NCBI GenBank assembly: GCA_900299125.1
Contig: OMIR01000068.1
Span: forward strand, 1 to 64,000
DNA length: 64,000 nucleotides
From: Nitrosopumilales archaeon
GTDB lineage: Archaea > Thermoproteota > Nitrososphaeria > Nitrososphaerales > Nitrosopumilaceae
Reading direction: 5' to 3'
The notes beneath the pieces were generated by a model. The model worked only from the letters and a program-made list of their open reading frames with translations, had not been told where the DNA came from and made no database searches. Both the position numbers and the translations under genes were made by a program. This document shows positions 1 to 64,000 of this stretch, piece after piece (positions within the stretch are counted from its first letter, which is position 1; every line of letters starts with the position of its first letter).

Positions 1-65
1 ATTTTTAGAATTGATGCAAAATCATTATCAACACAATACTCATCATAGACCAGTGCTTTCAACAT
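1..65 (-). CDS. N-terminal fragment of an unidentified protein (cut by left edge)
   Basis: A minus-strand reading frame opens with ATG at 65-63 and stays open to the window edge, giving about 21 residues beginning MLKALVYDEYCVDNDF. The start MxKALVYxEY resembles the first strand of zinc-dependent alcohol dehydrogenase / quinone reductase (MDR) proteins, but 21 residues cannot settle the family. An AT-rich TATA-like stretch lies just upstream (66-78). This is an inference from a fragment. Confidence 0.35.
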   Translation of the reverse strand, partial: MLKALVYDEYCVDNDFASILK

Positions 66-138
66 TATTTTTAAAAATACTCGGTATGTATTTTTTTTGA
101 AAGCCTAATTGCGTGATTTCCCAGATTATGAATAAAGG

Positions 139-233
139 TGGACCGGGTGGGATTCGAACCCACGACCCTTGCGGGATTTTAAAATCCATACGCAGTGTGA
201 GTGCGTCATCCTAACCAACTAGACTACCGGTCC
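139..233 (-). tRNA. tRNA-Val (anticodon CAC) with probable non-canonical intron
   Basis: On the minus strand the acceptor arms GGACCGG/CCGGTCC pair, the D-arm follows, then a perfect five-pair anticodon stem ACGCA/TGCGT closes a seven-base loop CTCACAC, giving anticodon CAC (197-199) for valine. The T-arm GTGGG-TTCGAAT-CCCAC is perfect. Between the anticodon stem and the T-stem there are 26 bases instead of the usual 5; removing 21 of them (about 169-189) restores a normal 74-base tRNA. The extra stretch holds the self-complementary GGATTTTAAAATCC, as expected for an archaeal intron in the variable loop. No CCA end is encoded. The anticodon is clear; the exact intron boundaries are inferred. 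Confidence 0.9.
169..189 (-). other. Putative 21-nt tRNA intron in the variable region
   Basis: These bases are surplus to a normal valine tRNA and contain a 14-base palindrome at 174-187 able to fold as a short helix. Archaeal tRNA introns outside position 37/38 are well known and are cut at bulge-helix-bulge motifs by the splicing endonuclease. The position (near base 44/45) is deduced by restoring a 5-base variable loop; a shift of one or two bases either way cannot be excluded. Confidence 0.6.
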
Positions 234-303
234 AAATTGCAACAAAATTTTGAGATATTTAGTCGTTAGAATAATCATATAGAGGAATATTCACTACAGA
301 ATA

Positions 304-2067
304 ATGTACAGACAGGACAAATGGAATCTAGATGAACTTGCTTCAGATCATAAAAGTCCGGAATTTACTAAACAAATCGGAAAACTGGAAATAAAGGTAA
401 AAAACTTTGAAAAATTAAAATCGAATCTAAAACCTTCAATTTCATCAAAAGAGTTCTTTAGAATTATCGGCAATATTGAAGATCTTACAGAAGATGCAAG
501 CAAAATAGGCGGATACGCATCATTACTATATTCAGCAGATACTCAATCAGATGAAGCAACATCACTTTTGACTAGAATGTCCAAATTAGGTTCTGAAATT
601 GAAAACAAGACCCTGTGTTTTGATTTATGGTGGAAACGAAAAATAGATGAAAAAAATGCAAATAGGTTGATCAAGGATGCAGGAAACCTGGAAGAGTTTC
701 TCAAACATAAAAGAATCTTGGCAAAATATTCTCTATCAGAACCTGAAGAAAAGATCATCAATACTTTGGATGTAACAGGTTCTACCGCACTAGTAAAATT
801 ATATGACAAGATTACTAACGCATTTGAATACATTATCACAATAAACGGTAAAAAGAAAAAAATGACACGAGAGCAGATCAGTGTTCTTGTTCGAAGTACG
901 AATCCAAATTTGAGAAAAACTGCATATCAAACACTTTTGGGAAAATTTCACCAAAACAAAGGAGTTCTTGGGGAAATATATCAAAATCTTGTTCTGAATT
1001 GGAAGGACGAAGGAATTGAAATAAGAAAATATTCCTCACCGATATCAATTAGAAATATCGGAAATGATGTTGACGATAAAACTATAGATTCACTACTGGA
1101 TGTTTGCAAAAAGAATTCTAGTGTTTTTTATGAATTTTTTGCATTCAAAGCAAAATCCCTTGGACTGAAAAAACTCCGTAGGTATGACTTGTATGCACCA
1201 AGTGCAAAAAAATTCAAGGAAAAAGATTACACCTACGAAAAGGCTGTAACTCTTGTACTTGAATCACTGAACAAATTTAGTCCAACTTTATCAGAATACG
1301 CAAAACGAGTATTTTCACAAAATCATATAGATTCACAAATTAGGCCTGGAAAACGAGATGGTGCATTCTGCAGTACAGTCTCACCGAAAATCACCCCTTA
1401 TGTTTTGGTAAATTATGCGGGAAAATCAAAGGATGTGTTTACTTTGGCACACGAATTAGGCCATGCAGTACACAGCCAAGCAGCCTCCAATCAATCCATC
1501 CTAGTTTCAGAAGCCCCACTTCCATTGGCTGAAACCGCCTCAACTTTTTCAGAATTGTTATTGTATGATAACATTGCAGACTCTATGGAAGATACTGAAA
1601 GGGCTGCCATACTTTCTGAAAAAATCGACGATATTTATGCGACTATTATGCGCCAAGCATTTTTTACAATATTTGAAATCGATGCTCATAGACAAATTGC
1701 CGATGGTACCACAGTTGAAGGAATATCAAAGACGTATCTTAATAATTTAAAATCACAATTTGGAAATTCTATAGAACTATCCGATGACTTTGCGCTGGAA
1801 TGGTCATGTATTCCCCACTTTTACCATACGCCGTTTTATTGTTATGCGTATTCATTTGGAAATCTTTTATCTTTATCGCTTTTCCAGATGTATCAACGTG
1901 AAGGAAGAAAATTTGAAAAAACATATCTTGAGATACTAGCTGCTGGTGGTTCTAAAAAGCCAGAGACACTCTTAAACGAATACGGAATTAACATATCTTC
2001 CACCAAATTTTGGCAAGACGGGTTTGATTATATCAAATCACAAGTTAAAGAATTAAGAAAGTTATAA
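304..2067 (+). CDS. pepF: Oligoendopeptidase F family metallopeptidase (M3B)
   Basis: Cytoplasmic zinc oligopeptidase that cleaves short peptides. The 587-residue protein has the all-helical N-terminal oligopeptidase F region and, near residues 383-387, the zinc motif HELGH, with the third ligand Glu at about 410 in AETAS, as in family M3. Length matches PepF proteins (about 570-600). It starts with ATG at 304, just after an AT-rich region holding the TATA element, and is not in an operon: the tRNA upstream is on the other strand and a strong hairpin follows the stop. Physiological substrates cannot be read from the sequence. Confidence 0.95.
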   Translation: MYRQDKWNLDELASDHKSPEFTKQIGKLEIKVKNFEKLKSNLKPSISSKEFFRIIGNIEDLTEDASKIGGYASLLYSADTQSDEATSLLTRMSKLGSEIENKTLCFDLWWKRKIDEKNANRLIKDAGNLEEFLKHKRILAKYSLSEPEEKIINTLDVTGSTALVKLYDKITNAFEYIITINGKKKKMTREQISVLVRSTNPNLRKTAYQTLLGKFHQNKGVLGEIYQNLVLNWKDEGIEIRKYSSPISIRNIGNDVDDKTIDSLLDVCKKNSSVFYEFFAFKAKSLGLKKLRRYDLYAPSAKKFKEKDYTYEKAVTLVLESLNKFSPTLSEYAKRVFSQNHIDSQIRPGKRDGAFCSTVSPKITPYVLVNYAGKSKDVFTLAHELGHAVHSQAASNQSILVSEAPLPLAETASTFSELLLYDNIADSMEDTERAAILSEKIDDIYATIMRQAFFTIFEIDAHRQIADGTTVEGISKTYLNNLKSQFGNSIELSDDFALEWSCIPHFYHTPFYCYAYSFGNLLSLSLFQMYQREGRKFEKTYLEILAAGGSKKPETLLNEYGINISSTKFWQDGFDYIKSQVKELRKL

Positions 2068-2078
2068 TTGAAATGGGG

Positions 2079-2118
2079 CTGGCAGCCTTTACGCACTGGC
2101 TGCCAGTCATATTTTTTG
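2079..2118 (+). terminator. Hairpin plus T-tract downstream of pepF
   Basis: A perfect nine-pair GC-rich inverted repeat, CTGGCAGCC (2079-2087) and GGCTGCCAG (2098-2106), closes a ten-base loop twelve bases after the pepF stop and is followed by a T-run at 2112-2117. The position and shape suit an intrinsic-like transcription terminator, although archaea usually terminate on T-tracts alone. The GC-rich stem stands out in the AT-rich surroundings. Confidence 0.65.
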
Positions 2119-2234
2119 TTCCCCGAACGGTTTGAATCGATGTCAAAATAGTTTTGACACATTTGAATTTAAACCTTTGATTTAATGACCAGTGTTACGC
2201 AAAGTTAATACTAAAAAGTAGTCCTGCAAAGTTT

Positions 2235-3380
2235 GTGTATCGTGTTTTTGCCATACTTGGAGTAATTTTTATTCTAAGCTTTGCCGGCACTGCATTTGCT
2301 GAACAGCCAAGACTTGCAACATTTCATGAAACTGCAACAATTTTTGTAGATCAGAAAATGTCTAATAATGTCACAGCTTCAATTTCACTTCAAACGACTT
2401 CACTTCATGAATTTCAAATTCCCGCAGCACTTGACCAAAAAATTCGAAATGACACAAACATTGTTGCCGTAGTAATTACAAATGAGAATCAGTGCGTGCT
2501 AGGAGTTCAAGACGACATTTGTATCCTCGTAAACATCAAACGACAAGAGGGCGAGGGCGGAATCAAAAAGGCACAACAAATGGCGAAAATTTCTGGTGAT
2601 GCTATAATTGGCGATATTAACGAATTTTTCGGGCTTCAAACAAAATACCACTCGACGTTTATTCATTATGACGATAAAGCAAACCAAGCACTTGATACTC
2701 AGGGGCAGGTTTCAGGCAAAGGTGTTGTTTCAGCCGTGTATACTGCCTCATTCCAGAGTACAGACTTTATGTTTAACAGAGTCACAAGTGTATTGTTTCC
2801 TAATCAGATTAGGAGTATGGGCGGATTTTATGACATTGCTCAGACGTTAACAAAAGATGATAATTCAAGGATGACTTTTTCAATTATTCCAAGAGGTGAA
2901 ATGTCAGTAATGCAGCTCAAGGTTTCAGAAAACTATCCCAGAATTGCGAGAGAACTATCATCTGTGGAACCACTCCAATATCTCAAAGCTAGTCAAATCA
3001 AGAAATCTGATTACTACAACGTTGGATTCTTTCCACTTAACTCTATTGTACAGATTGTAATTCTTCCCAAAGACGAGTCTGCCCAAGCTAGTGTAAGTAA
3101 AACCCTAGAGACGATTGTGAAGAACAATCAAACTGTTCCAGCTGACCTTGAGAAAAGTGGGTGGTTTTTTAATTCTAAATCAGGTAAAAAAATAGAGGGC
3201 TTTTATTTATTTGGAAAAGAGACATCCGCAGAAAGCTCTGATCTGAAAGTAACTTTGGGAGAAAATGCATCCATCATTCCTACGAATTTAGGCATACAGG
3301 AAATAATAATTCTCGCAGGAATTTCCGCAGCTGCAGCTGGTGCAGTTGTGTATTACTTGAAAGGAATGCGTTCTAAATAA
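2235..3380 (+). CDS. Secreted, C-terminally membrane-anchored protein of unknown function
   Basis: No family is recognised. The 381-residue product begins with a signal peptide (hydrophobic residues 5-20, cleavage expected after AFA around residue 22) and ends with one transmembrane segment (about 357-375) followed by a short basic tail, so the bulk should lie outside the cell, anchored by the C-terminus. It has two cysteines close together near residue 90 (QCVLGVQDDIC), which could form a small disulfide loop. The start is a GTG; the T-rich region 2160-2200 carries likely promoter elements. Its 3' end overlaps the convergent arginine decarboxylase gene by eight bases. Confidence 0.85.
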   Translation: MYRVFAILGVIFILSFAGTAFAEQPRLATFHETATIFVDQKMSNNVTASISLQTTSLHEFQIPAALDQKIRNDTNIVAVVITNENQCVLGVQDDICILVNIKRQEGEGGIKKAQQMAKISGDAIIGDINEFFGLQTKYHSTFIHYDDKANQALDTQGQVSGKGVVSAVYTASFQSTDFMFNRVTSVLFPNQIRSMGGFYDIAQTLTKDDNSRMTFSIIPRGEMSVMQLKVSENYPRIARELSSVEPLQYLKASQIKKSDYYNVGFFPLNSIVQIVILPKDESAQASVSKTLETIVKNNQTVPADLEKSGWFFNSKSGKKIEGFYLFGKETSAESSDLKVTLGENASIIPTNLGIQEIIILAGISAAAAGAVVYYLKGMRSK

Positions 3381-3924
3381 TTAATACTGCTGCTGAAAAC
3401 ACTGTAGTCCATCTTCCCTTACTATCTCCGACTGCAGTTTGTGTTATGTTCATAGATTTGTAAATTTCTCCTGAAATTTTCCATTGTTTTCTTTTTTCAT
3501 CCCATGATTTGTCGAGATCGAATTTTATTCCAAGTGATGATGCAAGCATCTGTGCAGCTATATCTTCTGCATAGTCACCTGCTTGTTTTTCGTTTTGTCC
3601 AAATGCTTCGTATTCTGATAGATACCCATATCTATCAGGATCTTTGGGTTGTGCGACTCCAACAGATGCGGAAATTAATCTATGTGGTTCGTTAGTTTGG
3701 TTTCTAGAATAGATACAAAATAGAACTTGTCCAGGATTGATGAGTTTGAGACCTTCAGCACGAGAAACCATTTTTGCATGCGGTGGAAAAATACTAGAGA
3801 TTAGAACTATATTTGTACCTGCAATCCCGGCATCTCGCAGTGCATATTCGAAGCTTGTAAGGCGGTCTTCATGAACACCTTTGCCTTTTGTAAGGAATAA
3901 TTTTTTTGCAACCAGATCAAGCAT
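3373..3924 (-). CDS. pdaD: Pyruvoyl-dependent arginine decarboxylase
   Basis: Converts arginine to agmatine, the first step of archaeal polyamine synthesis. The 183-residue proenzyme carries the family hallmarks: the N-terminal KKLFLTKGKG, the block SFEYALRDAGI and the self-cleavage site ISSIFPP, where cleavage between Ser43 and Ser44 would create the beta chain and the pyruvoyl cofactor on the alpha chain. Length fits archaeal PdaD (about 150-190). Start is ATG. It overlaps the neighbouring convergent gene by eight bases at the 3' end and has its own upstream region (3925-4066) shared with the divergent CPBP gene. No partner enzyme such as agmatinase is next to it. Confidence 0.92.
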   Translation of the reverse strand: MLDLVAKKLFLTKGKGVHEDRLTSFEYALRDAGIAGTNIVLISSIFPPHAKMVSRAEGLKLINPGQVLFCIYSRNQTNEPHRLISASVGVAQPKDPDRYGYLSEYEAFGQNEKQAGDYAEDIAAQMLASSLGIKFDLDKSWDEKRKQWKISGEIYKSMNITQTAVGDSKGRWTTVFSAAVLII

Positions 3925-4066
3925 TTTGTTTTTTTTGAAATTGATCTATTTATTATACTTATTTCAGCGAACCCTGAATTAGGTAATTGTATCGAAAAAT
4001 TTTCCTCCGTATTACGCCAGTAATGCAGATACATCTTATTATTTAGCAAGAGACCACAAAAAGGAT

Positions 4067-4633
4067 GTGGATATTTTCGGTTTTTCTCTTGATTCGATTT
4101 TGAATCCAGAGGTATTCCTAATTGGTTATTATGTATTCACGGTTGCCACATCTCTAATCCTAATCAAAGAAACAAAAAAACGAGTTTTGGAGTTAAAGGA
4201 AGGTATTCGTTCAGCAATTTATGCTCCCATAGCATTTGGTATTTTGATTGGCTATCTCTTGACACTTTATCCAATAGTAGAAAAGATTCCATATCTTAAT
4301 TGGAGCTGGCTTGGCTACAATATCGCTTTTGGACCATTTGCCAAGGAAGGATTTTGGGGGATCGTTCCTTTTGTCCCGATTTTAATCTACATGTTTATCC
4401 ACATTAATCATATTGAAGAGTTGTATTTTCGAAAATCAAAAAAAATGGTACTTGTTTGGGCTTTTGCACATGTTGCAATGGGAATTAAAATACACATGGC
4501 GATACTGCTGATTCCGATTGGGTTTTTGTTCAAATACATTCATGATAAAAAAGGAATCAAGCATTCCTATGCAATGCACTTTACTACAAACATTCTAGTT
4601 GTGATTGCATTATTTCTTACGCTTATCAGATAA
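4067..4633 (+). CDS. CPBP-family intramembrane metalloprotease-like protein
   Basis: A 188-residue protein with about five to six membrane segments. It shows the three short motifs of the CPBP (CAAX protease / bacteriocin-processing, Abi) family in order: EExxxR at residues 117-122 (EELYFR), FxH at 133-135 (FAH) and HxxxN at 171-175 (HFTTN). These glutamate and histidine residues lie within or next to membrane helices, where they form the active site in known members such as Rce1. Substrate unknown; archaeal members are not generally linked to prenylation. The start is a GTG at 4067; an ATG two bases upstream is in another frame. The 3' end overlaps the convergent small gene by 24 bases. Confidence 0.7.
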   Translation: MDIFGFSLDSILNPEVFLIGYYVFTVATSLILIKETKKRVLELKEGIRSAIYAPIAFGILIGYLLTLYPIVEKIPYLNWSWLGYNIAFGPFAKEGFWGIVPFVPILIYMFIHINHIEELYFRKSKKMVLVWAFAHVAMGIKIHMAILLIPIGFLFKYIHDKKGIKHSYAMHFTTNILVVIALFLTLIR

Positions 4634-4828
4634 TTTCTCAGGCTTTGGCCCTTGCATGAAATACCTATAGCCAATGAAACCCCCAATGCAGAGATTGATG
4701 ACTCCAAAGATTACTAGAATCATCGGTATAGGTCTTATGAGAATCATTCCCGCAATAATTCCCCAAACTCCAGTTGCTAAAAATAAAATCGTTAGAACTT
4801 TAAGTTTTTTTGGAGGTATCCATTTCAT
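4610..4828 (-). CDS. Small membrane protein, two transmembrane segments
   Basis: A 72-residue product with two hydrophobic helices (about residues 10-30 and 34-54) and a basic C-terminus (EKLSDKRKK). No family recognised. It starts with ATG and converges on the CPBP gene, overlapping by 24 bases. The hydrophobic pattern with flanking lysines supports a real protein rather than an antisense shadow, since most of it lies outside the neighbouring gene. Confidence 0.7.
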   Translation of the reverse strand: MKWIPPKKLKVLTILFLATGVWGIIAGMILIRPIPMILVIFGVINLCIGGFIGYRYFMQGPKPEKLSDKRKK

Positions 4829-4912
4829 TTCTTTGATTTAGAAATGCACTCTATTAAAGAGTGATGGATTGCATTAACATTTTAAGACGCTAGTTTTTGT
4901 TAGAAAATCGTT

Positions 4913-4986
4913 GCCAATATAGCTCAGCCTGGCAGAGCAACGGTTTTGTAAACCGTGGGTCAAGGGTCCAAATCCCTTTATTGGCT
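4913..4986 (+). tRNA. tRNA-Thr (anticodon TGT)
   Basis: A 74-base intron-free tRNA. The acceptor stem GCCAATA/TATTGGC, the D-arm with AGCTC...GAGC, the anticodon stem ACGGT/ACCGT around the loop TTTGTAA, and the T-arm AAGGG-TCCAAAT-CCCTT all pair. The anticodon TGT at 4947-4949 reads ACA threonine codons. The T-loop has TCCAAAT instead of the canonical TTCRANT, a minor departure. CC follows the discriminator base, but a full CCA is not encoded. Confidence 0.95.
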
Positions 4987-5369
4987 CCTTAAATTTTACA
5001 TACTCACCATACCTCCCTCATTTTGATAATGACATTATCATTTTGTGCCTGATTTGTTTATTTTTGATCTAGAGTTTTTCCCTTTTGAATAAATCCATTT
5101 TGGATCTCCAAACAATAATAGTTCCATCCCACCAGACCCACCATAATTGAAATTCAATGATATTTTTTTATAAAATTATAATATGATTTTCATTAATAGT
5201 AAATCTCTTTACGAGTTTTTGATAGATATACACTTCAAGACATTCTCTCGCAACATATTCTTGCAAAACAGAAGATTACAAATTTCTCTGATGCTCACGC
5301 CATCGACCAATCAAAAATAGAAGTGTTTTACGAATTCTAACAAAATACATTTCTACAATAAAATTATGT
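4987..5369. other. Intergenic region, no gene seen
   Basis: About 380 bases of AT-rich DNA between tRNA-Thr and the 3' end of phoU. No reading frame with protein-like composition was found on either strand. The only structure noticed is a seven-pair inverted repeat TGATAAT-GAC-ATTATCA at 5024-5040 and several T-tracts that could end transcription from both sides. Confidence 0.6.
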
Positions 5370-6005
5370 TTAGGGTAATTTTTGTAGCTTGTGCTTTCCT
5401 GTAACAATATAGTTTATGGCATCGCTCATGAACAAGGCATGATCTGCAATTCTCTCAAGATATCGAAGAATCAAGGCTTCTGCCAGTGCACATTTTGTAT
5501 TCTGTGAGTTGATTAACATTGGCAATCGTTGCTTGTATAGTTTATCTACAAATTCCTCATTTTCCTGCATGATTACTGATTTTCTGATATCGAGCTCGGA
5601 AAAATACAGAACAGAATCCTTGATCATTGTCTTGACCTTGTTTGATACTTCAATTAGCCAGCTTTTGTCGCACTCTGAGATATCTCCAAAGACATCCCGG
5701 ACTGATGCGATGTCATATGCATATCTACCAAATCTTGTAAAGCCATATGAAATCTCAATTGATGAACGAATAAATCTGAAGTCGTCGGCGACAGGTTGGT
5801 ATTTTAGAAAAATATCAAACGTAAGATCTGCTACGGCGAAATATCTTCTTGATATCTCATTGGATATGTCATGGACTTTTTTACTTTCGTCTTTTCCGTA
5901 AAGATACGAATCAATTGCAAGCATGATGCTTTGTACTGCAAGGTCTCCCATCTCTGACATCATTCCTGATAGTTTTTTTATTGACGGGTCGATTAGCCGA
6001 GTCAT
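5370..6005 (-). CDS. phoU: PhoU-like phosphate uptake regulator
   Basis: A 211-residue all-helical protein with two PhoU three-helix repeats; the acidic/polar signature DxxxxxERIAD-like ALILRYLERIADHALFMSDAI near the C-terminus is typical of PhoU, where it helps bind metal clusters. PhoU proteins restrain the Pst transporter when phosphate is plentiful. It is the last gene of the minus-strand run pstC-pstA-pstB-phoU, starting exactly where pstB ends, so co-transcription is very likely. Confidence 0.92.
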   Translation of the reverse strand: MTRLIDPSIKKLSGMMSEMGDLAVQSIMLAIDSYLYGKDESKKVHDISNEISRRYFAVADLTFDIFLKYQPVADDFRFIRSSIEISYGFTRFGRYAYDIASVRDVFGDISECDKSWLIEVSNKVKTMIKDSVLYFSELDIRKSVIMQENEEFVDKLYKQRLPMLINSQNTKCALAEALILRYLERIADHALFMSDAINYIVTGKHKLQKLP

Positions 6006-6821
6006 CTAACCAAACTGCCCCTGGACATATCTTGCGGTTAGCTCGTTTTGTGGCTGGGTAAAGATCTTTTTTGTCTCATTGAACTCGATCAGTTCGCCAA
6101 GATACATGAATGCAGTATAATCAGAAACACGAACTGCTTGTTGCATGTTGTGTGTCACTATTATGATTGTGAATTCTTTTGCAAGATCAATTATAGTCTC
6201 TTCTATTTTTTGAGTGGCGATTGGATCCAGTGCTGATGCTGGCTCATCCATCAATAACACTTCTGGTTGGATTGCCAAGGCTCGTGCAATGCAAACTCTT
6301 TGTTGTTGTCCACCGGATAATTCCATTGCAGGTTTTTTGAGATTGGACTTTACCTCATCCCAAAGATATGCCATTTTTAGAGAGTCTTCGACTATTTCAT
6401 CCAGAATTTTTTTGTCTCTGACTCCATTTAGGCGCAAGCCGGCGGCCACATTGTCATAAATTGACATTGTTGGAAACGGGTTTGGCTTTTGAAACACCAT
6501 ACCGACCTTGCGTCGGTGGTATATCGGATCCACGTCCTTTGAGTACAAGTCCTCCCCATCTAGCAGTATTTTCCCCTCCACTCTGGCGTTTTTTGTCATG
6601 TCGTGCATTCTGTTGAGGCATCGCAAAAACGTAGTCTTGCCGCAACCGGATGGACCAATAAGGGACGTGACGCTTTTTTCCTTGAACTTCATTGTGATGT
6701 TTTTGACCGTATGAATTCCGTCATAATACACTGAGACATCTTCTGCGATCATCTTGTATTTTCTGTTGTCTGGTAATGGGTTTTCCGATGCATTGCTTTG
6801 TACGTCTATTAGGGCAGTCAT
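6006..6821 (-). CDS. pstB: Phosphate ABC transporter ATP-binding protein
   Basis: The ATPase that drives phosphate import. The 271-residue protein has Walker [10 protein letters not shown] near residues 57-65, the Q-loop in [11 protein letters not shown] (typical of PstB), the ABC signature LSGGQQQR, Walker [12 protein letters not shown] and the switch His in [10 protein letters not shown]. Length and sequence fit PstB closely. It overlaps pstA by four bases at its start and abuts phoU at its end. Confidence 0.97.
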
Positions 6822-7744
6822 TGTCTTTTTCCTCCCATTATTCTGTAAAACAGTTTGCCTTTTGAGGAATTTTTTGTCGCAAAATAATATCTAACGCCTA
6901 TGTTTATTGCAAGAATTATTATTATCAAAACTACTGCGGCACCCCAACCTTGTAGTCTTGCACTGTCATATGGAAGCAACGATAGTCTCCATACCCGAAG
7001 TGGCAATGCATCCATTGGGGAGTCAAAGCCGGCAAAGAATTGACTGCTTCCAAGAACCGTCATGATTAATGGTGCAGTTTCTCCAGAGATTCTGGCAACT
7101 GCGAGCAAAATCCCGGTAATCATGCCATTTTTTGCAGCAGAAAGAACTATCCTGAATGTAACTACCCACTGTCTTAGGCCCAAGGCCAGTCCTGCTTCTC
7201 TGTATGTTAATGGAACAAGCTTGAGAGATTCTTCTGTAGTTCTAGCAACTATTGGAAACATGATGAGCGATAATGCAAACGCTCCTGCCCACAAGGTAAA
7301 ATGCCCGAGCAATAACACTATGGACAAAAACGCAAAAATTCCTAAAACTATGGATGGAAACTCCATGAATACATCGTTGAAAAAGCGGACGGTTTTGCCA
7401 AGCTTGTTGCCTCCAAATTCAGACAAAAAGATTCCAGCCATCACTCCCACTGGAATTCCAATAACGCTAGACATGCCTATTATGATCAGAGTTCCCTGTA
7501 TGGCGGGGCCTATTCCGCCTTCGCCAGTTCCTATTGCCCCTGGCGCCTGAGTCAGAAACTCGACTGACAGTGCAGGCAGACCATTTTTGAAAACTTCCAA
7601 AAGAATGCTGCCAAGCGGTATTATTGCAACTATTACGCAGCTCAGAACTATCCCCATCACAATCTTGTCTACAATCAGTCTGCCCTTGACATTGTGTCTG
7701 AACAACGATCTGTATTCGGATCTTTTCTGAGAAGATGACATCAT
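6818..7744 (-). CDS. pstA: Phosphate ABC transporter permease PstA
   Basis: Inner-membrane channel subunit of the Pst importer, 308 residues with about six membrane helices. The cytoplasmic coupling loop with [11 protein letters not shown]...[30 protein letters not shown] is the binding-protein-dependent permease signature as found in PstA. The basic N-terminus precedes the first helix at about residue 27. Four-base overlaps with pstC upstream and pstB downstream show tight operon structure. Confidence 0.95.
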
Positions 7745-8706
7745 GCGTTTATCACTCCTTCTTTTACTTTGAGCATTCTTAAGACCAAAATATGTGCCAC
7801 AATATTGATTGCAATTGCAACCAATAACAATGTAAAGCCAATACCAATTAGTGCCGGAAGGTGCAAAGATGCAGGAGACGCTTCAATGAACTCGTTTGCT
7901 ATTATGCTCGACATTGTTTGTCCTGGCTGGAAAAGAGTTTGCGGAAATGCACTGGGACCAGTCGCATTACCAATTAGCATTGTTACTGCCATTGTTTCTC
8001 CCACCGCTCTTCCCAATCCGAGAATCGCAGCGCCAACAAGCCCTGTCTTTGCATATGGAAATATTGCGAGTTTGAACATTTCCCACTTTGTGGCACCTAG
8101 CATGTAGGCTGCCTCTTTTTGCATGTGTGGAACTGCACCCATTATTTCTCGTGAAACCGCAGAAATTGTTGGTATGATCATTATTGCCAAAATTATGCTG
8201 GCGCTAAAAATATCAAGACCAAATGGAGCAGACGAAAAAATCCATACTATCTCTCCAAGAGCATCATGTAGAGGATATTCTATGTTATACAGTAAAAAAT
8301 CCCTGAAAACTATTAGGCCCCAGAATCCGTAAATTATGCTTGGAACCGCTGCCAAAAGATCAATTACTATTGCCAGAGGATTAGCTATGAATTTTGGGGC
8401 TTGCGAAATAAACATTGCAATTCCTATGCTTACTGGAACTCCCATTACCATTGCAAGGCCGGCAGTGACCAAAGTTCCCATGATGTACGGTGCAGATCCG
8501 TATGCTTCTCTACCCTTTACTGCATTCCAATCAGAGCCAGATATGAAGCTCAGTCCTTCCTTTTCCCAAATCAGATGTGATTCTGAGTACAGATGGCCGA
8601 CAACTAGTATTATTATGAGCAGTATGTAGACGCCTGCAGCAGTTGCTGCAATTTTGAATATTTTATCAGCTGGAATTTGTGATTTGGATTTTTTACCTGC
8701 TAGCAC
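7741..8706 (-). CDS. pstC: Phosphate ABC transporter permease PstC
   Basis: Second channel subunit of the Pst importer, 321 residues with six or more membrane helices. The loop KEAAYMLGATKWEMFKLAIFPYAKTGLVGAAILGLGRAVGETMAV is the PstC form of the permease coupling motif. It is the first gene of the pstCAB-phoU operon and starts with GTG. The promoter region is shared with the divergent AbrB-PhoU regulator and contains overlapping palindromes. Confidence 0.95.
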   Translation of the reverse strand: MLAGKKSKSQIPADKIFKIAATAAGVYILLIIILVVGHLYSESHLIWEKEGLSFISGSDWNAVKGREAYGSAPYIMGTLVTAGLAMVMGVPVSIGIAMFISQAPKFIANPLAIVIDLLAAVPSIIYGFWGLIVFRDFLLYNIEYPLHDALGEIVWIFSSAPFGLDIFSASIILAIMIIPTISAVSREIMGAVPHMQKEAAYMLGATKWEMFKLAIFPYAKTGLVGAAILGLGRAVGETMAVTMLIGNATGPSAFPQTLFQPGQTMSSIIANEFIEASPASLHLPALIGIGFTLLLVAIAINIVAHILVLRMLKVKEGVINA

Positions 8707-8764
8707 TGGTTAGAAGTTGATTAAGTGTAGTTTTATTGCAGATCCACATACTCTACTGAGCCTC

Positions 8765-8789
8765 TATAGATCTATATTGTTCAATATAG
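8765..8789. promoter_or_regulatory. Overlapping palindromes between pstC and the AbrB-PhoU gene
   Basis: Two perfect palindromes overlap here: TATAGATCTATA (8765-8776) and CTATATTG-TT-CAATATAG (8772-8789). They lie in the 116-base divergent promoter region, about 60-80 bases before pstC and 35-55 before the regulator start, where TATA elements and a dimeric repressor site would be expected. The AbrB-type domain encoded next door is a candidate binder. Function is inferred from position and symmetry only. Confidence 0.55.
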
Positions 8790-8822
8790 TATAATGACCA
8801 AACTAGTATCTACTTTTGCAAC

Positions 8823-9863
8823 TTGACAATAATTGTGCATGACACCAAACAAATTCGCCGTATACAGAAAAGCGGAGGATCAACCTACACAATATCACTC
8901 CCAAAAAAATGGGTTGACGAGCTTGGAATAAAAAACGGCGACAATATGACGATTATAAAAAATTCAAACCGTTCTATAACTGTGTTTTTAGGATTGGATA
9001 ACGAAAAACAAGTAAAACAAGCGATATTCACAATTGGCCAAAAAGATACTCCGGAATCCATTAGAAGAAAAATAATCGCATTGTATCTTGCTGGATACAA
9101 GACTATTCAAATCACATCAAAGGGAGTAAAGATCCTACCGGAGCATTCTCGGCTCATAAAAGACCTAGTGAGAAAATCTATGATTGGAACGGAAATAGTA
9201 GAATCCGATTCTGAATCGATAACAATTCAAATCTTGACAAGACTGCCCGAGCTGACATTCGAGGTCGCCCTGAAAAGAATGTACCTGATGACTGCAAACA
9301 TGCACCGTGAGGCGATGGAGGCGCTTAGAAAATTCGATGTTGAATATGGAGAAGAGGTAGTCAGAATGGATGATGAAGTAGACAGATTCAGCCTGTACAT
9401 GATGAGAACTCTTGTCATGGCAATACAAAACTCTAGCATACTTTACGATGTTGGACTTGAGCAGCCGTCTGATTGCCTGAACTATCGCACCGTCATATCC
9501 AGAATAGAAAGAATTGCGGATCATGCTGCATTGATTGCAAAGAGAATAAAATTTCTAAAAGAGCCACTAGAACCAAAACTTCTCAAGGAACTAGAGGCGC
9601 TGAGCGAGGCCGCAGTTTTCTGTTTTGAGAGTTCCATAACCGCATTGACAAAAAAAGACCACGCATTGGCAGAAAAAGTGGCTGCAAACATTGCTCAGGT
9701 AATTGGAAAGGAAAAAGAACTCATGTATGCAATGAAGGAATCAAAACACTCTACAATAGTAAAGTTCACTCTAGAAGACATACGAAGAACTGCAGAATAC
9801 TCTAGCGATATAATAGAAACTGTGGTTAACGAGACCATTCGTGAAATAATAAGCGAAAAATAA
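8823..9863 (+). CDS. AbrB-domain / PhoU-domain fusion regulator
   Basis: A 346-residue protein joining an N-terminal SpoVT/AbrB-like DNA-binding swapped-hairpin domain (residues about 5-50, with IQKSGGSTYTISLPKKWV) to a PhoU-like helical region (about 110-346) containing two DHAALI / ERIADHA-type stretches. Such fusions are common in archaea beside pst genes and are thought to be phosphate-responsive transcription regulators. It starts at TTG 8823; an in-frame GTG four codons later is also possible, while the nearby ATG is out of frame. It diverges from pstC, so it probably controls the shared promoter region and perhaps itself. Confidence 0.88.
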   Translation: MTIIVHDTKQIRRIQKSGGSTYTISLPKKWVDELGIKNGDNMTIIKNSNRSITVFLGLDNEKQVKQAIFTIGQKDTPESIRRKIIALYLAGYKTIQITSKGVKILPEHSRLIKDLVRKSMIGTEIVESDSESITIQILTRLPELTFEVALKRMYLMTANMHREAMEALRKFDVEYGEEVVRMDDEVDRFSLYMMRTLVMAIQNSSILYDVGLEQPSDCLNYRTVISRIERIADHAALIAKRIKFLKEPLEPKLLKELEALSEAAVFCFESSITALTKKDHALAEKVAANIAQVIGKEKELMYAMKESKHSTIVKFTLEDIRRTAEYSSDIIETVVNETIREIISEK

Positions 9864-9939
9864 TTCAATACTTTGAGGCTAATCTGGTCTCAGTCTGAAT
9901 AAAAAATATATAAAAATTAAAAAATAAAGAAAAAACTCT

Positions 9940-10569
9940 TTATTCGTATGGTTTCTTGTTTTGCTTATCTGCAATCATTGCATTGAAATCTAGAGATTCC
10001 ATATTGAATCCGTTGCAAGCAAATGTGTAAGTTTCCACAACTGCAAATCCTGTTTTTCCACCTGTTGTATAACCCTCCTCATTGTCAGTTCTTGTGTTAA
10101 TTTTGTAATTAGTAATTGAACAGTCTTTGTATTCAATTGTCCTCAAAGATTTTTCTGCTTGCATCATCTCAATTGTGACATCAAACATCTTGTAATCATA
10201 TTCTGAAATGGTTTTACCTCCATTTTCAAATGTCTGATCTACTGCTTTGTGCAAATAAGGGGTATCACCTACAACTTTGACAAGCGTAAATTCTGGGCTT
10301 ATAGTTCTAGTTGATGTAAAACCATTAGCCGTTGTACCAAACAGATTGTTAGTCATATCATATAATTGGAAATCATATGTTACGGTACCGCTTCTGAAAT
10401 TGAATGTTGCTTGTGGATAAACTCCTTCTCCAAAGATATAGACATTGTTGCCCTTTGGTGGATCAACTGCTTGAACGTTTACTGTCTGGGACAAATTAAC
10501 TATCAAGGCAATTGATGCTATAGCAATTGCAGCAATGATTGAAGTTGTCTTTAGTTTTTGTGTGGTCAT
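9940..10569 (-). CDS. Secreted protein of unknown function in the phosphate locus
   Basis: A 209-residue product with a clear N-terminal signal peptide (hydrophobic residues 11-24, likely cleavage after VQA around residue 34) and no further membrane segment. The mature part is polar and beta-strand-like, with two cysteines (KDC and FAC) that may form a disulfide. No family is recognised. It sits between the phosphate regulator and pstS and is divergent from pstS, sharing a 219-base promoter region with palindromes, so phosphate-dependent expression is plausible but not shown. Confidence 0.8.
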   Translation of the reverse strand: MTTQKLKTTSIIAAIAIASIALIVNLSQTVNVQAVDPPKGNNVYIFGEGVYPQATFNFRSGTVTYDFQLYDMTNNLFGTTANGFTSTRTISPEFTLVKVVGDTPYLHKAVDQTFENGGKTISEYDYKMFDVTIEMMQAEKSLRTIEYKDCSITNYKINTRTDNEEGYTTGGKTGFAVVETYTFACNGFNMESLDFNAMIADKQNKKPYE

Positions 10570-10638
10570 TGCTCTTGTTTGAAGTCACTATTAATAAAAA
10601 AGAATCCTCATTGATTTGGTATTGTATTGTTGTAACTA

Positions 10639-10748
10639 TAAACTATATAGTTTAAAGCCAAAAATTTGCAATTTTAGAACATCTTTCATACATAGATTAA
10701 TTGGCACTATATAGAAAACTGATCTCAACGTAAAAAATGTAATCTATG
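10639..10748. promoter_or_regulatory. Palindromes in the divergent pstS promoter region
   Basis: The region upstream of pstS contains the perfect palindrome TAAACTATATAGTTTA (10639-10654), a second CTATATAG (10707-10714) and a nine-base inverted pair CATAGATTA (10691-10699) / TAATCTATG (10740-10748). The CTATA...TATAG core recurs in the pstC promoter palindromes. Position between two divergent genes suggests operator and TATA elements of a phosphate regulon. No binding data can be read from sequence. Confidence 0.5.
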
Positions 10749-10788
10749 CCGATTATTTGTATATAACAAACAAATCTCTTTCTGATCA

Positions 10789-12060
10789 ATGAAGCAAATA
10801 CTATCTATAACACTAAGTCTGATTCTCATGGTAGGAGTCTTTACTCCTTTGGCAAATGCAGTCATACCAGAACCGCCTAAGTCTGACAAGCAATTTCAGA
10901 TAAACGGCGCAGGAGCCACATTTCCATATCCACTAATTGATACATGGAGAGTAGAATACAACAAACTATACTCTAATGTGAATCTGAATTATCAATCTAT
11001 TGGTAGTGGTGGAGGAGTTTCAGCACACACTGCAAAAACTGTAAACTTTGGTGCATCTGATGCACCACTTCAGCCAGAAGAAAGAAGTCTAGCTACAGGA
11101 ACACTACACATTCCAGAAGCAATAGGATCGGTCGTGTTAGCATATTATCTACCTGAGGTCCCAAAAAGTGGACTAAAACTTACAGGCGAGAATGTGGCCG
11201 ACATTTATCTTGGAAAAATCAAAAGATGGAACGATCCAAAAATCCAAGAGAACAATCCTGACCTAAAGCTTCCTGATAGGCCAATCCTTGTAACTAGACG
11301 ATCCGATGGATCTGGAACAACATATGTCTTTACGGATTATCTTTCCAAAGTAAGTCAGGAATGGAATCAAAAAGTAGGTAAAGGCAAATCAGTTCCATGG
11401 CCAACTGGAATTGGAGCTGCAGGAAACGAAGGTGTTGCATGGGCTACTCGAAACACCAAGTATGCAATTGGTTATGTAGAACTTGCATATGCAAAATCAA
11501 ATGAAATGACCATTGCGTATCTGCAAAATGGCGACAAAACTGCCTTTGTAGAGCCTACGTTTGACACCGTCTTTGAAGGTGCAAAAGCATATCCTGTAGA
11601 CAAGATACCAAAGCCAGAACAAGACTGGAGCCAAGTAAGCATGGTTTTGGCACCGGGACAGAATTCGTATCCTATAGTCAGTTTCACATATCTTTTGATA
11701 TATGAGGACATCAACCAAGCCATTTCTGACAAAGACATGGCAAAGGCGTTTGTCCACATGGTATATTGGATGGTGACTGACGGGCAGAAATTCTCAAAGC
11801 CACTTGGATATGTACCGTTACCGCCAGCGATTCAGGAGCTTGACAAGCAGGGACTCTCTAGAATAAAGTTCGAAGGCGAACAATTATGGAATCCTGGAAC
11901 ATCTAGCTTTCCTAAAGCCGACGCAAAGACAGATGTAAAATCAGACATAAAGACCAAAGTAACCAAGACTGACATCAAAAAGACCGATGTTAAAAAATCG
12001 GAACCAAAAAAGACAGACAAAAAACCCGTTAAAAAAACCAGTAAAACTGGCAGCAAGTGA
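10789..12060 (+). CDS. pstS: Phosphate-binding protein PstS with lysine-rich tail
   Basis: Extracytoplasmic receptor that delivers phosphate to PstCAB. The 423-residue protein has a signal peptide (residues 1-24, ending ANA) and the PstS hallmarks INGAGATFPYPL near residue 35, GSGGG, FGASDAPL and TRRSDGSGTTYVFTDYL, which contact phosphate. There is no lipobox cysteine at the cleavage site and no C-terminal membrane helix. Instead the last 45 or so residues are a Lys/Thr/Asp-rich low-complexity tail with repeated TD(I/V)K units, unusual for PstS. It stands apart from pstCAB behind its own promoter. Confidence 0.95.
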   Translation: MKQILSITLSLILMVGVFTPLANAVIPEPPKSDKQFQINGAGATFPYPLIDTWRVEYNKLYSNVNLNYQSIGSGGGVSAHTAKTVNFGASDAPLQPEERSLATGTLHIPEAIGSVVLAYYLPEVPKSGLKLTGENVADIYLGKIKRWNDPKIQENNPDLKLPDRPILVTRRSDGSGTTYVFTDYLSKVSQEWNQKVGKGKSVPWPTGIGAAGNEGVAWATRNTKYAIGYVELAYAKSNEMTIAYLQNGDKTAFVEPTFDTVFEGAKAYPVDKIPKPEQDWSQVSMVLAPGQNSYPIVSFTYLLIYEDINQAISDKDMAKAFVHMVYWMVTDGQKFSKPLGYVPLPPAIQELDKQGLSRIKFEGEQLWNPGTSSFPKADAKTDVKSDIKTKVTKTDIKKTDVKKSEPKKTDKKPVKKTSKTGSK

Positions 12061-12415
12061 TTATCACTAGCTGATACAACTATATTTTTCTCAATAAACT
12101 GAATCTGGATCTTTTCGAATTAATTTCTTCACGCATGTCGACATTACTGAATATCTTTACCTTGTAGTCCATCCCGAATTGTAAATACTAATCATGAATA
12201 ATAAAATAAAGAAACAACAATGTTGTGATAACCTACCCTGTAGAAGCCGTATTTGTCGTATTTTTTAAAAAGTCCCAATTACGTAGTATAAAACTACTAA
12301 TTTTTAAGATTTTTAATCAATTGAACATAGGGGAATTTCCACTTTAGTGCAAATCCAACTCTGCCAAAAATGATCAAATCTCCAACATTGCCAATTTTTT
12401 ATTTTTTTCATGTTC

Positions 12416-12461
12416 GGGCTTTGCCCCATTTGGGTAAAGCCCTTTATTGGCTTTTTTTGAT
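12416..12461 (+). promoter_or_regulatory. Mutually exclusive hairpins with T-tract (attenuator-like)
   Basis: Hairpin A pairs GGGCTTT (12416-12422) with AAAGCCC (12436-12442), with an inner CCCA/TGGG stem. Hairpin B pairs the same AAAGCC (12436-12441) with GGCTTT (12449-12454) and runs straight into TTTT and a second T-run. Only one can form at a time; B looks like a terminator and A like its antiterminator. This arrangement is seen directly; its regulatory use is inferred. Confidence 0.5.
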
Positions 12462-12502
12462 TTTTGTTCCAATGATTTATTAGAGGATCAGAAACTTTGA
12501 CA

Positions 12503-12560
12503 GTCATTAGGCTATAATGACGGAAAATAAGCAATGAGCTTCTTTGTCTGTCATTGCTTA
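12503..12560 (+). promoter_or_regulatory. Two hairpins directly before the helicase start codon
   Basis: Hairpin C is GTCATTA (12503-12509) with TAATGAC (12515-12521), seven pairs with a five-base loop. Hairpin D is TAAGCAATGA (12528-12537) with TCATTGCTTA (12551-12560), ten perfect pairs with a thirteen-base loop, ending ten bases before the TTG start at 12571. TCATT of C can also pair with AATGA of D. Such structure next to the start could control translation or mRNA decay. Confidence 0.55.
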
Positions 12561-12570
12561 GGAAATTAAA

Positions 12571-14091
12571 TTGACAAAATTCGAAGAATTAGGAATAAAA
12601 CAATCGATCCTAGATGGATTAAGAGAAATTGGATTTGATGAGGCATTTCCAATCCAAGAGGCAACTATACCTGTTTTATTATCAGGTAGGGACGTAATAG
12701 GCCAAGCACATACTGGTACCGGTAAAACTGCCGCTTTTGGAATATCAATGCTAAACGCAATTGATGCAAATAAATCAATTCAAGGACTAGTTTTGGCGCC
12801 AACCAGGGAACTTGCACTACAAATCACTGATGAAATCAAAAAATTTGCCAAGCATACAGGCATCAAAGTCGTTTCAATTTATGGAGGACAGGGAATGGGT
12901 GTTCAACTACAAGCTCTCAGACATGGGGTTGAAATCGTAGTCGCCACGCCGGGAAGGCTAATTGATCACCTAAAACAAGGCTCTATTGAGCTCAACGACA
13001 TCAGATATGTCGTTCTAGACGAAGCAGACACAATGCTCGATATGGGATTCATTGATGATATTCGATTCATTTTGGAAATGGCGCCAGTCAAAAAGGTGAT
13101 GTCTCTTTTTTCAGCCACAATGCCACCAGAAATTCTAAGATTAGCAGATGAATATCTGAACAATCCAAAACAATTTCTTTTATCCGCTGATGATCTCTCC
13201 GGAGAGGGAATTGACCAATCATTTCTAATCATCAAAGATAGGGAGAAAATGGATTACCTATTACAATTCATCAAGGAAAATAAAAAATCCCAATCAGTCG
13301 TGTTTTGTTCGACTAAAAACAGAACAAGGGATGTTGCCCGAGGATTACGCCAGTCGGGATTTAACGCAGTTGCTATTGAGGGCGACATGTCTCAGCACAG
13401 ACGAGAGATATCAATGTCACAATTTAGACGCGGACAGGCAGACATTTTGGTTGCAACAGATGTAGCTGCAAGAGGGATAGATGTTCCAGAAGTAGCACTA
13501 GTAGTGAATTATGATGTACCAAATCAAGAAATGGTCTATTTTCACAGAATAGGAAGGACCGCAAGGGCGGGTGCAAAAGGAAGAGCAATCACACTGGTGT
13601 CATATTCTTCTGTTGGTGAATTTAATCTAATTAAGCAGCAAGTAAAAGCTCCAATGACTGATCTTAATGAGAAAATGGGAATTACTGTCGATATTCCAGA
13701 TCCTCTAAAAAGACAAGTTGGTCCACGTCGGACATTTGGACGTGGTAATTTTGGTGGAGGTAGGAGTTTTGGTAGAGGCGGTTTTGGCAGGGGTGGTTTT
13801 GGACGTAGTGGTGGTTTTGGGGGACGTAGAGATTATGACAGACGTGATTCAAGTAGAGGTGAGAGAAGGCAGTCAGAATACAGACGGGATAATGACAGAG
13901 GTGTTGATTACAGAAGGGATAATGACAGAAAGCAGTCAGACACCAGAGGTAGTTTTGGTCGAGGCAGGCAATACGACAGACATTATTCCGGAAGAGATGA
14001 AAGAAGGGAAGAAAAAAGAGAGTTTAGAACCGAGAGTGGGTATGGCAGACAACATGGACCAAAGCGCTCAGCGCACAGACGACGCTGGTAA
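12571..14091 (+). CDS. DEAD-box RNA helicase with Arg/Gly-rich tail
   Basis: ATP-dependent RNA unwinding protein of 506 residues. All helicase motifs are present: Q motif region with FPIQEATIP, Walker A AHTGTGKT (about 46-53), APTRELALQ, TPGRLIDHL, DEAD (about 150-153), SATMP, and HRIGRTARAG. From about residue 383 the C-terminus is an RGG/RG- and Tyr/Asp-rich tail expected to bind RNA, as in cold-induced archaeal and bacterial helicases. Start is TTG at 12571, after a short GGAAATTAAA spacer. The leader with several hairpins suggests post-transcriptional control, perhaps by temperature or by the helicase itself. The Lrp-like gene follows by 32 bases. Confidence 0.95.
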   Translation: MTKFEELGIKQSILDGLREIGFDEAFPIQEATIPVLLSGRDVIGQAHTGTGKTAAFGISMLNAIDANKSIQGLVLAPTRELALQITDEIKKFAKHTGIKVVSIYGGQGMGVQLQALRHGVEIVVATPGRLIDHLKQGSIELNDIRYVVLDEADTMLDMGFIDDIRFILEMAPVKKVMSLFSATMPPEILRLADEYLNNPKQFLLSADDLSGEGIDQSFLIIKDREKMDYLLQFIKENKKSQSVVFCSTKNRTRDVARGLRQSGFNAVAIEGDMSQHRREISMSQFRRGQADILVATDVAARGIDVPEVALVVNYDVPNQEMVYFHRIGRTARAGAKGRAITLVSYSSVGEFNLIKQQVKAPMTDLNEKMGITVDIPDPLKRQVGPRRTFGRGNFGGGRSFGRGGFGRGGFGRSGGFGGRRDYDRRDSSRGERRQSEYRRDNDRGVDYRRDNDRKQSDTRGSFGRGRQYDRHYSGRDERREEKREFRTESGYGRQHGPKRSAHRRRW

Positions 14092-14123
14092 TCTTTTTTA
14101 GACTCGAGTTTTAGTAATATCCA

Positions 14124-14366
14124 ATGGAAGTAGGTTTTGTTTTACTCAATTGTGACCTTGGTGCTGAAGAATACTTACTAGAAGAAATCAAACAAATCCC
14201 AGAAGTCAAGCAGGCATATCTAACATTTGGTGCGTACGACATCATAATTGAAGTGCATGCCAAATCACCAGAGGATTTTGACAAGACAGTATCTAACAAA
14301 ATTCGAAGACTGTCCAGAGTCATGAGTACGATGACGCTCAAGGTTCTTTCAAGCAAGACCAAATAA
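14124..14366 (+). CDS. Stand-alone Lrp/AsnC ligand-binding (RAM) domain protein
   Basis: An 80-residue protein made only of the alpha-beta effector-binding domain of Lrp/AsnC regulators (strand VGFVLLNC, helix AEEYLLEEIKQIPEV, then QAYLTFGAYDIIIEVHAKSPEDFDK). It lacks the helix-turn-helix, so it should not bind DNA alone; such proteins can form octamers, bind amino acids or modify the assembly of full-length Lrp partners. ATG start. It follows the helicase by 32 bases and precedes the next gene by 14, suggesting one transcript. Confidence 0.88.
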   Translation: MEVGFVLLNCDLGAEEYLLEEIKQIPEVKQAYLTFGAYDIIIEVHAKSPEDFDKTVSNKIRRLSRVMSTMTLKVLSSKTK

Positions 14367-14380
14367 CGCAGGTAATAGAT

Positions 14381-14668
14381 TTGGAAAAAATTCAATATTC
14401 TGGAACTGTTTGGGCAATTAATCACAATAACCCCGAACCGTTAGTCAATCACTGCCTCAAAAAGCTCCAAGATTACGGAATAAAAAAAGAAGATATCAGA
14501 TTGACAGATGCTCCAGAAAATGTGCAGGTCGGAGAAATCGTAGTTGAGATGTGGCCATATCACATAGATGTTGCACGCGTGCGCACAATTAGAAACGAAT
14601 CATTCATTTCTGGGTCCGTCATTCAAATTGAATTAAAGACTGACGAACAAGGAAATTACATAGATTAA
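14381..14668 (+). CDS. Conserved-looking hypothetical protein, 95 residues
   Basis: No family recognised. The product is soluble, acidic and lacks signal or membrane segments; it starts with TTG 14 bases after the Lrp-like gene. The charged middle (KKEDIRLTDAPENVQVGEIVVEMWPYHIDVARVRTIRNE) suggests a small alpha/beta protein. Same-strand spacing places it in the helicase-Lrp transcript. Confidence 0.75.
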   Translation: MEKIQYSGTVWAINHNNPEPLVNHCLKKLQDYGIKKEDIRLTDAPENVQVGEIVVEMWPYHIDVARVRTIRNESFISGSVIQIELKTDEQGNYID

Positions 14669-14682
14669 AAATAAAAAAAAGA

Positions 14683-15144
14683 TTAGCCAACTATTACTTT
14701 GCCTTTCATCCACGGATGAACCATATCAAAGTATTCGTATGAACCAGGTTTATCGAACTTTTGTGAGAATTTTTCACCCGGCTGCAATAGACCTGTGTCA
14801 AACTTACCATCGGGGCCTTTCTTTATGTTGCCGCTAGTTGCAGTATGGGCAGAAGTATCCTTGTTCACCCAAGTAACCGTCCCACCTTTTGCAATTTTTA
14901 TTTGAAATGGTGAAAAACATTTGTTGCCTTTTTCACAAGATTCGTTTGAAGAGCCTTTTGTCATTTCTACCGTAGCTTTTGATGACTTGGTAGAGCCAGA
15001 CTTGGTCTTAGAGTCGGTTTTCTTTGTTTCCTTTTTGAGGGGTTTTTCAGCAGTATACTGAGCATCTGCATTTTGCATCAGGGGAGTTAAGACAATAGAT
15101 CCCAATAATGCAAAAAGTGCCACAGTCAGAATCATCTTTTTCAT
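14683..15144 (-). CDS. Secreted cupredoxin-like protein lacking the copper-ligand Cys
   Basis: A 153-residue exported protein: signal peptide (residues 1-28, ending ADA), a Lys/Thr/Ser-rich linker to about residue 57, then a plastocyanin-like domain. In the type 1 copper loop the pattern is YEYFDMVHPWMKG, where the related protein at 15233-15718 has YQYMCIVHPWMKG. His100, His143 and Met146 are kept, but the cysteine position is Asp140, read as GAT in the DNA. It therefore cannot form a normal blue copper centre; it could bind copper in another way or have lost electron transfer. Cys70 and Cys76 may form a disulfide. Confidence 0.88.
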   Translation of the reverse strand: MKKMILTVALFALLGSIVLTPLMQNADAQYTAEKPLKKETKKTDSKTKSGSTKSSKATVEMTKGSSNESCEKGNKCFSPFQIKIAKGGTVTWVNKDTSAHTATSGNIKKGPDGKFDTGLLQPGEKFSQKFDKPGSYEYFDMVHPWMKGKVIVG

Positions 15145-15232
15145 AATCTAATTACTCAATCATAAGTTAATTAACATTATTTTGGGTGATACGGATATAA
15201 TAAAATAAGAAAAATCAGAAAATTTTTTCTGA

Positions 15233-15718
15233 TTATTTGACTATTACTGTGCCTTTCATCCAAGGATGGACAATGCACATGTATTGGTATGTTCCGGCAG
15301 TATTGAATGTGTTAGATGCAGATGCTCCTGCGTTGACAAGACTGGTATCAAAAGAGCTATCCATTGCTGTTGCCGAGTGTGCAGCGGTATCAACGTTTTT
15401 CCACGTGACTTTTCCACCAACTGCAACGGTTACAGTATTTGGACCATAACACTTGTCAGCACAATTAGTATTCGTACCTGTGCCTTTTACCATCTCAACT
15501 GTGGCTTCTTTTACTGCCTTAGTCGATGTGGTCATAGTGGTCTTTTTGTCATTGGTCTTTTTTGCAGTCGTCTTTTTGTCAGTAGTCTTTTTTGCAGTCG
15601 TCTTTTTGTCAGTAGTCTTTTTTTCTGTTGCTGCAAATGCGGAGTCAGTCATAGAAACGCTGACTACTGCTGCAAGCAGAACAAAAGCTGCAATACATGC
15701 CATAAGTTTTGCATTCAT
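15233..15718 (-). CDS. Secreted blue copper (plastocyanin-like) protein
   Basis: A 161-residue exported electron carrier. The signal peptide (1-29, ending AFA) is followed by a linker of repeated TTDKKTTAKK units (about residues 31-65) and a cupredoxin domain with the complete type 1 copper site His114, Cys148, His151 and Met154. Cys86 and Cys90 probably form a disulfide. In ammonia-oxidising archaea such proteins are thought to replace cytochrome c as mobile electron carriers. It lies next to the Cys-less paralogue on the same strand, separated by 88 bases, indicating gene duplication. Confidence 0.92.
   Translation of the reverse strand: MNAKLMACIAAFVLLAAVVSVSMTDSAFAATEKKTTDKKTTAKKTTDKKTTAKKTNDKKTTMTTSTKAVKEATVEMVKGTGTNTNCADKCYGPNTVTVAVGGKVTWKNVDTAAHSATAMDSSFDTSLVNAGASASNTFNTAGTYQYMCIVHPWMKGTVIVK
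15536..15622. repeat. In-gene tandem repeat coding for the KKTT linker
   Basis: A 30-base unit (plus strand roughly TCTTTTTGTCAGTAGTCTTT followed by TTTGCAGTCG) is repeated nearly exactly two to three times within the cupredoxin gene. It encodes the lysine/threonine repeat of the linker and could change length by slippage or unequal recombination. Confidence 0.75.
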
Positions 15719-15829
15719 TGTTAAACCACAAGCTTCGGAGTTGATATATTAACATTGTTTAGAAAAACCTGAAAACTTTACAGTCTAGTGAGTATTGATG
15801 ATTGTTTGGTGACTAACAGTTAAATCTTG

Positions 15830-15848
15830 TCTCAAATTAATTTTGAGA
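15830..15848. promoter_or_regulatory. Inverted repeat before the gene at 15853
   Basis: TCTCAAA and TTTGAGA, seven bases each, flank the five-base TTAAT and end four bases before a TTG start. The same arms occur around a different six-base centre at 55121-55140. It may be an operator or a hairpin; nothing else supports either reading. Confidence 0.35.
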
Positions 15849-15852
15849 TAAT

Positions 15853-16338
15853 TTGAAAACCAGGTCAACATATGTTGCTGTAATAGCAGGTATAATCATA
15901 ATAGCAATATCAGTTTTTTTTGTATATTCGTCAGATCAGGCAAAAAATCGTGGCAGGATTTTTGGCGACCAGTTGCAAGTCATCCAAGACGAGCTAAAAC
16001 AAACTCAGGACGAATTTTATTCAAAAAAATCGCTATTTGATGAAGGATCATTTACGCGGGAGGAATTTACTCTCATTGGTCAAGAACACATAAAAAAAAT
16101 GAATCAGATTCTGGCAAAATATGATACTCTTTTACCTCCTGATTCATTTGTCAAGGCTGTCACACTATTCAAGACATCTACTGAAAAACAAATCGAGAGC
16201 GACCAGCACCTTATAGAGTGGATTATGACTAACGATACATCTCAAAAGGTTCGCTCAGACGAGTTATTACAAGAATCATTTGAAAACGAGATGGCTGGAC
16301 TTGTATCATTTAATCAGGCAAAAAACAAAGCAGGATAG
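15853..16338 (+). CDS. Membrane-anchored helical protein of unknown function
   Basis: A 161-residue protein with one N-terminal membrane segment (residues 8-25) that may act as an uncleaved signal anchor, followed by a long polar, mostly helical region with coiled-coil-like stretches (DELKQTQDEFYSKK). No cysteines and no known motif are seen. It starts with TTG just after an inverted repeat. Function unknown. Confidence 0.75.
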   Translation: MKTRSTYVAVIAGIIIIAISVFFVYSSDQAKNRGRIFGDQLQVIQDELKQTQDEFYSKKSLFDEGSFTREEFTLIGQEHIKKMNQILAKYDTLLPPDSFVKAVTLFKTSTEKQIESDQHLIEWIMTNDTSQKVRSDELLQESFENEMAGLVSFNQAKNKAG

Positions 16339-16340
16339 TT

Positions 16341-16793
16341 CTAGAGCAACCCTTTCTGTGAGAGCAGGTCAAGTGTAGGAAGTAAGGCTTCAAGTATTTT
16401 CTTTTTATCAAGTGATGCAGGAATCAAAAACTTTACTGGAAAGCTTAGGCTGAGCATGTCATTATCTGTATGAGACATCTGAATAGAATGTTGCATGTGT
16501 TGTTCTAATAGAAATTCCTTCCAGACATCCACTCTTGCGGAGACATCGCAGACCTTACTGGACAATTGCAAGACGTCCATCTCTTGATTATTATCAAAAA
16601 TCCCAAATTTTATCATCGGAATTGTCAGGAAGCCACCAGGAATTGAGTCGTGGTTTTTATGCATTAATTGAACAATTTCATCATACTTGTCTTCTGGAAG
16701 AATTTGCCCATAGTCAGGCCAAAAATATCCCGCAATTTTACGATCCTTGTCAAAGATTCTAAAAAAATCAGAATCAAGTTCTGTACTCCACAA
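16341..16793 (-). CDS. Hypothetical soluble protein, 150 residues
   Basis: No recognised family. The protein has no signal or membrane segment, contains a single cysteine and has a mixed alpha/beta pattern with several aromatic residues at the N-terminus (AGYFWPDYGQILPEDKYDE). The start is TTG. It converges on the preceding gene with a two-base gap and diverges from the next, suggesting its own promoter in the 54 bases upstream. Confidence 0.7.
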   Translation of the reverse strand: MWSTELDSDFFRIFDKDRKIAGYFWPDYGQILPEDKYDEIVQLMHKNHDSIPGGFLTIPMIKFGIFDNNQEMDVLQLSSKVCDVSARVDVWKEFLLEQHMQHSIQMSHTDNDMLSLSFPVKFLIPASLDKKKILEALLPTLDLLSQKGLL

Positions 16794-16847
16794 GTTATGC
16801 TGAGTCTGCGCTCAATCTTAATAAATCATCAAACTTGAAGCTACAGA

Positions 16848-17123
16848 GTGACTCTAACAAAATACACCGTGGATTATCTGAACAGCCAGATTGATTATTA
16901 CATAAGCGAAGCACAGTCATTTAAACAAATCATCCAGAATTTTTCCCCTGAAATTGGTGCAATTGAAGATGCAACGTTTGGAATAATTGTTGGTTGCGTG
17001 TATTCTGCATTTCTGAGAGCTTATGAAAATGAAAAAAAGCAAGTAGATTTAGAAGACATGCATGATTTTAACAAGATAATCAAGGACAAAGCGCCAATAA
17101 TCAAGCGAGCAATTCTTGGATAA
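16848..17123 (+). CDS. Hypothetical protein, 91 residues
   Basis: A small soluble protein with mainly helical character and no recognised domain. It starts with GTG. It is followed after 40 bases by another small same-strand gene and is divergent from the 150-residue hypothetical. The composition is protein-like (balanced Lys/Glu/Asp, hydrophobic core GIIVGCVYSAFLRAY). Confidence 0.7.
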   Translation: MTLTKYTVDYLNSQIDYYISEAQSFKQIIQNFSPEIGAIEDATFGIIVGCVYSAFLRAYENEKKQVDLEDMHDFNKIIKDKAPIIKRAILG

Positions 17124-17163
17124 TCCAGAATGGATTAAATCTCAATAAGAATAGTCATAAACA

Positions 17164-17481
17164 TTGGAAGACGTAACAAAATATCGAATTCAGCAAATAA
17201 TTGACAACGGAGTAGTTATTCAGATTTCTCTGGCAGAAGATGTGCAAACAGAACCAATATCTCAAAAACAGATGATACTAGATTCGGTTGCAAAAAAGCT
17301 GGATCCTGAGCTAAGAGAACAAGTTCAACCATTACTAGAAGCAATTTTGGGTGCACAGCCGACAGTTAAGATCAAGACATATGATCAAACTACCATATCA
17401 ATTACAATGCCTAAGATACGATATGAGAGACTAGGTAAGCCTCAAGTTGGCGAAATCCTCGATATAACGCTAAGAAAGTAG
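17164..17481 (+). CDS. Hypothetical protein, 105 residues
   Basis: A soluble protein with alternating strand and helix patterns and a helix-rich centre ([19 protein letters not shown]). No family recognised. It starts with TTG and its 3' end overlaps the convergent DUF255 gene by twelve bases. No signal peptide or metal-binding motif is visible. Confidence 0.7.
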
Positions 17482-19500
17482 TTTTTCTATTTCAGAGATA
17501 TTCCTTAGTGGTAAGGAACAGCTAAAATTTTTGCAAACATATACTGTGGTCTCATTCTCAAATGTTTTTCCTGTAAAAAATGAGTATGTTACTAGTTGCT
17601 TTAGTTGGTTTGGATTTTCAATCATGACGATAATAGATTCAGGCAGGAATTTTTTCATCATCTCATCAACTAGTATTTTGTTTTGTTTATTGAGTAATGT
17701 TATTTCGATAGGGTTTTGCAAGTACAGATAAATCGTATTGAGAAGATAACCGAATCCAAATGGGTTTTCAGCTGCCATAATTGCAAACGCTTCCATAGTT
17801 TTTCTAGATATCTCTAGAAATTTTTTGTTTTGTGTCAGATGATAAAGTTTGAGAAGAGAATTTGCAGCAACAGAATTGCCTGAAGGCATGGATAGATCAT
17901 AGTTATTTTTGGGTCGAATGATCAGCGACTCATGATTATCAGCGGTAAAATAGAAACTTGAATTTTTCTCGTCCCAAAAATGCTCTACTAGGTAATTTGC
18001 CAATCTTTCAGCTAATTTGAGATATTTTACATCTGGTTTAATTTCAAATATGTCCACTAAAGCATTGATAAAATATGCATAATCTTCAAGGTATGCTGAA
18101 ATTTTCGCTTTACCGTTTTTGTATGTTCTAAATAAAGAATCTTCAACTAGAATATATTTTTCTATAAATTCTACACAATTTTCTGCCGCATTCAAGTAAG
18201 TTGGATTTTCTGTGACTCTGAAGCCTTTTACAAATGCAGATATCATTAACGCATTCCACGAAGTGATTATTTTATCATCCAGTCCTGGGCGAATACGTCC
18301 AGACCGAAATTCTAGGAGTTTTTTTGAGGATTCTTTGAGTATACAACGTGCAGTATCTTCGGTCATTCCTAAATGAAATGCGAGTGTGGTAATAGACATA
18401 GAATTGTTGAGTATGTTATGCCCTTCAAAATTACCGCCATCAGTCACATCATAATAAAGACAGAATACGTCGGAGTCTTTTCCTAAAATCGTTCCGATTT
18501 CTTTTTTACTCCAAACATAGAATTTTCCTTCCTCATCTTCGGAATCAGCATCAAGAGCGGAATAAAATCCTCCTTCAGGTGAAGTCATTTCTCGCAGAAC
18601 AAATCCAAGTGTTTTATCTATAATATCAAGATAGAATTGATTTTTGCTTAGCTGGTAGGCTTCTGCATATACAATTGGTAGTAACGCATTATCATATAGC
18701 ATCTTTTCGAAATGAGGAACAAGCCATTTAGTATCGGTAGAATACCTGTGAAAACCGCCACCAATCTGATCAAATATTCCTCCTCGACCCATTTTGTTGA
18801 GTGTCTTGAATACAAATTCGGAGAATTTTGAAATTTTGGAAATTTTACCGTATCGAAGTAAGAAAGAGAGGTTTGCAGCATTTGGAAATTTTGGTGCTTG
18901 TCCAAATCCTCCATACGTATTATCAGCAATTTGAAAAAGATTCATAGCAGCCTCATCAAGAATGGTTTTTTCCAGTTTAGCAGGAGTGGTAATTGTTTCC
19001 GCTCCACGAAGATTTTGCATAAAATTATCTGATGCTTTTCTAACATCATCGGGTTTTTCTTTCCATGCCTGAGCAAGCTGGAGAAGTATACTTCCAAACC
19101 CAGGACGTCCGTAATTATTTAAGACTGGAAAATATGTTCCGACATAGAATGGTTTTTGATTAGGTGTAAGAAAAACACTCAAAGGCCAGCCTCCTTGCCC
19201 AGTAACCATTTGACAAACCTTCTGGTAAATATCGTCCAGATCAGGTCTTTCCTCCCTATCTACTTTAATTGAAATAAAATTCTCATTCATGATTTTTGCA
19301 ATCTCTTCGTTTTCAAATGATTCATGCTCCATAACATGACACCAATGACAAGAGCTATATCCAATGGAGAGAAAAATCGGCTTATCCTCACTAATGGCTT
19401 TGTTTAATGCTTCCTTGGTCCACGGATACCAATTTACAGGGTTATGGGCATGTTGCAAAAGATATGGGCTAGTTTCATCAATTAACGCGTTTTTGAACAC
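17470..19500 (-). CDS. YyaL/SSP411-type protein (DUF255, thioredoxin-like plus alpha/alpha barrel)
   Basis: A 676-residue protein of the widespread YyaL (spermatogenesis-associated protein 20) family. The N-terminal third is a thioredoxin-like domain opening with [19 protein letters not shown] and containing the CHWC motif (around residue 50) and DREERPD; the remainder forms an (alpha/alpha) barrel like glycoside hydrolase and epimerase families, with [10 protein letters not shown] and [14 protein letters not shown]. Biochemical function in archaea is not established. The start is GTG; an ATG two bases earlier is out of frame. It stands alone on the minus strand. Confidence 0.92.
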
Positions 19501-19586
19501 ATTGAGAATTTTTTTTCTGAATATTTAATTGGATGTTTAAAATTATTTTGTTGATTTTCGTATATAGTATGATTTCTACATTTAGA

Positions 19587-19817
19587 TTATCGAAACCAAG
19601 TATTTTCTTCCAAATCATATATTCTGGAATGTATTTGTGCTAAAAGCTTCATCTTTGATTTATTTGCCTTTTTGTCATGAGAATAGTCCCTTTTTTCAAC
19701 CAATACTACCAATTCTTTAAGATCTTTTAAGGATAATGTCTTTAGTCCTTTCTTGGATACGATTTCCAGCAATTCAATTCGTCTTTGATCATCAGATGAA
19801 AAATTATCCACGTACAT
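19587..19817 (-). CDS. Hypothetical charged protein, 76 residues
   Basis: A small, highly charged helical protein (LSLKDLKELVVLVEKRDYSHDKKANKSKMKLLAQIHSRIYDLEENTWFR) with no recognised family. ATG start; it lies upstream of the DUF255 gene on the same strand with an 86-base gap, which contains AT-rich promoter-like sequence, so it may be separately transcribed. Confidence 0.65.
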   Translation of the reverse strand: MYVDNFSSDDQRRIELLEIVSKKGLKTLSLKDLKELVVLVEKRDYSHDKKANKSKMKLLAQIHSRIYDLEENTWFR

Positions 19818-19882
19818 TCATGAATATTCCGAGTTTAATTTTTATCTAAAACAAGAAATAGTGCGGTATTTTGTCCAAATTA

Positions 19883-20905
19883 ATGCGAGCTATGGTTTTA
19901 GAAAAATTAGGACCTATTGAGAGTAAGCCGCTACAATTACAATATATTGATACTCATAGAATTAAAAAAAATAATGATTTACTAATCAAAATTGAGGCTT
20001 GTGGAGTTTGCAGATCACAATTACATGGAATCGAGGGAGATTGGAAAAAATACGGAATCCCGCCTGCATTACCCACCATACCCGGACATGAAATTGTCGG
20101 TACTGTAGCAGAGATTGGTCCAAATGTAAAAAATTACCATGTAGGACAGAGAGTAGGGATTTCTCCACTTCATGGCTCTTGTTTGAATTGCGATTATTGT
20201 AGTATGGGTAGAGAGCATCTATGCGACCATGCAGAGATCACTGGTGAGACTATGTTGGGAGGCTATGCAGAATATATCACAGTAACGGAAGATTTTGTAA
20301 CACCAATTCCAGATTCTATGAAATCCGAATATGCTGCTCCTTTGTTTTGTGCGGGAATAACAGCATACAAGGCAGTAAAAGCTTCAGAGCCTAAAACAAA
20401 CAAGTCAGTAGGAATTTTCGGTGTAGGTGGTGTTGGACACCTTACTGTTGAATTTGCAAAATTACAAGGTATGCGAGTTATTGGCATTGCACGAAACAAG
20501 ACACATTTAGATGTGGCAAAAAGAGTGGGTGCTGATAACGTAATCCAGTATACTGAGAATAGTGATTTTTTATCATCCTTGATAAAGGAGGAAGGACTTC
20601 TTGATTCAGCAATTGTCTTTGCACCATCGGGAAAAATTGTAGATTTAGCTATCAACTCCGTAAAAAAGGGCGGGACTATCGTATTGGGAGTTCTAGCAGA
20701 GATTCCGAATTTTGATATCTTTAGTGAGAAAACTCTCCGCGGAACACTGATTGGGTCTAGAACAGATATGAGAGAAGTAATTAAACTAGCAGAACAAAAC
20801 GACATGAAAATAATCTACAAATCATTCCCATTAGAGAAAGCAAACTCTGTACTAGAGGATCTAAAATATTCCAGGATAGAAGCAAGAGCTGTTCTTACGC
20901 CTTAA
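19883..20905 (+). CDS. Zinc-dependent alcohol dehydrogenase (MDR family)
   Basis: NAD(P)-dependent oxidoreductase of about 340 residues. The catalytic zinc motif CGVCRSQLH, GHE in PGHEIVGTVAEIG, the four structural-zinc cysteines in CLNCDYCSMGREHLC, and the Rossmann turn GVGGVGH are all present, so both zinc sites should be intact. I chose the ATG at 19883 (MRAMVLE) rather than the TTG four codons earlier because family members usually begin MxAxVL. Substrate is unknown. Downstream same-strand small genes begin 24 bases after the stop. Confidence 0.92.
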   Translation: MRAMVLEKLGPIESKPLQLQYIDTHRIKKNNDLLIKIEACGVCRSQLHGIEGDWKKYGIPPALPTIPGHEIVGTVAEIGPNVKNYHVGQRVGISPLHGSCLNCDYCSMGREHLCDHAEITGETMLGGYAEYITVTEDFVTPIPDSMKSEYAAPLFCAGITAYKAVKASEPKTNKSVGIFGVGGVGHLTVEFAKLQGMRVIGIARNKTHLDVAKRVGADNVIQYTENSDFLSSLIKEEGLLDSAIVFAPSGKIVDLAINSVKKGGTIVLGVLAEIPNFDIFSEKTLRGTLIGSRTDMREVIKLAEQNDMKIIYKSFPLEKANSVLEDLKYSRIEARAVLTP

Positions 20906-20929
20906 ATAACCAAACCAAAAATTGTTCTT

Positions 20930-21079
20930 GTGAATTGTAAGCGTTGCCATCATGTAAGACAGATTCATGAAGAATCAAAAAATAATTCATTTCTAAAACT
21001 CGGCAAGTGTGCAATTCCAGAATGTACTTGTAATCAGTTTGTAGAATCTATTGACAAACTAGATGAGGATCTCATGTGA
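20930..21079 (+). CDS. Zinc-ribbon-like microprotein, 49 residues
   Basis: A short frame with GTG start encodes a cysteine-rich protein beginning NCKRCHHVRQ and continuing with GKCAIPECTCNQF, giving CxxC followed by CxxxxCxC plus histidines. The spacing is suitable for one zinc site. It starts 24 bases after the alcohol dehydrogenase stop on the same strand. No family recognised; cysteine pairing and composition support a real gene. Confidence 0.65.
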   Translation: MNCKRCHHVRQIHEESKNNSFLKLGKCAIPECTCNQFVESIDKLDEDLM

Positions 21080-21109
21080 TTCATATTACAAATATGATCT
21101 ATAATACCA

Positions 21110-21343
21110 ATGGGTAATCATCAGTACCCCGAAGAAAATAAGCACGAGTTAGAGTCACTTTTATCAAAGTTAAACGCTATGGAGATCATTGCTCATGATG
21201 AGTTCCAGAAAGGGACCGTCAAAATTTTACGCAGGCTAGTGGAAGGTCAGATTCATACGGTCAATGAATTCGAGCACATCAAAAAAGCACTGGATCTAAT
21301 CACACTAGAATTATTTCAAGTCAAAAATAAGAATTCACTTTAG
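21110..21343 (+). CDS. Hypothetical helical protein, 77 residues
   Basis: A soluble, helix-rich protein without cysteines, membrane segments or recognised domain. It begins with ATG 30 bases after the zinc-ribbon microprotein, so the two may be co-transcribed with the dehydrogenase. Its stop overlaps the end of a convergent 35-residue zinc-ribbon gene. Confidence 0.7.
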   Translation: MGNHQYPEENKHELESLLSKLNAMEIIAHDEFQKGTVKILRRLVEGQIHTVNEFEHIKKALDLITLELFQVKNKNSL

Positions 21344-21442
21344 CAATGTATCAGATAAACCGCATTCTTTGCATTTGATTAGAAAACTAGTATCCAAATC
21401 TTTGATTATTTCCATTGTTTCTCCGCAACATGGACACTTCAT
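21335..21442 (-). CDS. Zinc-ribbon microprotein, 35 residues
   Basis: The minus strand encodes a 35-residue protein starting MKCPCCGETM and later containing IKCKECGLSD, a compact two-knuckle zinc ribbon with Cys pairs separated by about 20 residues. ATG start. It follows the 111-residue hypothetical by 16 bases on the same strand, suggesting one transcript. Small zinc ribbons of this kind are frequent in archaea, often with nucleic acid or ribosome roles; none can be assigned here. Confidence 0.7.
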   Translation of the reverse strand: MKCPCCGETMEIIKDLDTSFLIKCKECGLSDTLLK

Positions 21443-21458
21443 TACAAATTTTAACTAG

Positions 21459-21794
21459 CTAGATGATATTTGTATTATCGGAATTACATTTTGGGTGATA
21501 TTTCTCTATGATTTTATCTAATATTCTCTTTCTATGTCCATATTCAGAATCCCACATTGGATATATTGACAGATGCAAGTTTAGCTCAGATGCGTATGAA
21601 ATCCAGCATTTGAATTTTTCATGCGTTGTGAAAAAATTGACATCTTCGGTTCTGGCAGATTCTCCAGCATAAAGGATCTCAAAAACTTCGTTATTCTTGG
21701 TTAGGATCAGAAAAAGAATTTCCGCCATTGGAGGCCCCCATTCAGCTAGTCGAATTGGTCCTAAAAATTCGTAATTTAGTATTTGTAATGTCAT
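21459..21794 (-). CDS. Hypothetical protein, 111 residues
   Basis: A soluble protein with several conserved-looking aromatic and charged stretches (FLGPIRLAEWGPPMAEILFLIL, LYAGESARTED, SIYPMWDSEYGHRKRILDKIIEKYHP). The pattern strand-strand-GES resembles small GIY-YIG-like or DUF proteins, but this is not secure. ATG start, likely co-transcribed with the 35-residue zinc ribbon downstream. Function unknown. Confidence 0.7.
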   Translation of the reverse strand: MTLQILNYEFLGPIRLAEWGPPMAEILFLILTKNNEVFEILYAGESARTEDVNFFTTHEKFKCWISYASELNLHLSIYPMWDSEYGHRKRILDKIIEKYHPKCNSDNTNII

Positions 21795-21996
21795 CTATAC
21801 CCCGTAGTGGAATCTCGGTTTTGTGCTTTTTGTAAAAGAATTAAGGCGGATGAATCAGGATGAATAAAGCAAGAGGTTCCGATCGCTCAGATGATGTAAA
21901 GGGTCGAACATAATTCCATTAAAAAACTTCAAAAATTTTTGGCACAACCAAAAAAACTAAAAAAGGATAAATCAGCCCAAAAATTAGGAAACAATC

Positions 21997-22254
21997 ATGG
22001 AAAGTAAGGAGAAAAATCCACACAATTATCGAACAGTGGGATATTCTATGATTTTGGTTGCCGCTTCACTAGTAATGATAGCATTATTGTATTTGGCAAT
22101 CGGCGATGATGTGCTCTATTCTGATAGAGTGAGTAAAGAAAAACAATATGAATATCAACAATTCCTTGAAGAAATGAAATTAAAACAAGAACAAACTGAA
22201 AAAACAGAAATCAGTCCCAGTGTTGATGAAAAATCAACTATGATTAATCCTTAG
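21997..22254 (+). CDS. Small single-pass membrane protein, 85 residues
   Basis: One transmembrane segment (about residues 15-36, preceded by KNPHNYRTVGYSM) followed by a charged helical tail rich in Glu and Lys. No family recognised. ATG start; its stop directly abuts the end of the convergent membrane protein gene. Confidence 0.7.
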   Translation: MESKEKNPHNYRTVGYSMILVAASLVMIALLYLAIGDDVLYSDRVSKEKQYEYQQFLEEMKLKQEQTEKTEISPSVDEKSTMINP

Positions 22255-22944
22255 CTAACGATAACCATTAGCAAAGTCTTCCCACATATTCAAATTTGAA
22301 GTGAATTTATTCATTTTGTACAAGGCCCCTCCAATTATGCCAGCATGATAAAATGTGTATAGGTATACTTGGGATGCTGAAGGTTCTGTATGTGACAAAC
22401 TTAGGGAAACCATTGAAAAGAAAATGAATGTGCCAAAAAATGCCGAAACGCTATTAACAATTCCTTGCAAACCAATTATTCTTCGAGTTGCTACTGCCAT
22501 TAATGAAATGCTGCTGATAATTAGAAATGTCAAACCTCGATTATGCAAACTAAATTCAGAAATCCAATCCGTCAAACCTACATCCAAAAGAGATTTTGTT
22601 GGCAGGTGAATCCCTCCATTAAGTGCAAAGCTTACAGAGCTAAAAAGTCCTCCAATAATAAAGAAGAACAGTAGTATTTTGATAATTCCTCTTTTGATAG
22701 GACTGCGTGTTTCTGCCGGATTTACTGCTCTTTCGGTTAATTTCAAACCAAATAGAAATCCTACAAAAATAGTTGGAAAATAGGCCAACTCTATCAAATA
22801 TGGATAACTTAGTGTTAATTCACGTATTTGAACTGCAAATACTAAAAACAGCAGTATTGCCAGTGATGCCGCAGAGGCAAAGATAATTAGATTTACAAAG
22901 GAAAAAGGCTTCTTATCAGACTCTTCCGTACTCCAATTATACAT
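22255..22944 (-). CDS. Multi-pass membrane protein of unknown function, 229 residues
   Basis: Six or so hydrophobic segments separated by short loops, with a short hydrophilic N-terminus; no signal peptide and no recognised transporter or enzyme motif. ATG start. It lies back to back with the 85-residue membrane protein (adjacent stops). Several conserved-looking polar residues inside helices (HNRG, HTEPSASQ, FYHAG) could be functional. Confidence 0.75.
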   Translation of the reverse strand: MYNWSTEESDKKPFSFVNLIIFASAASLAILLFLVFAVQIRELTLSYPYLIELAYFPTIFVGFLFGLKLTERAVNPAETRSPIKRGIIKILLFFFIIGGLFSSVSFALNGGIHLPTKSLLDVGLTDWISEFSLHNRGLTFLIISSISLMAVATRRIIGLQGIVNSVSAFFGTFIFFSMVSLSLSHTEPSASQVYLYTFYHAGIIGGALYKMNKFTSNLNMWEDFANGYR

Positions 22945-23289
22945 TTTTGAGATTCAAGAAAACAAGATTAAAGAAAATGAAGAAAAATCATTTGGTCTTG
23001 TTATCAACTTTAGTATATTAAAAAATCATCACTATGCTCTCAGAAACTAATCTTTCTTTGTGCTTCTAGTGTGGCTAGCATGATTTATTGTTCATCAAGT
23101 TATGGTTTGGCTCTACCAAAATTCTCTGTTATCATTTGACTCGTGTTCTAGCACCTCCCCAGATATTGATTTATGGGAGAATCTTATTCATATGTAGACT
23201 GATTTGATTTACTGACATCTATACAGTAAACAGAGTTTATCGATTTTCAACCTACAAACATTTAACTGATATTTTTTCTATCAATTCTG
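22945..23289. other. Intergenic region, no gene recognised
   Basis: About 345 bases between two divergent membrane-protein genes. Only frames of fewer than 20 codons are found, without protein-like features. AT-rich stretches at both ends are suitable for the two promoters. A degenerate former gene cannot be excluded. Confidence 0.55.
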
Positions 23290-23502
23290 ATGAAAAAAAT
23301 TCTCCTGATTATAGGTAGTATACTGATATGCTTTGGGGTGTTGTTCCAATATCAAGGAAGGGGCGTTATCGGTCCAGAGTCATCTTTTATGTATTATAAC
23401 AAGGATTGGATTTTTTATGGTACTGGAATTTGGATATCTGGAGTAATAATTTGTACATCTTTTGTATTGTTGTATATTCGTTCTAAACTGATTGCAAAAT
23501 GA
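23290..23502 (+). CDS. Small membrane protein with two transmembrane segments, 70 residues
   Basis: Two hydrophobic helices (about residues 3-20 and 41-62) joined by a polar loop with GRGVIGPESSFMYYNKDW. No family recognised. ATG start, stop seven bases from the end of the convergent small membrane protein gene. Confidence 0.65.
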   Translation: MKKILLIIGSILICFGVLFQYQGRGVIGPESSFMYYNKDWIFYGTGIWISGVIICTSFVLLYIRSKLIAK

Positions 23503-23509
23503 CTGTGGA

Positions 23510-23773
23510 TTAATGCCCGCCGCCAGAACATTGTGGTGGGGGATTTGGACAACCACAAATTTTAGTATTACCAAGCTTCCAATTATTAAACGACCAATAT
23601 TGCCCACCCTCATGTTTAACTCTCAATTCTTCACAGGACATTTTTTCAACAGCATCGTGTTCTGCAATTTCTAATGGCCTGATAACTGTCTCTTTATGAA
23701 GTACTACGAATCCAGCTACAGCACTACCTAAAACTAGGAATATTATGGCCACGATGAAGATAGGATCCATCAT
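23510..23773 (-). CDS. Small membrane-anchored protein with Cys/His-rich tail, 87 residues
   Basis: One N-terminal membrane helix (residues 4-25) followed by a soluble part ending in CGCPNPPPQCSGGGH, with four cysteines in all (MSCEEL, ICGC, QC) and terminal His. The tail could bind a metal or form disulfides outside the cell. ATG start (two adjacent ATG codons). No family recognised; its position upstream of the glycosyltransferase on the same strand does not show co-transcription of function. Confidence 0.7.
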   Translation of the reverse strand: MMDPIFIVAIIFLVLGSAVAGFVVLHKETVIRPLEIAEHDAVEKMSCEELRVKHEGGQYWSFNNWKLGNTKICGCPNPPPQCSGGGH

Positions 23774-23815
23774 CGAATTGGCCTTATCTTAGATAGGTAT
23801 TTGAGCTTTCTGAAA

Positions 23816-24985
23816 TTATGACCAAATTTTTTCTTTGAATGTCAGTTTTTTGTTTAGTACGAAATTTGATATGGCACTTGTTGAAACTGCTAGAACTAAT
23901 GCTAGTGGATACTCCATTTTATTATGATCAACTAGCAGGTAAACCATTGCTACTTGAACCAAAGCACCCAGTGAGCTTAATCCCATGAATTTGGCATATT
24001 GAATTGCCGAGTGTTTTGGCTCAAAATTACGATCCTCAAATGTCCATATTTTGTTCAGAATGAAATTGCCCGACATTGATACAACGATGCCAATAACTGT
24101 GGCGTGCAGATACCATAAATCAGAAACCACGTTAATGAATAATGAAGATACCAAATAGTTAATGGCTAGGCCTACTGCTCCAATTGAATAAAATCTACCT
24201 GCCTTTGAGAAAAAGCTCACGGATTTTCGCTTTTCTTCATTATCACCATTTTTGCCATATCTGTATAACTTCCAAACTGCTTTAAGATAATCAAAGACCG
24301 TTTTAGAGTCTAGTTTACTTTTACCTAATTCTCGATTAGTAAAGGTGTATGGAATTTCTAAGACACTAGCATTTTTAGCCTTGACAAGAATTTCAAGTAG
24401 CATTTTATAACCAATAGCATCAAAACTCAAACCCTGAATTACTGGCTTTTTGAATGCAAAAAATCCAGACATTGGATCTTTTGTATTAACACCCAATCCA
24501 CGCTTTGCGATAAAAGTTGCAAGTTTAGATAGGAGTTTTCTTTTTCTTGTCCACCCCAATATTGCACCGCCGTTTACATATCTAGAGGCGACCACAATAT
24601 CACATTTAGGATGTTTTAGTGCATCAATCATTTTTGGGATTAGAGTTGCTGGATGGGATAAATCACTGTCCATGACAACTATGGTGTTGCCAGTAGCGAT
24701 TTGAATTCCTTTCAATATTGCAGAGGAAAGTCCGTCCTTTGTCTTTCGGTTTATGATTTCAATAGTATTATTTGCAAATTTTTTCACGCTTTGCATGTAT
24801 TCTTCTACTAGTTTACCCGTTCCATCGGGCGAATTATCATCTACTACAATCGTTTGTGTTTTGGTGTTCTTTGGTAGATTATCTTGAATTAATTTTAAAA
24901 TTTTTAAGATATTTTGTGATTCATTATAAGTTGGAATGATTATAGAGACCTGAGCGCTAGATTGTGTCTTTGATGTTTCCATCAC
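23816..24985 (-). CDS. Polyprenol-phosphate glycosyltransferase fused to GtrA-like membrane domain
   Basis: A 389-residue protein with a family 2 glycosyltransferase domain (about 10-240) like dolichol-phosphate mannose synthase: SIIIPTYNE, VVDDNSPDGT and the metal-binding MDSDLSHP. The second half (about 250-385) has four membrane helices of the GtrA type (GAVGLAINYLVSSLFINV, WTFEDRN, LNKKLTFKE), which flip or anchor the lipid-linked sugar. It probably loads a sugar onto a lipid carrier for N-glycosylation or surface polysaccharides. ATG start; two adjacent ATG codons exist. Confidence 0.92.
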   Translation of the reverse strand: MMETSKTQSSAQVSIIIPTYNESQNILKILKLIQDNLPKNTKTQTIVVDDNSPDGTGKLVEEYMQSVKKFANNTIEIINRKTKDGLSSAILKGIQIATGNTIVVMDSDLSHPATLIPKMIDALKHPKCDIVVASRYVNGGAILGWTRKRKLLSKLATFIAKRGLGVNTKDPMSGFFAFKKPVIQGLSFDAIGYKMLLEILVKAKNASVLEIPYTFTNRELGKSKLDSKTVFDYLKAVWKLYRYGKNGDNEEKRKSVSFFSKAGRFYSIGAVGLAINYLVSSLFINVVSDLWYLHATVIGIVVSMSGNFILNKIWTFEDRNFEPKHSAIQYAKFMGLSSLGALVQVAMVYLLVDHNKMEYPLALVLAVSTSAISNFVLNKKLTFKEKIWS

Positions 24986-25052
24986 TAATTTCTGCCCAAG
25001 ATGTAGAGTATTAAATGATTATTAAAATCCATTAACGGTTCAGCTAAATTCT

Positions 25053-26246
25053 TTAAAAGCCTGCCTCAAGTGGGCTATCAGGTTTGATGATCTCACGCAT
25101 AACCATGGTGGCAAATGCTCCACGCTGTAGTGTAAAGCTAACAGTATCTGAACTAATCACAAAGTCATCGCATTGAATTGAGGCACTCCTAAATCCCCCC
25201 TCATTTGATAATTCCTGCATTTCCTTGATAAAAAAGTCAGACGGTTTTACTTGTTCTTGATTTAGTATTTTCGAAATATGGTAATCAAATCTTGTCTTTT
25301 TGAAATACGAAAATCCAATCATCGGAATAGCTAGCTTTTGGTCATCAGCCATCGGATATTTTCCAAGTTTTGCATTTTTATCATAGCACACATCACCTTG
25401 TTGCGGCACAAACAGGTTTTCACCATATTGATACGCACTAGATAAAGTCAGATTAAACAGATAAGATTGGTATGCTTCTACGTATAATCTACGAATTCCA
25501 ATTGGAACTGCACGTATTGCTTTTTGAGGATCACCATGCTCCAATATTTCACACATGATTATTTTTTCTAAATCCATTTGAGGTGGGATTATCTTGAGTA
25601 GTTCTGCATAGTTAGAGGGATCATTCATTTCCTGTCTTAGCTTGGTGTTTTCTTGCGAGTCATACTGGGAAGTAAAAGACAGAAGGAGGTTTATCGCATC
25701 TGAGAATCGTTTTTGTATCAGCGCCTTGCCAACAAGATGAGTTACCGGTCTCTTAGAGCCGAATCTCTGATAGCCATAGAAATTAAGAATTTTTTCTTGT
25801 TCTACAAAGTCAACTAAATTAGAACCTGCGCCATTTATTCTTATTATGAAATTATTTCCTATCATATCTTTTGCAGATAGTGGTTTTTTTGTAAAACCGA
25901 TTTTCTCCAGTGTGATTTTATTATCTGAATAGTTACGAGGGGTATTTTCCTGTCTCATCGAACAGACATATTGTGTTGTTACTGCATGTGCATCCTTTAG
26001 TCCAAGCGCCTTTAATCTCATACCAGTTTTTTTAAAAATATTATCCAATGCGTGATTTGTATCAATTCCAGATTTTTTTAGTAGATATACCACATATCCT
26101 TGATCAGACATAGATGCCAGAATCTTTTTGTTTAGAATCTCAGATACTGCAAAGTCCTCCAAACGGGTTCGTATTTTTCCTCCACATCCTGTAAACGTAG
26201 TTGAGTACAGACGTATTCCAATATCAGCGTCAATTTTTGGGATCAC
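25053..26246 (-). CDS. truD: tRNA pseudouridine synthase TruD
   Basis: Forms pseudouridine 13 in tRNAs. The 397-residue protein has the TruD catalytic motif GLKDAHAVTTQY with Asp85 as the nucleophile, the RTRLEDFAVSEI start, NNFIIRING and YGYQRFGSKRPVTH. Archaeal members often also modify position 35 of tRNA-Tyr. The start is GTG, overlapping the TGA stop of the upstream secreted protein gene (four bases), so the two are translationally coupled. Confidence 0.95.
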   Translation of the reverse strand: MIPKIDADIGIRLYSTTFTGCGGKIRTRLEDFAVSEILNKKILASMSDQGYVVYLLKKSGIDTNHALDNIFKKTGMRLKALGLKDAHAVTTQYVCSMRQENTPRNYSDNKITLEKIGFTKKPLSAKDMIGNNFIIRINGAGSNLVDFVEQEKILNFYGYQRFGSKRPVTHLVGKALIQKRFSDAINLLLSFTSQYDSQENTKLRQEMNDPSNYAELLKIIPPQMDLEKIIMCEILEHGDPQKAIRAVPIGIRRLYVEAYQSYLFNLTLSSAYQYGENLFVPQQGDVCYDKNAKLGKYPMADDQKLAIPMIGFSYFKKTRFDYHISKILNQEQVKPSDFFIKEMQELSNEGGFRSASIQCDDFVISSDTVSFTLQRGAFATMVMREIIKPDSPLEAGF

Positions 26247-27799
26247 TGTGTTATTGTTACTGTTATGAATTCAGATACTGTAACATCTGCACTTCTAGCA
26301 GACACTACAACCTTGTAGATTCCAGGCAGTGCAGATTCACTAGCACTGATGCTGATTGGGATTGTTTGTGAATTAGAGATTTTTGAAACCGGAGTTTTGA
26401 TAGCAATATCGGAAAATTCCGAAGTGGCCTTTGTTAGAATCTCTACGTTTTGATTTGTAGATACGGTAACATTCAACGATGCCGTATCTCCCTTTTGAAT
26501 TGTTAATTGTTTAGTAGATGATGAAATTTCAGTTGTAAGTGGTTTTGATAGATCTACCTTACCAATGTTATTTTCCACCCATTCTGTGAACCAAATTTTG
26601 TCTCCGGCAACATCAAAACCAAATACCTGAGCAATTCCGCAATCAGATTGATCTCCACAATCAGCCCAGTTTGGGTTCTTTGATGGAACGTGATATTCTA
26701 TTAGAGATTCATTTTCTATATCAAATACTGCCAAAGCATTAGATGCTTGTTCGTTAAAGTAAAGCTTATCCCCATGAATCTGCGTCCAATATGGCTGACT
26801 TACAGGTATTTTGATTATGCCTGTTACGTTTCCATATGTTGCTAATGGAGCAATAGGTGTCGAGTATTTGGTGTATGATTTAGTAGATTCATCAAACTTG
26901 TAAAAATTACTGCTTGCTGTGTCTGCAAGCCAAACATTTCCATTTTTATCTACGGATAGTCCGTTCGGGGCTCCAATTGATGCTGGAAGATTAAATGTTT
27001 TTGAAAAATCCAACACTGTTACATTTTTTCCAGTGTTAGTTGATATGAAATCATTAAAAGAGTTATAGTCAAATTTTATGAGGGCGCCTCCTTGTCTGAG
27101 AAGCCAGTTTGTATACCATATATTTCCAGAGGAATCCACATCAAATCCACCCGCAAAAGAACCAGATATTGGAGACGGAATATTGGTATATGTTTTCTCA
27201 CTTGAAGTCTGAGTCTGATCATATAGGCTCAGTTTACCTTCATAAAAATCGTTGATCAGAATTTTGTTGCCGATGATTCTGATGTGTTGTGGTAGCGAAT
27301 CTTCCTTTGTAGGATAACTTACTCTCGTATATTTTTCCTCAGTTGTAGAAAATTTCCATATAGAGTTTAGCGAATCCTCAGTATACCAAATGTCTCCAAA
27401 AGAATAATCAATTCCCCACATCATGGAACGGAATTTTTCCGGCCAATCAGGATTTGGATACTCTACAAATGTCTCAAGACTGGGATCAAATTTGGCAATT
27501 TTTCCAGTGTTTGTCTGAACAAAATACACCAAACCAGAATCATCAACTTTGATGGCCAGAGGTTGAGTACATTCAGTTGGAATTTTGTATTCAGTTACAT
27601 ATTGTGTTGATTTTGCTTGACCAGTACTACAAAATTGTGACCTTTGTGAATCCGGAAAATTGTCTGCAGTAGTACCAGTTATGGTGATTTTTTCTGTAGA
27701 ATTTTGTTGATTTGGACTTGGATTGAACGCAACTACAACGGCGGATGATAGTAAAATCGCTGCAAAAAATCCTGCAACGATTATTCCTTTTTTCTTCAA
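26243..27799 (-). CDS. Secreted beta-propeller (Vgb/NHL-like) protein
   Basis: A 518-residue exported protein. After a signal peptide or anchor (hydrophobic residues 6-25), about residues 75-415 contain repeated blade elements of the streptogramin lyase / NHL type, such as DSSGNIWYTNW, DKNGNVWLADT and DKIWFTEWVENNIGKVDLS. The C-terminal 90 residues look like an Ig-like beta domain (TKQLTIQKGDTASLNVTV). Antibiotic lyase activity is not implied; it may be a cell-surface binding protein. ATG start; coupled to truD by a four-base overlap. Confidence 0.85.
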   Translation of the reverse strand: MKKKGIIVAGFFAAILLSSAVVVAFNPSPNQQNSTEKITITGTTADNFPDSQRSQFCSTGQAKSTQYVTEYKIPTECTQPLAIKVDDSGLVYFVQTNTGKIAKFDPSLETFVEYPNPDWPEKFRSMMWGIDYSFGDIWYTEDSLNSIWKFSTTEEKYTRVSYPTKEDSLPQHIRIIGNKILINDFYEGKLSLYDQTQTSSEKTYTNIPSPISGSFAGGFDVDSSGNIWYTNWLLRQGGALIKFDYNSFNDFISTNTGKNVTVLDFSKTFNLPASIGAPNGLSVDKNGNVWLADTASSNFYKFDESTKSYTKYSTPIAPLATYGNVTGIIKIPVSQPYWTQIHGDKLYFNEQASNALAVFDIENESLIEYHVPSKNPNWADCGDQSDCGIAQVFGFDVAGDKIWFTEWVENNIGKVDLSKPLTTEISSSTKQLTIQKGDTASLNVTVSTNQNVEILTKATSEFSDIAIKTPVSKISNSQTIPISISASESALPGIYKVVVSARSADVTVSEFITVTITQ

Positions 27800-27840
27800 T
27801 AGCCAGATTTTTGGTTACCACATTATATCTATTCTGGACA

Positions 27841-28212
27841 CTAGAGAAGTTTGAGATCACTAGTAATCTTATCAATTAGATCTTCTGGAGCAGGTCCAAT
27901 TGAAATACAAGTAAAAGTTCCTGGCGCGATTTGTGTATGTCCTGCATCAGTTACTTGTGACCACGGAAGTCCTAATTCAATGGCTTCTCGCTTTACTGAT
28001 TCAAGTTCAGATTCAGAATTTACTCTGAGAACAATTTTTGCTTGCCCTTCCCACCACTTGGAAAACCATTCCGGATGAGACTTGCGGACATTTTCGGCTC
28101 CAAGGACACATGCGTGTCCAACCTGTGCTGCGATTTTACCTTTTCCCATTCCAAGATCTGCTCGTACTATAATGACTTGTTTTATTGTCAATGTCTGTTT
28201 GTGATGTAACAC
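27841..28212 (-). CDS. pth2: Peptidyl-tRNA hydrolase, archaeal/eukaryal type
   Basis: Recycles peptidyl-tRNA released from stalled ribosomes. The 123-residue protein carries the Pth2 signature: KQVIIVRADLGMGKGKIAAQVGHACV, the middle QAKIVLRVNSESEL and the C-terminal DAGHTQIAPGTFTCISIGPAPEDLID. Start is GTG at 28212. It is divergent from the geranylgeranyl reductase gene and shares a promoter region of about 55 bases. Confidence 0.95.
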   Translation of the reverse strand: MLHHKQTLTIKQVIIVRADLGMGKGKIAAQVGHACVLGAENVRKSHPEWFSKWWEGQAKIVLRVNSESELESVKREAIELGLPWSQVTDAGHTQIAPGTFTCISIGPAPEDLIDKITSDLKLL

Positions 28213-28267
28213 ATTGAAAAACTTTGCAAATCAATTTCGAAATGAATTAAAGGAAACATGCTCAAGA

Positions 28268-29413
28268 ATGAACAAATTGTCATACGATGTTGTAATTGCA
28301 GGTGCAAGTGTTGCGGGGCTTTTTTGTGCTAGAGAGGTAGCAAAGGCAGGACACACAGTTTTAGTTTTAGAGGAAGATTTTGAGGTAGGTACGCCGGAGC
28401 ATTGTGGTGGACTAGTATCAGCATCAGGTTTACAGGATTTGGGAATTATCCCTTCAACAAAAACCCTAGAGTCCCCCATAAGAAACGCTCGGCTTACTTC
28501 TCCAGGCGGCATAGTTTTAGACGTAGATTCCAAAAAACAAAATATCATCGCGGTCAACAGACGGGAGCTTGACAAACAAATTGCATATCAAGCACAAAAA
28601 AACGGAGCAGAGATTAAAGTCAAAACTACTCTCAAAGAATTTAGGCCTCATCAGGCTGTCACAAATGCTGGAATATTTGATTGTAAAATTCTAGTTGATG
28701 CCAGAGGAATTTCATCCATAGTACAACGAGATCGAACTGGTACGTTACAATCTGCACAATATGAGATATACGCAGACTGGATACAAAAGGGCTCAGTTGA
28801 AGTTAACTTTGACTCGCAAAAATATCCAGGATTCTTCTCTTGGATAATACCTGCAGCAGATGGAATTGGTAAAGTGGGAGTTGCCGGTAGGGGAATAAAT
28901 GCAGTTTCAACAATAGAGAAATTCCTAGAGAGTAAAGGAAAACACTCTACTATTCGCAAAGTTTTTGCCCCTATCTGGGTTAACGGCCCAATAAGCGAAT
29001 TTGTCATGGATGATACAGTAATCGTAGGAGATGCAGCTGGTCAAGCAAAACCAACAACTGCCGGGGGAATTTACTCTTGTGGAGTTGGAGGGATATTGGC
29101 AGGTCGTGCTATCTCAGATTTTTTGAGCACAAATAAAAAAGACGATCTTAGTTCATATCAAAAACTTTGGTTAAGCAAGTTCGGTAAGGAATTTCAAAAA
29201 CAGCTTTTTGCAAGAAAAATGCTGGAGCGATTAGATAATTCTACAATTGACAAGATTTTTTCCATGGTTACCCCTGAGATGATATCAGACATATCAAATA
29301 ATGACGACTTTGATTTTCACACCTCAGCAATAATCAAAATATTAGGACTTCGTGGTTCACTTAAAATTGCACAGACATTTTTTGGTAACGAGATACGAAA
29401 ATTGCTAAACTAG
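28268..29413 (+). CDS. Geranylgeranyl reductase family FAD-dependent oxidoreductase
   Basis: Flavoprotein of about 380 residues that likely saturates isoprenoid chains of archaeal membrane lipids or related substrates. It has the N-terminal FAD-binding motif DVVIAGASVAGLFCAREVAKAG (variant GxSxAG), EHCGGLVS, and the second FAD motif VGDAAGQAKPTTAGGIYSCGVGG. I prefer the ATG at 28268 over the TTG at 28214, since the FAD motif normally lies within the first ten residues. Several paralogues occur in archaea, so the exact substrate is unclear. Confidence 0.9.
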   Translation: MNKLSYDVVIAGASVAGLFCAREVAKAGHTVLVLEEDFEVGTPEHCGGLVSASGLQDLGIIPSTKTLESPIRNARLTSPGGIVLDVDSKKQNIIAVNRRELDKQIAYQAQKNGAEIKVKTTLKEFRPHQAVTNAGIFDCKILVDARGISSIVQRDRTGTLQSAQYEIYADWIQKGSVEVNFDSQKYPGFFSWIIPAADGIGKVGVAGRGINAVSTIEKFLESKGKHSTIRKVFAPIWVNGPISEFVMDDTVIVGDAAGQAKPTTAGGIYSCGVGGILAGRAISDFLSTNKKDDLSSYQKLWLSKFGKEFQKQLFARKMLERLDNSTIDKIFSMVTPEMISDISNNDDFDFHTSAIIKILGLRGSLKIAQTFFGNEIRKLLN

Positions 29414-29462
29414 ACAAAAAATGCTTGGGAAGCTATAAATGGAATATTAAGAAAGACAGCAC

Positions 29463-29642
29463 ATGTCAACATCACTGACTCTTCCTGTATGCAGCTGTTG
29501 CAACAAACATATCATGCCAAATGACAAATGTGTCAAATTCATGTGCCCAGAATGTGGGAGTGTTTTGGTATGGAGATGTCAAAGTTGCAGAGAGGCAGCA
29601 AGAACATACACATGCCCTACTTGTAAGTTTTCAGGACCATAA
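29463..29642 (+). CDS. Zinc-ribbon RNA-binding-type protein (COG2888-like), 59 residues
   Basis: A small gene with ATG start encoding four CxxC-type knuckles: CSCC, CPEC, CQSC and CPTC. This is the compact two-zinc ribbon that precedes the aEF1B gene in many archaea and is thought to bind RNA in translation. Here the aEF1B gene begins three bases after its stop, matching that conserved pair, so assignment is supported by both motif and neighbour. Confidence 0.88.
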   Translation: MSTSLTLPVCSCCNKHIMPNDKCVKFMCPECGSVLVWRCQSCREAARTYTCPTCKFSGP

Positions 29643-29645
29643 AAA

Positions 29646-29927
29646 ATGGCTAGATTACTTTTGATAACCAAGATCCTCCCAGAAGGAACCGAGATCAATC
29701 TGGATGATCTGGCAAAAAATATCTCTGTAAAGCTTCAGGGAGGCATCACTATGGGAAAATATACTAAAGAACCTCTAGCTTTCGGCCTCTTCTTTCTCAA
29801 AGCAGAGTTCGATTTAGATGACAAGGAAGGACAAATGGACATGTTAGAAGACACCATCAGATCCGTACAAGGAGTAAGCGAATTTGAGGTAATCAACATG
29901 AGTCGTAAATCAGTAGATGTGAAGTGA
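29646..29927 (+). CDS. ef1b: Translation elongation factor aEF1-beta
   Basis: Guanine nucleotide exchange factor that reloads elongation factor aEF1A with GTP. The 93-residue protein has the ferredoxin-like pattern of archaeal aEF1[40 protein letters not shown] and [20 protein letters not shown] start. It lies between the zinc-ribbon protein (three-base gap) and the cdc48 gene (four-base gap), one tight operon. Confidence 0.95.
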
Positions 29928-29931
29928 TCTA

Positions 29932-32103
29932 GTGGCTAAAAAAGAAGAACCTTTGCAAATGAGATTAGGTGAAGCAAAGCAAAGAGATGTCGGTAAAAAA
30001 AGAGCACGTATTGGCCCAGATGCGATGGACTTTCTCAAAGTAAATCCTGGAGACATAATTGAGATTACAGGAAAGAAGACTAGTTGCGCAGTTGCGTGGC
30101 CCACTGATGAAGACGACAAATTTCCAGATCTGGTCAGAGTGGATGGTCAGACTAGAAAGAACATAGGAGGCGCTCTAAACGACATTGTTAAAATCAAAAA
30201 GGCAACAGCAAAAACAGCTAAAGCAATTGTATTAACACCCGTATCTGATGTTGTGACAGTTGACAAGGAATTCACTGACTTTGTAAAAAACAGACTCAAA
30301 GGTTTGCCATTTTGTCAGGGAGATGAGATATCAGTAATGATTTTGGGAAACCCCATGGATTTCAAAATCAGCAAAATATCTCCAAAGGGAATAGTAACAA
30401 TAGACAAAAGTACAGACTTCGTAATTTCCGCAGATAAAGCAATTGACAAGAGAGTCAGAGTTACGTATGACGAGGTTGGTGGACTAAAAAATGAAATAAA
30501 AATTATGAGAGAGATAGCAGAATTACCATTAAGACATCCAGAAATCTTCGATAGGCTTGGAATTGAACCGCATAGTGGCATACTATTGTATGGGCCTCCA
30601 GGTTGTGGAAAGACTTTGATTGCTAAAGTGCTGGCATCGGAATCTGAGGCCAATATGTTTTCAATTAATGGTCCTGAAATTATGAACAAATATTATGGTG
30701 AAACTGAAGCCAAGCTTCGCGATATATTCAAGGAGGCAAAAGATAACTCACCAAGCATAATATTCATTGATGAAATCGATGCCATTGCTCCAAAAAGAGA
30801 GGAGGCGTATGGAGATGTAGAAAAACGAGTAGTAGCTCAATTATTGGCATTAATGGATGGACTCACAGACAGAGGAAATGTTATCGTACTTGGTGCAACC
30901 AACAGACCAGATAGTGTTGACCCAGCACTAAGAAGACCGGGAAGATTTGACAGGGAAATTGAGGTTTCAGTGCCAAATATCGATGGCAGATTGGAGATTT
31001 TACAAATACATACCAGAGGAATGCCAATTGCAGAAGATGTTGAATTAAAACGACTTGCCTCAGAATTACATGGTTATACTGGAGCAGATATCAAATCGTT
31101 ATGTAGAGAGGCAGCTCTCAAAGCAATTAGGAGATTTTTACCAGAAATCGACTTGGAAACAGAAAAAGTATCTGCAGAAATACTTCAGTCCATGGAAATT
31201 ACTTTGGCAGACTTTTACGATGCAATTCACGAGGTAGTTCCTACTGCAATGAGAGAATTCTACGTTGAGAGGCCCAAAGTATTTTGGAAAAATGTGGGAG
31301 GCTTGGAGGAAGTCAAAAAATCTCTCCAGGAGAACATCATTGTTGCACTAAAGGAACCTCAAAAATTCTACAGTATGGGAATCAAACCGCCACGTGGAAT
31401 TCTACTGTACGGGCCACCAGGTTGTGGTAAGACATTGCTTGCCCGAGCAGTTGCAACAGAAAGTGGAAGTAATATGATACTTGTAAGAGGTCCAGAAATA
31501 CTATCAAAGTGGGTTGGCGAATCAGAAAAGGCAATTCGTGAGATATTTCGAAAGGCAAAAACATCTGCACCATGCATCATAATTTTTGACGAGATGGATT
31601 CACTGGCCAGAATTAAATCAGGTGAGGAGGCAGGCATAGGTCAGACCATACTTAGTCAGCTTCTCACAGAAATGGAAGAGAGTGGACCTTCAAGAGTCAT
31701 TGTAATTGGAATTACCAACAGACCAGACCTTCTTGATAGTTCACTTCTCAGACCTGGACGATTAGAACCAGTACTATATGTTCAACAACCCGACGAAAAA
31801 GGTAGATTAGAAATAATCAAAATTCTAACAGAAAAAATGCCATTATCAGATAATGTGAATTTGGAAGAAATCTCAGTTTCCACTCAAAACTATACAGGTG
31901 CTGATCTTTCAGCATTGTGCAGAGAGGCAGGAGTTCATGCAATGCAAAATAATTCTGACAAAATCGACAGCGTGGATTTTGCTGCAGCATTAAAAAAGAT
32001 CCGACCATCAATTACCAAAGAAGTTGATCAGTGGTACTTGGCCATAAGGGAAACTATTTCTAATGTGGTACCAAAGTCATTAGATAGGACGTTTTACGGA
32101 TAA
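29932..32103 (+). CDS. cdc48: Cdc48/VCP-type AAA ATPase
   Basis: A 723-residue protein unfoldase. The N-terminal double-psi barrel and four-stranded domain (about 1-190) are followed by two AAA modules, each with Walker A GPPGCGKT (about 222 and 494), Walker [11 protein letters not shown] / [10 protein letters not shown], and the second-region arginine fingers. The last residues are ...RTFYG, ending in a hydrophobic-Tyr-X (HbYX) motif, which lets archaeal ATPases dock onto the 20S proteasome. Start is GTG. It belongs to the zinc ribbon-aEF1B transcript and is followed after three bases by a small gene. Confidence 0.96.
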
Positions 32104-32106
32104 AAT

Positions 32107-32409
32107 ATGGCTGACTTTCCAATTAAAAACATAGTTTACGAGAAAATCAAGGATGTGACATCTATTACCGATGTGGATTTGAATAAAGCATTAACAAAAG
32201 CAGGTCATGTCTTAGCTGAAGACAAATTCAACAAAATTTTACTCGATTTGGAAATAATTGGTCTAATCAAAGTTTCATGGCTTACCAAGGATACAAGACG
32301 TATTGAAATCACAGCTCAAGAAATCGAAGAAGATGAATATGATGAGCAGAATAAGGAAATGATGGAAAAAGATTATGAGGCTTCTTTTCCAGGACTCGAA
32401 GAATCTTAG
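32107..32409 (+). CDS. Small winged-helix-like protein, 100 residues
   Basis: Residues 1-75 have the helix-helix-helix-strand pattern of a winged helix (ITDVDLNKALTKAGHVLAEDKFNKILLDLEIIGLIKVSWLTKDTRRIEI), followed by a very acidic tail (EEDEYDEQNKEMMEKDYE). No specific family is recognised. It starts three bases after cdc48 on the same strand and its stop overlaps the convergent ctaB gene by four bases. It could regulate, or be a partner of, the ATPase. Confidence 0.75.
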   Translation: MADFPIKNIVYEKIKDVTSITDVDLNKALTKAGHVLAEDKFNKILLDLEIIGLIKVSWLTKDTRRIEITAQEIEEDEYDEQNKEMMEKDYEASFPGLEES

Positions 32410-33320
32410 AACCTATAATGAAATGCAGCATCTAGTGCAACTGCGACAAATATTATCGTCAGATATGGTGCGGTTACTTTGTATGCCTTCCATGCAAAAT
32501 CAGATGTAGGGTTTTTTGTTAGCTTGTAATGATACACCAACATTAAACCGCCGCTTGCTGCAGCTATTGCGACATAGACTAGCCCTAAACCAAACGCATA
32601 CAATGCGATTGAATAAGGCAATAGAATAGCAGTATTTGCGAGAATATACTTTGATGTTTTTTGCATACCAATTAAAACAGGCAACATTGGTACACGTGCT
32701 TCTGCATAATCATCACGAATTTTCATAGCCAGACACCAAAAGTGAGATGGCGTCCATACAAACACCAGAAATCCAACCAGAAATCCCAACAAGTCAATAC
32801 CAAAAGGAGGAACAAATCCAGTGGCCGCTGTCCAACCAGCCATAGATGCCGCACTTCCCGCAAATCCACCTATTACAATATTAGAAGAGTTTTTTCTCTT
32901 AAGCCAAACAGTATAGATAATGACGTAAAAAAATATCCCCAATCCGATAAAAAATGTTGAAATCCAATTTAATGTAAAATATGCATAAACTACAGAGGCC
33001 ATGCTAACTGCCAGACCATATACCAAAACAGAAGAAGCCTTGATTTTGCCAGATGGGATTGGTCTGGAATTAGTTCTTTTCATCAGAGGATCAATATCTC
33101 GGTCATAGTAATGATTCAAAGCGCTAGAACCCGCAGATGCCAATCCTCCTGCAATAATTATATGAATTAATCCCATTGGATCTAGTTCTGGCCCTACTAA
33201 CTTGGATGCTGCATACATAGAAGTAATTGCAGTAATTACGAGTAAAACTACAATTCTTGGTTTTGATACTTCAAGTAGTTCTTTAGCTGCCAACCCACTC
33301 AAAAACTCCCAGTAAGGCAT
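32406..33320 (-). CDS. ctaB: Heme o synthase (protoheme IX farnesyltransferase)
   Basis: Integral membrane prenyltransferase that makes heme o for heme-copper oxidases. The 304-residue protein has about eight membrane helices and the UbiA-family aspartate-rich motif NHYYDRDIDPLMKRTNSRPIPSGKI, with a second conserved region DDYAEARVPMLPVL. The neighbour on the opposite strand encodes a membrane blue copper protein, both consistent with terminal oxidase assembly. ATG start. Confidence 0.94.
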   Translation of the reverse strand: MPYWEFLSGLAAKELLEVSKPRIVVLLVITAITSMYAASKLVGPELDPMGLIHIIIAGGLASAGSSALNHYYDRDIDPLMKRTNSRPIPSGKIKASSVLVYGLAVSMASVVYAYFTLNWISTFFIGLGIFFYVIIYTVWLKRKNSSNIVIGGFAGSAASMAGWTAATGFVPPFGIDLLGFLVGFLVFVWTPSHFWCLAMKIRDDYAEARVPMLPVLIGMQKTSKYILANTAILLPYSIALYAFGLGLVYVAIAAASGGLMLVYHYKLTKNPTSDFAWKAYKVTAPYLTIIFVAVALDAAFHYRF

Positions 33321-33384
33321 TTAATTTCTTCGACTAGTTCCGCTACAAAAGGAATAAGTACCTCACATTAGGAATCAAGCACAA

Positions 33385-34641
33385 ATGAGTAATTGGGACC
33401 TCATGATGCCGGGAATGGGTCTGACGGCGATCGGTATAGCTGGAGTAACAATATCCTATGCCGGAATAGCTCACACTTTTGTTGACGGAATGCATGCCCT
33501 AACCGGACTAACAATGTTTGTGGGGTTGATATTCTTATCAGCTGGCATATTGGACGGTGGTGTTTCTACTAGTAACAGAGCCAAGGCAACAACTCTAGTA
33601 GTTTTAGCAATTTCACTTTCATTTGGAGCAGCCGCGTTGATTTTTAATTCAATTACGACTATTCCAACATTTATTGGTGTAATGTTAATTGTTGCAGTTC
33701 CGGCAATTGTCATGGCATATGTTTCAATGAAAATGCCACAATATGCAAAACCCATTGGAATAATATTTGTTTTAGCAACAGGAGCTGCAATTTCAGCATA
33801 TGTCGCATTTGGATTGTATGGTCCATCACAGTATTTGGTTCCACAAGAAGAAGAGATTGAAGAGAAAAAAATCTCTGCACCTAGTGTACCAACTGCTCCA
33901 ATCACAGCCAACTCAATACTCAAAGGCTCTTCAGTGCAGGGAGCCCCAGACTATGAGCCAGATGTGGCCTCTGTTCCATCAGGTAACAATATCGAGTGGA
34001 CTAACTATGATGAAGTGGTTCATTCAGTAACAAGTGCCGTAGATGCAGGTGAAACATTTAACTCAAATCTCATAAACGCTGGGGAAAAGTACCTTCTTGA
34101 CACATCAAAATTAAAGTCAGGTACTTATGAATACATGTGCATAGTCCACCCATGGATGAAAGCATCATTTGCATACGGTGAAGTTTCCACACAAACAACA
34201 ACTATTCCTGAACAAGAACAGATGGATTCTCAAGTTGAATCTCCATCTCAAGATGTTGCACCTACTGAGACAGTACCGCCAGTTGAAGTACCTGCTGAGC
34301 AGGTTCCGCCAACTCAGACAGCACCAGAAGAAACAACCACACCGTCCACTAGCACTGCTAGTGATTCTGTAATGGTGGAAATGGCTGAGGGGTCATCAGC
34401 AAATACAGAGTGTGCTGACAAGTGCTATGTTCCAAGTACAGCACAAGTTACAATCGGCGGTTCAGTCACATGGAAAAATGTAGATACTGCGGCGCATACT
34501 GTTACTGAAACTAATTCAAAGTTTGATTCTAGTCTAGTATCTTCTGGAGGAGAATATTCTTTCAAATTTGAAGAGGCTGGGACTTATGATTACATGTGTA
34601 TAGTCCACCCATGGATGAAAGGTCAAGTAATTGTAGGTTAG
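33385..34641 (+). CDS. Membrane protein with two blue copper (cupredoxin) domains
   Basis: A 418-residue protein. Residues 1-145 form about five membrane helices, followed by two extracellular cupredoxin domains, residues about 180-265 and 328-418, joined by a Pro/Thr/Glu-rich linker. Both type 1 copper sites are complete: His213-Cys252-His255-Met258 and His371-Cys405-His408-Met411, and the second domain has the same CADKC pair as the secreted protein at 15233. It probably passes electrons at the outer membrane face towards a terminal oxidase. ATG start; divergent from ctaB with a 64-base gap. Confidence 0.9.
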   Translation: MSNWDLMMPGMGLTAIGIAGVTISYAGIAHTFVDGMHALTGLTMFVGLIFLSAGILDGGVSTSNRAKATTLVVLAISLSFGAAALIFNSITTIPTFIGVMLIVAVPAIVMAYVSMKMPQYAKPIGIIFVLATGAAISAYVAFGLYGPSQYLVPQEEEIEEKKISAPSVPTAPITANSILKGSSVQGAPDYEPDVASVPSGNNIEWTNYDEVVHSVTSAVDAGETFNSNLINAGEKYLLDTSKLKSGTYEYMCIVHPWMKASFAYGEVSTQTTTIPEQEQMDSQVESPSQDVAPTETVPPVEVPAEQVPPTQTAPEETTTPSTSTASDSVMVEMAEGSSANTECADKCYVPSTAQVTIGGSVTWKNVDTAAHTVTETNSKFDSSLVSSGGEYSFKFEEAGTYDYMCIVHPWMKGQVIVG

Positions 34642-34642
34642 T

Positions 34643-35056
34643 TTGGAAAAAACCCTAGTACTAAGTCAAACTCAAAAAAACACACTATTAGATCATGCAA
34701 AAAAAAATCCACTCATAGAGTCATGCGCTTTACTTTTGGGAAAAATCGACCTCAACACGTACAAAGTCAAAGACATCTATTTGACAGAAAACATCGAGAA
34801 TTCTCCTGTAAACTTCACCATATCAAACGAGGAATTATTGGCTGCATATCAAGAGGCAGAAAAAAGAGGATTAGATATCATAGGGATTTTTCATTCCCAT
34901 CCTCATTGGGAGGCAATTCCATCACAAACAGATAAAAAATTCATGAGAGTAAACCCAGTCATCTGGATAATTTACTCTAACGAAAAAGATCAGATGAGGG
35001 GATTTATTCTTGAATCAGACATCGAACGGGTCTTGATCAAAATTGACGAAATTTAA
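34643..35056 (+). CDS. JAMM/MPN+ metalloprotease (possible deubiquitinase-like)
   Basis: A 137-residue stand-alone JAB domain. The zinc and catalytic signature HxHx10D is present as HSHPHWEAIPSQTD with His84, His86 and Asp97, and the upstream catalytic Glu is Glu26 in PLIESCALLLG. In archaea these enzymes remove ubiquitin-like SAMP/Urm1 modifiers or process sulfur carriers. It begins with TTG one base after the cupredoxin gene stop, so it may be co-transcribed, which is a curious pairing. Confidence 0.92.
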   Translation: MEKTLVLSQTQKNTLLDHAKKNPLIESCALLLGKIDLNTYKVKDIYLTENIENSPVNFTISNEELLAAYQEAEKRGLDIIGIFHSHPHWEAIPSQTDKKFMRVNPVIWIIYSNEKDQMRGFILESDIERVLIKIDEI

Positions 35057-35157
35057 TCTAAGAACTCAATCATTATATGGAATTTCTCTCTAACCTCTAT
35101 TTTTAATCAATAACACATCATCTTTGAAATAAATATCCCTTTTTTCATTAACAAAAC

Positions 35158-35418
35158 ATGATGGAAATACACGTCTACGATACATACGTAGAAGCAAGTG
35201 ATGGTCACACCATGCATTTTGATGTCATAACATCAGAAAAAGATCATGGTAAGGCAATCCAATATGCAAAACAATGGCTCAAAACCATCGGTGAGGCAGA
35301 GGCCAAAGTGACAACAGAAGAATGTCAATTCTGCCACTCACAGGGTGCACCAAAGCCAGTTGAGGATGCAATCAAAGCAAATGGATTCTTCATTCAAAAG
35401 ATGGAAGGTTGTCCATAA
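35158..35418 (+). CDS. DUF2024 family protein, 86 residues
   Basis: A small protein matching the pattern of DUF2024 proteins: HVYDTYVEASDGHTMHFDVIT, a central helix with YAKQWLKTIG, and a Cys/His cluster EECQFCHSQGAP. Function is unknown in all lineages I know. Two adjacent ATG codons (35158 and 35161) could be the start. It has its own upstream region of about 100 bases and is followed by T-rich sequence. Confidence 0.8.
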   Translation: MMEIHVYDTYVEASDGHTMHFDVITSEKDHGKAIQYAKQWLKTIGEAEAKVTTEECQFCHSQGAPKPVEDAIKANGFFIQKMEGCP

Positions 35419-35455
35419 GCTTTTTTTTTAATTTTTAATTACATTTTAATTCTTA

Positions 35456-35656
35456 ATGATCATTACAAAAACAATGTCCAAAGAAGTAAAATATCATAAA
35501 TTAACAGTAGAGGGTGAAAAGAAAACTCAATGGATATGTGGTTGTTTTGAGACAGTCGATGGTTATTTTTGGTTCTGTACTGAACACAAAAATTCCCTCA
35601 GTAAGGCAATCGAAGAACAAATTGACCAATTAGATATGAAACGCATAGTTAGTTAA
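35456..35656 (+). CDS. Hypothetical protein, 66 residues
   Basis: A small soluble protein with a Cys/His cluster (WICGCFETVDGYFWFCTEHKNSL) that resembles a degenerate zinc site and a C-terminal helix. No family recognised. Two start codons fit: ATG at 35456 and an in-frame ATG at 35474, the latter giving MSKEVKYHKLT. A T-rich stretch between it and the DUF2024 gene suggests separate transcription. Confidence 0.6.
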   Translation: MIITKTMSKEVKYHKLTVEGEKKTQWICGCFETVDGYFWFCTEHKNSLSKAIEEQIDQLDMKRIVS

Positions 35657-35707
35657 CAACTCTTAGTATTTCAATTCCAAATAACATTATTCTAAACGAC
35701 TAGTATT

Positions 35708-37747
35708 CTATAGAACCAAGATTGCTACAAAGGCAGCCACGAAAACTATAGCCACAGTATTGAGCAATTTGATTACGGTGTTAAGTGCTGGTCCGGCAGT
35801 ATCTTTGTACGGATCCCCGATTATATCTCCGACCACAGCAACTTTGTGCTCATCGCTTCCTTTTCTTCCTTGCATCTCAACTAGCTTTTTGGCGTTATCC
35901 CATGCGCCACCGGTGTTTGCTAGATGATAAGCTAAAAAGATACCCGTCACAACTGCTCCCATCAATAGTCCAGCAACTGCGGGTGGGCCTAAGATAATTC
36001 CAAGTACAATAGGCGCGGCTATTGCAATAGATGCAGACTTCCATAATTCGCGTAGTGATGCAACAGTGGCAATATCGACACATTTAGCATAATCAGGTTT
36101 AGATTTACCAGTTAGAATTTCAGGATCAGCTTTGAATTGACGACGAACCTCATCAACCATTTTCGTTGCCGCTCGCGATACACCGCCGATTAGTTGCCCT
36201 GTGATAATAAATGGAATTAGGCCGCCAACAAGCAACCCTATGACCACACCAGGGTTGGAAAGTCCATAGTCAAATGCGTGTGAGAATACTTTGGCTGCTT
36301 CGTATTGAAAAGCTTGAATCATTGCCAGTGCTGCAAGACCTGCACTAGCAATTGCAAATCCCTTGGTTACGGCTTTAGTGGTATTTCCTACAGCATCAAT
36401 TTGATCAGTTATCTTTCGGTTTTCTTCACCCATTCCAGTCATTTCAACAATTCCTCCAGCATTATCAGAGATCGGTCCGAATGCATCGATACTCAAAACA
36501 ATTCCGGCAAGACTGAGCATTGCCATTGCAGTGAGAGATGTTCCAAAAATACCATAAAGTAAGGATTGTGACGGATCAGGTGCTGCAGATGATGCAATTG
36601 AAAATGAGATTACTATTGCAACAACTAATGCAATCATGAACGGTCCTGTAGACTGCATTCCTTTGATAATTCCCATCAATGTTAGAGACGCATATCCCCA
36701 TTTTGCAGAATCAGTGATTTCTCTGACCGGTTTATACTTGTAGTTGGTGTAATTATCAGTAATTCTCTGTATAACTGGCACTAGTATTACGCCCACAATA
36801 GTGCAACCAAATAATGCGTAGGAAAGTTTGTCATTGCCCAAAAACATTGTTGTAAAGACATAGTTTAGACCTATTGCAATTGCGGCAGAAATATAGAATG
36901 AGCGATTCAGAGGCTTCATTACGTCATCTCTAGTCTTTGAGCCAATTGTGGCAGTGCCAATAATTGATGCAATCATTCCAGCTGCACCTATTAGAATTGG
37001 ATAAGTCATGATTTTTGGCAAGCCAATTAATGCGCCAATTAGAATAGAAGCTAGGACTGTAACAATATATGATTCATAAACATCTGAGCCCATACCAGCG
37101 GCATCACCCACATTATCACCTACATTATCAGCAATCGTTGCGGGGTTTCTCGGATCATCTTCTGGTATATTGGCCTCAACTTTTCCAACTAGGTCTGCGC
37201 CCATATCAGCAGCTTTTGTAAAAATTCCACCCCCGATTCTTATGAATAAAGCGATGAGACTGGCACCAATACCTACACCTGCAATAGTGATTGGGTCAGG
37301 ATAAACCATGAACAGAATAGATAATGCCATTAATGCCATCGCTGGAACTACTAGTCCAACAGTAGCACCGCCTCTAAATGCCAAAGCAAATGTCTTACCA
37401 AGACCACTGTGTGTTGCATTTGCTGACCTAACTGCCGCTTTGACAGTAATTTTTAGCGAAACAATACCAGAAACTGCAGAGAGGGCAGCTCCTACCGCAA
37501 ATGCTATTCCGTTAGAGCCTTGAAAGAAGAATCCAATTACAATTGATAGACCGATTGCTATTGGAATGATTATTTTTAGTTCACGTTTAAGAAATGCCGC
37601 AGCTCCTACTTTTACTGCATCAGAGATATCCGTCATTTCTTTGGTTCCGGGATTTTGTCTTAATACCCACATGGTATAAGCACCGGCAACTGCAAAAGAT
37701 GCAATAGAAGCTATAACAGGTATAAGAAACTGGATTGGAATCTCCAT
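35708..37747 (-). CDS. hppA: Membrane-bound proton-translocating pyrophosphatase, K+-independent type
   Basis: Couples pyrophosphate hydrolysis to ion transport. The 679-residue protein has about 16 membrane helices and the signatures GGIFTKAADMGADLVGKVEANIPEDDPRNPATIADNVGDNVGD and DNAGGIVEM. At the K+-dependence position the sequence is GNTTKAVTKG, with Lys near residue 458 instead of Ala, which marks the K+-independent, proton-pumping branch of the family. ATG start. The soluble pyrophosphatase lies about 500 bases away on the same strand. Confidence 0.95.
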   Translation of the reverse strand: MEIPIQFLIPVIASIASFAVAGAYTMWVLRQNPGTKEMTDISDAVKVGAAAFLKRELKIIIPIAIGLSIVIGFFFQGSNGIAFAVGAALSAVSGIVSLKITVKAAVRSANATHSGLGKTFALAFRGGATVGLVVPAMALMALSILFMVYPDPITIAGVGIGASLIALFIRIGGGIFTKAADMGADLVGKVEANIPEDDPRNPATIADNVGDNVGDAAGMGSDVYESYIVTVLASILIGALIGLPKIMTYPILIGAAGMIASIIGTATIGSKTRDDVMKPLNRSFYISAAIAIGLNYVFTTMFLGNDKLSYALFGCTIVGVILVPVIQRITDNYTNYKYKPVREITDSAKWGYASLTLMGIIKGMQSTGPFMIALVVAIVISFSIASSAAPDPSQSLLYGIFGTSLTAMAMLSLAGIVLSIDAFGPISDNAGGIVEMTGMGEENRKITDQIDAVGNTTKAVTKGFAIASAGLAALAMIQAFQYEAAKVFSHAFDYGLSNPGVVIGLLVGGLIPFIITGQLIGGVSRAATKMVDEVRRQFKADPEILTGKSKPDYAKCVDIATVASLRELWKSASIAIAAPIVLGIILGPPAVAGLLMGAVVTGIFLAYHLANTGGAWDNAKKLVEMQGRKGSDEHKVAVVGDIIGDPYKDTAGPALNTVIKLLNTVAIVFVAAFVAILVL

Positions 37748-37790
37748 GATATAACTGCCTGCCTAAAAATACGGCATATAAACCATAAAA

Positions 37791-38156
37791 CTAGGATTGT
37801 CGCTTTTTGTATGGAGTAAATTTTTTGCCCTTGAGAACTTGACGTACAAGATTATTGAATCTCTTCCCGTGCGAGAGATATGGAAATCTCTGGTGAACCA
37901 ATTCATGTGCTATTGTATCATCCAATGCCTTTTCATCTGGGATCTTTTTGACATTGATAAAGATTAGATTATGATTCATGTAAGATACTCCATAATACTT
38001 GTAGGCAGTAGTTCTTCTCCCCATAGTTATTTCCTTTGGCATTTCTAGAACTTCTTTTGAGGTCATCAACACTTTAGGCTCTTGAATCGACAAACGATTT
38101 GAAAAGATTCCAGTTTTTTCAAGTATACTAAAGCGAAGTTCTTCGTCTAGTTGCAC
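37791..38156 (-). CDS. Small zincin-like metalloprotease, HELVH motif
   Basis: A 121-residue protein with the zinc-protease motif HELVH (His84, Glu85, His88) and a further His96 in YLSHGKRFNNLVRQVLKG, resembling the SprT/DUF45 (YgjP-like) group, in which the third His follows by about eight residues. The N-terminus has no signal peptide. ATG start. Placed between the two pyrophosphatase genes on the same strand; no functional link is evident. Confidence 0.78.
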   Translation of the reverse strand: MQLDEELRFSILEKTGIFSNRLSIQEPKVLMTSKEVLEMPKEITMGRRTTAYKYYGVSYMNHNLIFINVKKIPDEKALDDTIAHELVHQRFPYLSHGKRFNNLVRQVLKGKKFTPYKKRQS

Positions 38157-38223
38157 ATGTTGTAGTGTTAGAAAGAAACTAAATCAAACAGTGTCAATTC
38201 TTATCAAAAATTTGGTTAAGTTG

Positions 38224-38769
38224 TTAATACTTTGACAAAACTTTTTTGTAATTTTTTACAGCCTCAATGATTACAGTCTTTGCGACATTTGCCGAATCCC
38301 ATCCTAGAACCTCTACTTTTTTGCCTTCCAAGTCCTTATAGACTTGGAAAAAGTGAGCCATCTCCTTAAGATTGTGTGCCTCAATATCAGAAATATCTTT
38401 TGTGTTCAAATATCTCGGATCTGTTGTTGATACGCAGATAACCTTATCATCTGATTGTCCTTGATCCTTTAACTTGAGCAAACCTATTGGTCTACACTCA
38501 ATGAGAATTCCAGGAAAGGTAGGATTTGTGACCAGAACTAGGGCATCAAGTGGATCGCCATCCTCGGATAATGTTTGAGGGATTATTCCATAGTCACCCG
38601 GATAATGAAATGGTGAAAAAAGTACCCTATCTAGTTTCATCATATTGTGCTTTTTATCATATTCGTACTTGTTCTGAGAGCCTTTTGGAATTTCTACTAC
38701 CACATTAATAATTTCTGGAATATCTACACCAGTCTCAATATCATGCCAAAAATTCTTTGTCATATCCAT
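38224..38769 (-). CDS. ppa: Inorganic pyrophosphatase (soluble, family I)
   Basis: Cytoplasmic enzyme hydrolysing pyrophosphate. The 181-residue protein has the family I signature YPGDYGIIPQTLSEDGDPLDALVL, with the three metal-binding Asp residues DGDPLD and D103-type residues, and EIPKGSQNKYEYDKK. Length is typical of archaeal and bacterial enzymes (about 170-180). ATG start. It precedes the zincin and hppA genes on the minus strand. Confidence 0.96.
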   Translation of the reverse strand: MDMTKNFWHDIETGVDIPEIINVVVEIPKGSQNKYEYDKKHNMMKLDRVLFSPFHYPGDYGIIPQTLSEDGDPLDALVLVTNPTFPGILIECRPIGLLKLKDQGQSDDKVICVSTTDPRYLNTKDISDIEAHNLKEMAHFFQVYKDLEGKKVEVLGWDSANVAKTVIIEAVKNYKKVLSKY

Positions 38770-38864
38770 TCTATCAAGAAAGGAATAATCTATACTTTGA
38801 GATTATAGGGTCAGAGTTTGTAGTGTGTAATCATTTATCATACAGCCACCGTCTCATCATACCC

Positions 38865-39350
38865 CTAGATCATACGTTCCAGTAGATTTTTTGTTTTATT
38901 TCTAATTTCTTGTGTAATGTTGACTATAACTAATCCTTCATTAGGTTGTCCATAGAGGACAACAGAGTTTTGTGGAGCATAAATGCATACAGGGATTACC
39001 AATAGGTCTTCTTCACCATTGACTAGGATTTGTGTTGGCGGTTTTGATGAAAAAGCCTGTTTTATTACATCGATGCTTTGCTGAGTAATATGTGCAGCTG
39101 GGTTATCACAGTACAGTTTTGAAACATTACTTACTGGGGAAATTCTCTTTTCTCGTTTCTCATATCCGTCAATAATTTGAAGTGATGGGATAAATCCAAA
39201 TTGCAGCATGTTTTCAGTTGTGGCATCACCTACAGTGATTAGATAGGCATTTTTTGGGATATGTTTTAAAATAATCTCCGAGGTAGTTTCTTTGAGTAGA
39301 ATTCCTAGTGGAGTTTTTAACTCATCACGAAGTGATTCGGGTAATTTCAA
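38865..39350 (-). CDS. GTP-dependent dephospho-CoA kinase (DUF359)
   Basis: Catalyses the last step of archaeal coenzyme A synthesis. The protein matches the DUF359 pattern: LPESLRDELKTPLG, VGDATTENMLQFGFIPSLQIIDGYEKREKR, VNGEEDLLVIPVCIYAP and VLYGQPNEGLVIV. An open frame extends to 39410, overlapping the mrp gene by 55 bases, but the TTG at 39350 (encoding MKLPESL) starts exactly at the conserved region and six bases after the mrp stop, so I favour it (161 residues). Confidence 0.88.
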   Translation of the reverse strand: MKLPESLRDELKTPLGILLKETTSEIILKHIPKNAYLITVGDATTENMLQFGFIPSLQIIDGYEKREKRISPVSNVSKLYCDNPAAHITQQSIDVIKQAFSSKPPTQILVNGEEDLLVIPVCIYAPQNSVVLYGQPNEGLVIVNITQEIRNKTKNLLERMI

Positions 39351-39355
39351 TAATA

Positions 39356-40435
39356 CTAGGCAGTAGCGCCTTGCATTTCTTCTTTTAGCTTTGCTGCTAG
39401 AATACTGCATTGAGCTGCAACATTTTTTGCAGACATGCGAATCGCTTCAGCGGATGGAGATGAGGGATGCGATAAAATTACTGGTTTTCCCTTATCTGAA
39501 CCCTCCATTATCCCAGAATTGAGAGGGATTTCTCCAATGAATGGTATGTTGAATTTTTCACTTATTCGTTTTGCTCCGCCCTCACCGAAGACATAATGCT
39601 TATCGCTGCATTTTGGACAGATAAAATAACTCATATTTTCAATTACGCCAATAATAGGAACGTTGAGCTTGTTAAACATTCCAATTGCCTTAGTTGCGAC
39701 ATTGGATGCTACATCTTGTGGTGTGGTAACAACAAGTATTCCGGTAATTGGAATTGTTTGTGCTAGGGTTAATGGTATGTCACCAGTTCCTGGCGGAAGA
39801 TCAACTACAAGATAGTCAAGATTCGACCAGTTGGTATCCACTAAAAATTGTTTTAGTATTCCTGAAATTATCGGTCCTCGATAAATCGCAGCCTGATGTT
39901 CTTGTTCTGCAAAAAATCCAAATGAGACTACCTGAATTCCATTCATCTCAACTGGTTGTAGTTTGTTGTTATCAACTTCCATGAACGCTTTTTGCATACC
40001 AAGCATTAATGGAATACTAGGTCCATAGATATCAGCATCAAGTAATCCAACTTTGGCACCAGATTGTGCAAGTGCTAGAGCCAAGTTTAGAGAAACGGTT
40101 GATTTCCCAACTCCTCCCTTACCACTGGCTACTCCAATTATGTTTTTGACAGATGACATGGCTTCGTCTGCATCAAGTGATCTGCCCTCCATCACTTTAG
40201 CGGTGACTTTGATATCAGAGATTTTTATTCCATCTAATTCGTTTATTGCTCGACGAACATCCTGTTCTATTTGATCATTGAACGGACATGCTGGTGTTGT
40301 TAGTTCTAAAGTGAATTTGAGATTACCGTCGTTTAACTCCAAGTCCTTTATCATGCCCATTGATACGATGTCCTTTTTCAAGTCAGGATCAATAACTGTG
40401 GCAAGTTTGGTAAGAACTTGGTCAATGCCAACCAT
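39356..40435 (-). CDS. mrp: Mrp/Nbp35-type iron-sulfur carrier ATPase with MIP18 domain
   Basis: P-loop NTPase that carries or inserts iron-sulfur clusters. About 359 residues: N-terminal DUF59/MIP18 region (residues 1-90, with DPDLKKDIVSMGMIKDL and ACPFND), then the ParA-like domain with Walker A GKGGVGKS (around 105), DADIYGPSIP, VDLPPGTGD and the cluster-binding ICPKC near residue 255. The frame opens two codons earlier at TTG 40441; ATG at 40435 fits better. It precedes the dephospho-CoA kinase gene on the same strand. Confidence 0.94.
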   Translation of the reverse strand: MVGIDQVLTKLATVIDPDLKKDIVSMGMIKDLELNDGNLKFTLELTTPACPFNDQIEQDVRRAINELDGIKISDIKVTAKVMEGRSLDADEAMSSVKNIIGVASGKGGVGKSTVSLNLALALAQSGAKVGLLDADIYGPSIPLMLGMQKAFMEVDNNKLQPVEMNGIQVVSFGFFAEQEHQAAIYRGPIISGILKQFLVDTNWSNLDYLVVDLPPGTGDIPLTLAQTIPITGILVVTTPQDVASNVATKAIGMFNKLNVPIIGVIENMSYFICPKCSDKHYVFGEGGAKRISEKFNIPFIGEIPLNSGIMEGSDKGKPVILSHPSSPSAEAIRMSAKNVAAQCSILAAKLKEEMQGATA

Positions 40436-40668
40436 GCACAAAAAATTTGAAATACATTATTTAAAGATAGGTCAATTTCCAAAACACGTGTGTTTTTTTG
40501 CAGAAAATTACATCTTAGGGATTCCTAATCAGAAATTATTTTTTACCAAATCTAAAACCAAACAGTACAAAAATCACATAATATCGACCAAGGAGAGACG
40601 AAGATTCGCAAAAATTATTGTAAAGTTACCCAAAGATTCATAAATTATGCGCATGGAGTTTCGCACAG

Positions 40669-41274
40669 TTGTTTTCTATATCGACCCTGGAGGATGTTGT
40701 GAGGATCCCACCAAGTATGTTTGGTGCATCGCTCAAAAAAGCAGCAGTTGCTATCCTCAAAGAAAAATACGAGTCCATGATAAATGCCGAGCTCGGTTAT
40801 ATCATCATGATTTTAGATGCTAAAGTGGATGAAATGGGAAAAATGATTGCCGGAGATGGTGGAACATATCACAGAGTCGAATTTGAAGCGCTAACTTTTA
40901 CTCCAAAACTACAAGAAATTGTATTAGGTGAAATTGTAGACATTACAGACTTTGGTGCGTTCGTGAGAATCGGTCCAACTGATGCTTTACTACATCTTTC
41001 ACAAGTGATGGATGATTATTTGCAATCTGATGTCAAGTCAGGTATGATCATAGCTAAACAAAGTAACCGTACACTCAAAGTCAACTCTACACTTCGTGCA
41101 AGAATAACTGCAGTATCTCTCGGTAAGGCAGCAACGATGGGTAAAATCGGAATTACGTGCAGACAGCCTTTCTTAGGTGCTGAAGATTGGATTGCAGAAG
41201 AGATTAAGAAATCTGGCAAAGATGGCGGAGAATCTGAAAAGAAAGAAAAAAAGCCAGTTGAAGTGAAAAAATAA
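40669..41274 (+). CDS. rpo7: RNA polymerase subunit Rpo7 (RpoE')
   Basis: Stalk subunit of archaeal RNA polymerase, with Rpo4 binding nascent RNA. The 201-residue protein has the N-terminal tip domain (LEDVVRIPPSMFG, then AVAILKEKYESMI) and a C-terminal S1 domain (GEIVDITDFGAFVRIGPTDALLHLSQV). A lysine-rich tail (about 180-201) follows. The start is TTG at 40669, supported by the usual position of the LEDVVRIPP motif; ATG codons just upstream are out of frame. Spt4 begins directly after its stop. Confidence 0.96.
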   Translation: MFSISTLEDVVRIPPSMFGASLKKAAVAILKEKYESMINAELGYIIMILDAKVDEMGKMIAGDGGTYHRVEFEALTFTPKLQEIVLGEIVDITDFGAFVRIGPTDALLHLSQVMDDYLQSDVKSGMIIAKQSNRTLKVNSTLRARITAVSLGKAATMGKIGITCRQPFLGAEDWIAEEIKKSGKDGGESEKKEKKPVEVKK

Positions 41275-41463
41275 ATGGCAAAAGAAATGGCTTGCAGAAA
41301 ATGCAAGTGTGTGTTTGTTGGAAAAGTTTGCCCAGTTTGCAAATCTTCGGATTTAACTCCAGATTGGACAGGTGTTGTTTTAATTGGAGATCCAGAAAAC
41401 TCGCATATCGCAAAGACATTAGGAATTACCCAAAAAGGAAAATACGCACTAAAGATAGCATAG
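41275..41463 (+). CDS. spt4: Transcription elongation factor Spt4 (RpoE'')
   Basis: A 62-residue zinc-ribbon partner of Spt5 that keeps RNA polymerase processive. The cysteine pairs CRKC and CPVC form the zinc site, followed by TPDWTGVVLIGDPENSHIAKTLGI, the Spt5-binding face. ATG start right after the rpo7 stop, a conserved archaeal gene pair. Confidence 0.95.
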   Translation: MAKEMACRKCKCVFVGKVCPVCKSSDLTPDWTGVVLIGDPENSHIAKTLGITQKGKYALKIA

Positions 41464-41580
41464 AGAGATCATATTCAATTTATTAGCTAATTTCAATAAT
41501 TTTGATTAATCGATCCCAAAATTTATTCAAGTATAATGTATAGAAAAATTTCTATTTAGGTCAAAAATTAAGTGGTATAA

Positions 41581-42396
41581 ATGAAACATAGAGAATTACA
41601 ACGATTTTTGGTTGAAGATATTAACCGTGGAGACATCACCAGTGAACTATTATCAAATAAACAAATCAATGCTAGAATCATTGCTCGCCAAAATGGAATT
41701 GTAGCAGGAACAAAATATGTTAAAGCACTTTTTGTTGCAAAAAAATGCAGAGTTCAAGTCATAAGAAAAGATGGTCAAAATATCCAGGCAAATCAAACAG
41801 TACTTCAGATTGAAGGACCCGTAAAATCTATTCTTAGTTGTGAAAGAACGGCCCTGAATCTTTTATCAAGGATGAGTGGGATTGCTACTTCTACAAATCA
41901 GCTTGTCAAAAAAGTGAAAAAAATTAGCAAGAAAACCGATGTATACTCAACAAGAAAGACCGCTCCTGGTTTACGCTTTTTTGACAAGGAGGCAGTAGAA
42001 ATTGGTGGCGGGCGAAAACATCGAATCACTCTATCAGATATGATCATGATTAAAGATAATCATATTGCTGCAGAGGGATCAATTGTTGAATTAATCAAAA
42101 AAGCAAGAAAAAAGGCCAAATTATTTGAAGTCGAGGTAGATACATTCGCTGATGCAATATTAGCGGCAACTCTAGGAGTTCCGATATTAATGTTAGATAA
42201 TTTTTCTCCTGAAATGATAAAAAGAACAATCAAAGAGTTGGAAAAAATGCACCTTCGTAAAAAAATCAGACTAGAGGCATCGGGGGGAATAAACATCAAA
42301 AATATACAAGACTATGCAAGAACTGGAGTCGATATGATTTCTGTCGGCAGCATAACAAATTCGGCACCGGCCGTAGATTTTAGCTTAGAAGTTTAG
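41581..42396 (+). CDS. nadC: Nicotinate-nucleotide pyrophosphorylase (carboxylating)
   Basis: Converts quinolinate and phosphoribosyl pyrophosphate to nicotinate mononucleotide in NAD synthesis. The 271-residue protein shows ERTALNLLSRMSGIAT, STRKTAPGLRFFDKEAVEIGGGRKHR and the barrel strands DMIMIKDNHI, VEVDTFADA, LEASGGINIKNI, DMISVGSIT. ATG start. Its last four bases overlap the stop of the convergent nadA. Confidence 0.95.
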   Translation: MKHRELQRFLVEDINRGDITSELLSNKQINARIIARQNGIVAGTKYVKALFVAKKCRVQVIRKDGQNIQANQTVLQIEGPVKSILSCERTALNLLSRMSGIATSTNQLVKKVKKISKKTDVYSTRKTAPGLRFFDKEAVEIGGGRKHRITLSDMIMIKDNHIAAEGSIVELIKKARKKAKLFEVEVDTFADAILAATLGVPILMLDNFSPEMIKRTIKELEKMHLRKKIRLEASGGINIKNIQDYARTGVDMISVGSITNSAPAVDFSLEV

Positions 42397-43328
42397 CTAA
42401 TTGCGAGCATTCTTTCTATAGCCAGCCTTGCTTTGTCTGCGGTTGGTTTTGAAACTCTTACTTCATGTTTTTCATCAAGTAGTGCAGCATGTACTTTTTC
42501 AAGGGTAATCATTTTCATATATTGACATACGGCAGATCTCGATGCTGGAATGAAAGTTTTTTCAGGATTTTGTTGTTGCATTCTATACAATATTCCAGTT
42601 TCTGTCGCAACAACAAAGTTCTTTCCAGCAGATTGTTTTGCATAATTCATCATTCCTTCCGTAGACATAATCTGAACTTGTCTACCCTGATAGTCACCCA
42701 CCGCTACATCATACATTATCTGAGATGTACAACTGCATTCTGGATGAACTAACAATTCAGAGTTAGTATACGAATCGAGAAGAGTGTGAATTTCTTCAGA
42801 ACGTATTCCAGCATGCACGTGGCACTCACCTGCCCAAATGTACATATTTTTTCTTCCAGTCATTTTTGCCACATAAGAGCCTAGAAACATATCAGGCAAA
42901 AATAAAATCTCTTGTTCCGGTGGTATTGCTTTTACTACATTTACTGCGTTTGAGGAAGTGCAGCAGTAATCTAACTCAGATTTGACTTCGGCTGAGGTAT
43001 TAACATAGCCTACGGCTAGAGCTTTAGGATGTTGTTTTTTCCAGTCCCTAAGCTGTTCAACTGTTATCGAGTCAGCAAGTGAACAACCAGCACCCAAGTC
43101 TGGAATTAAGACTTTTTTGTCAGGACATATTATAGCGGCTGTTTCTGCCATGAAATGGACTCCGCAAAAAAGTATGGTCTTGTTAGGCGTTTTTGCTGCC
43201 TGCCTCGATAATCCCAGAGAATCACCTATAAAATCTGCTACATCCTGAACTTCAGGTAGTTGATAATTATGTGCAAGTATTACTACGTCTTTTTCTTTTT
43301 TGAGTTTTATGATTTCGTCCTGCAACAT
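42393..43328 (-). CDS. nadA: Quinolinate synthase
   Basis: Iron-sulfur enzyme condensing iminoaspartate with dihydroxyacetone phosphate to quinolinate. The 311-residue protein has the A-type motif DVADFIGDSLGLSRQAAK, the conserved cysteines in FCGVHFMAETA, YCCTSSNAV and HPECSCTSQIMYDVAVGD, and the substrate loop AVGYVNTSAEVKS. ATG start. It lies 94 bases downstream of nadX on the same strand, with nadC convergent. Confidence 0.95.
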   Translation of the reverse strand: MLQDEIIKLKKEKDVVILAHNYQLPEVQDVADFIGDSLGLSRQAAKTPNKTILFCGVHFMAETAAIICPDKKVLIPDLGAGCSLADSITVEQLRDWKKQHPKALAVGYVNTSAEVKSELDYCCTSSNAVNVVKAIPPEQEILFLPDMFLGSYVAKMTGRKNMYIWAGECHVHAGIRSEEIHTLLDSYTNSELLVHPECSCTSQIMYDVAVGDYQGRQVQIMSTEGMMNYAKQSAGKNFVVATETGILYRMQQQNPEKTFIPASRSAVCQYMKMITLEKVHAALLDEKHEVRVSKPTADKARLAIERMLAIS

Positions 43329-43422
43329 CCGATCATAGTAATATTGGAATTATTCATTTAAAGACTGGCATAATAGTGGGATTTTACGAATTTGGCCAAA
43401 ATTACGGCAATTTTTGCCTGAA

Positions 43423-44241
43423 TTACGTACCTATTCGAATATCATCCATGCACGCTTCACGTAAACACTCGATGGCTGACAAAATCGCCAATCTACTTGT
43501 TTTTGGATTGGTCGGATCTGGAACATTTTCAACTTGTATTGTGATTTTACCAAATTTTCCTAGAGCTTCTATTTGATGAGTGTTTTTCTCTGTTAAAGGA
43601 TCGGCTACTATCTTAACCATTGTTCTAGCACTTCCCAAGCCAGCTAAACTAAGTAGTGCAGATACATTGATGTTAGCTGGAAAAAGTGTTACTGCTTCTT
43701 TGGCAGGTCCATCAAAAATGGTAGTTTTTTGTGTTATTGAACCAATATCGATTTTATTTTTTTCAAAGAATTTTGCTCCAGTTAATGCTTTGGGATTTTT
43801 TGTAGTGACCAAACATACTGATTCAAGCTCATTCTTTACAGATTTTATAGCATCCAATCCTGCAATTGCACCTGAAGGGAGATAGATTTTTTTCTTAAAT
43901 TCTTCACAAGCATCAATCAATATGTCAAATACAGACTCATCGAGTAGAGCACCTACACTCATAATCAACAGGTCTTTTTTATTTTGAAGAATACTCAAAG
44001 CGTGATTTTTTACAGCGTCTTGAGATGCCGCCTCAACAACAATATCAACATTATTTGAGGATAAAAGATGAGGGTTTGCAACTATGACTGGTTTTATAAT
44101 GAGCTTAGATGAAAGCGCTTGAGCTTTTGTTTCATCGGAATCATAAATATGAGTCAATTCAGCATTAATTTTTTTGGCGTCTATTGCCAATGCTATTTGT
44201 GTGCCAATAGCGCCACATCCCAATAGACCTATCTTCTTCAA
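43423..44241 (-). CDS. nadX: L-aspartate dehydrogenase
   Basis: Supplies iminoaspartate for NadA by NAD(P)-dependent oxidation of aspartate, replacing L-aspartate oxidase. The 272-residue protein has the Rossmann motif GLLGCGAIGTQIALAI, the middle VEAASQDAVK and LPSGAIAGLDAIKSV, then VTLFPANINVSALLSLAGLG with the family's substrate region. The gene order nadX-nadA on one strand facing nadC gives a full pathway from aspartate to nicotinate mononucleotide. ATG start. Confidence 0.92.
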   Translation of the reverse strand: MKKIGLLGCGAIGTQIALAIDAKKINAELTHIYDSDETKAQALSSKLIIKPVIVANPHLLSSNNVDIVVEAASQDAVKNHALSILQNKKDLLIMSVGALLDESVFDILIDACEEFKKKIYLPSGAIAGLDAIKSVKNELESVCLVTTKNPKALTGAKFFEKNKIDIGSITQKTTIFDGPAKEAVTLFPANINVSALLSLAGLGSARTMVKIVADPLTEKNTHQIEALGKFGKITIQVENVPDPTNPKTSRLAILSAIECLREACMDDIRIGT

Positions 44242-44336
44242 TAAGATGCGATCATATATCTAGTAAATGAATTATATCATATTGCCAAAGAATTCAAAGT
44301 AGGAAGAATTAACTAGTCAAAATATCGATTATACTT

Positions 44337-44411
44337 ATGGCAAAAAGAAAAACCGGAAAGCATCAAAGATTTGCAGATCAAAAGGCTGCCCGAAGACGTC
44401 GAAAAAAGTAA
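44337..44411 (+). CDS. 24-residue strongly basic peptide gene
   Basis: A tiny frame with ATG start encodes a peptide beginning MAKRKTGKHQRF and ending RRRRKK, with 11 Lys/Arg and only two acidic residues. It stands alone between the divergent nadX promoter and nurA, preceded by a TATA-like ATTATATCATA at about 44269. Its size and charge resemble tiny ribosomal proteins such as eL41 or bTHX, but the sequence does not match either by eye. Coding status is an inference from composition, start and stop. Confidence 0.55.
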   Translation: MAKRKTGKHQRFADQKAARRRRKK

Positions 44412-44485
44412 ATCAGCTTGTAGCTAGTTGGATGTTAACAGTTCTCTCATCCCAAGGGTTTTATTTTATAAAATAAAGTGAACCT

Positions 44486-45325
44486 ATGCTCAACACAGTC
44501 TACAAAGAGGCAATTAGGAATCGTGAAAAAATTCTTTCCGTCATAAGAGGCCCCAAATTCGAACAAATTGTAGGAATTGCGAGGCAAAACTGGATAGAAT
44601 ATTGTCCAAAAAAGCAAGACTCCACATTATGCGGCATCGACTCAAGTTTTAACAGTACGAAATTTCAGGGCATGGAACTTTGGGTTGTCACTGCTGTCGG
44701 AATGCAATCAAATGGATTACTCATAGATAGTTTACACAGACAGGGATTGGGAAGAATCGGATTGGATATTTCAAAAATGGCAAGCGAGATGGAGGTTGAT
44801 ATTTGTAAAAAAGCCATCGAGGTCTCTGACACAGTTATGATGGATGGTTCGCTATATTCTCAGTTCATGACTAGACAGACAGGTCTAACGCCAGAAATCG
44901 TAAGAATTATGACTCGCAAAAACAATGTCATTTTTATCGCCAAGACATCAAACACCAATGTCCAGTTCAAAGATCTGGGCTCACAGGCAGGCGATATTTT
45001 CTATTATAATCACGCAGTCAAATCCCCAGGATTTAGTAGAATTTTTGTGGATTCTGAATTTGGAAGAGACAAAAAAATATCTTCAATTTATGCTAGACTC
45101 TCAGACTCTACACCATTGATAAAAATAGAGTTATTTGGAGATAATCATACAGAAGACGAAGTAAAAATTATGTTAGATAAACTAGCTAAAACAAGCGTTG
45201 GTGGATACCCATACGCCCTCAAACTTGCACATAATAATTGCAAGATTAGTAGTGGCGACTTGGCAAAGTTAGTTAGCCTATACGGAATTTCAAATGAGAT
45301 CGGTTCGAGAGAAGTCTTGGAATGA
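44486..45325 (+). CDS. nurA: NurA 5'-3' nuclease
   Basis: Works with the HerA translocase to resect DNA ends. The 279-residue protein has the NurA catalytic motifs CGIDSSFN (Asp52) and VMMDGSLYS (Asp120) and the C-terminal GGYPYALKLAHNNCKISSGD, which is highly characteristic (His in AHNNCKI binding metal). ATG start with a T/A-rich palindrome upstream. The herA-mre11-rad50 run follows after one opposite-strand gene. Confidence 0.92.
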   Translation: MLNTVYKEAIRNREKILSVIRGPKFEQIVGIARQNWIEYCPKKQDSTLCGIDSSFNSTKFQGMELWVVTAVGMQSNGLLIDSLHRQGLGRIGLDISKMASEMEVDICKKAIEVSDTVMMDGSLYSQFMTRQTGLTPEIVRIMTRKNNVIFIAKTSNTNVQFKDLGSQAGDIFYYNHAVKSPGFSRIFVDSEFGRDKKISSIYARLSDSTPLIKIELFGDNHTEDEVKIMLDKLAKTSVGGYPYALKLAHNNCKISSGDLAKLVSLYGISNEIGSREVLE

Positions 45326-45345
45326 ATAAAAATTAAACATAATGA

Positions 45346-46152
45346 TCAATTTGAAGCATTTGGTTTTGCCAGATGATATCTAATTTTTTCTATTGTTGAT
45401 TTTATATTTAAAGCAATTCTCAGGTAGGCTTGCAATGTTTCTGAATCAGGAAAAATATCTTTTTGTGATTTCCATTCTGAGGTAATGAGTATTTTTGCAT
45501 GTGATTCTTTCTTTGGTTTGTATTTGTACCAATAAGAGTCATCTTTTACTATTTGAGATATCTCATAATTTACTTTGGCTTTGGGTTTATAGACTGAAAC
45601 AGTAATTGTGTTTTCTTTTAACAATGCATGTATCATAAGTTCATGAAGTTTTTTGTCTCCATCTAATGCGGCTATAACATCATCTGCAACCAAACCAGGT
45701 GGGAGTGTTGTGAGTTTGCCATAACCACTCCATAGAAAATCATCAATTTTAGAATGAAATCTTCCTTTGAGTACTTTAGTCAAAGTTCCAAAATTTAGAG
45801 GTCCTAGAACATATTCAGATGGAAATGATAGAAAGAATCGCAGTTTCCACATTGTTCCCTCTGCAATTCCCATCCCATAAAATCCTCCAGGAGCAAATTC
45901 ACTTTTTGTTACGGTTTTTCTTTTAAGAATATCAATGTAGTCGATATCACCATTTGTTTTAATCACACCTCTACTTGCAATGCCAGGTGTTGGTCCGTTA
46001 AGTGATGATCTTGGATAATCATACTCAAAATCCATCGTACCGTCTGGAACCAACCTACATTCGAGGCCTAATGACATTAGATGCTTGTGTAGTTTTTTTG
46101 CAACTTTCTCTTCCACAGATGTAGCAACGATAGTGTCAGAGTAGTCAATCAC
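45346..46152 (-). CDS. Unknown protein embedded in the DNA end-resection locus
   Basis: A 268-residue soluble protein with no recognised family. It has no signal or membrane segment. Conserved-looking blocks include LVPDGTMDFEYDYPRSSLNGPTPGI, FAPGGFYGMGIAEGTMWKLRFFLSFPSEYVLGPLNF and FLWSGYGKL. It lies on the minus strand between nurA and herA, diverging from herA with a shared 180-base promoter region. The position suggests, but does not prove, a link to end resection. ATG start. Confidence 0.8.
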   Translation of the reverse strand: MIDYSDTIVATSVEEKVAKKLHKHLMSLGLECRLVPDGTMDFEYDYPRSSLNGPTPGIASRGVIKTNGDIDYIDILKRKTVTKSEFAPGGFYGMGIAEGTMWKLRFFLSFPSEYVLGPLNFGTLTKVLKGRFHSKIDDFLWSGYGKLTTLPPGLVADDVIAALDGDKKLHELMIHALLKENTITVSVYKPKAKVNYEISQIVKDDSYWYKYKPKKESHAKILITSEWKSQKDIFPDSETLQAYLRIALNIKSTIEKIRYHLAKPNASN

Positions 46153-46377
46153 GGCCTAGATACGTCTTTAATATTTTTAAAATTATCTAAGAAATGATAA
46201 TAATTGTAAAAAACTCATAATTTAGTAAAATTTTTACATATAAATATAAATAAAATATAGATTTTACATCATGCCTAATACTAAAACACTCAACATGGGT
46301 CAGTACAGTTTCAATCTTGGAATTTATTTATATGATTGAATGAGTTTTTGCATGCAATTTTTTCTGAGGAACGATAT

Positions 46378-47904
46378 ATGACCCTGGGAGTAGTTATTGG
46401 TGAATCAAAACCGACATCTGTTACTGCTCAGACATCAAGACCATTATCAGTTGGAGAATATGTAATCATTGATTCAGATGATGGAAAGATTCTAGGTTTG
46501 GTAGAGAGATCATTTGTTTCAAGTGCGGCTCTTATGGACATACATAATTTTGATGAAGCCATTGAAAGTAAGGAAATTGCCGATATTAACACTCGTGATA
46601 AGAGCTTCACTGCAAAGATTGGAATTTTAGGGTATCTCGCACAGTTACAAAAAAGTTTGGTTGTATTACCAGCTATTCCACCCATTCCTGGAACGAGTAT
46701 TTTATCTGCCACTAAAGATGATCTTGGAATTATTTTTGGCCCACAGAAAGATGAGTGGGTAAATGTAGGCACATTATTGAGAAACTCGCAGATTGAGGCA
46801 AAGATAAATTTGAACAAAATTGTTTCGAGGCATTTAGGAATTTTGGCGATGACAGGAATGGGAAAAAGTAATCTTGTATCATTATTAGCAAAACAAATTT
46901 CTATGCTTGACGGTACTCTGATAATTTTTGACTATCATAACGACTATGCAGACTTGCACATACCGGGAATCAACGTCATTGATGCAAAGATCAACCCCAG
47001 ATTACTGGATGCGCCAACTCTTGCAGATGTTTTAGAAATCAGAGAGAATGCAGACATTCAGCAAAGGATTTTACGATTAGCATTTACATCTGAAGTTCAA
47101 AGGTCACAGAATTTTTGGGATTCTTTAGATCATAATGTTGCCATGATTGGTGCCGCCCCAGAGCGTAAAGACGATAGGCATTCAGCAGCCAGAGTTCAGG
47201 ATAAAATTGATGATGCTAGGCACAGATTTGCAGATATTTTGGATCCAGATATTATGGATCCATTAGGTCTCATCAAACAAGGGAGAGTTAATGTCATCAA
47301 CATTTCTGAATTATCCGAAAAACAAGCAAATGTAGCATTGGCATATTATTTTCAGGAATTACTTACAGATAGGAAATCAGCATTAATGGCAAAGAGTGCT
47401 AAAAGTAAGAATGCAAAAAGATACCGATTCGAGAGTCCAGTATTTGTTATAATAGAAGAAGCACATGTCTTTATCCCTAAAGGAGAGGAAACCCATACGA
47501 AATATTGGGCTGCAAAAATAGCTCGTGAAGGAAGAAAATTCGGATTAGGTCTTTGTATTGTTTCACAAAGACCCAGAAATATCGATCCTAATGTTTTATC
47601 ACAAATGGGATCATTAGCAGTAATGAAGATAGTTCAGGAAGATGATCAACGACAGATCATGGCTGCGGCAGAGTCAATATCACATGATCTGATAAACCAA
47701 TTAACTTCACTAAATGTGGGGGACGCCGTATTTGTAGGCCAATGGGTAAATTTGCCCGCCATAATTCACATTGAGGAAGTAAAGGACAAACCAGTTGGGT
47801 CTGATAAAAACGCAATTTCAGAATGGAGGTCTGCAAAAAAATTTGAAAAGGTAGCAAACGAATCTACACAGGAATTAATAAAAAAAGATCTTTTGCTTGA
47901 TTGA
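46378..47904 (+). CDS. herA: HerA DNA translocase/helicase
   Basis: Hexameric ATPase that pumps DNA for NurA and Mre11-Rad50. About 508 residues: N-terminal HAS-barrel (GVVIGESKPTSVTAQ...), Walker A MTGMGKSN (about residue 160), Walker B VFVIIEEAHVFIP, the DxxQ-like PRNIDPNVLSQM and the arginine-rich KIAREGRKFGLGLCIVSQRPRN. The frame extends to a TTG at 46336, but the ATG at 46378 places the HAS-barrel at the N-terminus as in known HerA proteins. mre11 begins one base after its stop. Confidence 0.93.
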   Translation: MTLGVVIGESKPTSVTAQTSRPLSVGEYVIIDSDDGKILGLVERSFVSSAALMDIHNFDEAIESKEIADINTRDKSFTAKIGILGYLAQLQKSLVVLPAIPPIPGTSILSATKDDLGIIFGPQKDEWVNVGTLLRNSQIEAKINLNKIVSRHLGILAMTGMGKSNLVSLLAKQISMLDGTLIIFDYHNDYADLHIPGINVIDAKINPRLLDAPTLADVLEIRENADIQQRILRLAFTSEVQRSQNFWDSLDHNVAMIGAAPERKDDRHSAARVQDKIDDARHRFADILDPDIMDPLGLIKQGRVNVINISELSEKQANVALAYYFQELLTDRKSALMAKSAKSKNAKRYRFESPVFVIIEEAHVFIPKGEETHTKYWAAKIAREGRKFGLGLCIVSQRPRNIDPNVLSQMGSLAVMKIVQEDDQRQIMAAAESISHDLINQLTSLNVGDAVFVGQWVNLPAIIHIEEVKDKPVGSDKNAISEWRSAKKFEKVANESTQELIKKDLLLD

Positions 47905-47905
47905 A

Positions 47906-49033
47906 ATGATCTTCTCACATATCTCTGACACACACCTTGGTTTAACTCAGTATGGATTGGAGGAGAGAGAAGATGACATTTATTCATCATTTAATGAGTC
48001 AATTGATATTTCCATAAAAGATCATGTAGATTTTGTAATTTTTGCAGGAGATATTTTTCACGTACCAAATCCCAGCGGTACTGCGATTTTACAAATGGCA
48101 AATGCCCTAAAAAGACTCAAACAGAACAACATCGAATCGTTTTTTGTTCTAGGTGAGCATGATGTCTCACGTATACGCTCCGACCCTATTCCGTATGTGT
48201 ATCACAACCTAGAATTTTCAAGATATGTCGGACAAGGAAAACCATTCATTCACAGAGGAGTTTTAATTGCAGGTTTTGACAAAATCCGCCGAAATGAAAT
48301 TACTCAGTATTTGGAAAAATTTTCAGAGTTGGACAAAATTGCATCCGAGCATCAAGGTCACAAGATTTTGATTTTGCATCAAGGAATTTCTGAGATGAAC
48401 CAGTTTGCAGGCGAATTGGCTTCTACTGATTTGCCAAAAAACTTCACATATTATGCAATGGGTCATCTTCACGATAGAAATCTAAAAAAGTTTTCACAGC
48501 TAGGAGGACCTATCGCATATCCAGGTTCTATAGAAATGACCAACAGCGAAGGAATTAAAGAAACACAGAAAGGTTTCTATCAAGTAGATATTTCAGAATC
48601 TGAAGCAAAAAGTAACTGGGTAAAGCTAAATACCAGACCGCAATTATCTGAAAAAGTCGAATATGAGTGTCTAGGAGAAAATATAGGAAAAATATTAGAA
48701 AAGATTTCTACATACTCCAAAAAACCAATTTTAGAATTAAAAATTCATGGTAAAAATATCGAATCTGAGATAATACAAAGACATACTTCAAGACTTGCTC
48801 AACACACATTGTATTACACATGGAAGATATTAGAGGAAGGCAGCGATAATGTAATACTAATAGACAGACCTTCAAGTATCGATGAAGAGTTATTCAAACT
48901 AGCTACTAATTTCTTAGGATCAAATAATAAAGCAATATTTGCAATACAAGAATTACTACCATTACTTTCATCAAATAGAATCAAAGAAGCTGAAAATGTG
49001 ATTCTAGAAGAATTTGTGAGGTTTAGAAAATGA
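47906..49033 (+). CDS. mre11: Mre11 nuclease
   Basis: Metallophosphoesterase subunit of the break-repair complex. About 375 residues with the phosphodiesterase motifs HISDTHLG, FAGDIFH, LGEHDV (GNHD variant), ILHQGIS and YYAMGHLHDR. The usual GNHD has become GEHD, with the catalytic His retained. The frame starts at a TTG at 47897, but ATG at 47906 (MIFSHISDTHLG) puts the first motif at the N-terminus. The stop overlaps the rad50 start by four bases. Confidence 0.93.
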   Translation: MIFSHISDTHLGLTQYGLEEREDDIYSSFNESIDISIKDHVDFVIFAGDIFHVPNPSGTAILQMANALKRLKQNNIESFFVLGEHDVSRIRSDPIPYVYHNLEFSRYVGQGKPFIHRGVLIAGFDKIRRNEITQYLEKFSELDKIASEHQGHKILILHQGISEMNQFAGELASTDLPKNFTYYAMGHLHDRNLKKFSQLGGPIAYPGSIEMTNSEGIKETQKGFYQVDISESEAKSNWVKLNTRPQLSEKVEYECLGENIGKILEKISTYSKKPILELKIHGKNIESEIIQRHTSRLAQHTLYYTWKILEEGSDNVILIDRPSSIDEELFKLATNFLGSNNKAIFAIQELLPLLSSNRIKEAENVILEEFVRFRK

Positions 49034-51108
49034 TCAAAACAGTAGAATTAGTTAATTTTATCTCACATTCTGAGACAAAACTTGACTTGGATGAAGGAGT
49101 AACGGTTTTTGTTGGTTCTAATGGTGCGGGAAAATCAAGCATAATAGACGGTATTACCTTTGCGTTATTCGGTGAGCACACAAGAAAATCCAATAAATCT
49201 TTGATTCGCCGGGGGTCCAGTCAAGCTTATGCAAAGATCCGATTTTCAGCTAAAAACAAAATATTTGAGGCAACAAGAAAAATTGATGCAAAGGGAACAG
49301 TTTCTGCATTATTTACAGAAATTAAAGAAGGCCAAGAGATCTCACTTGCATATGGAGAACGTAAACAGTTTGGCGAATCCACAACGCATGAGATAGAATC
49401 TACACTTGGCCTAGATTTTTCAAAGCTAAAGATTGCGTCCATAGTACAACAAGGAGAGCTGAGCAATATAATAAAGGCAAAACCGAAGGAGTTCAAAGAA
49501 CTGATCAATGCCATAATTGGAATAGACAAACTAGATTTAGCCTCAGAAAATCTCAAGGTAGTTCAAAAATCTTTTAGAGAAACGATTTACAAAAAATTTG
49601 GCTATGATGATACACACATTCCAATTTTAGAAAAAGAAATCATCCAAAAAGATATTGAAATTAAAGAAGTTGAACCGCAAAAACAAGATTTACTTCTAAA
49701 AAAAGAATCCAAACTAAAGGAGTTAGATGATCTTCAAAACAAGTTTAATTCAGATTCTACTAAAGAGATCATACTTAAGCAGATTGAAGAAAGAAAAACT
49801 GAATTAATACGATATGTAAAGGATGCAATACTATCAATACAAAAATCAATAACAGAAAAAGAAAGAAAAATTCGCGATTGTCAAGGCTGTTTTGAGTTTG
49901 TAGTAAAAAAGGAAGAACTTGATTTAAAATTGGTAAATATCAAATCAGAATTAGAAGACATTAGAAAAAAAAGCTCAGAGTTGGAGACAAAGAAAGCTAT
50001 TCTGACAGAACATGAAGAATTAGCAAAAAGACTTCAACCGCAAGATGGAAAATGTCCAGTATGTGATTCACAAGTTAGTGCTCTAAAACCAATTTTTCAG
50101 ATAGGACACATTAAAGCGGAACAGGAAAACATCAGAAACATAATTTTATCATTAGAATCAAAAACAAGACAATTAGTTCTTGATGAAAGAGAGATTTTGG
50201 AACAAAGTAAGAAATCGGCAGTTGCAAGGGCCACACTTGATGCACATTCCATACAGAAACCAGAACAACTCAGTCAACTAATTCAAGAAGTTGAAACAGA
50301 AAAGGTAAAAATTCAAAATATTCCTATAGTTATGACCAACTCGGGTCTGCTTCAAGCTTCAGAAATCGATTCACATGCAAAAACACTTTATTTGAATATA
50401 GATAGATTACAAAAAGAAATTTCAGGTTTTGATCAGAATGAATTTTTAAAGCTAAAAATTAATCTTGATTCTACAAAAAAAGAACTAAGCAGAATAGATC
50501 AAGAATACGGCGCTATAACACAAAAGATTTTACATTCACAAAATAGAGTAAATGAAATAAAATCTATTCTTAATGAACTTGCTTACGTTAAAGATTACAT
50601 TGCAGAATTAGATGAGATCCAGAACAACATCTACAGCAGAGACGGTCCAGTCGCTACAAGCCTGAGAACTTGGGCATTGTCAACAATATCTACAAAGGCA
50701 TCAGAGTATTTGGAAATTTTGAACACAAAAATTCACAGGATTACTCTTACTGAAAAGACACGTGACATATCAATAACCTGTTATTCTAAAAACAACATAG
50801 TTGATATTGAATCACTTTCTGGCGGAGAACAAGTAAGTGTTGCTTTATCTCTGAGATTAGGAATGGCACACCTTTTAGGCTCTTCAAATCTCAATTTTGT
50901 TATTTTGGATGAACCGACAACTCATCTAGACAGCGATAGAAGAAAATCGCTAGTCGGGGTTTTATCACAGCTTACTGACATGTCAACAACAAATCCAACT
51001 CAATTTATTATCATCACTCATGATGCTGAGATTTTTGAGGATTCAGCTGTTGAGAAGATTTATCGATTTGAGTCCGGAGAGAATGGTACACAAGTTAATT
51101 TGCTCTAG
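49030..51108 (+). CDS. rad50: Rad50 ATPase
   Basis: SMC-like partner of Mre11. The 692-residue protein has Walker A GSNGAGKSS near residue 31, the Q-loop in IVQQGEL, two coiled-coil arms around the zinc-hook KCPVCDSQ (about 340-347), the ABC signature LSGGEQVSVALSLRLGMAHLLG, Walker B NFVILDEPTTHLD and the His switch IIITHDAEIF. Arms of only about 150-180 residues each make it shorter than most Rad50 proteins (850 or more). ATG start overlapping the mre11 stop. Confidence 0.95.
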   Translation: MIKTVELVNFISHSETKLDLDEGVTVFVGSNGAGKSSIIDGITFALFGEHTRKSNKSLIRRGSSQAYAKIRFSAKNKIFEATRKIDAKGTVSALFTEIKEGQEISLAYGERKQFGESTTHEIESTLGLDFSKLKIASIVQQGELSNIIKAKPKEFKELINAIIGIDKLDLASENLKVVQKSFRETIYKKFGYDDTHIPILEKEIIQKDIEIKEVEPQKQDLLLKKESKLKELDDLQNKFNSDSTKEIILKQIEERKTELIRYVKDAILSIQKSITEKERKIRDCQGCFEFVVKKEELDLKLVNIKSELEDIRKKSSELETKKAILTEHEELAKRLQPQDGKCPVCDSQVSALKPIFQIGHIKAEQENIRNIILSLESKTRQLVLDEREILEQSKKSAVARATLDAHSIQKPEQLSQLIQEVETEKVKIQNIPIVMTNSGLLQASEIDSHAKTLYLNIDRLQKEISGFDQNEFLKLKINLDSTKKELSRIDQEYGAITQKILHSQNRVNEIKSILNELAYVKDYIAELDEIQNNIYSRDGPVATSLRTWALSTISTKASEYLEILNTKIHRITLTEKTRDISITCYSKNNIVDIESLSGGEQVSVALSLRLGMAHLLGSSNLNFVILDEPTTHLDSDRRKSLVGVLSQLTDMSTTNPTQFIIITHDAEIFEDSAVEKIYRFESGENGTQVNLL

Positions 51109-51635
51109 CCACCTGTGAGTTTTGCAAACTTTTCATTCTTTGATAGCTTTTCCATAAATTGTAGATTAGAGAGTGCGACAATGGCTGACTCAACCACAGG
51201 CGGACTTGGATCATCGAGAGCTTTAGTCAAAGTTGGAATTGCGTCTTTTGCTCCCACCACACCGAGAGCTATGGCGGCCTCATGTCTTACAAACATGCTT
51301 GGATCGTTTGATGTTGCATCCTCCAAGTGAGGAATTGCGCTACGAAATCCCATTTGTCCTAGTGAGAATGCTGCCTCGTGTCTTACCAGCTCATTTTCAT
51401 CATTTTTGAGGACTTTGGCAATGTATGGGATCTTATCTTCGCCTCCAAAATCCACCAAGATACATGTTGCACGTGTTCTAATAACATAATCTTCATTGTT
51501 TAGCAATTTTACAAAATACTCAACGTCTTTTTTTTCATATTTGTCTTCCATTTCAGCAAATAATGCAAGTCTTTTTTCCGGAATAACGTCCACAAAATCA
51601 AGATAATTTTCTGATATATTATCGTTATATGACAC
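51105..51635 (-). CDS. HEAT-repeat protein (PBS-lyase-type repeats)
   Basis: A 176-residue helical repeat protein. At least four HEAT-like repeats of about 31 residues can be read, each with a (V/I)R-(H/T)EAAxxLGxxG core: VIRTRATCILVDFG, LVRHEAAFSLGQMG, FVRHEAAIALGVVG and PVVESAIVALSNL. Such proteins act as scaffolds; target unknown. ATG start. Its stop overlaps the convergent rad50 end by four bases. Confidence 0.88.
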   Translation of the reverse strand: MSYNDNISENYLDFVDVIPEKRLALFAEMEDKYEKKDVEYFVKLLNNEDYVIRTRATCILVDFGGEDKIPYIAKVLKNDENELVRHEAAFSLGQMGFRSAIPHLEDATSNDPSMFVRHEAAIALGVVGAKDAIPTLTKALDDPSPPVVESAIVALSNLQFMEKLSKNEKFAKLTGG

Positions 51636-51672
51636 GGTTAGATTTTATAATAAAACGAAAAATTAGTAGAAT

Positions 51673-52335
51673 ATGTCAGTTCAGATAGGACAAAAGGCAC
51701 CGAATTTTGAAACTTCCAAGTGGGTTCAAGGAATTCCTACCAACTTTGATCAAGAAAAAGATCATATTGTTTTAGTCGAAGTATTTCAGGTAAACTGTCC
51801 CGGATGTTTCCTATACGGAATTCCAGAAGCAATTAACATTTACAACAAATACAAAGACCAAGGGGTAAGAGTTTTAGGCATTGCCACTGCCTTTGAAGAT
51901 TTTGATAAAAATACTCTAGAGAACTTGGAATTATTAGCTAAAACTGGCGACACTGTGGGTGAGACAAAAAAGGCACTTGCAATGTATGGTAAAAGCTCTG
52001 ATGGTAAAATTCCATACAAGATTCCATTCCCACTTGCAATGGACAATCTAGTAAAGGTATCAGGTAAACCATCCCCACAATCAGTAACGGAATTCATAAA
52101 ATCGCAACTCCCAGATTTCGATATGCAACCAGAAGAATACAAGAAGCAGATTATTGCGAGAGTAGAACAATATATGATGTCCAAAGAGTTTTCCGCAGGG
52201 ACATTTGACAAGTTTCAGTTACGAGGCACTCCGTCAACCATATTGGTAGACAGAAAAGGAATTTTACGTGATGTATCTTTTGGACAATCAGGACATATCG
52301 AATCCATAATCGAACAATTATTGCGTGAAAGTTAA
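51673..52335 (+). CDS. Thioredoxin-like (TlpA/peroxiredoxin-type) redox protein
   Basis: A 220-residue protein with the AhpC/TSA-Redoxin fold start (IGQKAPNFETSKWVQG), the active-site VNCPGCFLYGIPEAI (CxxC near residue 40) and a C-terminal GTPSTILVDRKGILRDVSFGQ. No signal peptide is seen, so it should be cytoplasmic. The large insert after the CxxC (about 70-150) is unusual compared with TlpA-type proteins of about 150 residues. Partner unknown. ATG start. Confidence 0.88.
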   Translation: MSVQIGQKAPNFETSKWVQGIPTNFDQEKDHIVLVEVFQVNCPGCFLYGIPEAINIYNKYKDQGVRVLGIATAFEDFDKNTLENLELLAKTGDTVGETKKALAMYGKSSDGKIPYKIPFPLAMDNLVKVSGKPSPQSVTEFIKSQLPDFDMQPEEYKKQIIARVEQYMMSKEFSAGTFDKFQLRGTPSTILVDRKGILRDVSFGQSGHIESIIEQLLRES

Positions 52336-52865
52336 GATTTTTTTCTTTTCAAGTAAACTGCAGTTGTGGTCGCAATTCCAGCTGCAACGACTACAGATAT
52401 TGTAGCCAAAATCACCGTTAAGTTTTCTTGATTGAGTCCAAGAGCATCAGAAGATGAAGTCATATTTGTGAATTTTTCATTATTAGTAAATTGATTTTTT
52501 ATTTCTAGAGTATGAGTCCCATTTCCTACAAATTCTAATGTTACAAATGAAATCTTGTCATTTTGCAGTATTTTGGGGCTAATTTGAGCACCGTCAAGTG
52601 AGAACAGCATTTCCCCTTTTGTTAGTTCATTAGGAATTTGTAGTTCGCCAATATTGTTTTCAAGACTACTAACAATTTGAATTACTAAAGTGTCATCCTC
52701 AAAAGAAATAGTCCTTACATCAAAATTTGCAGTAGTTTCTATGTTAACAGGTTTGGAATTCACCATTACCGAAAATGTCGTTTTAAGTCCAGTCCTATCA
52801 GAGATCGGTTCAGCAAATACAGGTAAAATCACAAACAGAATCAACAACGGTAAAAGAATTTTCAA
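52332..52865 (-). CDS. Exported protein with C-terminal membrane anchor, 177 residues
   Basis: Signal peptide (residues 1-18, ending VFA) and one C-terminal transmembrane helix (about 149-170) with a KRKKS stop-transfer end. The extracellular part is beta-rich and lacks cysteines. No family recognised. ATG start; it follows eL15 on the same strand after a one-base gap, and its stop overlaps the convergent redoxin gene by four bases. Confidence 0.8.
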   Translation of the reverse strand: MKILLPLLILFVILPVFAEPISDRTGLKTTFSVMVNSKPVNIETTANFDVRTISFEDDTLVIQIVSSLENNIGELQIPNELTKGEMLFSLDGAQISPKILQNDKISFVTLEFVGNGTHTLEIKNQFTNNEKFTNMTSSSDALGLNQENLTVILATISVVVAAGIATTTAVYLKRKKS

Positions 52866-52866
52866 T

Positions 52867-53319
52867 TTATGCTGGGATTATTCTTTTGCGTAGTTCCTTG
52901 TCTTTTGAAATTCTGGGGTGGGCTTTGTCTGCAAGGATAATTTCGAACCAATAATGGAATCCATCCTTGTACAAAAAATATGAACCAAGCAATTTGAGAT
53001 TCTTGTATTTTTCTGCAGTTCTATTTTCTGCGACTTGTTGCATGTTAATGTCTGCCTTGATTCGAGTAACACCCAAATGTTTTTGCCTTCTTCCTGCTAC
53101 TGGTCTTTGTCGTCTCATACCACCAGTACCGACGCGAGTGCGAATTACTACAATTCCTTGTTTTGCTTTGTAACCTAGTCTTCTAGCTTTGGTTATTCTA
53201 CTAGGTTTTTCAACTCTATGGAATGCGGGCTGTTTTCTCCACTCTATGGCAGATTTTCGGATTTCTGGCGAGTTTTGTTGCCAATGTTTTAGCCATACTC
53301 GATCTTGCGCAGTAAGCAT
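52867..53319 (-). CDS. rpl15e: 50S ribosomal protein eL15
   Basis: Large-subunit protein of archaea and eukaryotes. The 150-residue protein has the eL15 pattern: EWRKQPAFHRVEKPSRITKARRLGYKAKQGIVVIRTRVGTGGMRRQRPVAGRR, GVTRIKADINMQQVAENRTAEKYKNLKLLGSYFLYKDG. Slightly shorter at the N-terminus than the usual 190 or so residues, as in other compact archaeal versions. ATG start; upstream hairpins occupy the region to 53415. Confidence 0.95.
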   Translation of the reverse strand: MLTAQDRVWLKHWQQNSPEIRKSAIEWRKQPAFHRVEKPSRITKARRLGYKAKQGIVVIRTRVGTGGMRRQRPVAGRRQKHLGVTRIKADINMQQVAENRTAEKYKNLKLLGSYFLYKDGFHYWFEIILADKAHPRISKDKELRKRIIPA

Positions 53320-53344
53320 TAACGCGATTAATTTTTACCCCTTA

Positions 53345-53415
53345 ATATGCGTAAGCTGAAAAATAAGCATATGTCTGCGAGTGTCAGAATTTCCTAGGTT
53401 ATTTTTCACTCGCAG
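53345..53415. other. Two adjacent inverted repeats upstream of eL15
   Basis: ATATGC (53346-53351) pairs with GCATAT around 53367, and CTGCGAGTG (53375-53383) pairs perfectly with CACTCGCAG (53407-53415) across a 23-base loop. They lie in the 223-base divergent region between eL15 and the exported protein at 53543. They could form an autoregulatory leader for eL15 or belong to a small RNA. Confidence 0.4.
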
Positions 53416-53542
53416 GAACTAAGTTCATACTATTTCATTAATGTCCATTCATAAACATATTGAAATACGATTGGATTCATCGTACGATCACATAACAGGA
53501 TATCATAGTTAACTTTTTTTCTAGTAATAGAATATTTAGAAT

Positions 53543-54139
53543 ATGAAAACCGCTATAATGTTTCTACTAGTAATTATTGTATCATTTCATTATGCAATGG
53601 CAGAATCAGTATCGATCAAAACCGATAAATCAACTTACAGTTATGGAGACTATCTTTCCGTTACCATATCTGTAGCAAAACTAACTGGGAAAAATGCGTT
53701 TTTGTACATCATAGACTCTACAGGAAAAAGTAGTAGTGCAATACCAGTGAAGATAACCAAAGAGGATACAACTATAACGACTCCAGTTCCATTTAGTAAA
53801 GAGATATTCAAGCAAGGAAATTACCAGATTCAAGTTGAATATGGTGATACAAAAGTATCCAGTAATTTTCGATTAGTTGATTCAGGAAATATAGTAATGC
53901 CTTTTGGGAGTAACATCATTGTGACTAAATGGGTGGATGGAACAATTAGCGATAAACAATTTCTAAAATTTCTCATGAATAATGAACTAATCAAATTTAC
54001 TAGCGAACAACAACTTCAGGATCAGATAGTCATTCCAAATTGGTATAAGATAAATGCCAAATGGTGGTCCGATAGAAAAATATCCGACTCGGATTTGATT
54101 AAAGGAATTCAATATCTAGTAAATCAAAAAATAATCTAG
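53543..54139 (+). CDS. Exported protein with beta domain and thaumarchaeal KWW module
   Basis: A 198-residue protein with signal peptide (residues 1-20, ending AMA), an Ig-like or macroglobulin-like beta domain (about 22-115) and a C-terminal helical module VIPNWYKINAKWWSDRKISDSDLIKGIQYLVNQKII, of a type that recurs in many thaumarchaeal exported proteins (PxW...KWW...F/L..GIQYL). The role of that module is unknown; a surface-binding function is plausible. ATG start. Confidence 0.82.
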   Translation: MKTAIMFLLVIIVSFHYAMAESVSIKTDKSTYSYGDYLSVTISVAKLTGKNAFLYIIDSTGKSSSAIPVKITKEDTTITTPVPFSKEIFKQGNYQIQVEYGDTKVSSNFRLVDSGNIVMPFGSNIIVTKWVDGTISDKQFLKFLMNNELIKFTSEQQLQDQIVIPNWYKINAKWWSDRKISDSDLIKGIQYLVNQKII

Positions 54140-54942
54140 TTTTTTGCTCTTCCAGCTTTACCTATTGCCCACAGAACAAACATCACAATTATGGCAATTA
54201 TGAAGGAAGCAATTACGGCAATTACAAATTCTTTACTCATACTTTTTGTATCCTGTGTTTGAATAGAAGTATCCAAAACACATTCTCCTTCCTTTAGTAT
54301 TGTTCCTGGGCCACACATTTGATCTACAACACATTCTCCGTCTTTGAGAATTGTTCCAGGACCGCATTTTTGTGATTGTACAAGAGGTATTTCCATAGGT
54401 TGTTCAGACTTTGATTCAGTTTTTGGTATTTCTATCGGTAGTTGTTCTGGTGTCTGTAAGGGTTCTTTTGGAGTCTCCTGAGTAACGACATTAGAATCTC
54501 CACTTATCGGTTCTGGAGTTTCCAATGGTGTGATTTCATCCGTTCCGAAATTTGTCTTACCTAATGAATTAATGTCTACAATATTAGTTCCCGACGGTAT
54601 AGTTATTGTTAAAGTACGAGATGTTGTAGTTTTCTCCTCAGTGAAAATGGCTTCTTCAGTATCTGCTAAAATCAAAAATTCATCATCCAGACCGTCCGTT
54701 TGAGAATCAAAAAAGGTTCGATCCAGGGTTAACACCAAAGTTCCATCGTCTTCAGACGTATTTACGAAAATAGAGAGTGTCCCAGATCCAATATCTGCCT
54801 CTATATCTTCAACAATCAAACCTGTGGCCTCATAGTTTACTTCGTAAGTTTTACCATTAACTTCTATCGAGGATGAAGATGCAAATGCGGTTGGCAAGGC
54901 TAAAAGGGTAAAAAATATGAGAAATACAAAGAATTTTTTCAT
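54136..54942 (-). CDS. Surface protein with CGPGTxLKxGECV tandem repeats and membrane anchor
   Basis: A 268-residue protein: signal peptide (1-21, ending AFA), a beta-rich domain (about 22-130), a Pro/Glu/Gln-rich stretch (about 138-187), two tandem 17-residue repeats with CGPGTILK(D/E)GECV (about 192-225), and a C-terminal membrane helix (about 240-260). Each repeat has two cysteines likely in a disulfide. Repeats of this kind are common near the anchors of archaeal surface proteins. Function unknown. ATG start; it overlaps the convergent gene by four bases. Confidence 0.82.
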   Translation of the reverse strand: MKKFFVFLIFFTLLALPTAFASSSSIEVNGKTYEVNYEATGLIVEDIEADIGSGTLSIFVNTSEDDGTLVLTLDRTFFDSQTDGLDDEFLILADTEEAIFTEEKTTTSRTLTITIPSGTNIVDINSLGKTNFGTDEITPLETPEPISGDSNVVTQETPKEPLQTPEQLPIEIPKTESKSEQPMEIPLVQSQKCGPGTILKDGECVVDQMCGPGTILKEGECVLDTSIQTQDTKSMSKEFVIAVIASFIIAIIVMFVLWAIGKAGRAKN

Positions 54943-55120
54943 AGGCTAACCCGCTCCCAATTCAGTATAAATTGTTTATTTTCTAAATGTGACTGCTTAT
55001 GATTCAACTAGATACGTCAAGAGGGGTTTTTTCATAAATTATACGATGATTTTATTGTGATCGTTTGGTCAAAAATTACACTTCCAAGTATAAATCGGCA
55101 GTATTCAATTAAAATTAGAT

Positions 55121-55140
55121 TCTCAAACGATATTTTGAGA
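55121..55140 (-). terminator. Inverted repeat downstream of the serA-like gene
   Basis: TCTCAAA (55121-55127) and TTTGAGA (55134-55140) flank CGATAT, 30 bases past the dehydrogenase stop on its strand, followed in that direction by T-rich sequence. This suits transcription termination. The same arms occur at 15830-15848, where they lie before a gene, so another role is possible. Confidence 0.4.
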
Positions 55141-55169
55141 CTGATTTAAAATCTCTTATCAATCCAGAT

Positions 55170-56102
55170 TTAGATTACACCACGAAGAATCTGAATGATT
55201 TTTTCTGCTATTATTGTTGCTGCTAGTGATTGTGCCTCTTTTGTCTGGGCACCAATATGAGGAGTTGCGATAAAATTAGGCAAACTCAGCAGTTTATTTC
55301 CAATTGCAGGTTCTTTATCAAAAACATCTAATGCTGCACCACCAAGATTTCCTGATTTGAGTGCCTCATAAAGTGCATTCTCATCTACCGTTCCTCCGCG
55401 AGAAGTGTTAATAATTCTCGATGTCTTTTTCATTGATGCAATTCGTTGTGCATTGATTAGATTTTTGGTACTATCCAAGAGCGGTATGTGTAATGAAACA
55501 TAATCGGCACTTTGCAATAATGTGTCTAAATCCGCTTTCATTAGACCAACCTCCTTTGCAAATTCAGCATCGATTGGAACAACATCAAATCCTATTATGT
55601 TCATGTTCAGAGCTCTTCCTAGTCTTGCTAGTCTTTTCCCAATATTGCCCAGTCCCACAATACCAAGATATTTTCCTGCAAGTTCACTTCCCATCAATTC
55701 TTTTTTTATCCAATTACTATTACGAAGTTCTCTGTCTGCTCTAGGAATATCTCTGGCCATTGAAAGCATTAGTCCAATTACCAGTTCTGCCACGGCATTC
55801 ATGGCTCCCTCTACTGCATTAATGACTCGAATATTTTTTGCCTTGGCAGCATCTGTATCTATATTGTCCAGTCCAACTCCTACTCGTGCAAGTATTTTAC
55901 ATTTTGTTGCTTTTTCTATCAGGTCCTTTGTTATGGTAGTTCTACTTCGAACAATTACAATCTCATAATCGCCGATTATTTTTACTAGTCCTTCAGAAGT
56001 AATTTGCGGTTCGTATGTTACTGATAGACCATTTTTTTGTAAGGTATTGTTTAAAACGGCATCCACTTGATCACATATCAAGACTTTTTCTGAAAAACTC
56101 AT
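55170..56102 (-). CDS. serA: D-3-phosphoglycerate dehydrogenase-type enzyme (no ACT domain)
   Basis: NAD-dependent 2-hydroxyacid dehydrogenase. The 310-residue protein has the Rossmann motif GIVGLGNIGKRLARLG, the catalytic Arg in VGVGLDNID... and RTSRGGTVDENALYEAL, Glu in DVFDKEP and His in TPHIGAQT. It ends without the ACT or allosteric domains of longer SerA proteins. The sequence fits 3-phosphoglycerate dehydrogenase of the serine pathway, though other hydroxyacid substrates cannot be excluded. ATG start. Confidence 0.88.
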   Translation of the reverse strand: MSFSEKVLICDQVDAVLNNTLQKNGLSVTYEPQITSEGLVKIIGDYEIVIVRSRTTITKDLIEKATKCKILARVGVGLDNIDTDAAKAKNIRVINAVEGAMNAVAELVIGLMLSMARDIPRADRELRNSNWIKKELMGSELAGKYLGIVGLGNIGKRLARLGRALNMNIIGFDVVPIDAEFAKEVGLMKADLDTLLQSADYVSLHIPLLDSTKNLINAQRIASMKKTSRIINTSRGGTVDENALYEALKSGNLGGAALDVFDKEPAIGNKLLSLPNFIATPHIGAQTKEAQSLAATIIAEKIIQILRGVI

Positions 56103-56169
56103 GTAGTGTGCCTCTTGAATTACGAAATATATTCATTTACTAAAAATACAAAAATAAGAAAATAGGGAT

Positions 56170-57546
56170 TTAGAGTCCTAATTCTGACTTGATTTCGTCA
56201 GCACGTTCATCAGTATACAATCCATGCAAATTCAGTTTTGGATGAGCAATAGAGTTCTTACCTGTTGGTGGAACTGCATCACTTGGATTACCCAAAAGTT
56301 CAGCATATGACTTTGCATCTGTGCCCAATTGTTCATTTAGACCAAATGGATCACCTGCAACAATGATTGTTGCTGCACCTGTAAAGATTGCCGCATAGTC
56401 ATGGTTTACTGCTGCATATGCACCTGGGTCGTCAAATACCATATCAACGATTGCTCCTTGAGAGCCACCAATTAGATATGTCTCTGTACCCTTGGATTGT
56501 AGTACACTTCCTTGATAAACACGGTCAATGATTTCACCTACGACGTGCCAGAACACTGGTTCATTTGCTTGATTCTCTATAAAGAATCTAACATGTTGAC
56601 CAGTCTCAACAAACAATAGTTGTGATTGGTATTGTTTCAAGTCTGGTGAGTTCCATGGCTGGACAACGAAGATGTTTTTATTTTCATCTCCTTTGATTAG
56701 TTTGTTGTGACCTGCGTTTGGAACATAGCCAAATGACATACCATTAACAACGGTGTATGTTGTCTCGTGTCTGAACATTTTTGCTTGATCATATCCACCT
56801 TCATCGTTCAGGTATAACTGAGCATATTGAAGTTGGAATTCAAGAGCGTCTGCGGAATATCTTTGTTTGTCAATTACGACATCACCATTGTCATTGAGTT
56901 TTGTTTTCTCAACAATTAGTGGTTTGTAACCCTTGATTGGGTCAACAATAGTCATTCCGTACATGCCGGACAATACATGTTGGTCCATTGCTGCAATGTT
57001 TACGCCAGAGCAGTGGTACTTGAAAGTACCAGGTACTTGGGCCACATAGCAGTATGTTTTGGATGTGCCGATTTGAGCGGCATCCATTCCAGAACCTGGA
57101 TGCATTTGTGCTGCATGCATATCATTTCCGTGAGGTGTCATTTCATCTGCTGGAACGGTTAGTGTCATCTTTACAACGTCGCCTTGTGTGACTCTAAGGG
57201 TTGGTCCTGGGACTTGACCGCTAAAAGTCTGGGCTTTGTATGTTTTACCACCCAATACTGGGAGGTCAACACTTCGTGCATAAAGATCAAAGCTAACCAC
57301 ATTTCTTCCTGGCTCGATATTATCGCAGTCTACTGCGGCATATGCCTGTGGCATTACAAGTTTCAAACCACCAATATCGTTGGTTTGAGACATGTTATCG
57401 TGTGTGGAAGCTGCCAGAGTTGAACCGACAACTTGGGAATTTGTGTATGTGCTTCCGAATAAGGTTGCTGCCAATACCGCTACTGCTGTAACGGAAAATA
57501 GCATACTATATCGCTTATTCATTGATTGAGAGACTTCGGTGATCAT
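56170..57546 (-). CDS. nirK: Copper-containing nitrite reductase
   Basis: Multicopper protein reducing nitrite to nitric oxide, highly expressed in ammonia-oxidising archaea. The 458-residue protein has an N-terminal signal or anchor (residues 11-35) and two cupredoxin domains. Copper ligands are complete: type 1 His139, Cys179, His190, Met195; type 2 His144, His178, His382. Catalytic Asp142 (NDMH) and His334 (FWHVVGE) are also kept. An extended C-terminus of about 50 residues follows. ATG start at 57546; an in-frame ATG at 57522 (MNKRYSML) is equally possible. Confidence 0.95.
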   Translation of the reverse strand: MITEVSQSMNKRYSMLFSVTAVAVLAATLFGSTYTNSQVVGSTLAASTHDNMSQTNDIGGLKLVMPQAYAAVDCDNIEPGRNVVSFDLYARSVDLPVLGGKTYKAQTFSGQVPGPTLRVTQGDVVKMTLTVPADEMTPHGNDMHAAQMHPGSGMDAAQIGTSKTYCYVAQVPGTFKYHCSGVNIAAMDQHVLSGMYGMTIVDPIKGYKPLIVEKTKLNDNGDVVIDKQRYSADALEFQLQYAQLYLNDEGGYDQAKMFRHETTYTVVNGMSFGYVPNAGHNKLIKGDENKNIFVVQPWNSPDLKQYQSQLLFVETGQHVRFFIENQANEPVFWHVVGEIIDRVYQGSVLQSKGTETYLIGGSQGAIVDMVFDDPGAYAAVNHDYAAIFTGAATIIVAGDPFGLNEQLGTDAKSYAELLGNPSDAVPPTGKNSIAHPKLNLHGLYTDERADEIKSELGL

Positions 57547-57628
57547 ATATAATAATTCGCATTATTCTCGATGTATAACCAGTATTTTTTCGCTGAGATT
57601 TTATTTTGGTTGAAAATTCTACCAGACA

Positions 57629-58990
57629 GTGGAATACAGAATTGACAGGGATTCTCTTGGAGAAGTAAAGATCCCAATAGATGCATACTATGGGGCATTC
57701 ACAGGTCGCGCCATGAACCAATATCATGTTACTGGTAAAAAATCCCATAAACATCTAATTTCGGCCTTTGTTATGATTAAGCGTTCGTCCGCTGTTGCAA
57801 ACATACAATGTGGTGTAATGGATAAGAAGTTAGGCAATGCGATAATATCTGCTTGTGATAAAATTCTGGCGGGAAAGTTTCAAGAAGGATTTGTCATAGA
57901 GGAAATCAACTCTGGAGCAGGTACCGCATTTAACATGAATACTAACGAAGTGATTTGTAATGTAGCCCTTGAGATCATGGGCAAGAAAAAGGGTCAAAAT
58001 GAATTCTTACATCCAAATGATCATGTAAACATGTCTCAGTCCAGCAATGATACATTTCCTACAGCGATGCATGTAGCGATTCTACTGAATCTCAAAGAAA
58101 CATTACCCGCCATAGATACTTTGATTAAGTCACTAAGCAAAAAGGCAAAGGAGTTTTCAGAATATAAAAAAATTGGACGTACTCATCTCATGGATGCACT
58201 TCCAGTCACATTAGGTAGCGAGTTTGCGGCATATGCTACATCAATCACTAAAGCAAGGAACGCCATCGTGCAGGCCACAAAAGAACTTGAACTAGTCGGA
58301 TTAGGTGGAACTGCAGTAGGTAACGGAGCCAATACTCCAAAAGGATATCGAAAAATCGTCATAACAGAACTAGCAAAAATTTCTGGATTGAAGTTGCGTC
58401 CAGAGCCAGATATGCAACATGCATTACAATCAAAGTTCGCAGTTGCTAATTTCTCCAGTGCAATGAGAAATCTGGCTTTAGAGATTAATAAAATTGCTAA
58501 TGACATTCGTCTAATGGCTTCAGGTCCAATTGCCGGCCTATCAGAAATTGGAATACCGGCAGTTCATGCTGGTTCTTCGATTATGCCTGGAAAAGTCAAT
58601 CCATCTTTGGCAGAGTGTCTCAATATGATTTGCTTCAGTATAATTGGAAACGACACGGTAGTTTCGAATGCTGCTCAAGGGGGACAATTTGAGTTGAATG
58701 TGATGTTACCAGGAATGCTAAAAGCAGTTTTAGACTCTACGGACATGCTCAAGAATTTTCTGCCAATATTTTCCAAGAATTTGATTGACGGACTAACAGC
58801 CAATGAAGAAAGACTAAGACAAAATATAGAAAAAAGTCCAGTCATCGTGACACTTCTTGCACCGAAAATCGGTTATCAGAAATCAGCAGATTTGTTCAAA
58901 GAATCTCTAAAGACAGGAAAGACCATCCGAGAACTAGTAGTGGAAAAGAAACTCTTATCAGAAAAAGAAGTCAATACTTTATTCAAATAA
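57629..58990 (+). CDS. fumC: Fumarate hydratase, class II
   Basis: Interconverts fumarate and malate. The 453-residue protein has the superfamily signature GSSIMPGKVNPSLAECLN and the fumarase-type HPNDHVNMSQSSNDTFPTAMH (aspartases have NNHVNMSQSTND), with the catalytic Thr-His region IGRTHLMDALPVTLG. Class II archaeal enzymes also act in the hydroxypropionate/hydroxybutyrate pathway lineages. Start is GTG. It precedes the methylthiotransferase gene by one base. Confidence 0.9.
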   Translation: MEYRIDRDSLGEVKIPIDAYYGAFTGRAMNQYHVTGKKSHKHLISAFVMIKRSSAVANIQCGVMDKKLGNAIISACDKILAGKFQEGFVIEEINSGAGTAFNMNTNEVICNVALEIMGKKKGQNEFLHPNDHVNMSQSSNDTFPTAMHVAILLNLKETLPAIDTLIKSLSKKAKEFSEYKKIGRTHLMDALPVTLGSEFAAYATSITKARNAIVQATKELELVGLGGTAVGNGANTPKGYRKIVITELAKISGLKLRPEPDMQHALQSKFAVANFSSAMRNLALEINKIANDIRLMASGPIAGLSEIGIPAVHAGSSIMPGKVNPSLAECLNMICFSIIGNDTVVSNAAQGGQFELNVMLPGMLKAVLDSTDMLKNFLPIFSKNLIDGLTANEERLRQNIEKSPVIVTLLAPKIGYQKSADLFKESLKTGKTIRELVVEKKLLSEKEVNTLFK

Positions 58991-58991
58991 C

Positions 58992-60260
58992 ATGGCAAAG
59001 ATATGGGTAGAGTCTTATGGTTGCTCTGCGAGTTTTGCCGATGCTGAAATGATATCAGGTTTGATAGTAAATGGCGGACATGTTCTTGCGGATAATTCTC
59101 ATGACGCTGATCTAAACCTCATCGTAACTTGCTCAGTAAAAGACGCCACTGCAAATAAGATGGTTAATAGAATCAAACGTTTGAAAACTAAACCGCTAGT
59201 AGTAGCTGGTTGTCTTGCAAAAGCAGAGCCAAAAGCAGTCCAAAGGTTTTCACCAAATGCCAGTCTAATGGGTCCAAATTCCGTCGGAAAAACTCTGCAA
59301 ATCATCAATACTGCTCTTGCAGGAAAAAAGAAAATAGAGTTAGAAGATTCAGATGTCACCAAGATAGGATTACCTAAAGTCAGACTCAATCCGATTGTTG
59401 GAATCGTAGAAATTGCATCAGGATGTATGAGTGAGTGCACGTTTTGTCAAACCAAGATAGCAAGGGGGGATCTTCAATCTTATCGTTTAGGCGACATTGT
59501 ACGACAAGTTACTCATGAAGTACAAGATGGCTGTAAGGAGATCTGGCTTACATCAACAGATAATGGTTGTTATGGATTTGACATTGGTTCAAATTTACCA
59601 GAACTTGTTAACAAGGTTGCAGATATTCCTCATGATTTTATGTTAAGAGTAGGCATGATGAACCCCATGTACATGCCAAAAATCAAATCAGAGTTGGTAA
59701 AATCTTTTGAAAACAACAAAGTCTTCAAGTTTTTACATGTGCCAGTACAGTCTGGGAGTGATACGATATTACACGCAATGAAAAGAGGTCACACTGCCCA
59801 GACATTTCGTGAGATAGTAAATCGATTTAGAGAAAGATTTCCCAAATTTACTGTGTCTACGGATATCATAGTTGGATTTCCTGGAGAAACAGATTATGAT
59901 TTTGATAAAACTGCAGAATTACTATTAGAGACAAGACCTGATGTAGTTAATCTCTCTAGATACAGTCAAAGGCCTGGCACTCCTGCTGCAGAACTAGTTC
60001 AAATTCCAGTAACTCAGGTTAAGATTCGCTCCAAGAAATTATTTGAAATTATAAATCAGATAGCCTTGGAAAATAACAAAAAGTGGATTGGTTGGACTGG
60101 AACTGTGCTTTTTGATGAACAGACCGATGAAATGGTCAGAGGTAGAAACTTTGCTTACAAACCAATTTTTGTTAAAGAACCAGTAAAAGTTGGTGAAATT
60201 CTCAATGTCACAATAGAACGTGTTACAAATCATGGGTTGTACGGTACTGTGGCTAGCTAA
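58992..60260 (+). CDS. tRNA N6-threonylcarbamoyladenosine methylthiotransferase (MtaB/CDKAL1 type)
   Basis: Radical SAM enzyme adding a methylthio group to t6A37 of tRNA. The 422-residue protein has the N-terminal MTTase domain (VESYGCSASFADAEMI with three Fe-S cysteines at about 10, 46 and 76), the radical SAM motif GCMSECTFCQTKIARG (about 146-155) and a C-terminal TRAM domain. The archaeal and eukaryal e-MtaB subgroup fits. ATG start, one base after fumC, hence co-transcribed though functionally unrelated. Confidence 0.92.
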   Translation: MAKIWVESYGCSASFADAEMISGLIVNGGHVLADNSHDADLNLIVTCSVKDATANKMVNRIKRLKTKPLVVAGCLAKAEPKAVQRFSPNASLMGPNSVGKTLQIINTALAGKKKIELEDSDVTKIGLPKVRLNPIVGIVEIASGCMSECTFCQTKIARGDLQSYRLGDIVRQVTHEVQDGCKEIWLTSTDNGCYGFDIGSNLPELVNKVADIPHDFMLRVGMMNPMYMPKIKSELVKSFENNKVFKFLHVPVQSGSDTILHAMKRGHTAQTFREIVNRFRERFPKFTVSTDIIVGFPGETDYDFDKTAELLLETRPDVVNLSRYSQRPGTPAAELVQIPVTQVKIRSKKLFEIINQIALENNKKWIGWTGTVLFDEQTDEMVRGRNFAYKPIFVKEPVKVGEILNVTIERVTNHGLYGTVAS

Positions 60261-60330
60261 AAGTTTTAGATCGGAGTTTGGATCAAAATTAAGTAAGAAG
60301 GTTTTTTATCGAATTTTGTGAGAGGCTCAC

Positions 60331-61275
60331 ATGGACTTTGTGAAACCCATCCTTTTGGTTGGAATAGGCGGAGCAGGCTCAAAGATGGCAAATAATGCCG
60401 CATCTCTTGTTGGTGCAGATGTATTTGCCATTAGTCATGATAGTAATGATTTGAGTTCTCATCACGACATCAAAATTCATGCTGAATCATACATCAACCC
60501 ATCAGCATATTTGATAAGGGCAGAGGCTCAAAAGGCTGAACAAAAGATTCGTGATAAATTTTCAAATTATAAGACTATAGTAGTTTTTGCCAATTTAGCT
60601 GGCAAGTCAGGATGTGCGGTTTCGCCAATGGTTGCAACAATTGCCAAAGAGGATGGAAAACACGTCCTGTCAATTGGAATAATGCCATTTAGATTTGAAA
60701 AAGAGAGGCTATTTCTTTCTGGAGTTACTCTGAAGAGATTACGCAGTAGTTCGGACTCTACAATTGTTGTTGATAATGATGCATTACTAGAAGCAAATCC
60801 AGACTTAACAGCATCCAAGTGCTACGAGATAACAAATCATGCAGTAATGTATGTGATAAACTCTCTTGCATCTTCTAACATTTCAGATAATCTTAACATC
60901 TTATCCACAAGCAAGAATGAAAAGGATATCGAGACATCATTACGTGAATCTATTCAGATGCTATATGAGGATGCACCTCCAAAAGCCATCAAGAAGACAA
61001 TGTTGTACGTATTTGGTACCGATAATGTTTCAGTAGGAAAAATCAATTCTGTTGTAAACACAATTACAGGCGTGTTTAATGAAAACAATACAGGCGTATC
61101 ACTTGCCACTACTCAGGGAGATAAGTCTCAAGTCGTAATGGTAAGCTCTGTTGAAGGAACATTGAAATTTGATTCCTATGACCCACTTGGAGTCATTCCC
61201 AAGGAAAACACACTTGATTGGGATGTTCCTGAATCTTCAATCAAGACTGGAATAGATCTATACCAATTAGAGTAA
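60331..61275 (+). CDS. Divergent FtsZ/tubulin-like GTPase family protein
   Basis: A 314-residue tubulin-superfamily protein. It keeps the N-terminal glycine loop GIGGAGSKMANN (about 11-22), strands resembling FtsZ (FAISHDSND) and the IMPFRFEKERL segment (PFxFE in FtsZ). The signature GGGTGTG is replaced by AGKSGCA (90-96) and no NxDxAD synergy loop is found, so GTP hydrolysis is doubtful. Thaumarchaeal FtsZ-like proteins are known to be divergent in this way; division in these archaea is mainly by CdvABC. ATG start, own promoter region. Confidence 0.85.
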   Translation: MDFVKPILLVGIGGAGSKMANNAASLVGADVFAISHDSNDLSSHHDIKIHAESYINPSAYLIRAEAQKAEQKIRDKFSNYKTIVVFANLAGKSGCAVSPMVATIAKEDGKHVLSIGIMPFRFEKERLFLSGVTLKRLRSSSDSTIVVDNDALLEANPDLTASKCYEITNHAVMYVINSLASSNISDNLNILSTSKNEKDIETSLRESIQMLYEDAPPKAIKKTMLYVFGTDNVSVGKINSVVNTITGVFNENNTGVSLATTQGDKSQVVMVSSVEGTLKFDSYDPLGVIPKENTLDWDVPESSIKTGIDLYQLE

Positions 61276-61310
61276 TTGACTAATTAATACAGCTTAACGA
61301 ATTTCTAAAA

Positions 61311-61769
61311 TTACTTAGATTTCTTGGCGGGCTTTTTTTGTTCCTTTTTATCTGGTACGCCCTTCTTTTCAGTCTTTTTTTCTTCTTTCTTCACAGGTCC
61401 ATCTTGTGATTTGTTTTTTCCTACCTTAGTTGGTTGCTCAGTATTATCTTGCTTTACTTCGACTTTTGGCTCAGGTTTAGATTCCTCCTTTTTGGCCTTT
61501 GGTTTTTCTTCTTCTCGATATGGTGATACCATCACATATCCATCGTCTGTCTTAGCCATTTTGACCCGTATTTTTCTTGGCGGGCTACGAATTCCTCTTT
61601 CCCAAATAGCATGAGATAAATCCTGATCTATTTTGATTTGCCCTGTCTTCATATGATGCTCTGTGAATTCTCGAATCATGTTGATTGCACGTTTTGCTCT
61701 TTGATTATTTGGAGAAAGCCAAACTTTACCTAGGTTAATTGTATAAACCCGTTCTGATTCTTGGGACAA
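61311..61769 (-). CDS. rpl31e: 50S ribosomal protein eL31 with long charged tail
   Basis: Residues 1-92 match eL31: RVYTINLGKVWLSPNNQRAKRAINMIREF, DLSHAIWERGIRSPPRKIRVKMAK. The remaining 60 residues are a Lys/Glu/Pro low-complexity tail, making the protein 152 residues against about 85-100 in most archaea. Start is TTG, one base after the eL39 stop, so both are in one transcript. The tail may contact rRNA or other factors; its role is unknown. Confidence 0.93.
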   Translation of the reverse strand: MSQESERVYTINLGKVWLSPNNQRAKRAINMIREFTEHHMKTGQIKIDQDLSHAIWERGIRSPPRKIRVKMAKTDDGYVMVSPYREEEKPKAKKEESKPEPKVEVKQDNTEQPTKVGKNKSQDGPVKKEEKKTEKKGVPDKKEQKKPAKKSK

Positions 61770-61770
61770 T

Positions 61771-61929
61771 TTATCCTACCTCCACATCAGTTGCTCTCCA
61801 AGCCCTGCGCTTAGGATTTGAGCGAACCTGTCGTTTAGTTTTCAGTATAATCCACGCTGGAACTGCAGAATTCTGCTTTGTCTTCTTCTGAAGTCTAATT
61901 TTACGTCCAGAGTGCTTTCTTGTCGCCAT
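61771..61929 (-). CDS. rpl39e: 50S ribosomal protein eL39
   Basis: A 52-residue basic protein with ATG start that matches eL39: [20 protein letters not shown], then [30 protein letters not shown], including the conserved W(I/V)xxKT and NPKRRxWRxxxL pattern. It lines the exit tunnel of the ribosome. It begins the eL39-eL31 pair, a conserved archaeal gene order. Confidence 0.95.
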
Positions 61930-61984
61930 GAAAATTGAGGCAATTCAACCTATTTTTAAATGAATCTGAGTTTCTGTGTCAATT

Positions 61985-62542
61985 TTACAAAATTTGATTA
62001 GATTTGAAAATATCAGCGATTTGTTTGAGCATTCTTGCCGATGCACCCCAAATCATGTTATCACCATAAGTTAGCTTGTATGACTCTGATATTGAGACAT
62101 GTTCAGGATCTTCATCATTTTCAAGTTTTTGCAGTAATGGGATAATTGGAAAATGTAAAATTTCATCAACCTCAGAATTTGGTTGTAAATGTGTGATTTG
62201 TTCCAGAATCGCAATAAATGGAATGATTGTAAACCCAGAACTTCTTGTCCGAACCGGATTTAGCTGTCCTACCACTTTTTGAATCGGTACATCTAAGCCG
62301 ATTTCCTCAAGTGTTTCACGAATAGCAGTATCAAGAAGGTTATCATCAGAGACGTCAATTTTTCCTCCCGGAAAAGAAATTTCTCCAGCATGCTGTTGCA
62401 TTGTTGTTGGTTTTTTTGTCATTATTATTTTGTGGTCTTTACCATAAATCACAATCAGGACAGCGGCGTGTTTGGTAGAGTTATCATTCAAATGAGGTAA
62501 AATTTCTGAGCTAAGAATCTTTTGGAGTGTTTCAGTATACAT
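61985..62542 (-). CDS. Nudix hydrolase, CoA pyrophosphatase-like
   Basis: A 185-residue hydrolase of nucleoside diphosphate compounds. The Nudix box is GGKIDVSDDNLLDTAIRETLEEIG, with the REXXEE core intact (first Glu is Asp). The preceding KPTTMQQHAGEISFPGGK (UPF0035-like HxGEISFPGG) is the CoA-pyrophosphatase (NudL/YeaB) signature. It could hydrolyse CoA or related compounds. ATG start, divergent from the MetF-like gene. Confidence 0.88.
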   Translation of the reverse strand: MYTETLQKILSSEILPHLNDNSTKHAAVLIVIYGKDHKIIMTKKPTTMQQHAGEISFPGGKIDVSDDNLLDTAIRETLEEIGLDVPIQKVVGQLNPVRTRSSGFTIIPFIAILEQITHLQPNSEVDEILHFPIIPLLQKLENDEDPEHVSISESYKLTYGDNMIWGASARMLKQIADIFKSNQIL

Positions 62543-62614
62543 ACCTCATAATTGTTGGTTCAATGATTTATTCCTTCAAAGGTTATTAATCAATAAAAAT
62601 AGATAATTTTCAAG

Positions 62615-63385
62615 TTGACTATTCGATACGAAATAAATCCCCCACGGGTAATCCAAGATAACGCACTTTCACATAAACAAGTCAAGTTATTGTTAGATAA
62701 AGTTCAAAAAAGAATCATCGCGGCTTCAAAATTTTGTAACGGAATACATCTAACAGATTCAGTTCTTGGAGTACCCAGGATTTCACCAATTACAACAGGG
62801 GCCATAATTAGAAACATCGGAGTCAATGTAGACATTACAGCCAGCTTACGTGTTCGAGATCGAAACATTACCGCATTAACACAGTCGGTATACGATGCAG
62901 TTTTACTGGGTTTAGACGGTTTACTAATCTTAAAGGGTGACGAACCACCTGCTGGGCCAAAGGATTCTAAGTTAATCCCAAGCGAGATAGTGAAATATTT
63001 TACAAAACAGGGATTTGGTAATAATCTGGACTTTTTTTTGTCAATTTCTGCAAATCCAGATTTTGCAAAGATTCAGAAAAAAATAGACTCAGAACCAACG
63101 GGTTTTATCACACAAGTCATACAAGAACCCGCACAAGTACATAGAATTGTTGACAAATTAAAGCCTCAAGGGTTCAGAATCATCCCATGTGTGATGATCC
63201 CATCCATTAAAAACGCCAATTCTGCCAAGATGGTAGGAATAGAATTTTTACAATATCAAGATAATGTACTTGATTTCATTAAAGAAATTCACAAGTCTGC
63301 AGGAGATATTCTGATTACATCTCCTAATGATTCAAAAGCTGCACTAAAGATTTTGTCTCAGTTCAAAGGATTAAAAAGAAAATAA
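62615..63385 (+). CDS. Methylenetetrahydrofolate reductase-like protein (MetF family)
   Basis: A 256-residue TIM-barrel protein with MetF-like motifs: RYEINPPRV, GIHLTDSVLGVPRISP, LLILKGDEPPAGP (GDxP) and TGFITQVIQEPAQVHRI (acidic/QxxF region of MTHFR). FAD-binding residues are not certain. It precedes the methionine synthase gene by 13 bases on the same strand, fitting supply of methyl groups for methionine synthesis. Archaeal folate or pterin type unknown. TTG start. Confidence 0.82.
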   Translation: MTIRYEINPPRVIQDNALSHKQVKLLLDKVQKRIIAASKFCNGIHLTDSVLGVPRISPITTGAIIRNIGVNVDITASLRVRDRNITALTQSVYDAVLLGLDGLLILKGDEPPAGPKDSKLIPSEIVKYFTKQGFGNNLDFFLSISANPDFAKIQKKIDSEPTGFITQVIQEPAQVHRIVDKLKPQGFRIIPCVMIPSIKNANSAKMVGIEFLQYQDNVLDFIKEIHKSAGDILITSPNDSKAALKILSQFKGLKRK

Positions 63386-63398
63386 TAGTAAACCCCAC

Positions 63399-64000
63399 AT
63401 GACAAATAAACGTCCTTTCTTGGATGCGATGAGAAATAATATTTTGTTATTTGATGGTGCCATGGGTACAGAAATTCAAAAATTTGATCCCAAACCGGAA
63501 GATTTTCCAGATGGAAAAGATGGATTCAATGATGGACTAGTGTTAACAAGACCTGAATGGATCAAGAAGATTCACCGAAGTTACTTGGAAGTCGGTGCTG
63601 ATTGTATTGAGACAAATTCATTTGGTTCTAATAAAATTAAACTCGCTGAATATGGCTATGGTGATAAAACTATAGAGATGAATAAAAAAATTGCAGAACT
63701 TGCATGTAGTGTTGTAGCAGAATTTTCCGACAAGCCTAGATACGTGATTGGCAGTATGGGGCCAACAGGATTCTTGCCTAGTTCTAATGATCCAGATTTA
63801 GGACAGATATCCCTAGATGAAATAAAGGAAGCCTATTCTTTACAAGCAGAAGGACTAATCCAAGGAGGCGTAGATGCACTATTGATTGAAACAAGTCAAG
63901 ATATTTTGGAGGTAAAACTTGCCATTGAAGGTGCGCAACAGGCAATGACAAAGACAAAAAAAGTCCCATTGATTGCCAATGTCACACTTGATCAGTATGG
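63399..64000 (+). CDS. metH: Methionine synthase, homocysteine S-methyltransferase domain (cut by right edge)
   Basis: An open frame with ATG start runs to the window end (200 residues). It matches the N-terminal homocysteine-binding barrel of MetH: LFDGAMGTEIQKF, TRPEWIKKIHRSYLEVGADCIETNSFG, GSMGPTGFLPS and DALLIETSQDILEVKLAI. Whether cobalamin and folate-binding domains follow cannot be seen; it may be a shorter stand-alone protein. It is coupled to the MetF-like gene upstream. Confidence 0.88.
   Translation, partial: MTNKRPFLDAMRNNILLFDGAMGTEIQKFDPKPEDFPDGKDGFNDGLVLTRPEWIKKIHRSYLEVGADCIETNSFGSNKIKLAEYGYGDKTIEMNKKIAELACSVVAEFSDKPRYVIGSMGPTGFLPSSNDPDLGQISLDEIKEAYSLQAEGLIQGGVDALLIETSQDILEVKLAIEGAQQAMTKTKKVPLIANVTLDQY

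Follow-up and report, generated by a model that had tools for sequence, protein, structure and literature searches.

A covarying two-stem hairpin precedes the deaD helicase gene of Nitrosopumilaceae and, in one genome, follows an unrelated insertion junction

Several inverted repeats crowd the DNA upstream of a helicase gene in a Nitrosopumilales archaeon, and they raise the question of whether they form one regulatory RNA leader. We analysed a stretch of 64,000 nucleotides (hereafter, the window) in which this gene starts with a TTG at 12571. Its product is a cold-related RNA helicase:

12571-14091, + strand: deaD, DEAD-box RNA helicase with an RGG-rich tail (Pfam DEAD 3e-52, Helicase_C 1.2e-31)

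The part of deaD that encodes the RGG tail (13715-13840) has many G runs (GGTGG, GGGG), which could form a G-quadruplex in the mRNA. Autoregulation via RGG/G-quadruplex was proposed in other systems (PMC11789052).

An earlier, sequence-only reading had described four inverted repeats, and all four are present where it placed them. The sequence GGGCTTTGCCC (12416-12426) matches GGGTAAAGCCC (12432-12442) over 11 nt at 91%, and AAAGCC (12436) is followed by its downstream partner GGCTTTTTTT (12449-12458). The third repeat, GTCATTA (12503-12509) with TAATGAC (12515-12521), forms seven of seven pairs. The fourth, TAAGCAATGA (12528-12537) with TCATTGCTTA (12551-12560), forms ten of ten and ends ten bases short of the TTG. 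The strand from 12406 to 12600 has a folding energy of -57.7 kcal/mol, against -39.3 kcal/mol in shuffles (z -5.0, none of 200 shuffles as low). That one single leader holds all four repeats is not confirmed: positions 12436-12452 are a copy of a tRNA-Thr 3' end at an insertion junction, and a TATA-like box (12476-12483) lies downstream of the first two hairpin forms. The repeats fall into two unrelated things, a junction at 12416-12460 and a conserved RNA structure within 12509-12560.

The segment 12416-12460 is almost certainly the right-hand junction of a 7.45-kb pst (phosphate-uptake) insertion at the 3' end of a tRNA-Thr gene. We infer the insertion because, in alignments with five other genomes of the genus, the window matches up to 4986 and again from 12436; these sisters lack the intervening 7.45 kb and carry an intact tRNA-Thr directly upstream of deaD. 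The 17-base tRNA end is found in two copies, AAATCCCTTTATTGGCT at 4970-4986 and AAAGCCCTTTATTGGCT at 12436-12452. The features of this region are:

4913-4988: tRNA-Thr(TGT), whose 3' end is the insertion target
7741-8706: permease, inside the insert
8823-9863: PhoU-domain regulator, inside the insert
10789-12060: pstS, inside the insert
12416-12442, + strand: junction hairpin, outside the leader; single copy in the genome, missing at the same place in the sister genomes
12436-12452, + strand: duplicated tRNA-Thr 3' end, 16/17 identical to 4970-4986; in the sisters, the end of the intact tRNA-Thr just 5' of deaD
12452-12458: T-tract, formerly the 3' flank of the tRNA gene

The insert also encodes a second permease, pstB and phoU, assigned by sequence motifs. 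The sequence flanking pstS occurs at other sites in other members of the genus. The GGGCTTT/AAAGCCC hairpin at the junction was found only once in a search of the genome. The arrangement resembles that of integrative elements and islands found at the 3' ends of tRNA genes, since the insert lies at tRNA-Thr and the tRNA 3' end is duplicated. It differs from them in that no integrase was seen within the 7.45-kb insert (4987-12436) and in its content, a pst cassette; the comparison concerns 4987-12452 and not the leader. In another genome of the genus (G094, leader L002), deaD is preceded by a tRNA-Thr 3' fragment CCCTTTATTGGC that lacks the rest of the tRNA and has differing sequence upstream, which suggests that the same tRNA independently received another insertion. 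The pst insertion is an example of an unrelated DNA junction mimicking a regulatory leader.

Downstream of the junction, the sequence TTTATTAG (allowing at most one mismatch) recurs 24-34 nt 5' of the conserved leader block, i.e., of the 5' arm of the stem P1 described below, in 112 of 126 Nitrosopumilaceae leaders. The background expectation is 3.7%. Box and leader are both conserved, and the spacer between them is not. Such a pattern would be expected where a TATA box is followed, after a spacer, by a transcribed leader. Hence, the start is predicted near 12505-12512, which would put P1 at the 5' end of the mRNA:

12476-12483, + strand: TATA-like box TTTATTAG of the putative deaD promoter
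12505-12512, + strand: predicted transcription start zone, from the TATA spacing (22-27 nt past the TATA-like box)
12560-12570, + strand: single-stranded AGGAAATTAAA, putative ribosome-binding stretch (from its sequence; unpaired in the P1+P2 fold at 37 °C)

Transcription would thus probably begin just 5' of P1. With such a start the junction hairpins would lie upstream of the transcript, and the left arm of the seven-pair hairpin would be partly or wholly outside it. As far as the sequence can tell, the start falls downstream of 12460, a position that the sequence-only reading had itself named as speaking against its leader. The conserved block ends 15-35 nt before the start codon (126 leaders), and the transcript leader has a predicted length of about 60 nt.

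An RNA structure in the deaD leader of Nitrosopumilaceae is very probably under selection. We gathered deaD upstream regions from about 127 genomes of 21 genera and tested covariation on a sequence-only alignment of 50 diverse leaders. One region (L138, genome G128) was left out, as it came from the wrong side of the gene. The structure has these parts in the window:

12509-12512, + strand: P0 5' strand AGGC, pairing with GCTT at 12556-12559 (minimum-energy folds of the window and of L009)
12516-12524, + strand: P1 5' arm AATGACGGA
12529-12541, + strand: P2 inner hairpin AAGC-AATGA-GCTT, enclosed by P1 (two alignments)
12547-12555, + strand: P1 3' arm TCTGTCATT

The outer stem P1 pairs AAUGACGGA with UCUGUCAUU in the family. 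Over the counted pairs (5' AATGACG, 3' TGTCATT), 98.5% of the cells were paired in the 50 leaders, against 94.0% in shuffles, where cells are sequences rather than independent events and the number of events is smaller than that of cells. Six of the seven pairs had changed on both sides, against 1.7 in shuffles, and none of 500 shuffles attained any of the five measures. The score of P1 also far exceeded those of slid controls. Replaced arm pairs include AATAACG/CGTTATT (L075, L089), AACGACG/CGTTGTT (L091), GGCGGAG/CTCTGCC (L060), CGATGGA/TCTATCG (L071), TGACGACTGAG/TTCGGTCGTCG (L103) and AATAGCGGA/TCCGTTATT (L153). Such two-sided changes were found in six genera (g2, g9, g11, g12, g16, g19), more than once in some. 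When arms were swapped among the 21 genera, P1 arms paired best within their own genus, and none of 2000 permutations was as good. The first six pairs of P1 had 23 G-U cells and only 3 A-C cells, which points to an RNA transcribed in the direction of deaD and not to a DNA palindrome.

The other parts of the structure vary more. P2 is present in most leaders, e.g., as AGGT-AATG-ACCT in L108 and AGG-TTCG-CTT in g19. On the sequence alignment 73.8% of its cells were paired, which is weak alone; on the model-fitted alignment, which leans towards structure, the value was 80.3%, with all four pairs changed on both sides. The P0 pairing AGGC/GCTT lengthens the base of the hairpin in the genus of the window. 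In representatives of the 21 genera the leader folds are more stable than those of shuffled sequences (median z -2.7), and RNAalifold on a MAFFT alignment recovered only the four central pairs of P1. The compensatory changes that the sequence-only reading had proposed to look for in relatives are therefore found, in favour of its structured archaeal deaD leader under selection for RNA pairing. The pairing under selection is the one that it had mentioned in passing, as a cross-pairing of two hairpins.

The element is restricted to one gene and one family. A covariance model gave one clear match per genome, at deaD, in 14 of the 17 genomes of the genus; in the other three (G106, G121, G131) the deaD ortholog was also not found in the assemblies. 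Searched across the order, the model matched 51 Nitrosopumilaceae genomes, once each, and the sole match outside the family was marginal (E 0.004) and not at deaD. Model R2 had no match at DEAD-box loci of Nitrososphaeraceae, Bathyarchaeota, Thermococcus (L287, L288) or bacteria. The leader element was thus found only in cis to deaD; no repeated copy was found elsewhere in the genome, and no phage similarity was found. Rfam reported two tRNAs in the window above the curated threshold and nothing on the leader; at E ≤ 5 it added two matches of chance level, which lie 5' of the leader hairpin. A tRNA-Val(CAC) at 137-233 of the window is 97 bases long, enough for an intron.

The Nitrososphaeraceae (f3, L165-L209), the neighbouring family, have a different, strongly conserved leader (ACAAAAG, ACGGCGGAT, TCTTCCGTGGCTTTTGT) before deaD, after a TTATAT box. 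In most rows ACAAAAG pairs with CTTTTGT and CACGG with CCGTG, without covariation (88.2%, and 88.2% in shuffles), and an alternative stem was weak. We rejected a homologous structure in this family because its pairing shows no covariation beyond shuffles, and therefore claim no common structure.

The hairpin most likely acts in cis, on the mRNA of the helicase itself. Its restriction to one gene and its position at the predicted 5' end of the mRNA favour a cis element on deaD, with the helicase as the simplest partner, and a helicase-dependent element is a reasonable inference. Taken together, the evidence tips slightly towards a deaD mRNA that starts, in Nitrosopumilaceae, with a two-stem hairpin that influences deaD expression in cis. 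That the helicase autoregulates its gene in cis is plausible, and we hold this more tentatively. The hairpin, in which P1 encloses P2, would begin a few bases from the predicted start and end some 15-35 bases 5' of the start codon. It might be a binding or unwinding substrate of the DeaD protein, or a shield of the 5' end. The stability of the mRNA or its ribosome loading would then track the unwinding capacity of the cell: at low helicase levels or in the cold the hairpin would stay closed and the mRNA be protected, and ample helicase would open it. The direction of this control is a guess.

Long deaD leaders and a tie between DEAD-box helicases and cold are known in archaea (PMC4247193, PMC8397731). 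The cold-inducible deaD of Thermococcus kodakarensis, TK0306, has a leader of 159 nt that contains a tRNA-Lys (PMC4247193). Like TK0306 and the deaD of Methanococcoides burtonii, likewise cold-inducible and with a long leader, the locus studied here is a gene of the deaD kind preceded by an untranslated leader. It differs from TK0306-type leaders in its shorter predicted leader with a covarying hairpin, whose model is without match at the two Thermococcus loci, and in that its tRNA-Thr is a separate upstream gene in the sister genomes. A tRNA-Thr(TGT) lies directly upstream of deaD in several genera (L003, L009, L017, L018), and the parallel with the tRNA of T. kodakarensis is possibly a coincidence. 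Also comparable are the autoregulatory protein-binding leaders of ribosomal-protein genes, including the archaeal S15, eL15 and L4 candidates (PMC7247131), which are also lineage-restricted, covarying 5' hairpins acting in cis on one gene. Here, the gene encodes a helicase instead, and its autoregulation is a proposal.

The alternative that survives best is a two-state switch, in which P1+P2 competes for one 3' arm with another helix, and the helicase level or temperature selects the fold. The competitor is the ten-pair hairpin of the sequence-only reading:

12528-12560, + strand: helix B, alternative helix using the P1 3' arm

Helix B is kept in many genera, indeed in most (79.5% of cells paired, seven of nine pairs two-sided, reached by 9 of 500 shuffles), although its sequence overlaps P1 and P2 and its score is partly inherited from them. 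In L089 all three strands have changed together (AATAACG, GCAATAA, CGTTATTGC). Yet g9 and the majority of g19 have P1 but no helix B, and for the window P1+P2 is predicted to be the more stable fold, by 4.8-7.4 kcal/mol between 37 and 4 °C. The alternative fold is therefore possible in many species, but not universal. Two genomes of g16 (L097, L101) speak against the P1-based reading, since they keep a stem like helix B with little of P1 left. We consider the two-state switch possible but unlikely. The fuller version, in which both P1+P2 and helix B are functional, unwinding by DeaD picks between these states of a helicase-sensing switch at the mRNA 5' end, and Nitrososphaeraceae evolved a counterpart independently, is somewhat less likely again.

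In g19 leaders, including L107, L120 and L124, GATAGAGAAA or GACAG directly ahead of the start codon is another possible partner of the P1 3' arm TTTCTCTGTC; this alternative is specific to the clade and occurs where helix B has been lost. The seven-pair hairpin at 12503-12521, which had been read as part of the leader, was rejected as a conserved element: its 36.7% of paired cells equals the shuffle mean.

A zipper-type RNA thermometer, masking the ribosome-binding site in the cold or heat, would suit a gene of cold-related type, and genomes of ammonia-oxidising archaea encode cold-shock DEAD-box proteins (PMC8397731). The Escherichia coli cspA mRNA, described as an RNA thermometer (PMC5378194), offers a parallel, since it too encodes an RNA-remodelling protein of the cold response and its leader has possible alternative folds; the deaD leader is much shorter, and has a predicted fold that is stable at all temperatures and leaves the start region uncovered. 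The P1+P2 hairpin is predicted to be stable from 4 to 45 °C, with the ribosome-binding stretch and the start codon outside the fold and the stretch before the start largely open, and a simple thermometer is therefore disfavoured. The thermosensor proposed from the sequence is thus not indicated in its classical form, and we regard it as improbable. We also rejected an "anti-start" pairing of the P1 3' arm with AATGACA at the start codon, since start regions taken from other genera are better partners for this arm than its own is (1989/2000).

Inverted repeats near promoters are typical of operators, and P1 begins close to the expected transcription start, as would suit a DNA operator bound by a dimeric regulator. 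DNA binding would not yield the strand bias of P1 (23 G-U to 3 A-C cells), the spacing between the arms varies, and the inner stem is kept, all of which make an operator very improbable. More doubtful still is a short upstream ORF (ATGACG...TGA) governing deaD by translation. Its ATG lies inside the P1 5' arm and an in-frame stop is often found in CAATGA, but the ATG is in frame with deaD in L084, and we rejected the ORF as a general feature because several lineages (L075, L089, L091, L153, L150, L154) lost the ATG and kept the pairing. Least credible is the antiterminator/terminator switch of the sequence-only reading, with AAAGCC choosing between GGGCTTT and GGCTTTTTTT, since its pairings and T-tract are present but belong to the single-copy pst junction, which carries the duplicated tRNA end, is missing at the same place in five sisters and lies upstream of the conserved TATA-like box, and no T-run follows the P1 3' arm or position 12560.

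Only "a handful" of archaeal cis-regulatory RNAs are known or predicted (PMC7247131). The deaD hairpin, whose covariation extends over about twenty genera of abundant ammonia oxidisers, is short, tied to a single gene and amenable to simple tests. Should DeaD act on the leader of its own mRNA, this would be RNA-level autoregulation of a helicase in archaea. If the helicase-sensing switch were true, the leader would be a feedback gauge of RNA-unwinding capacity in ammonia-oxidising archaea.
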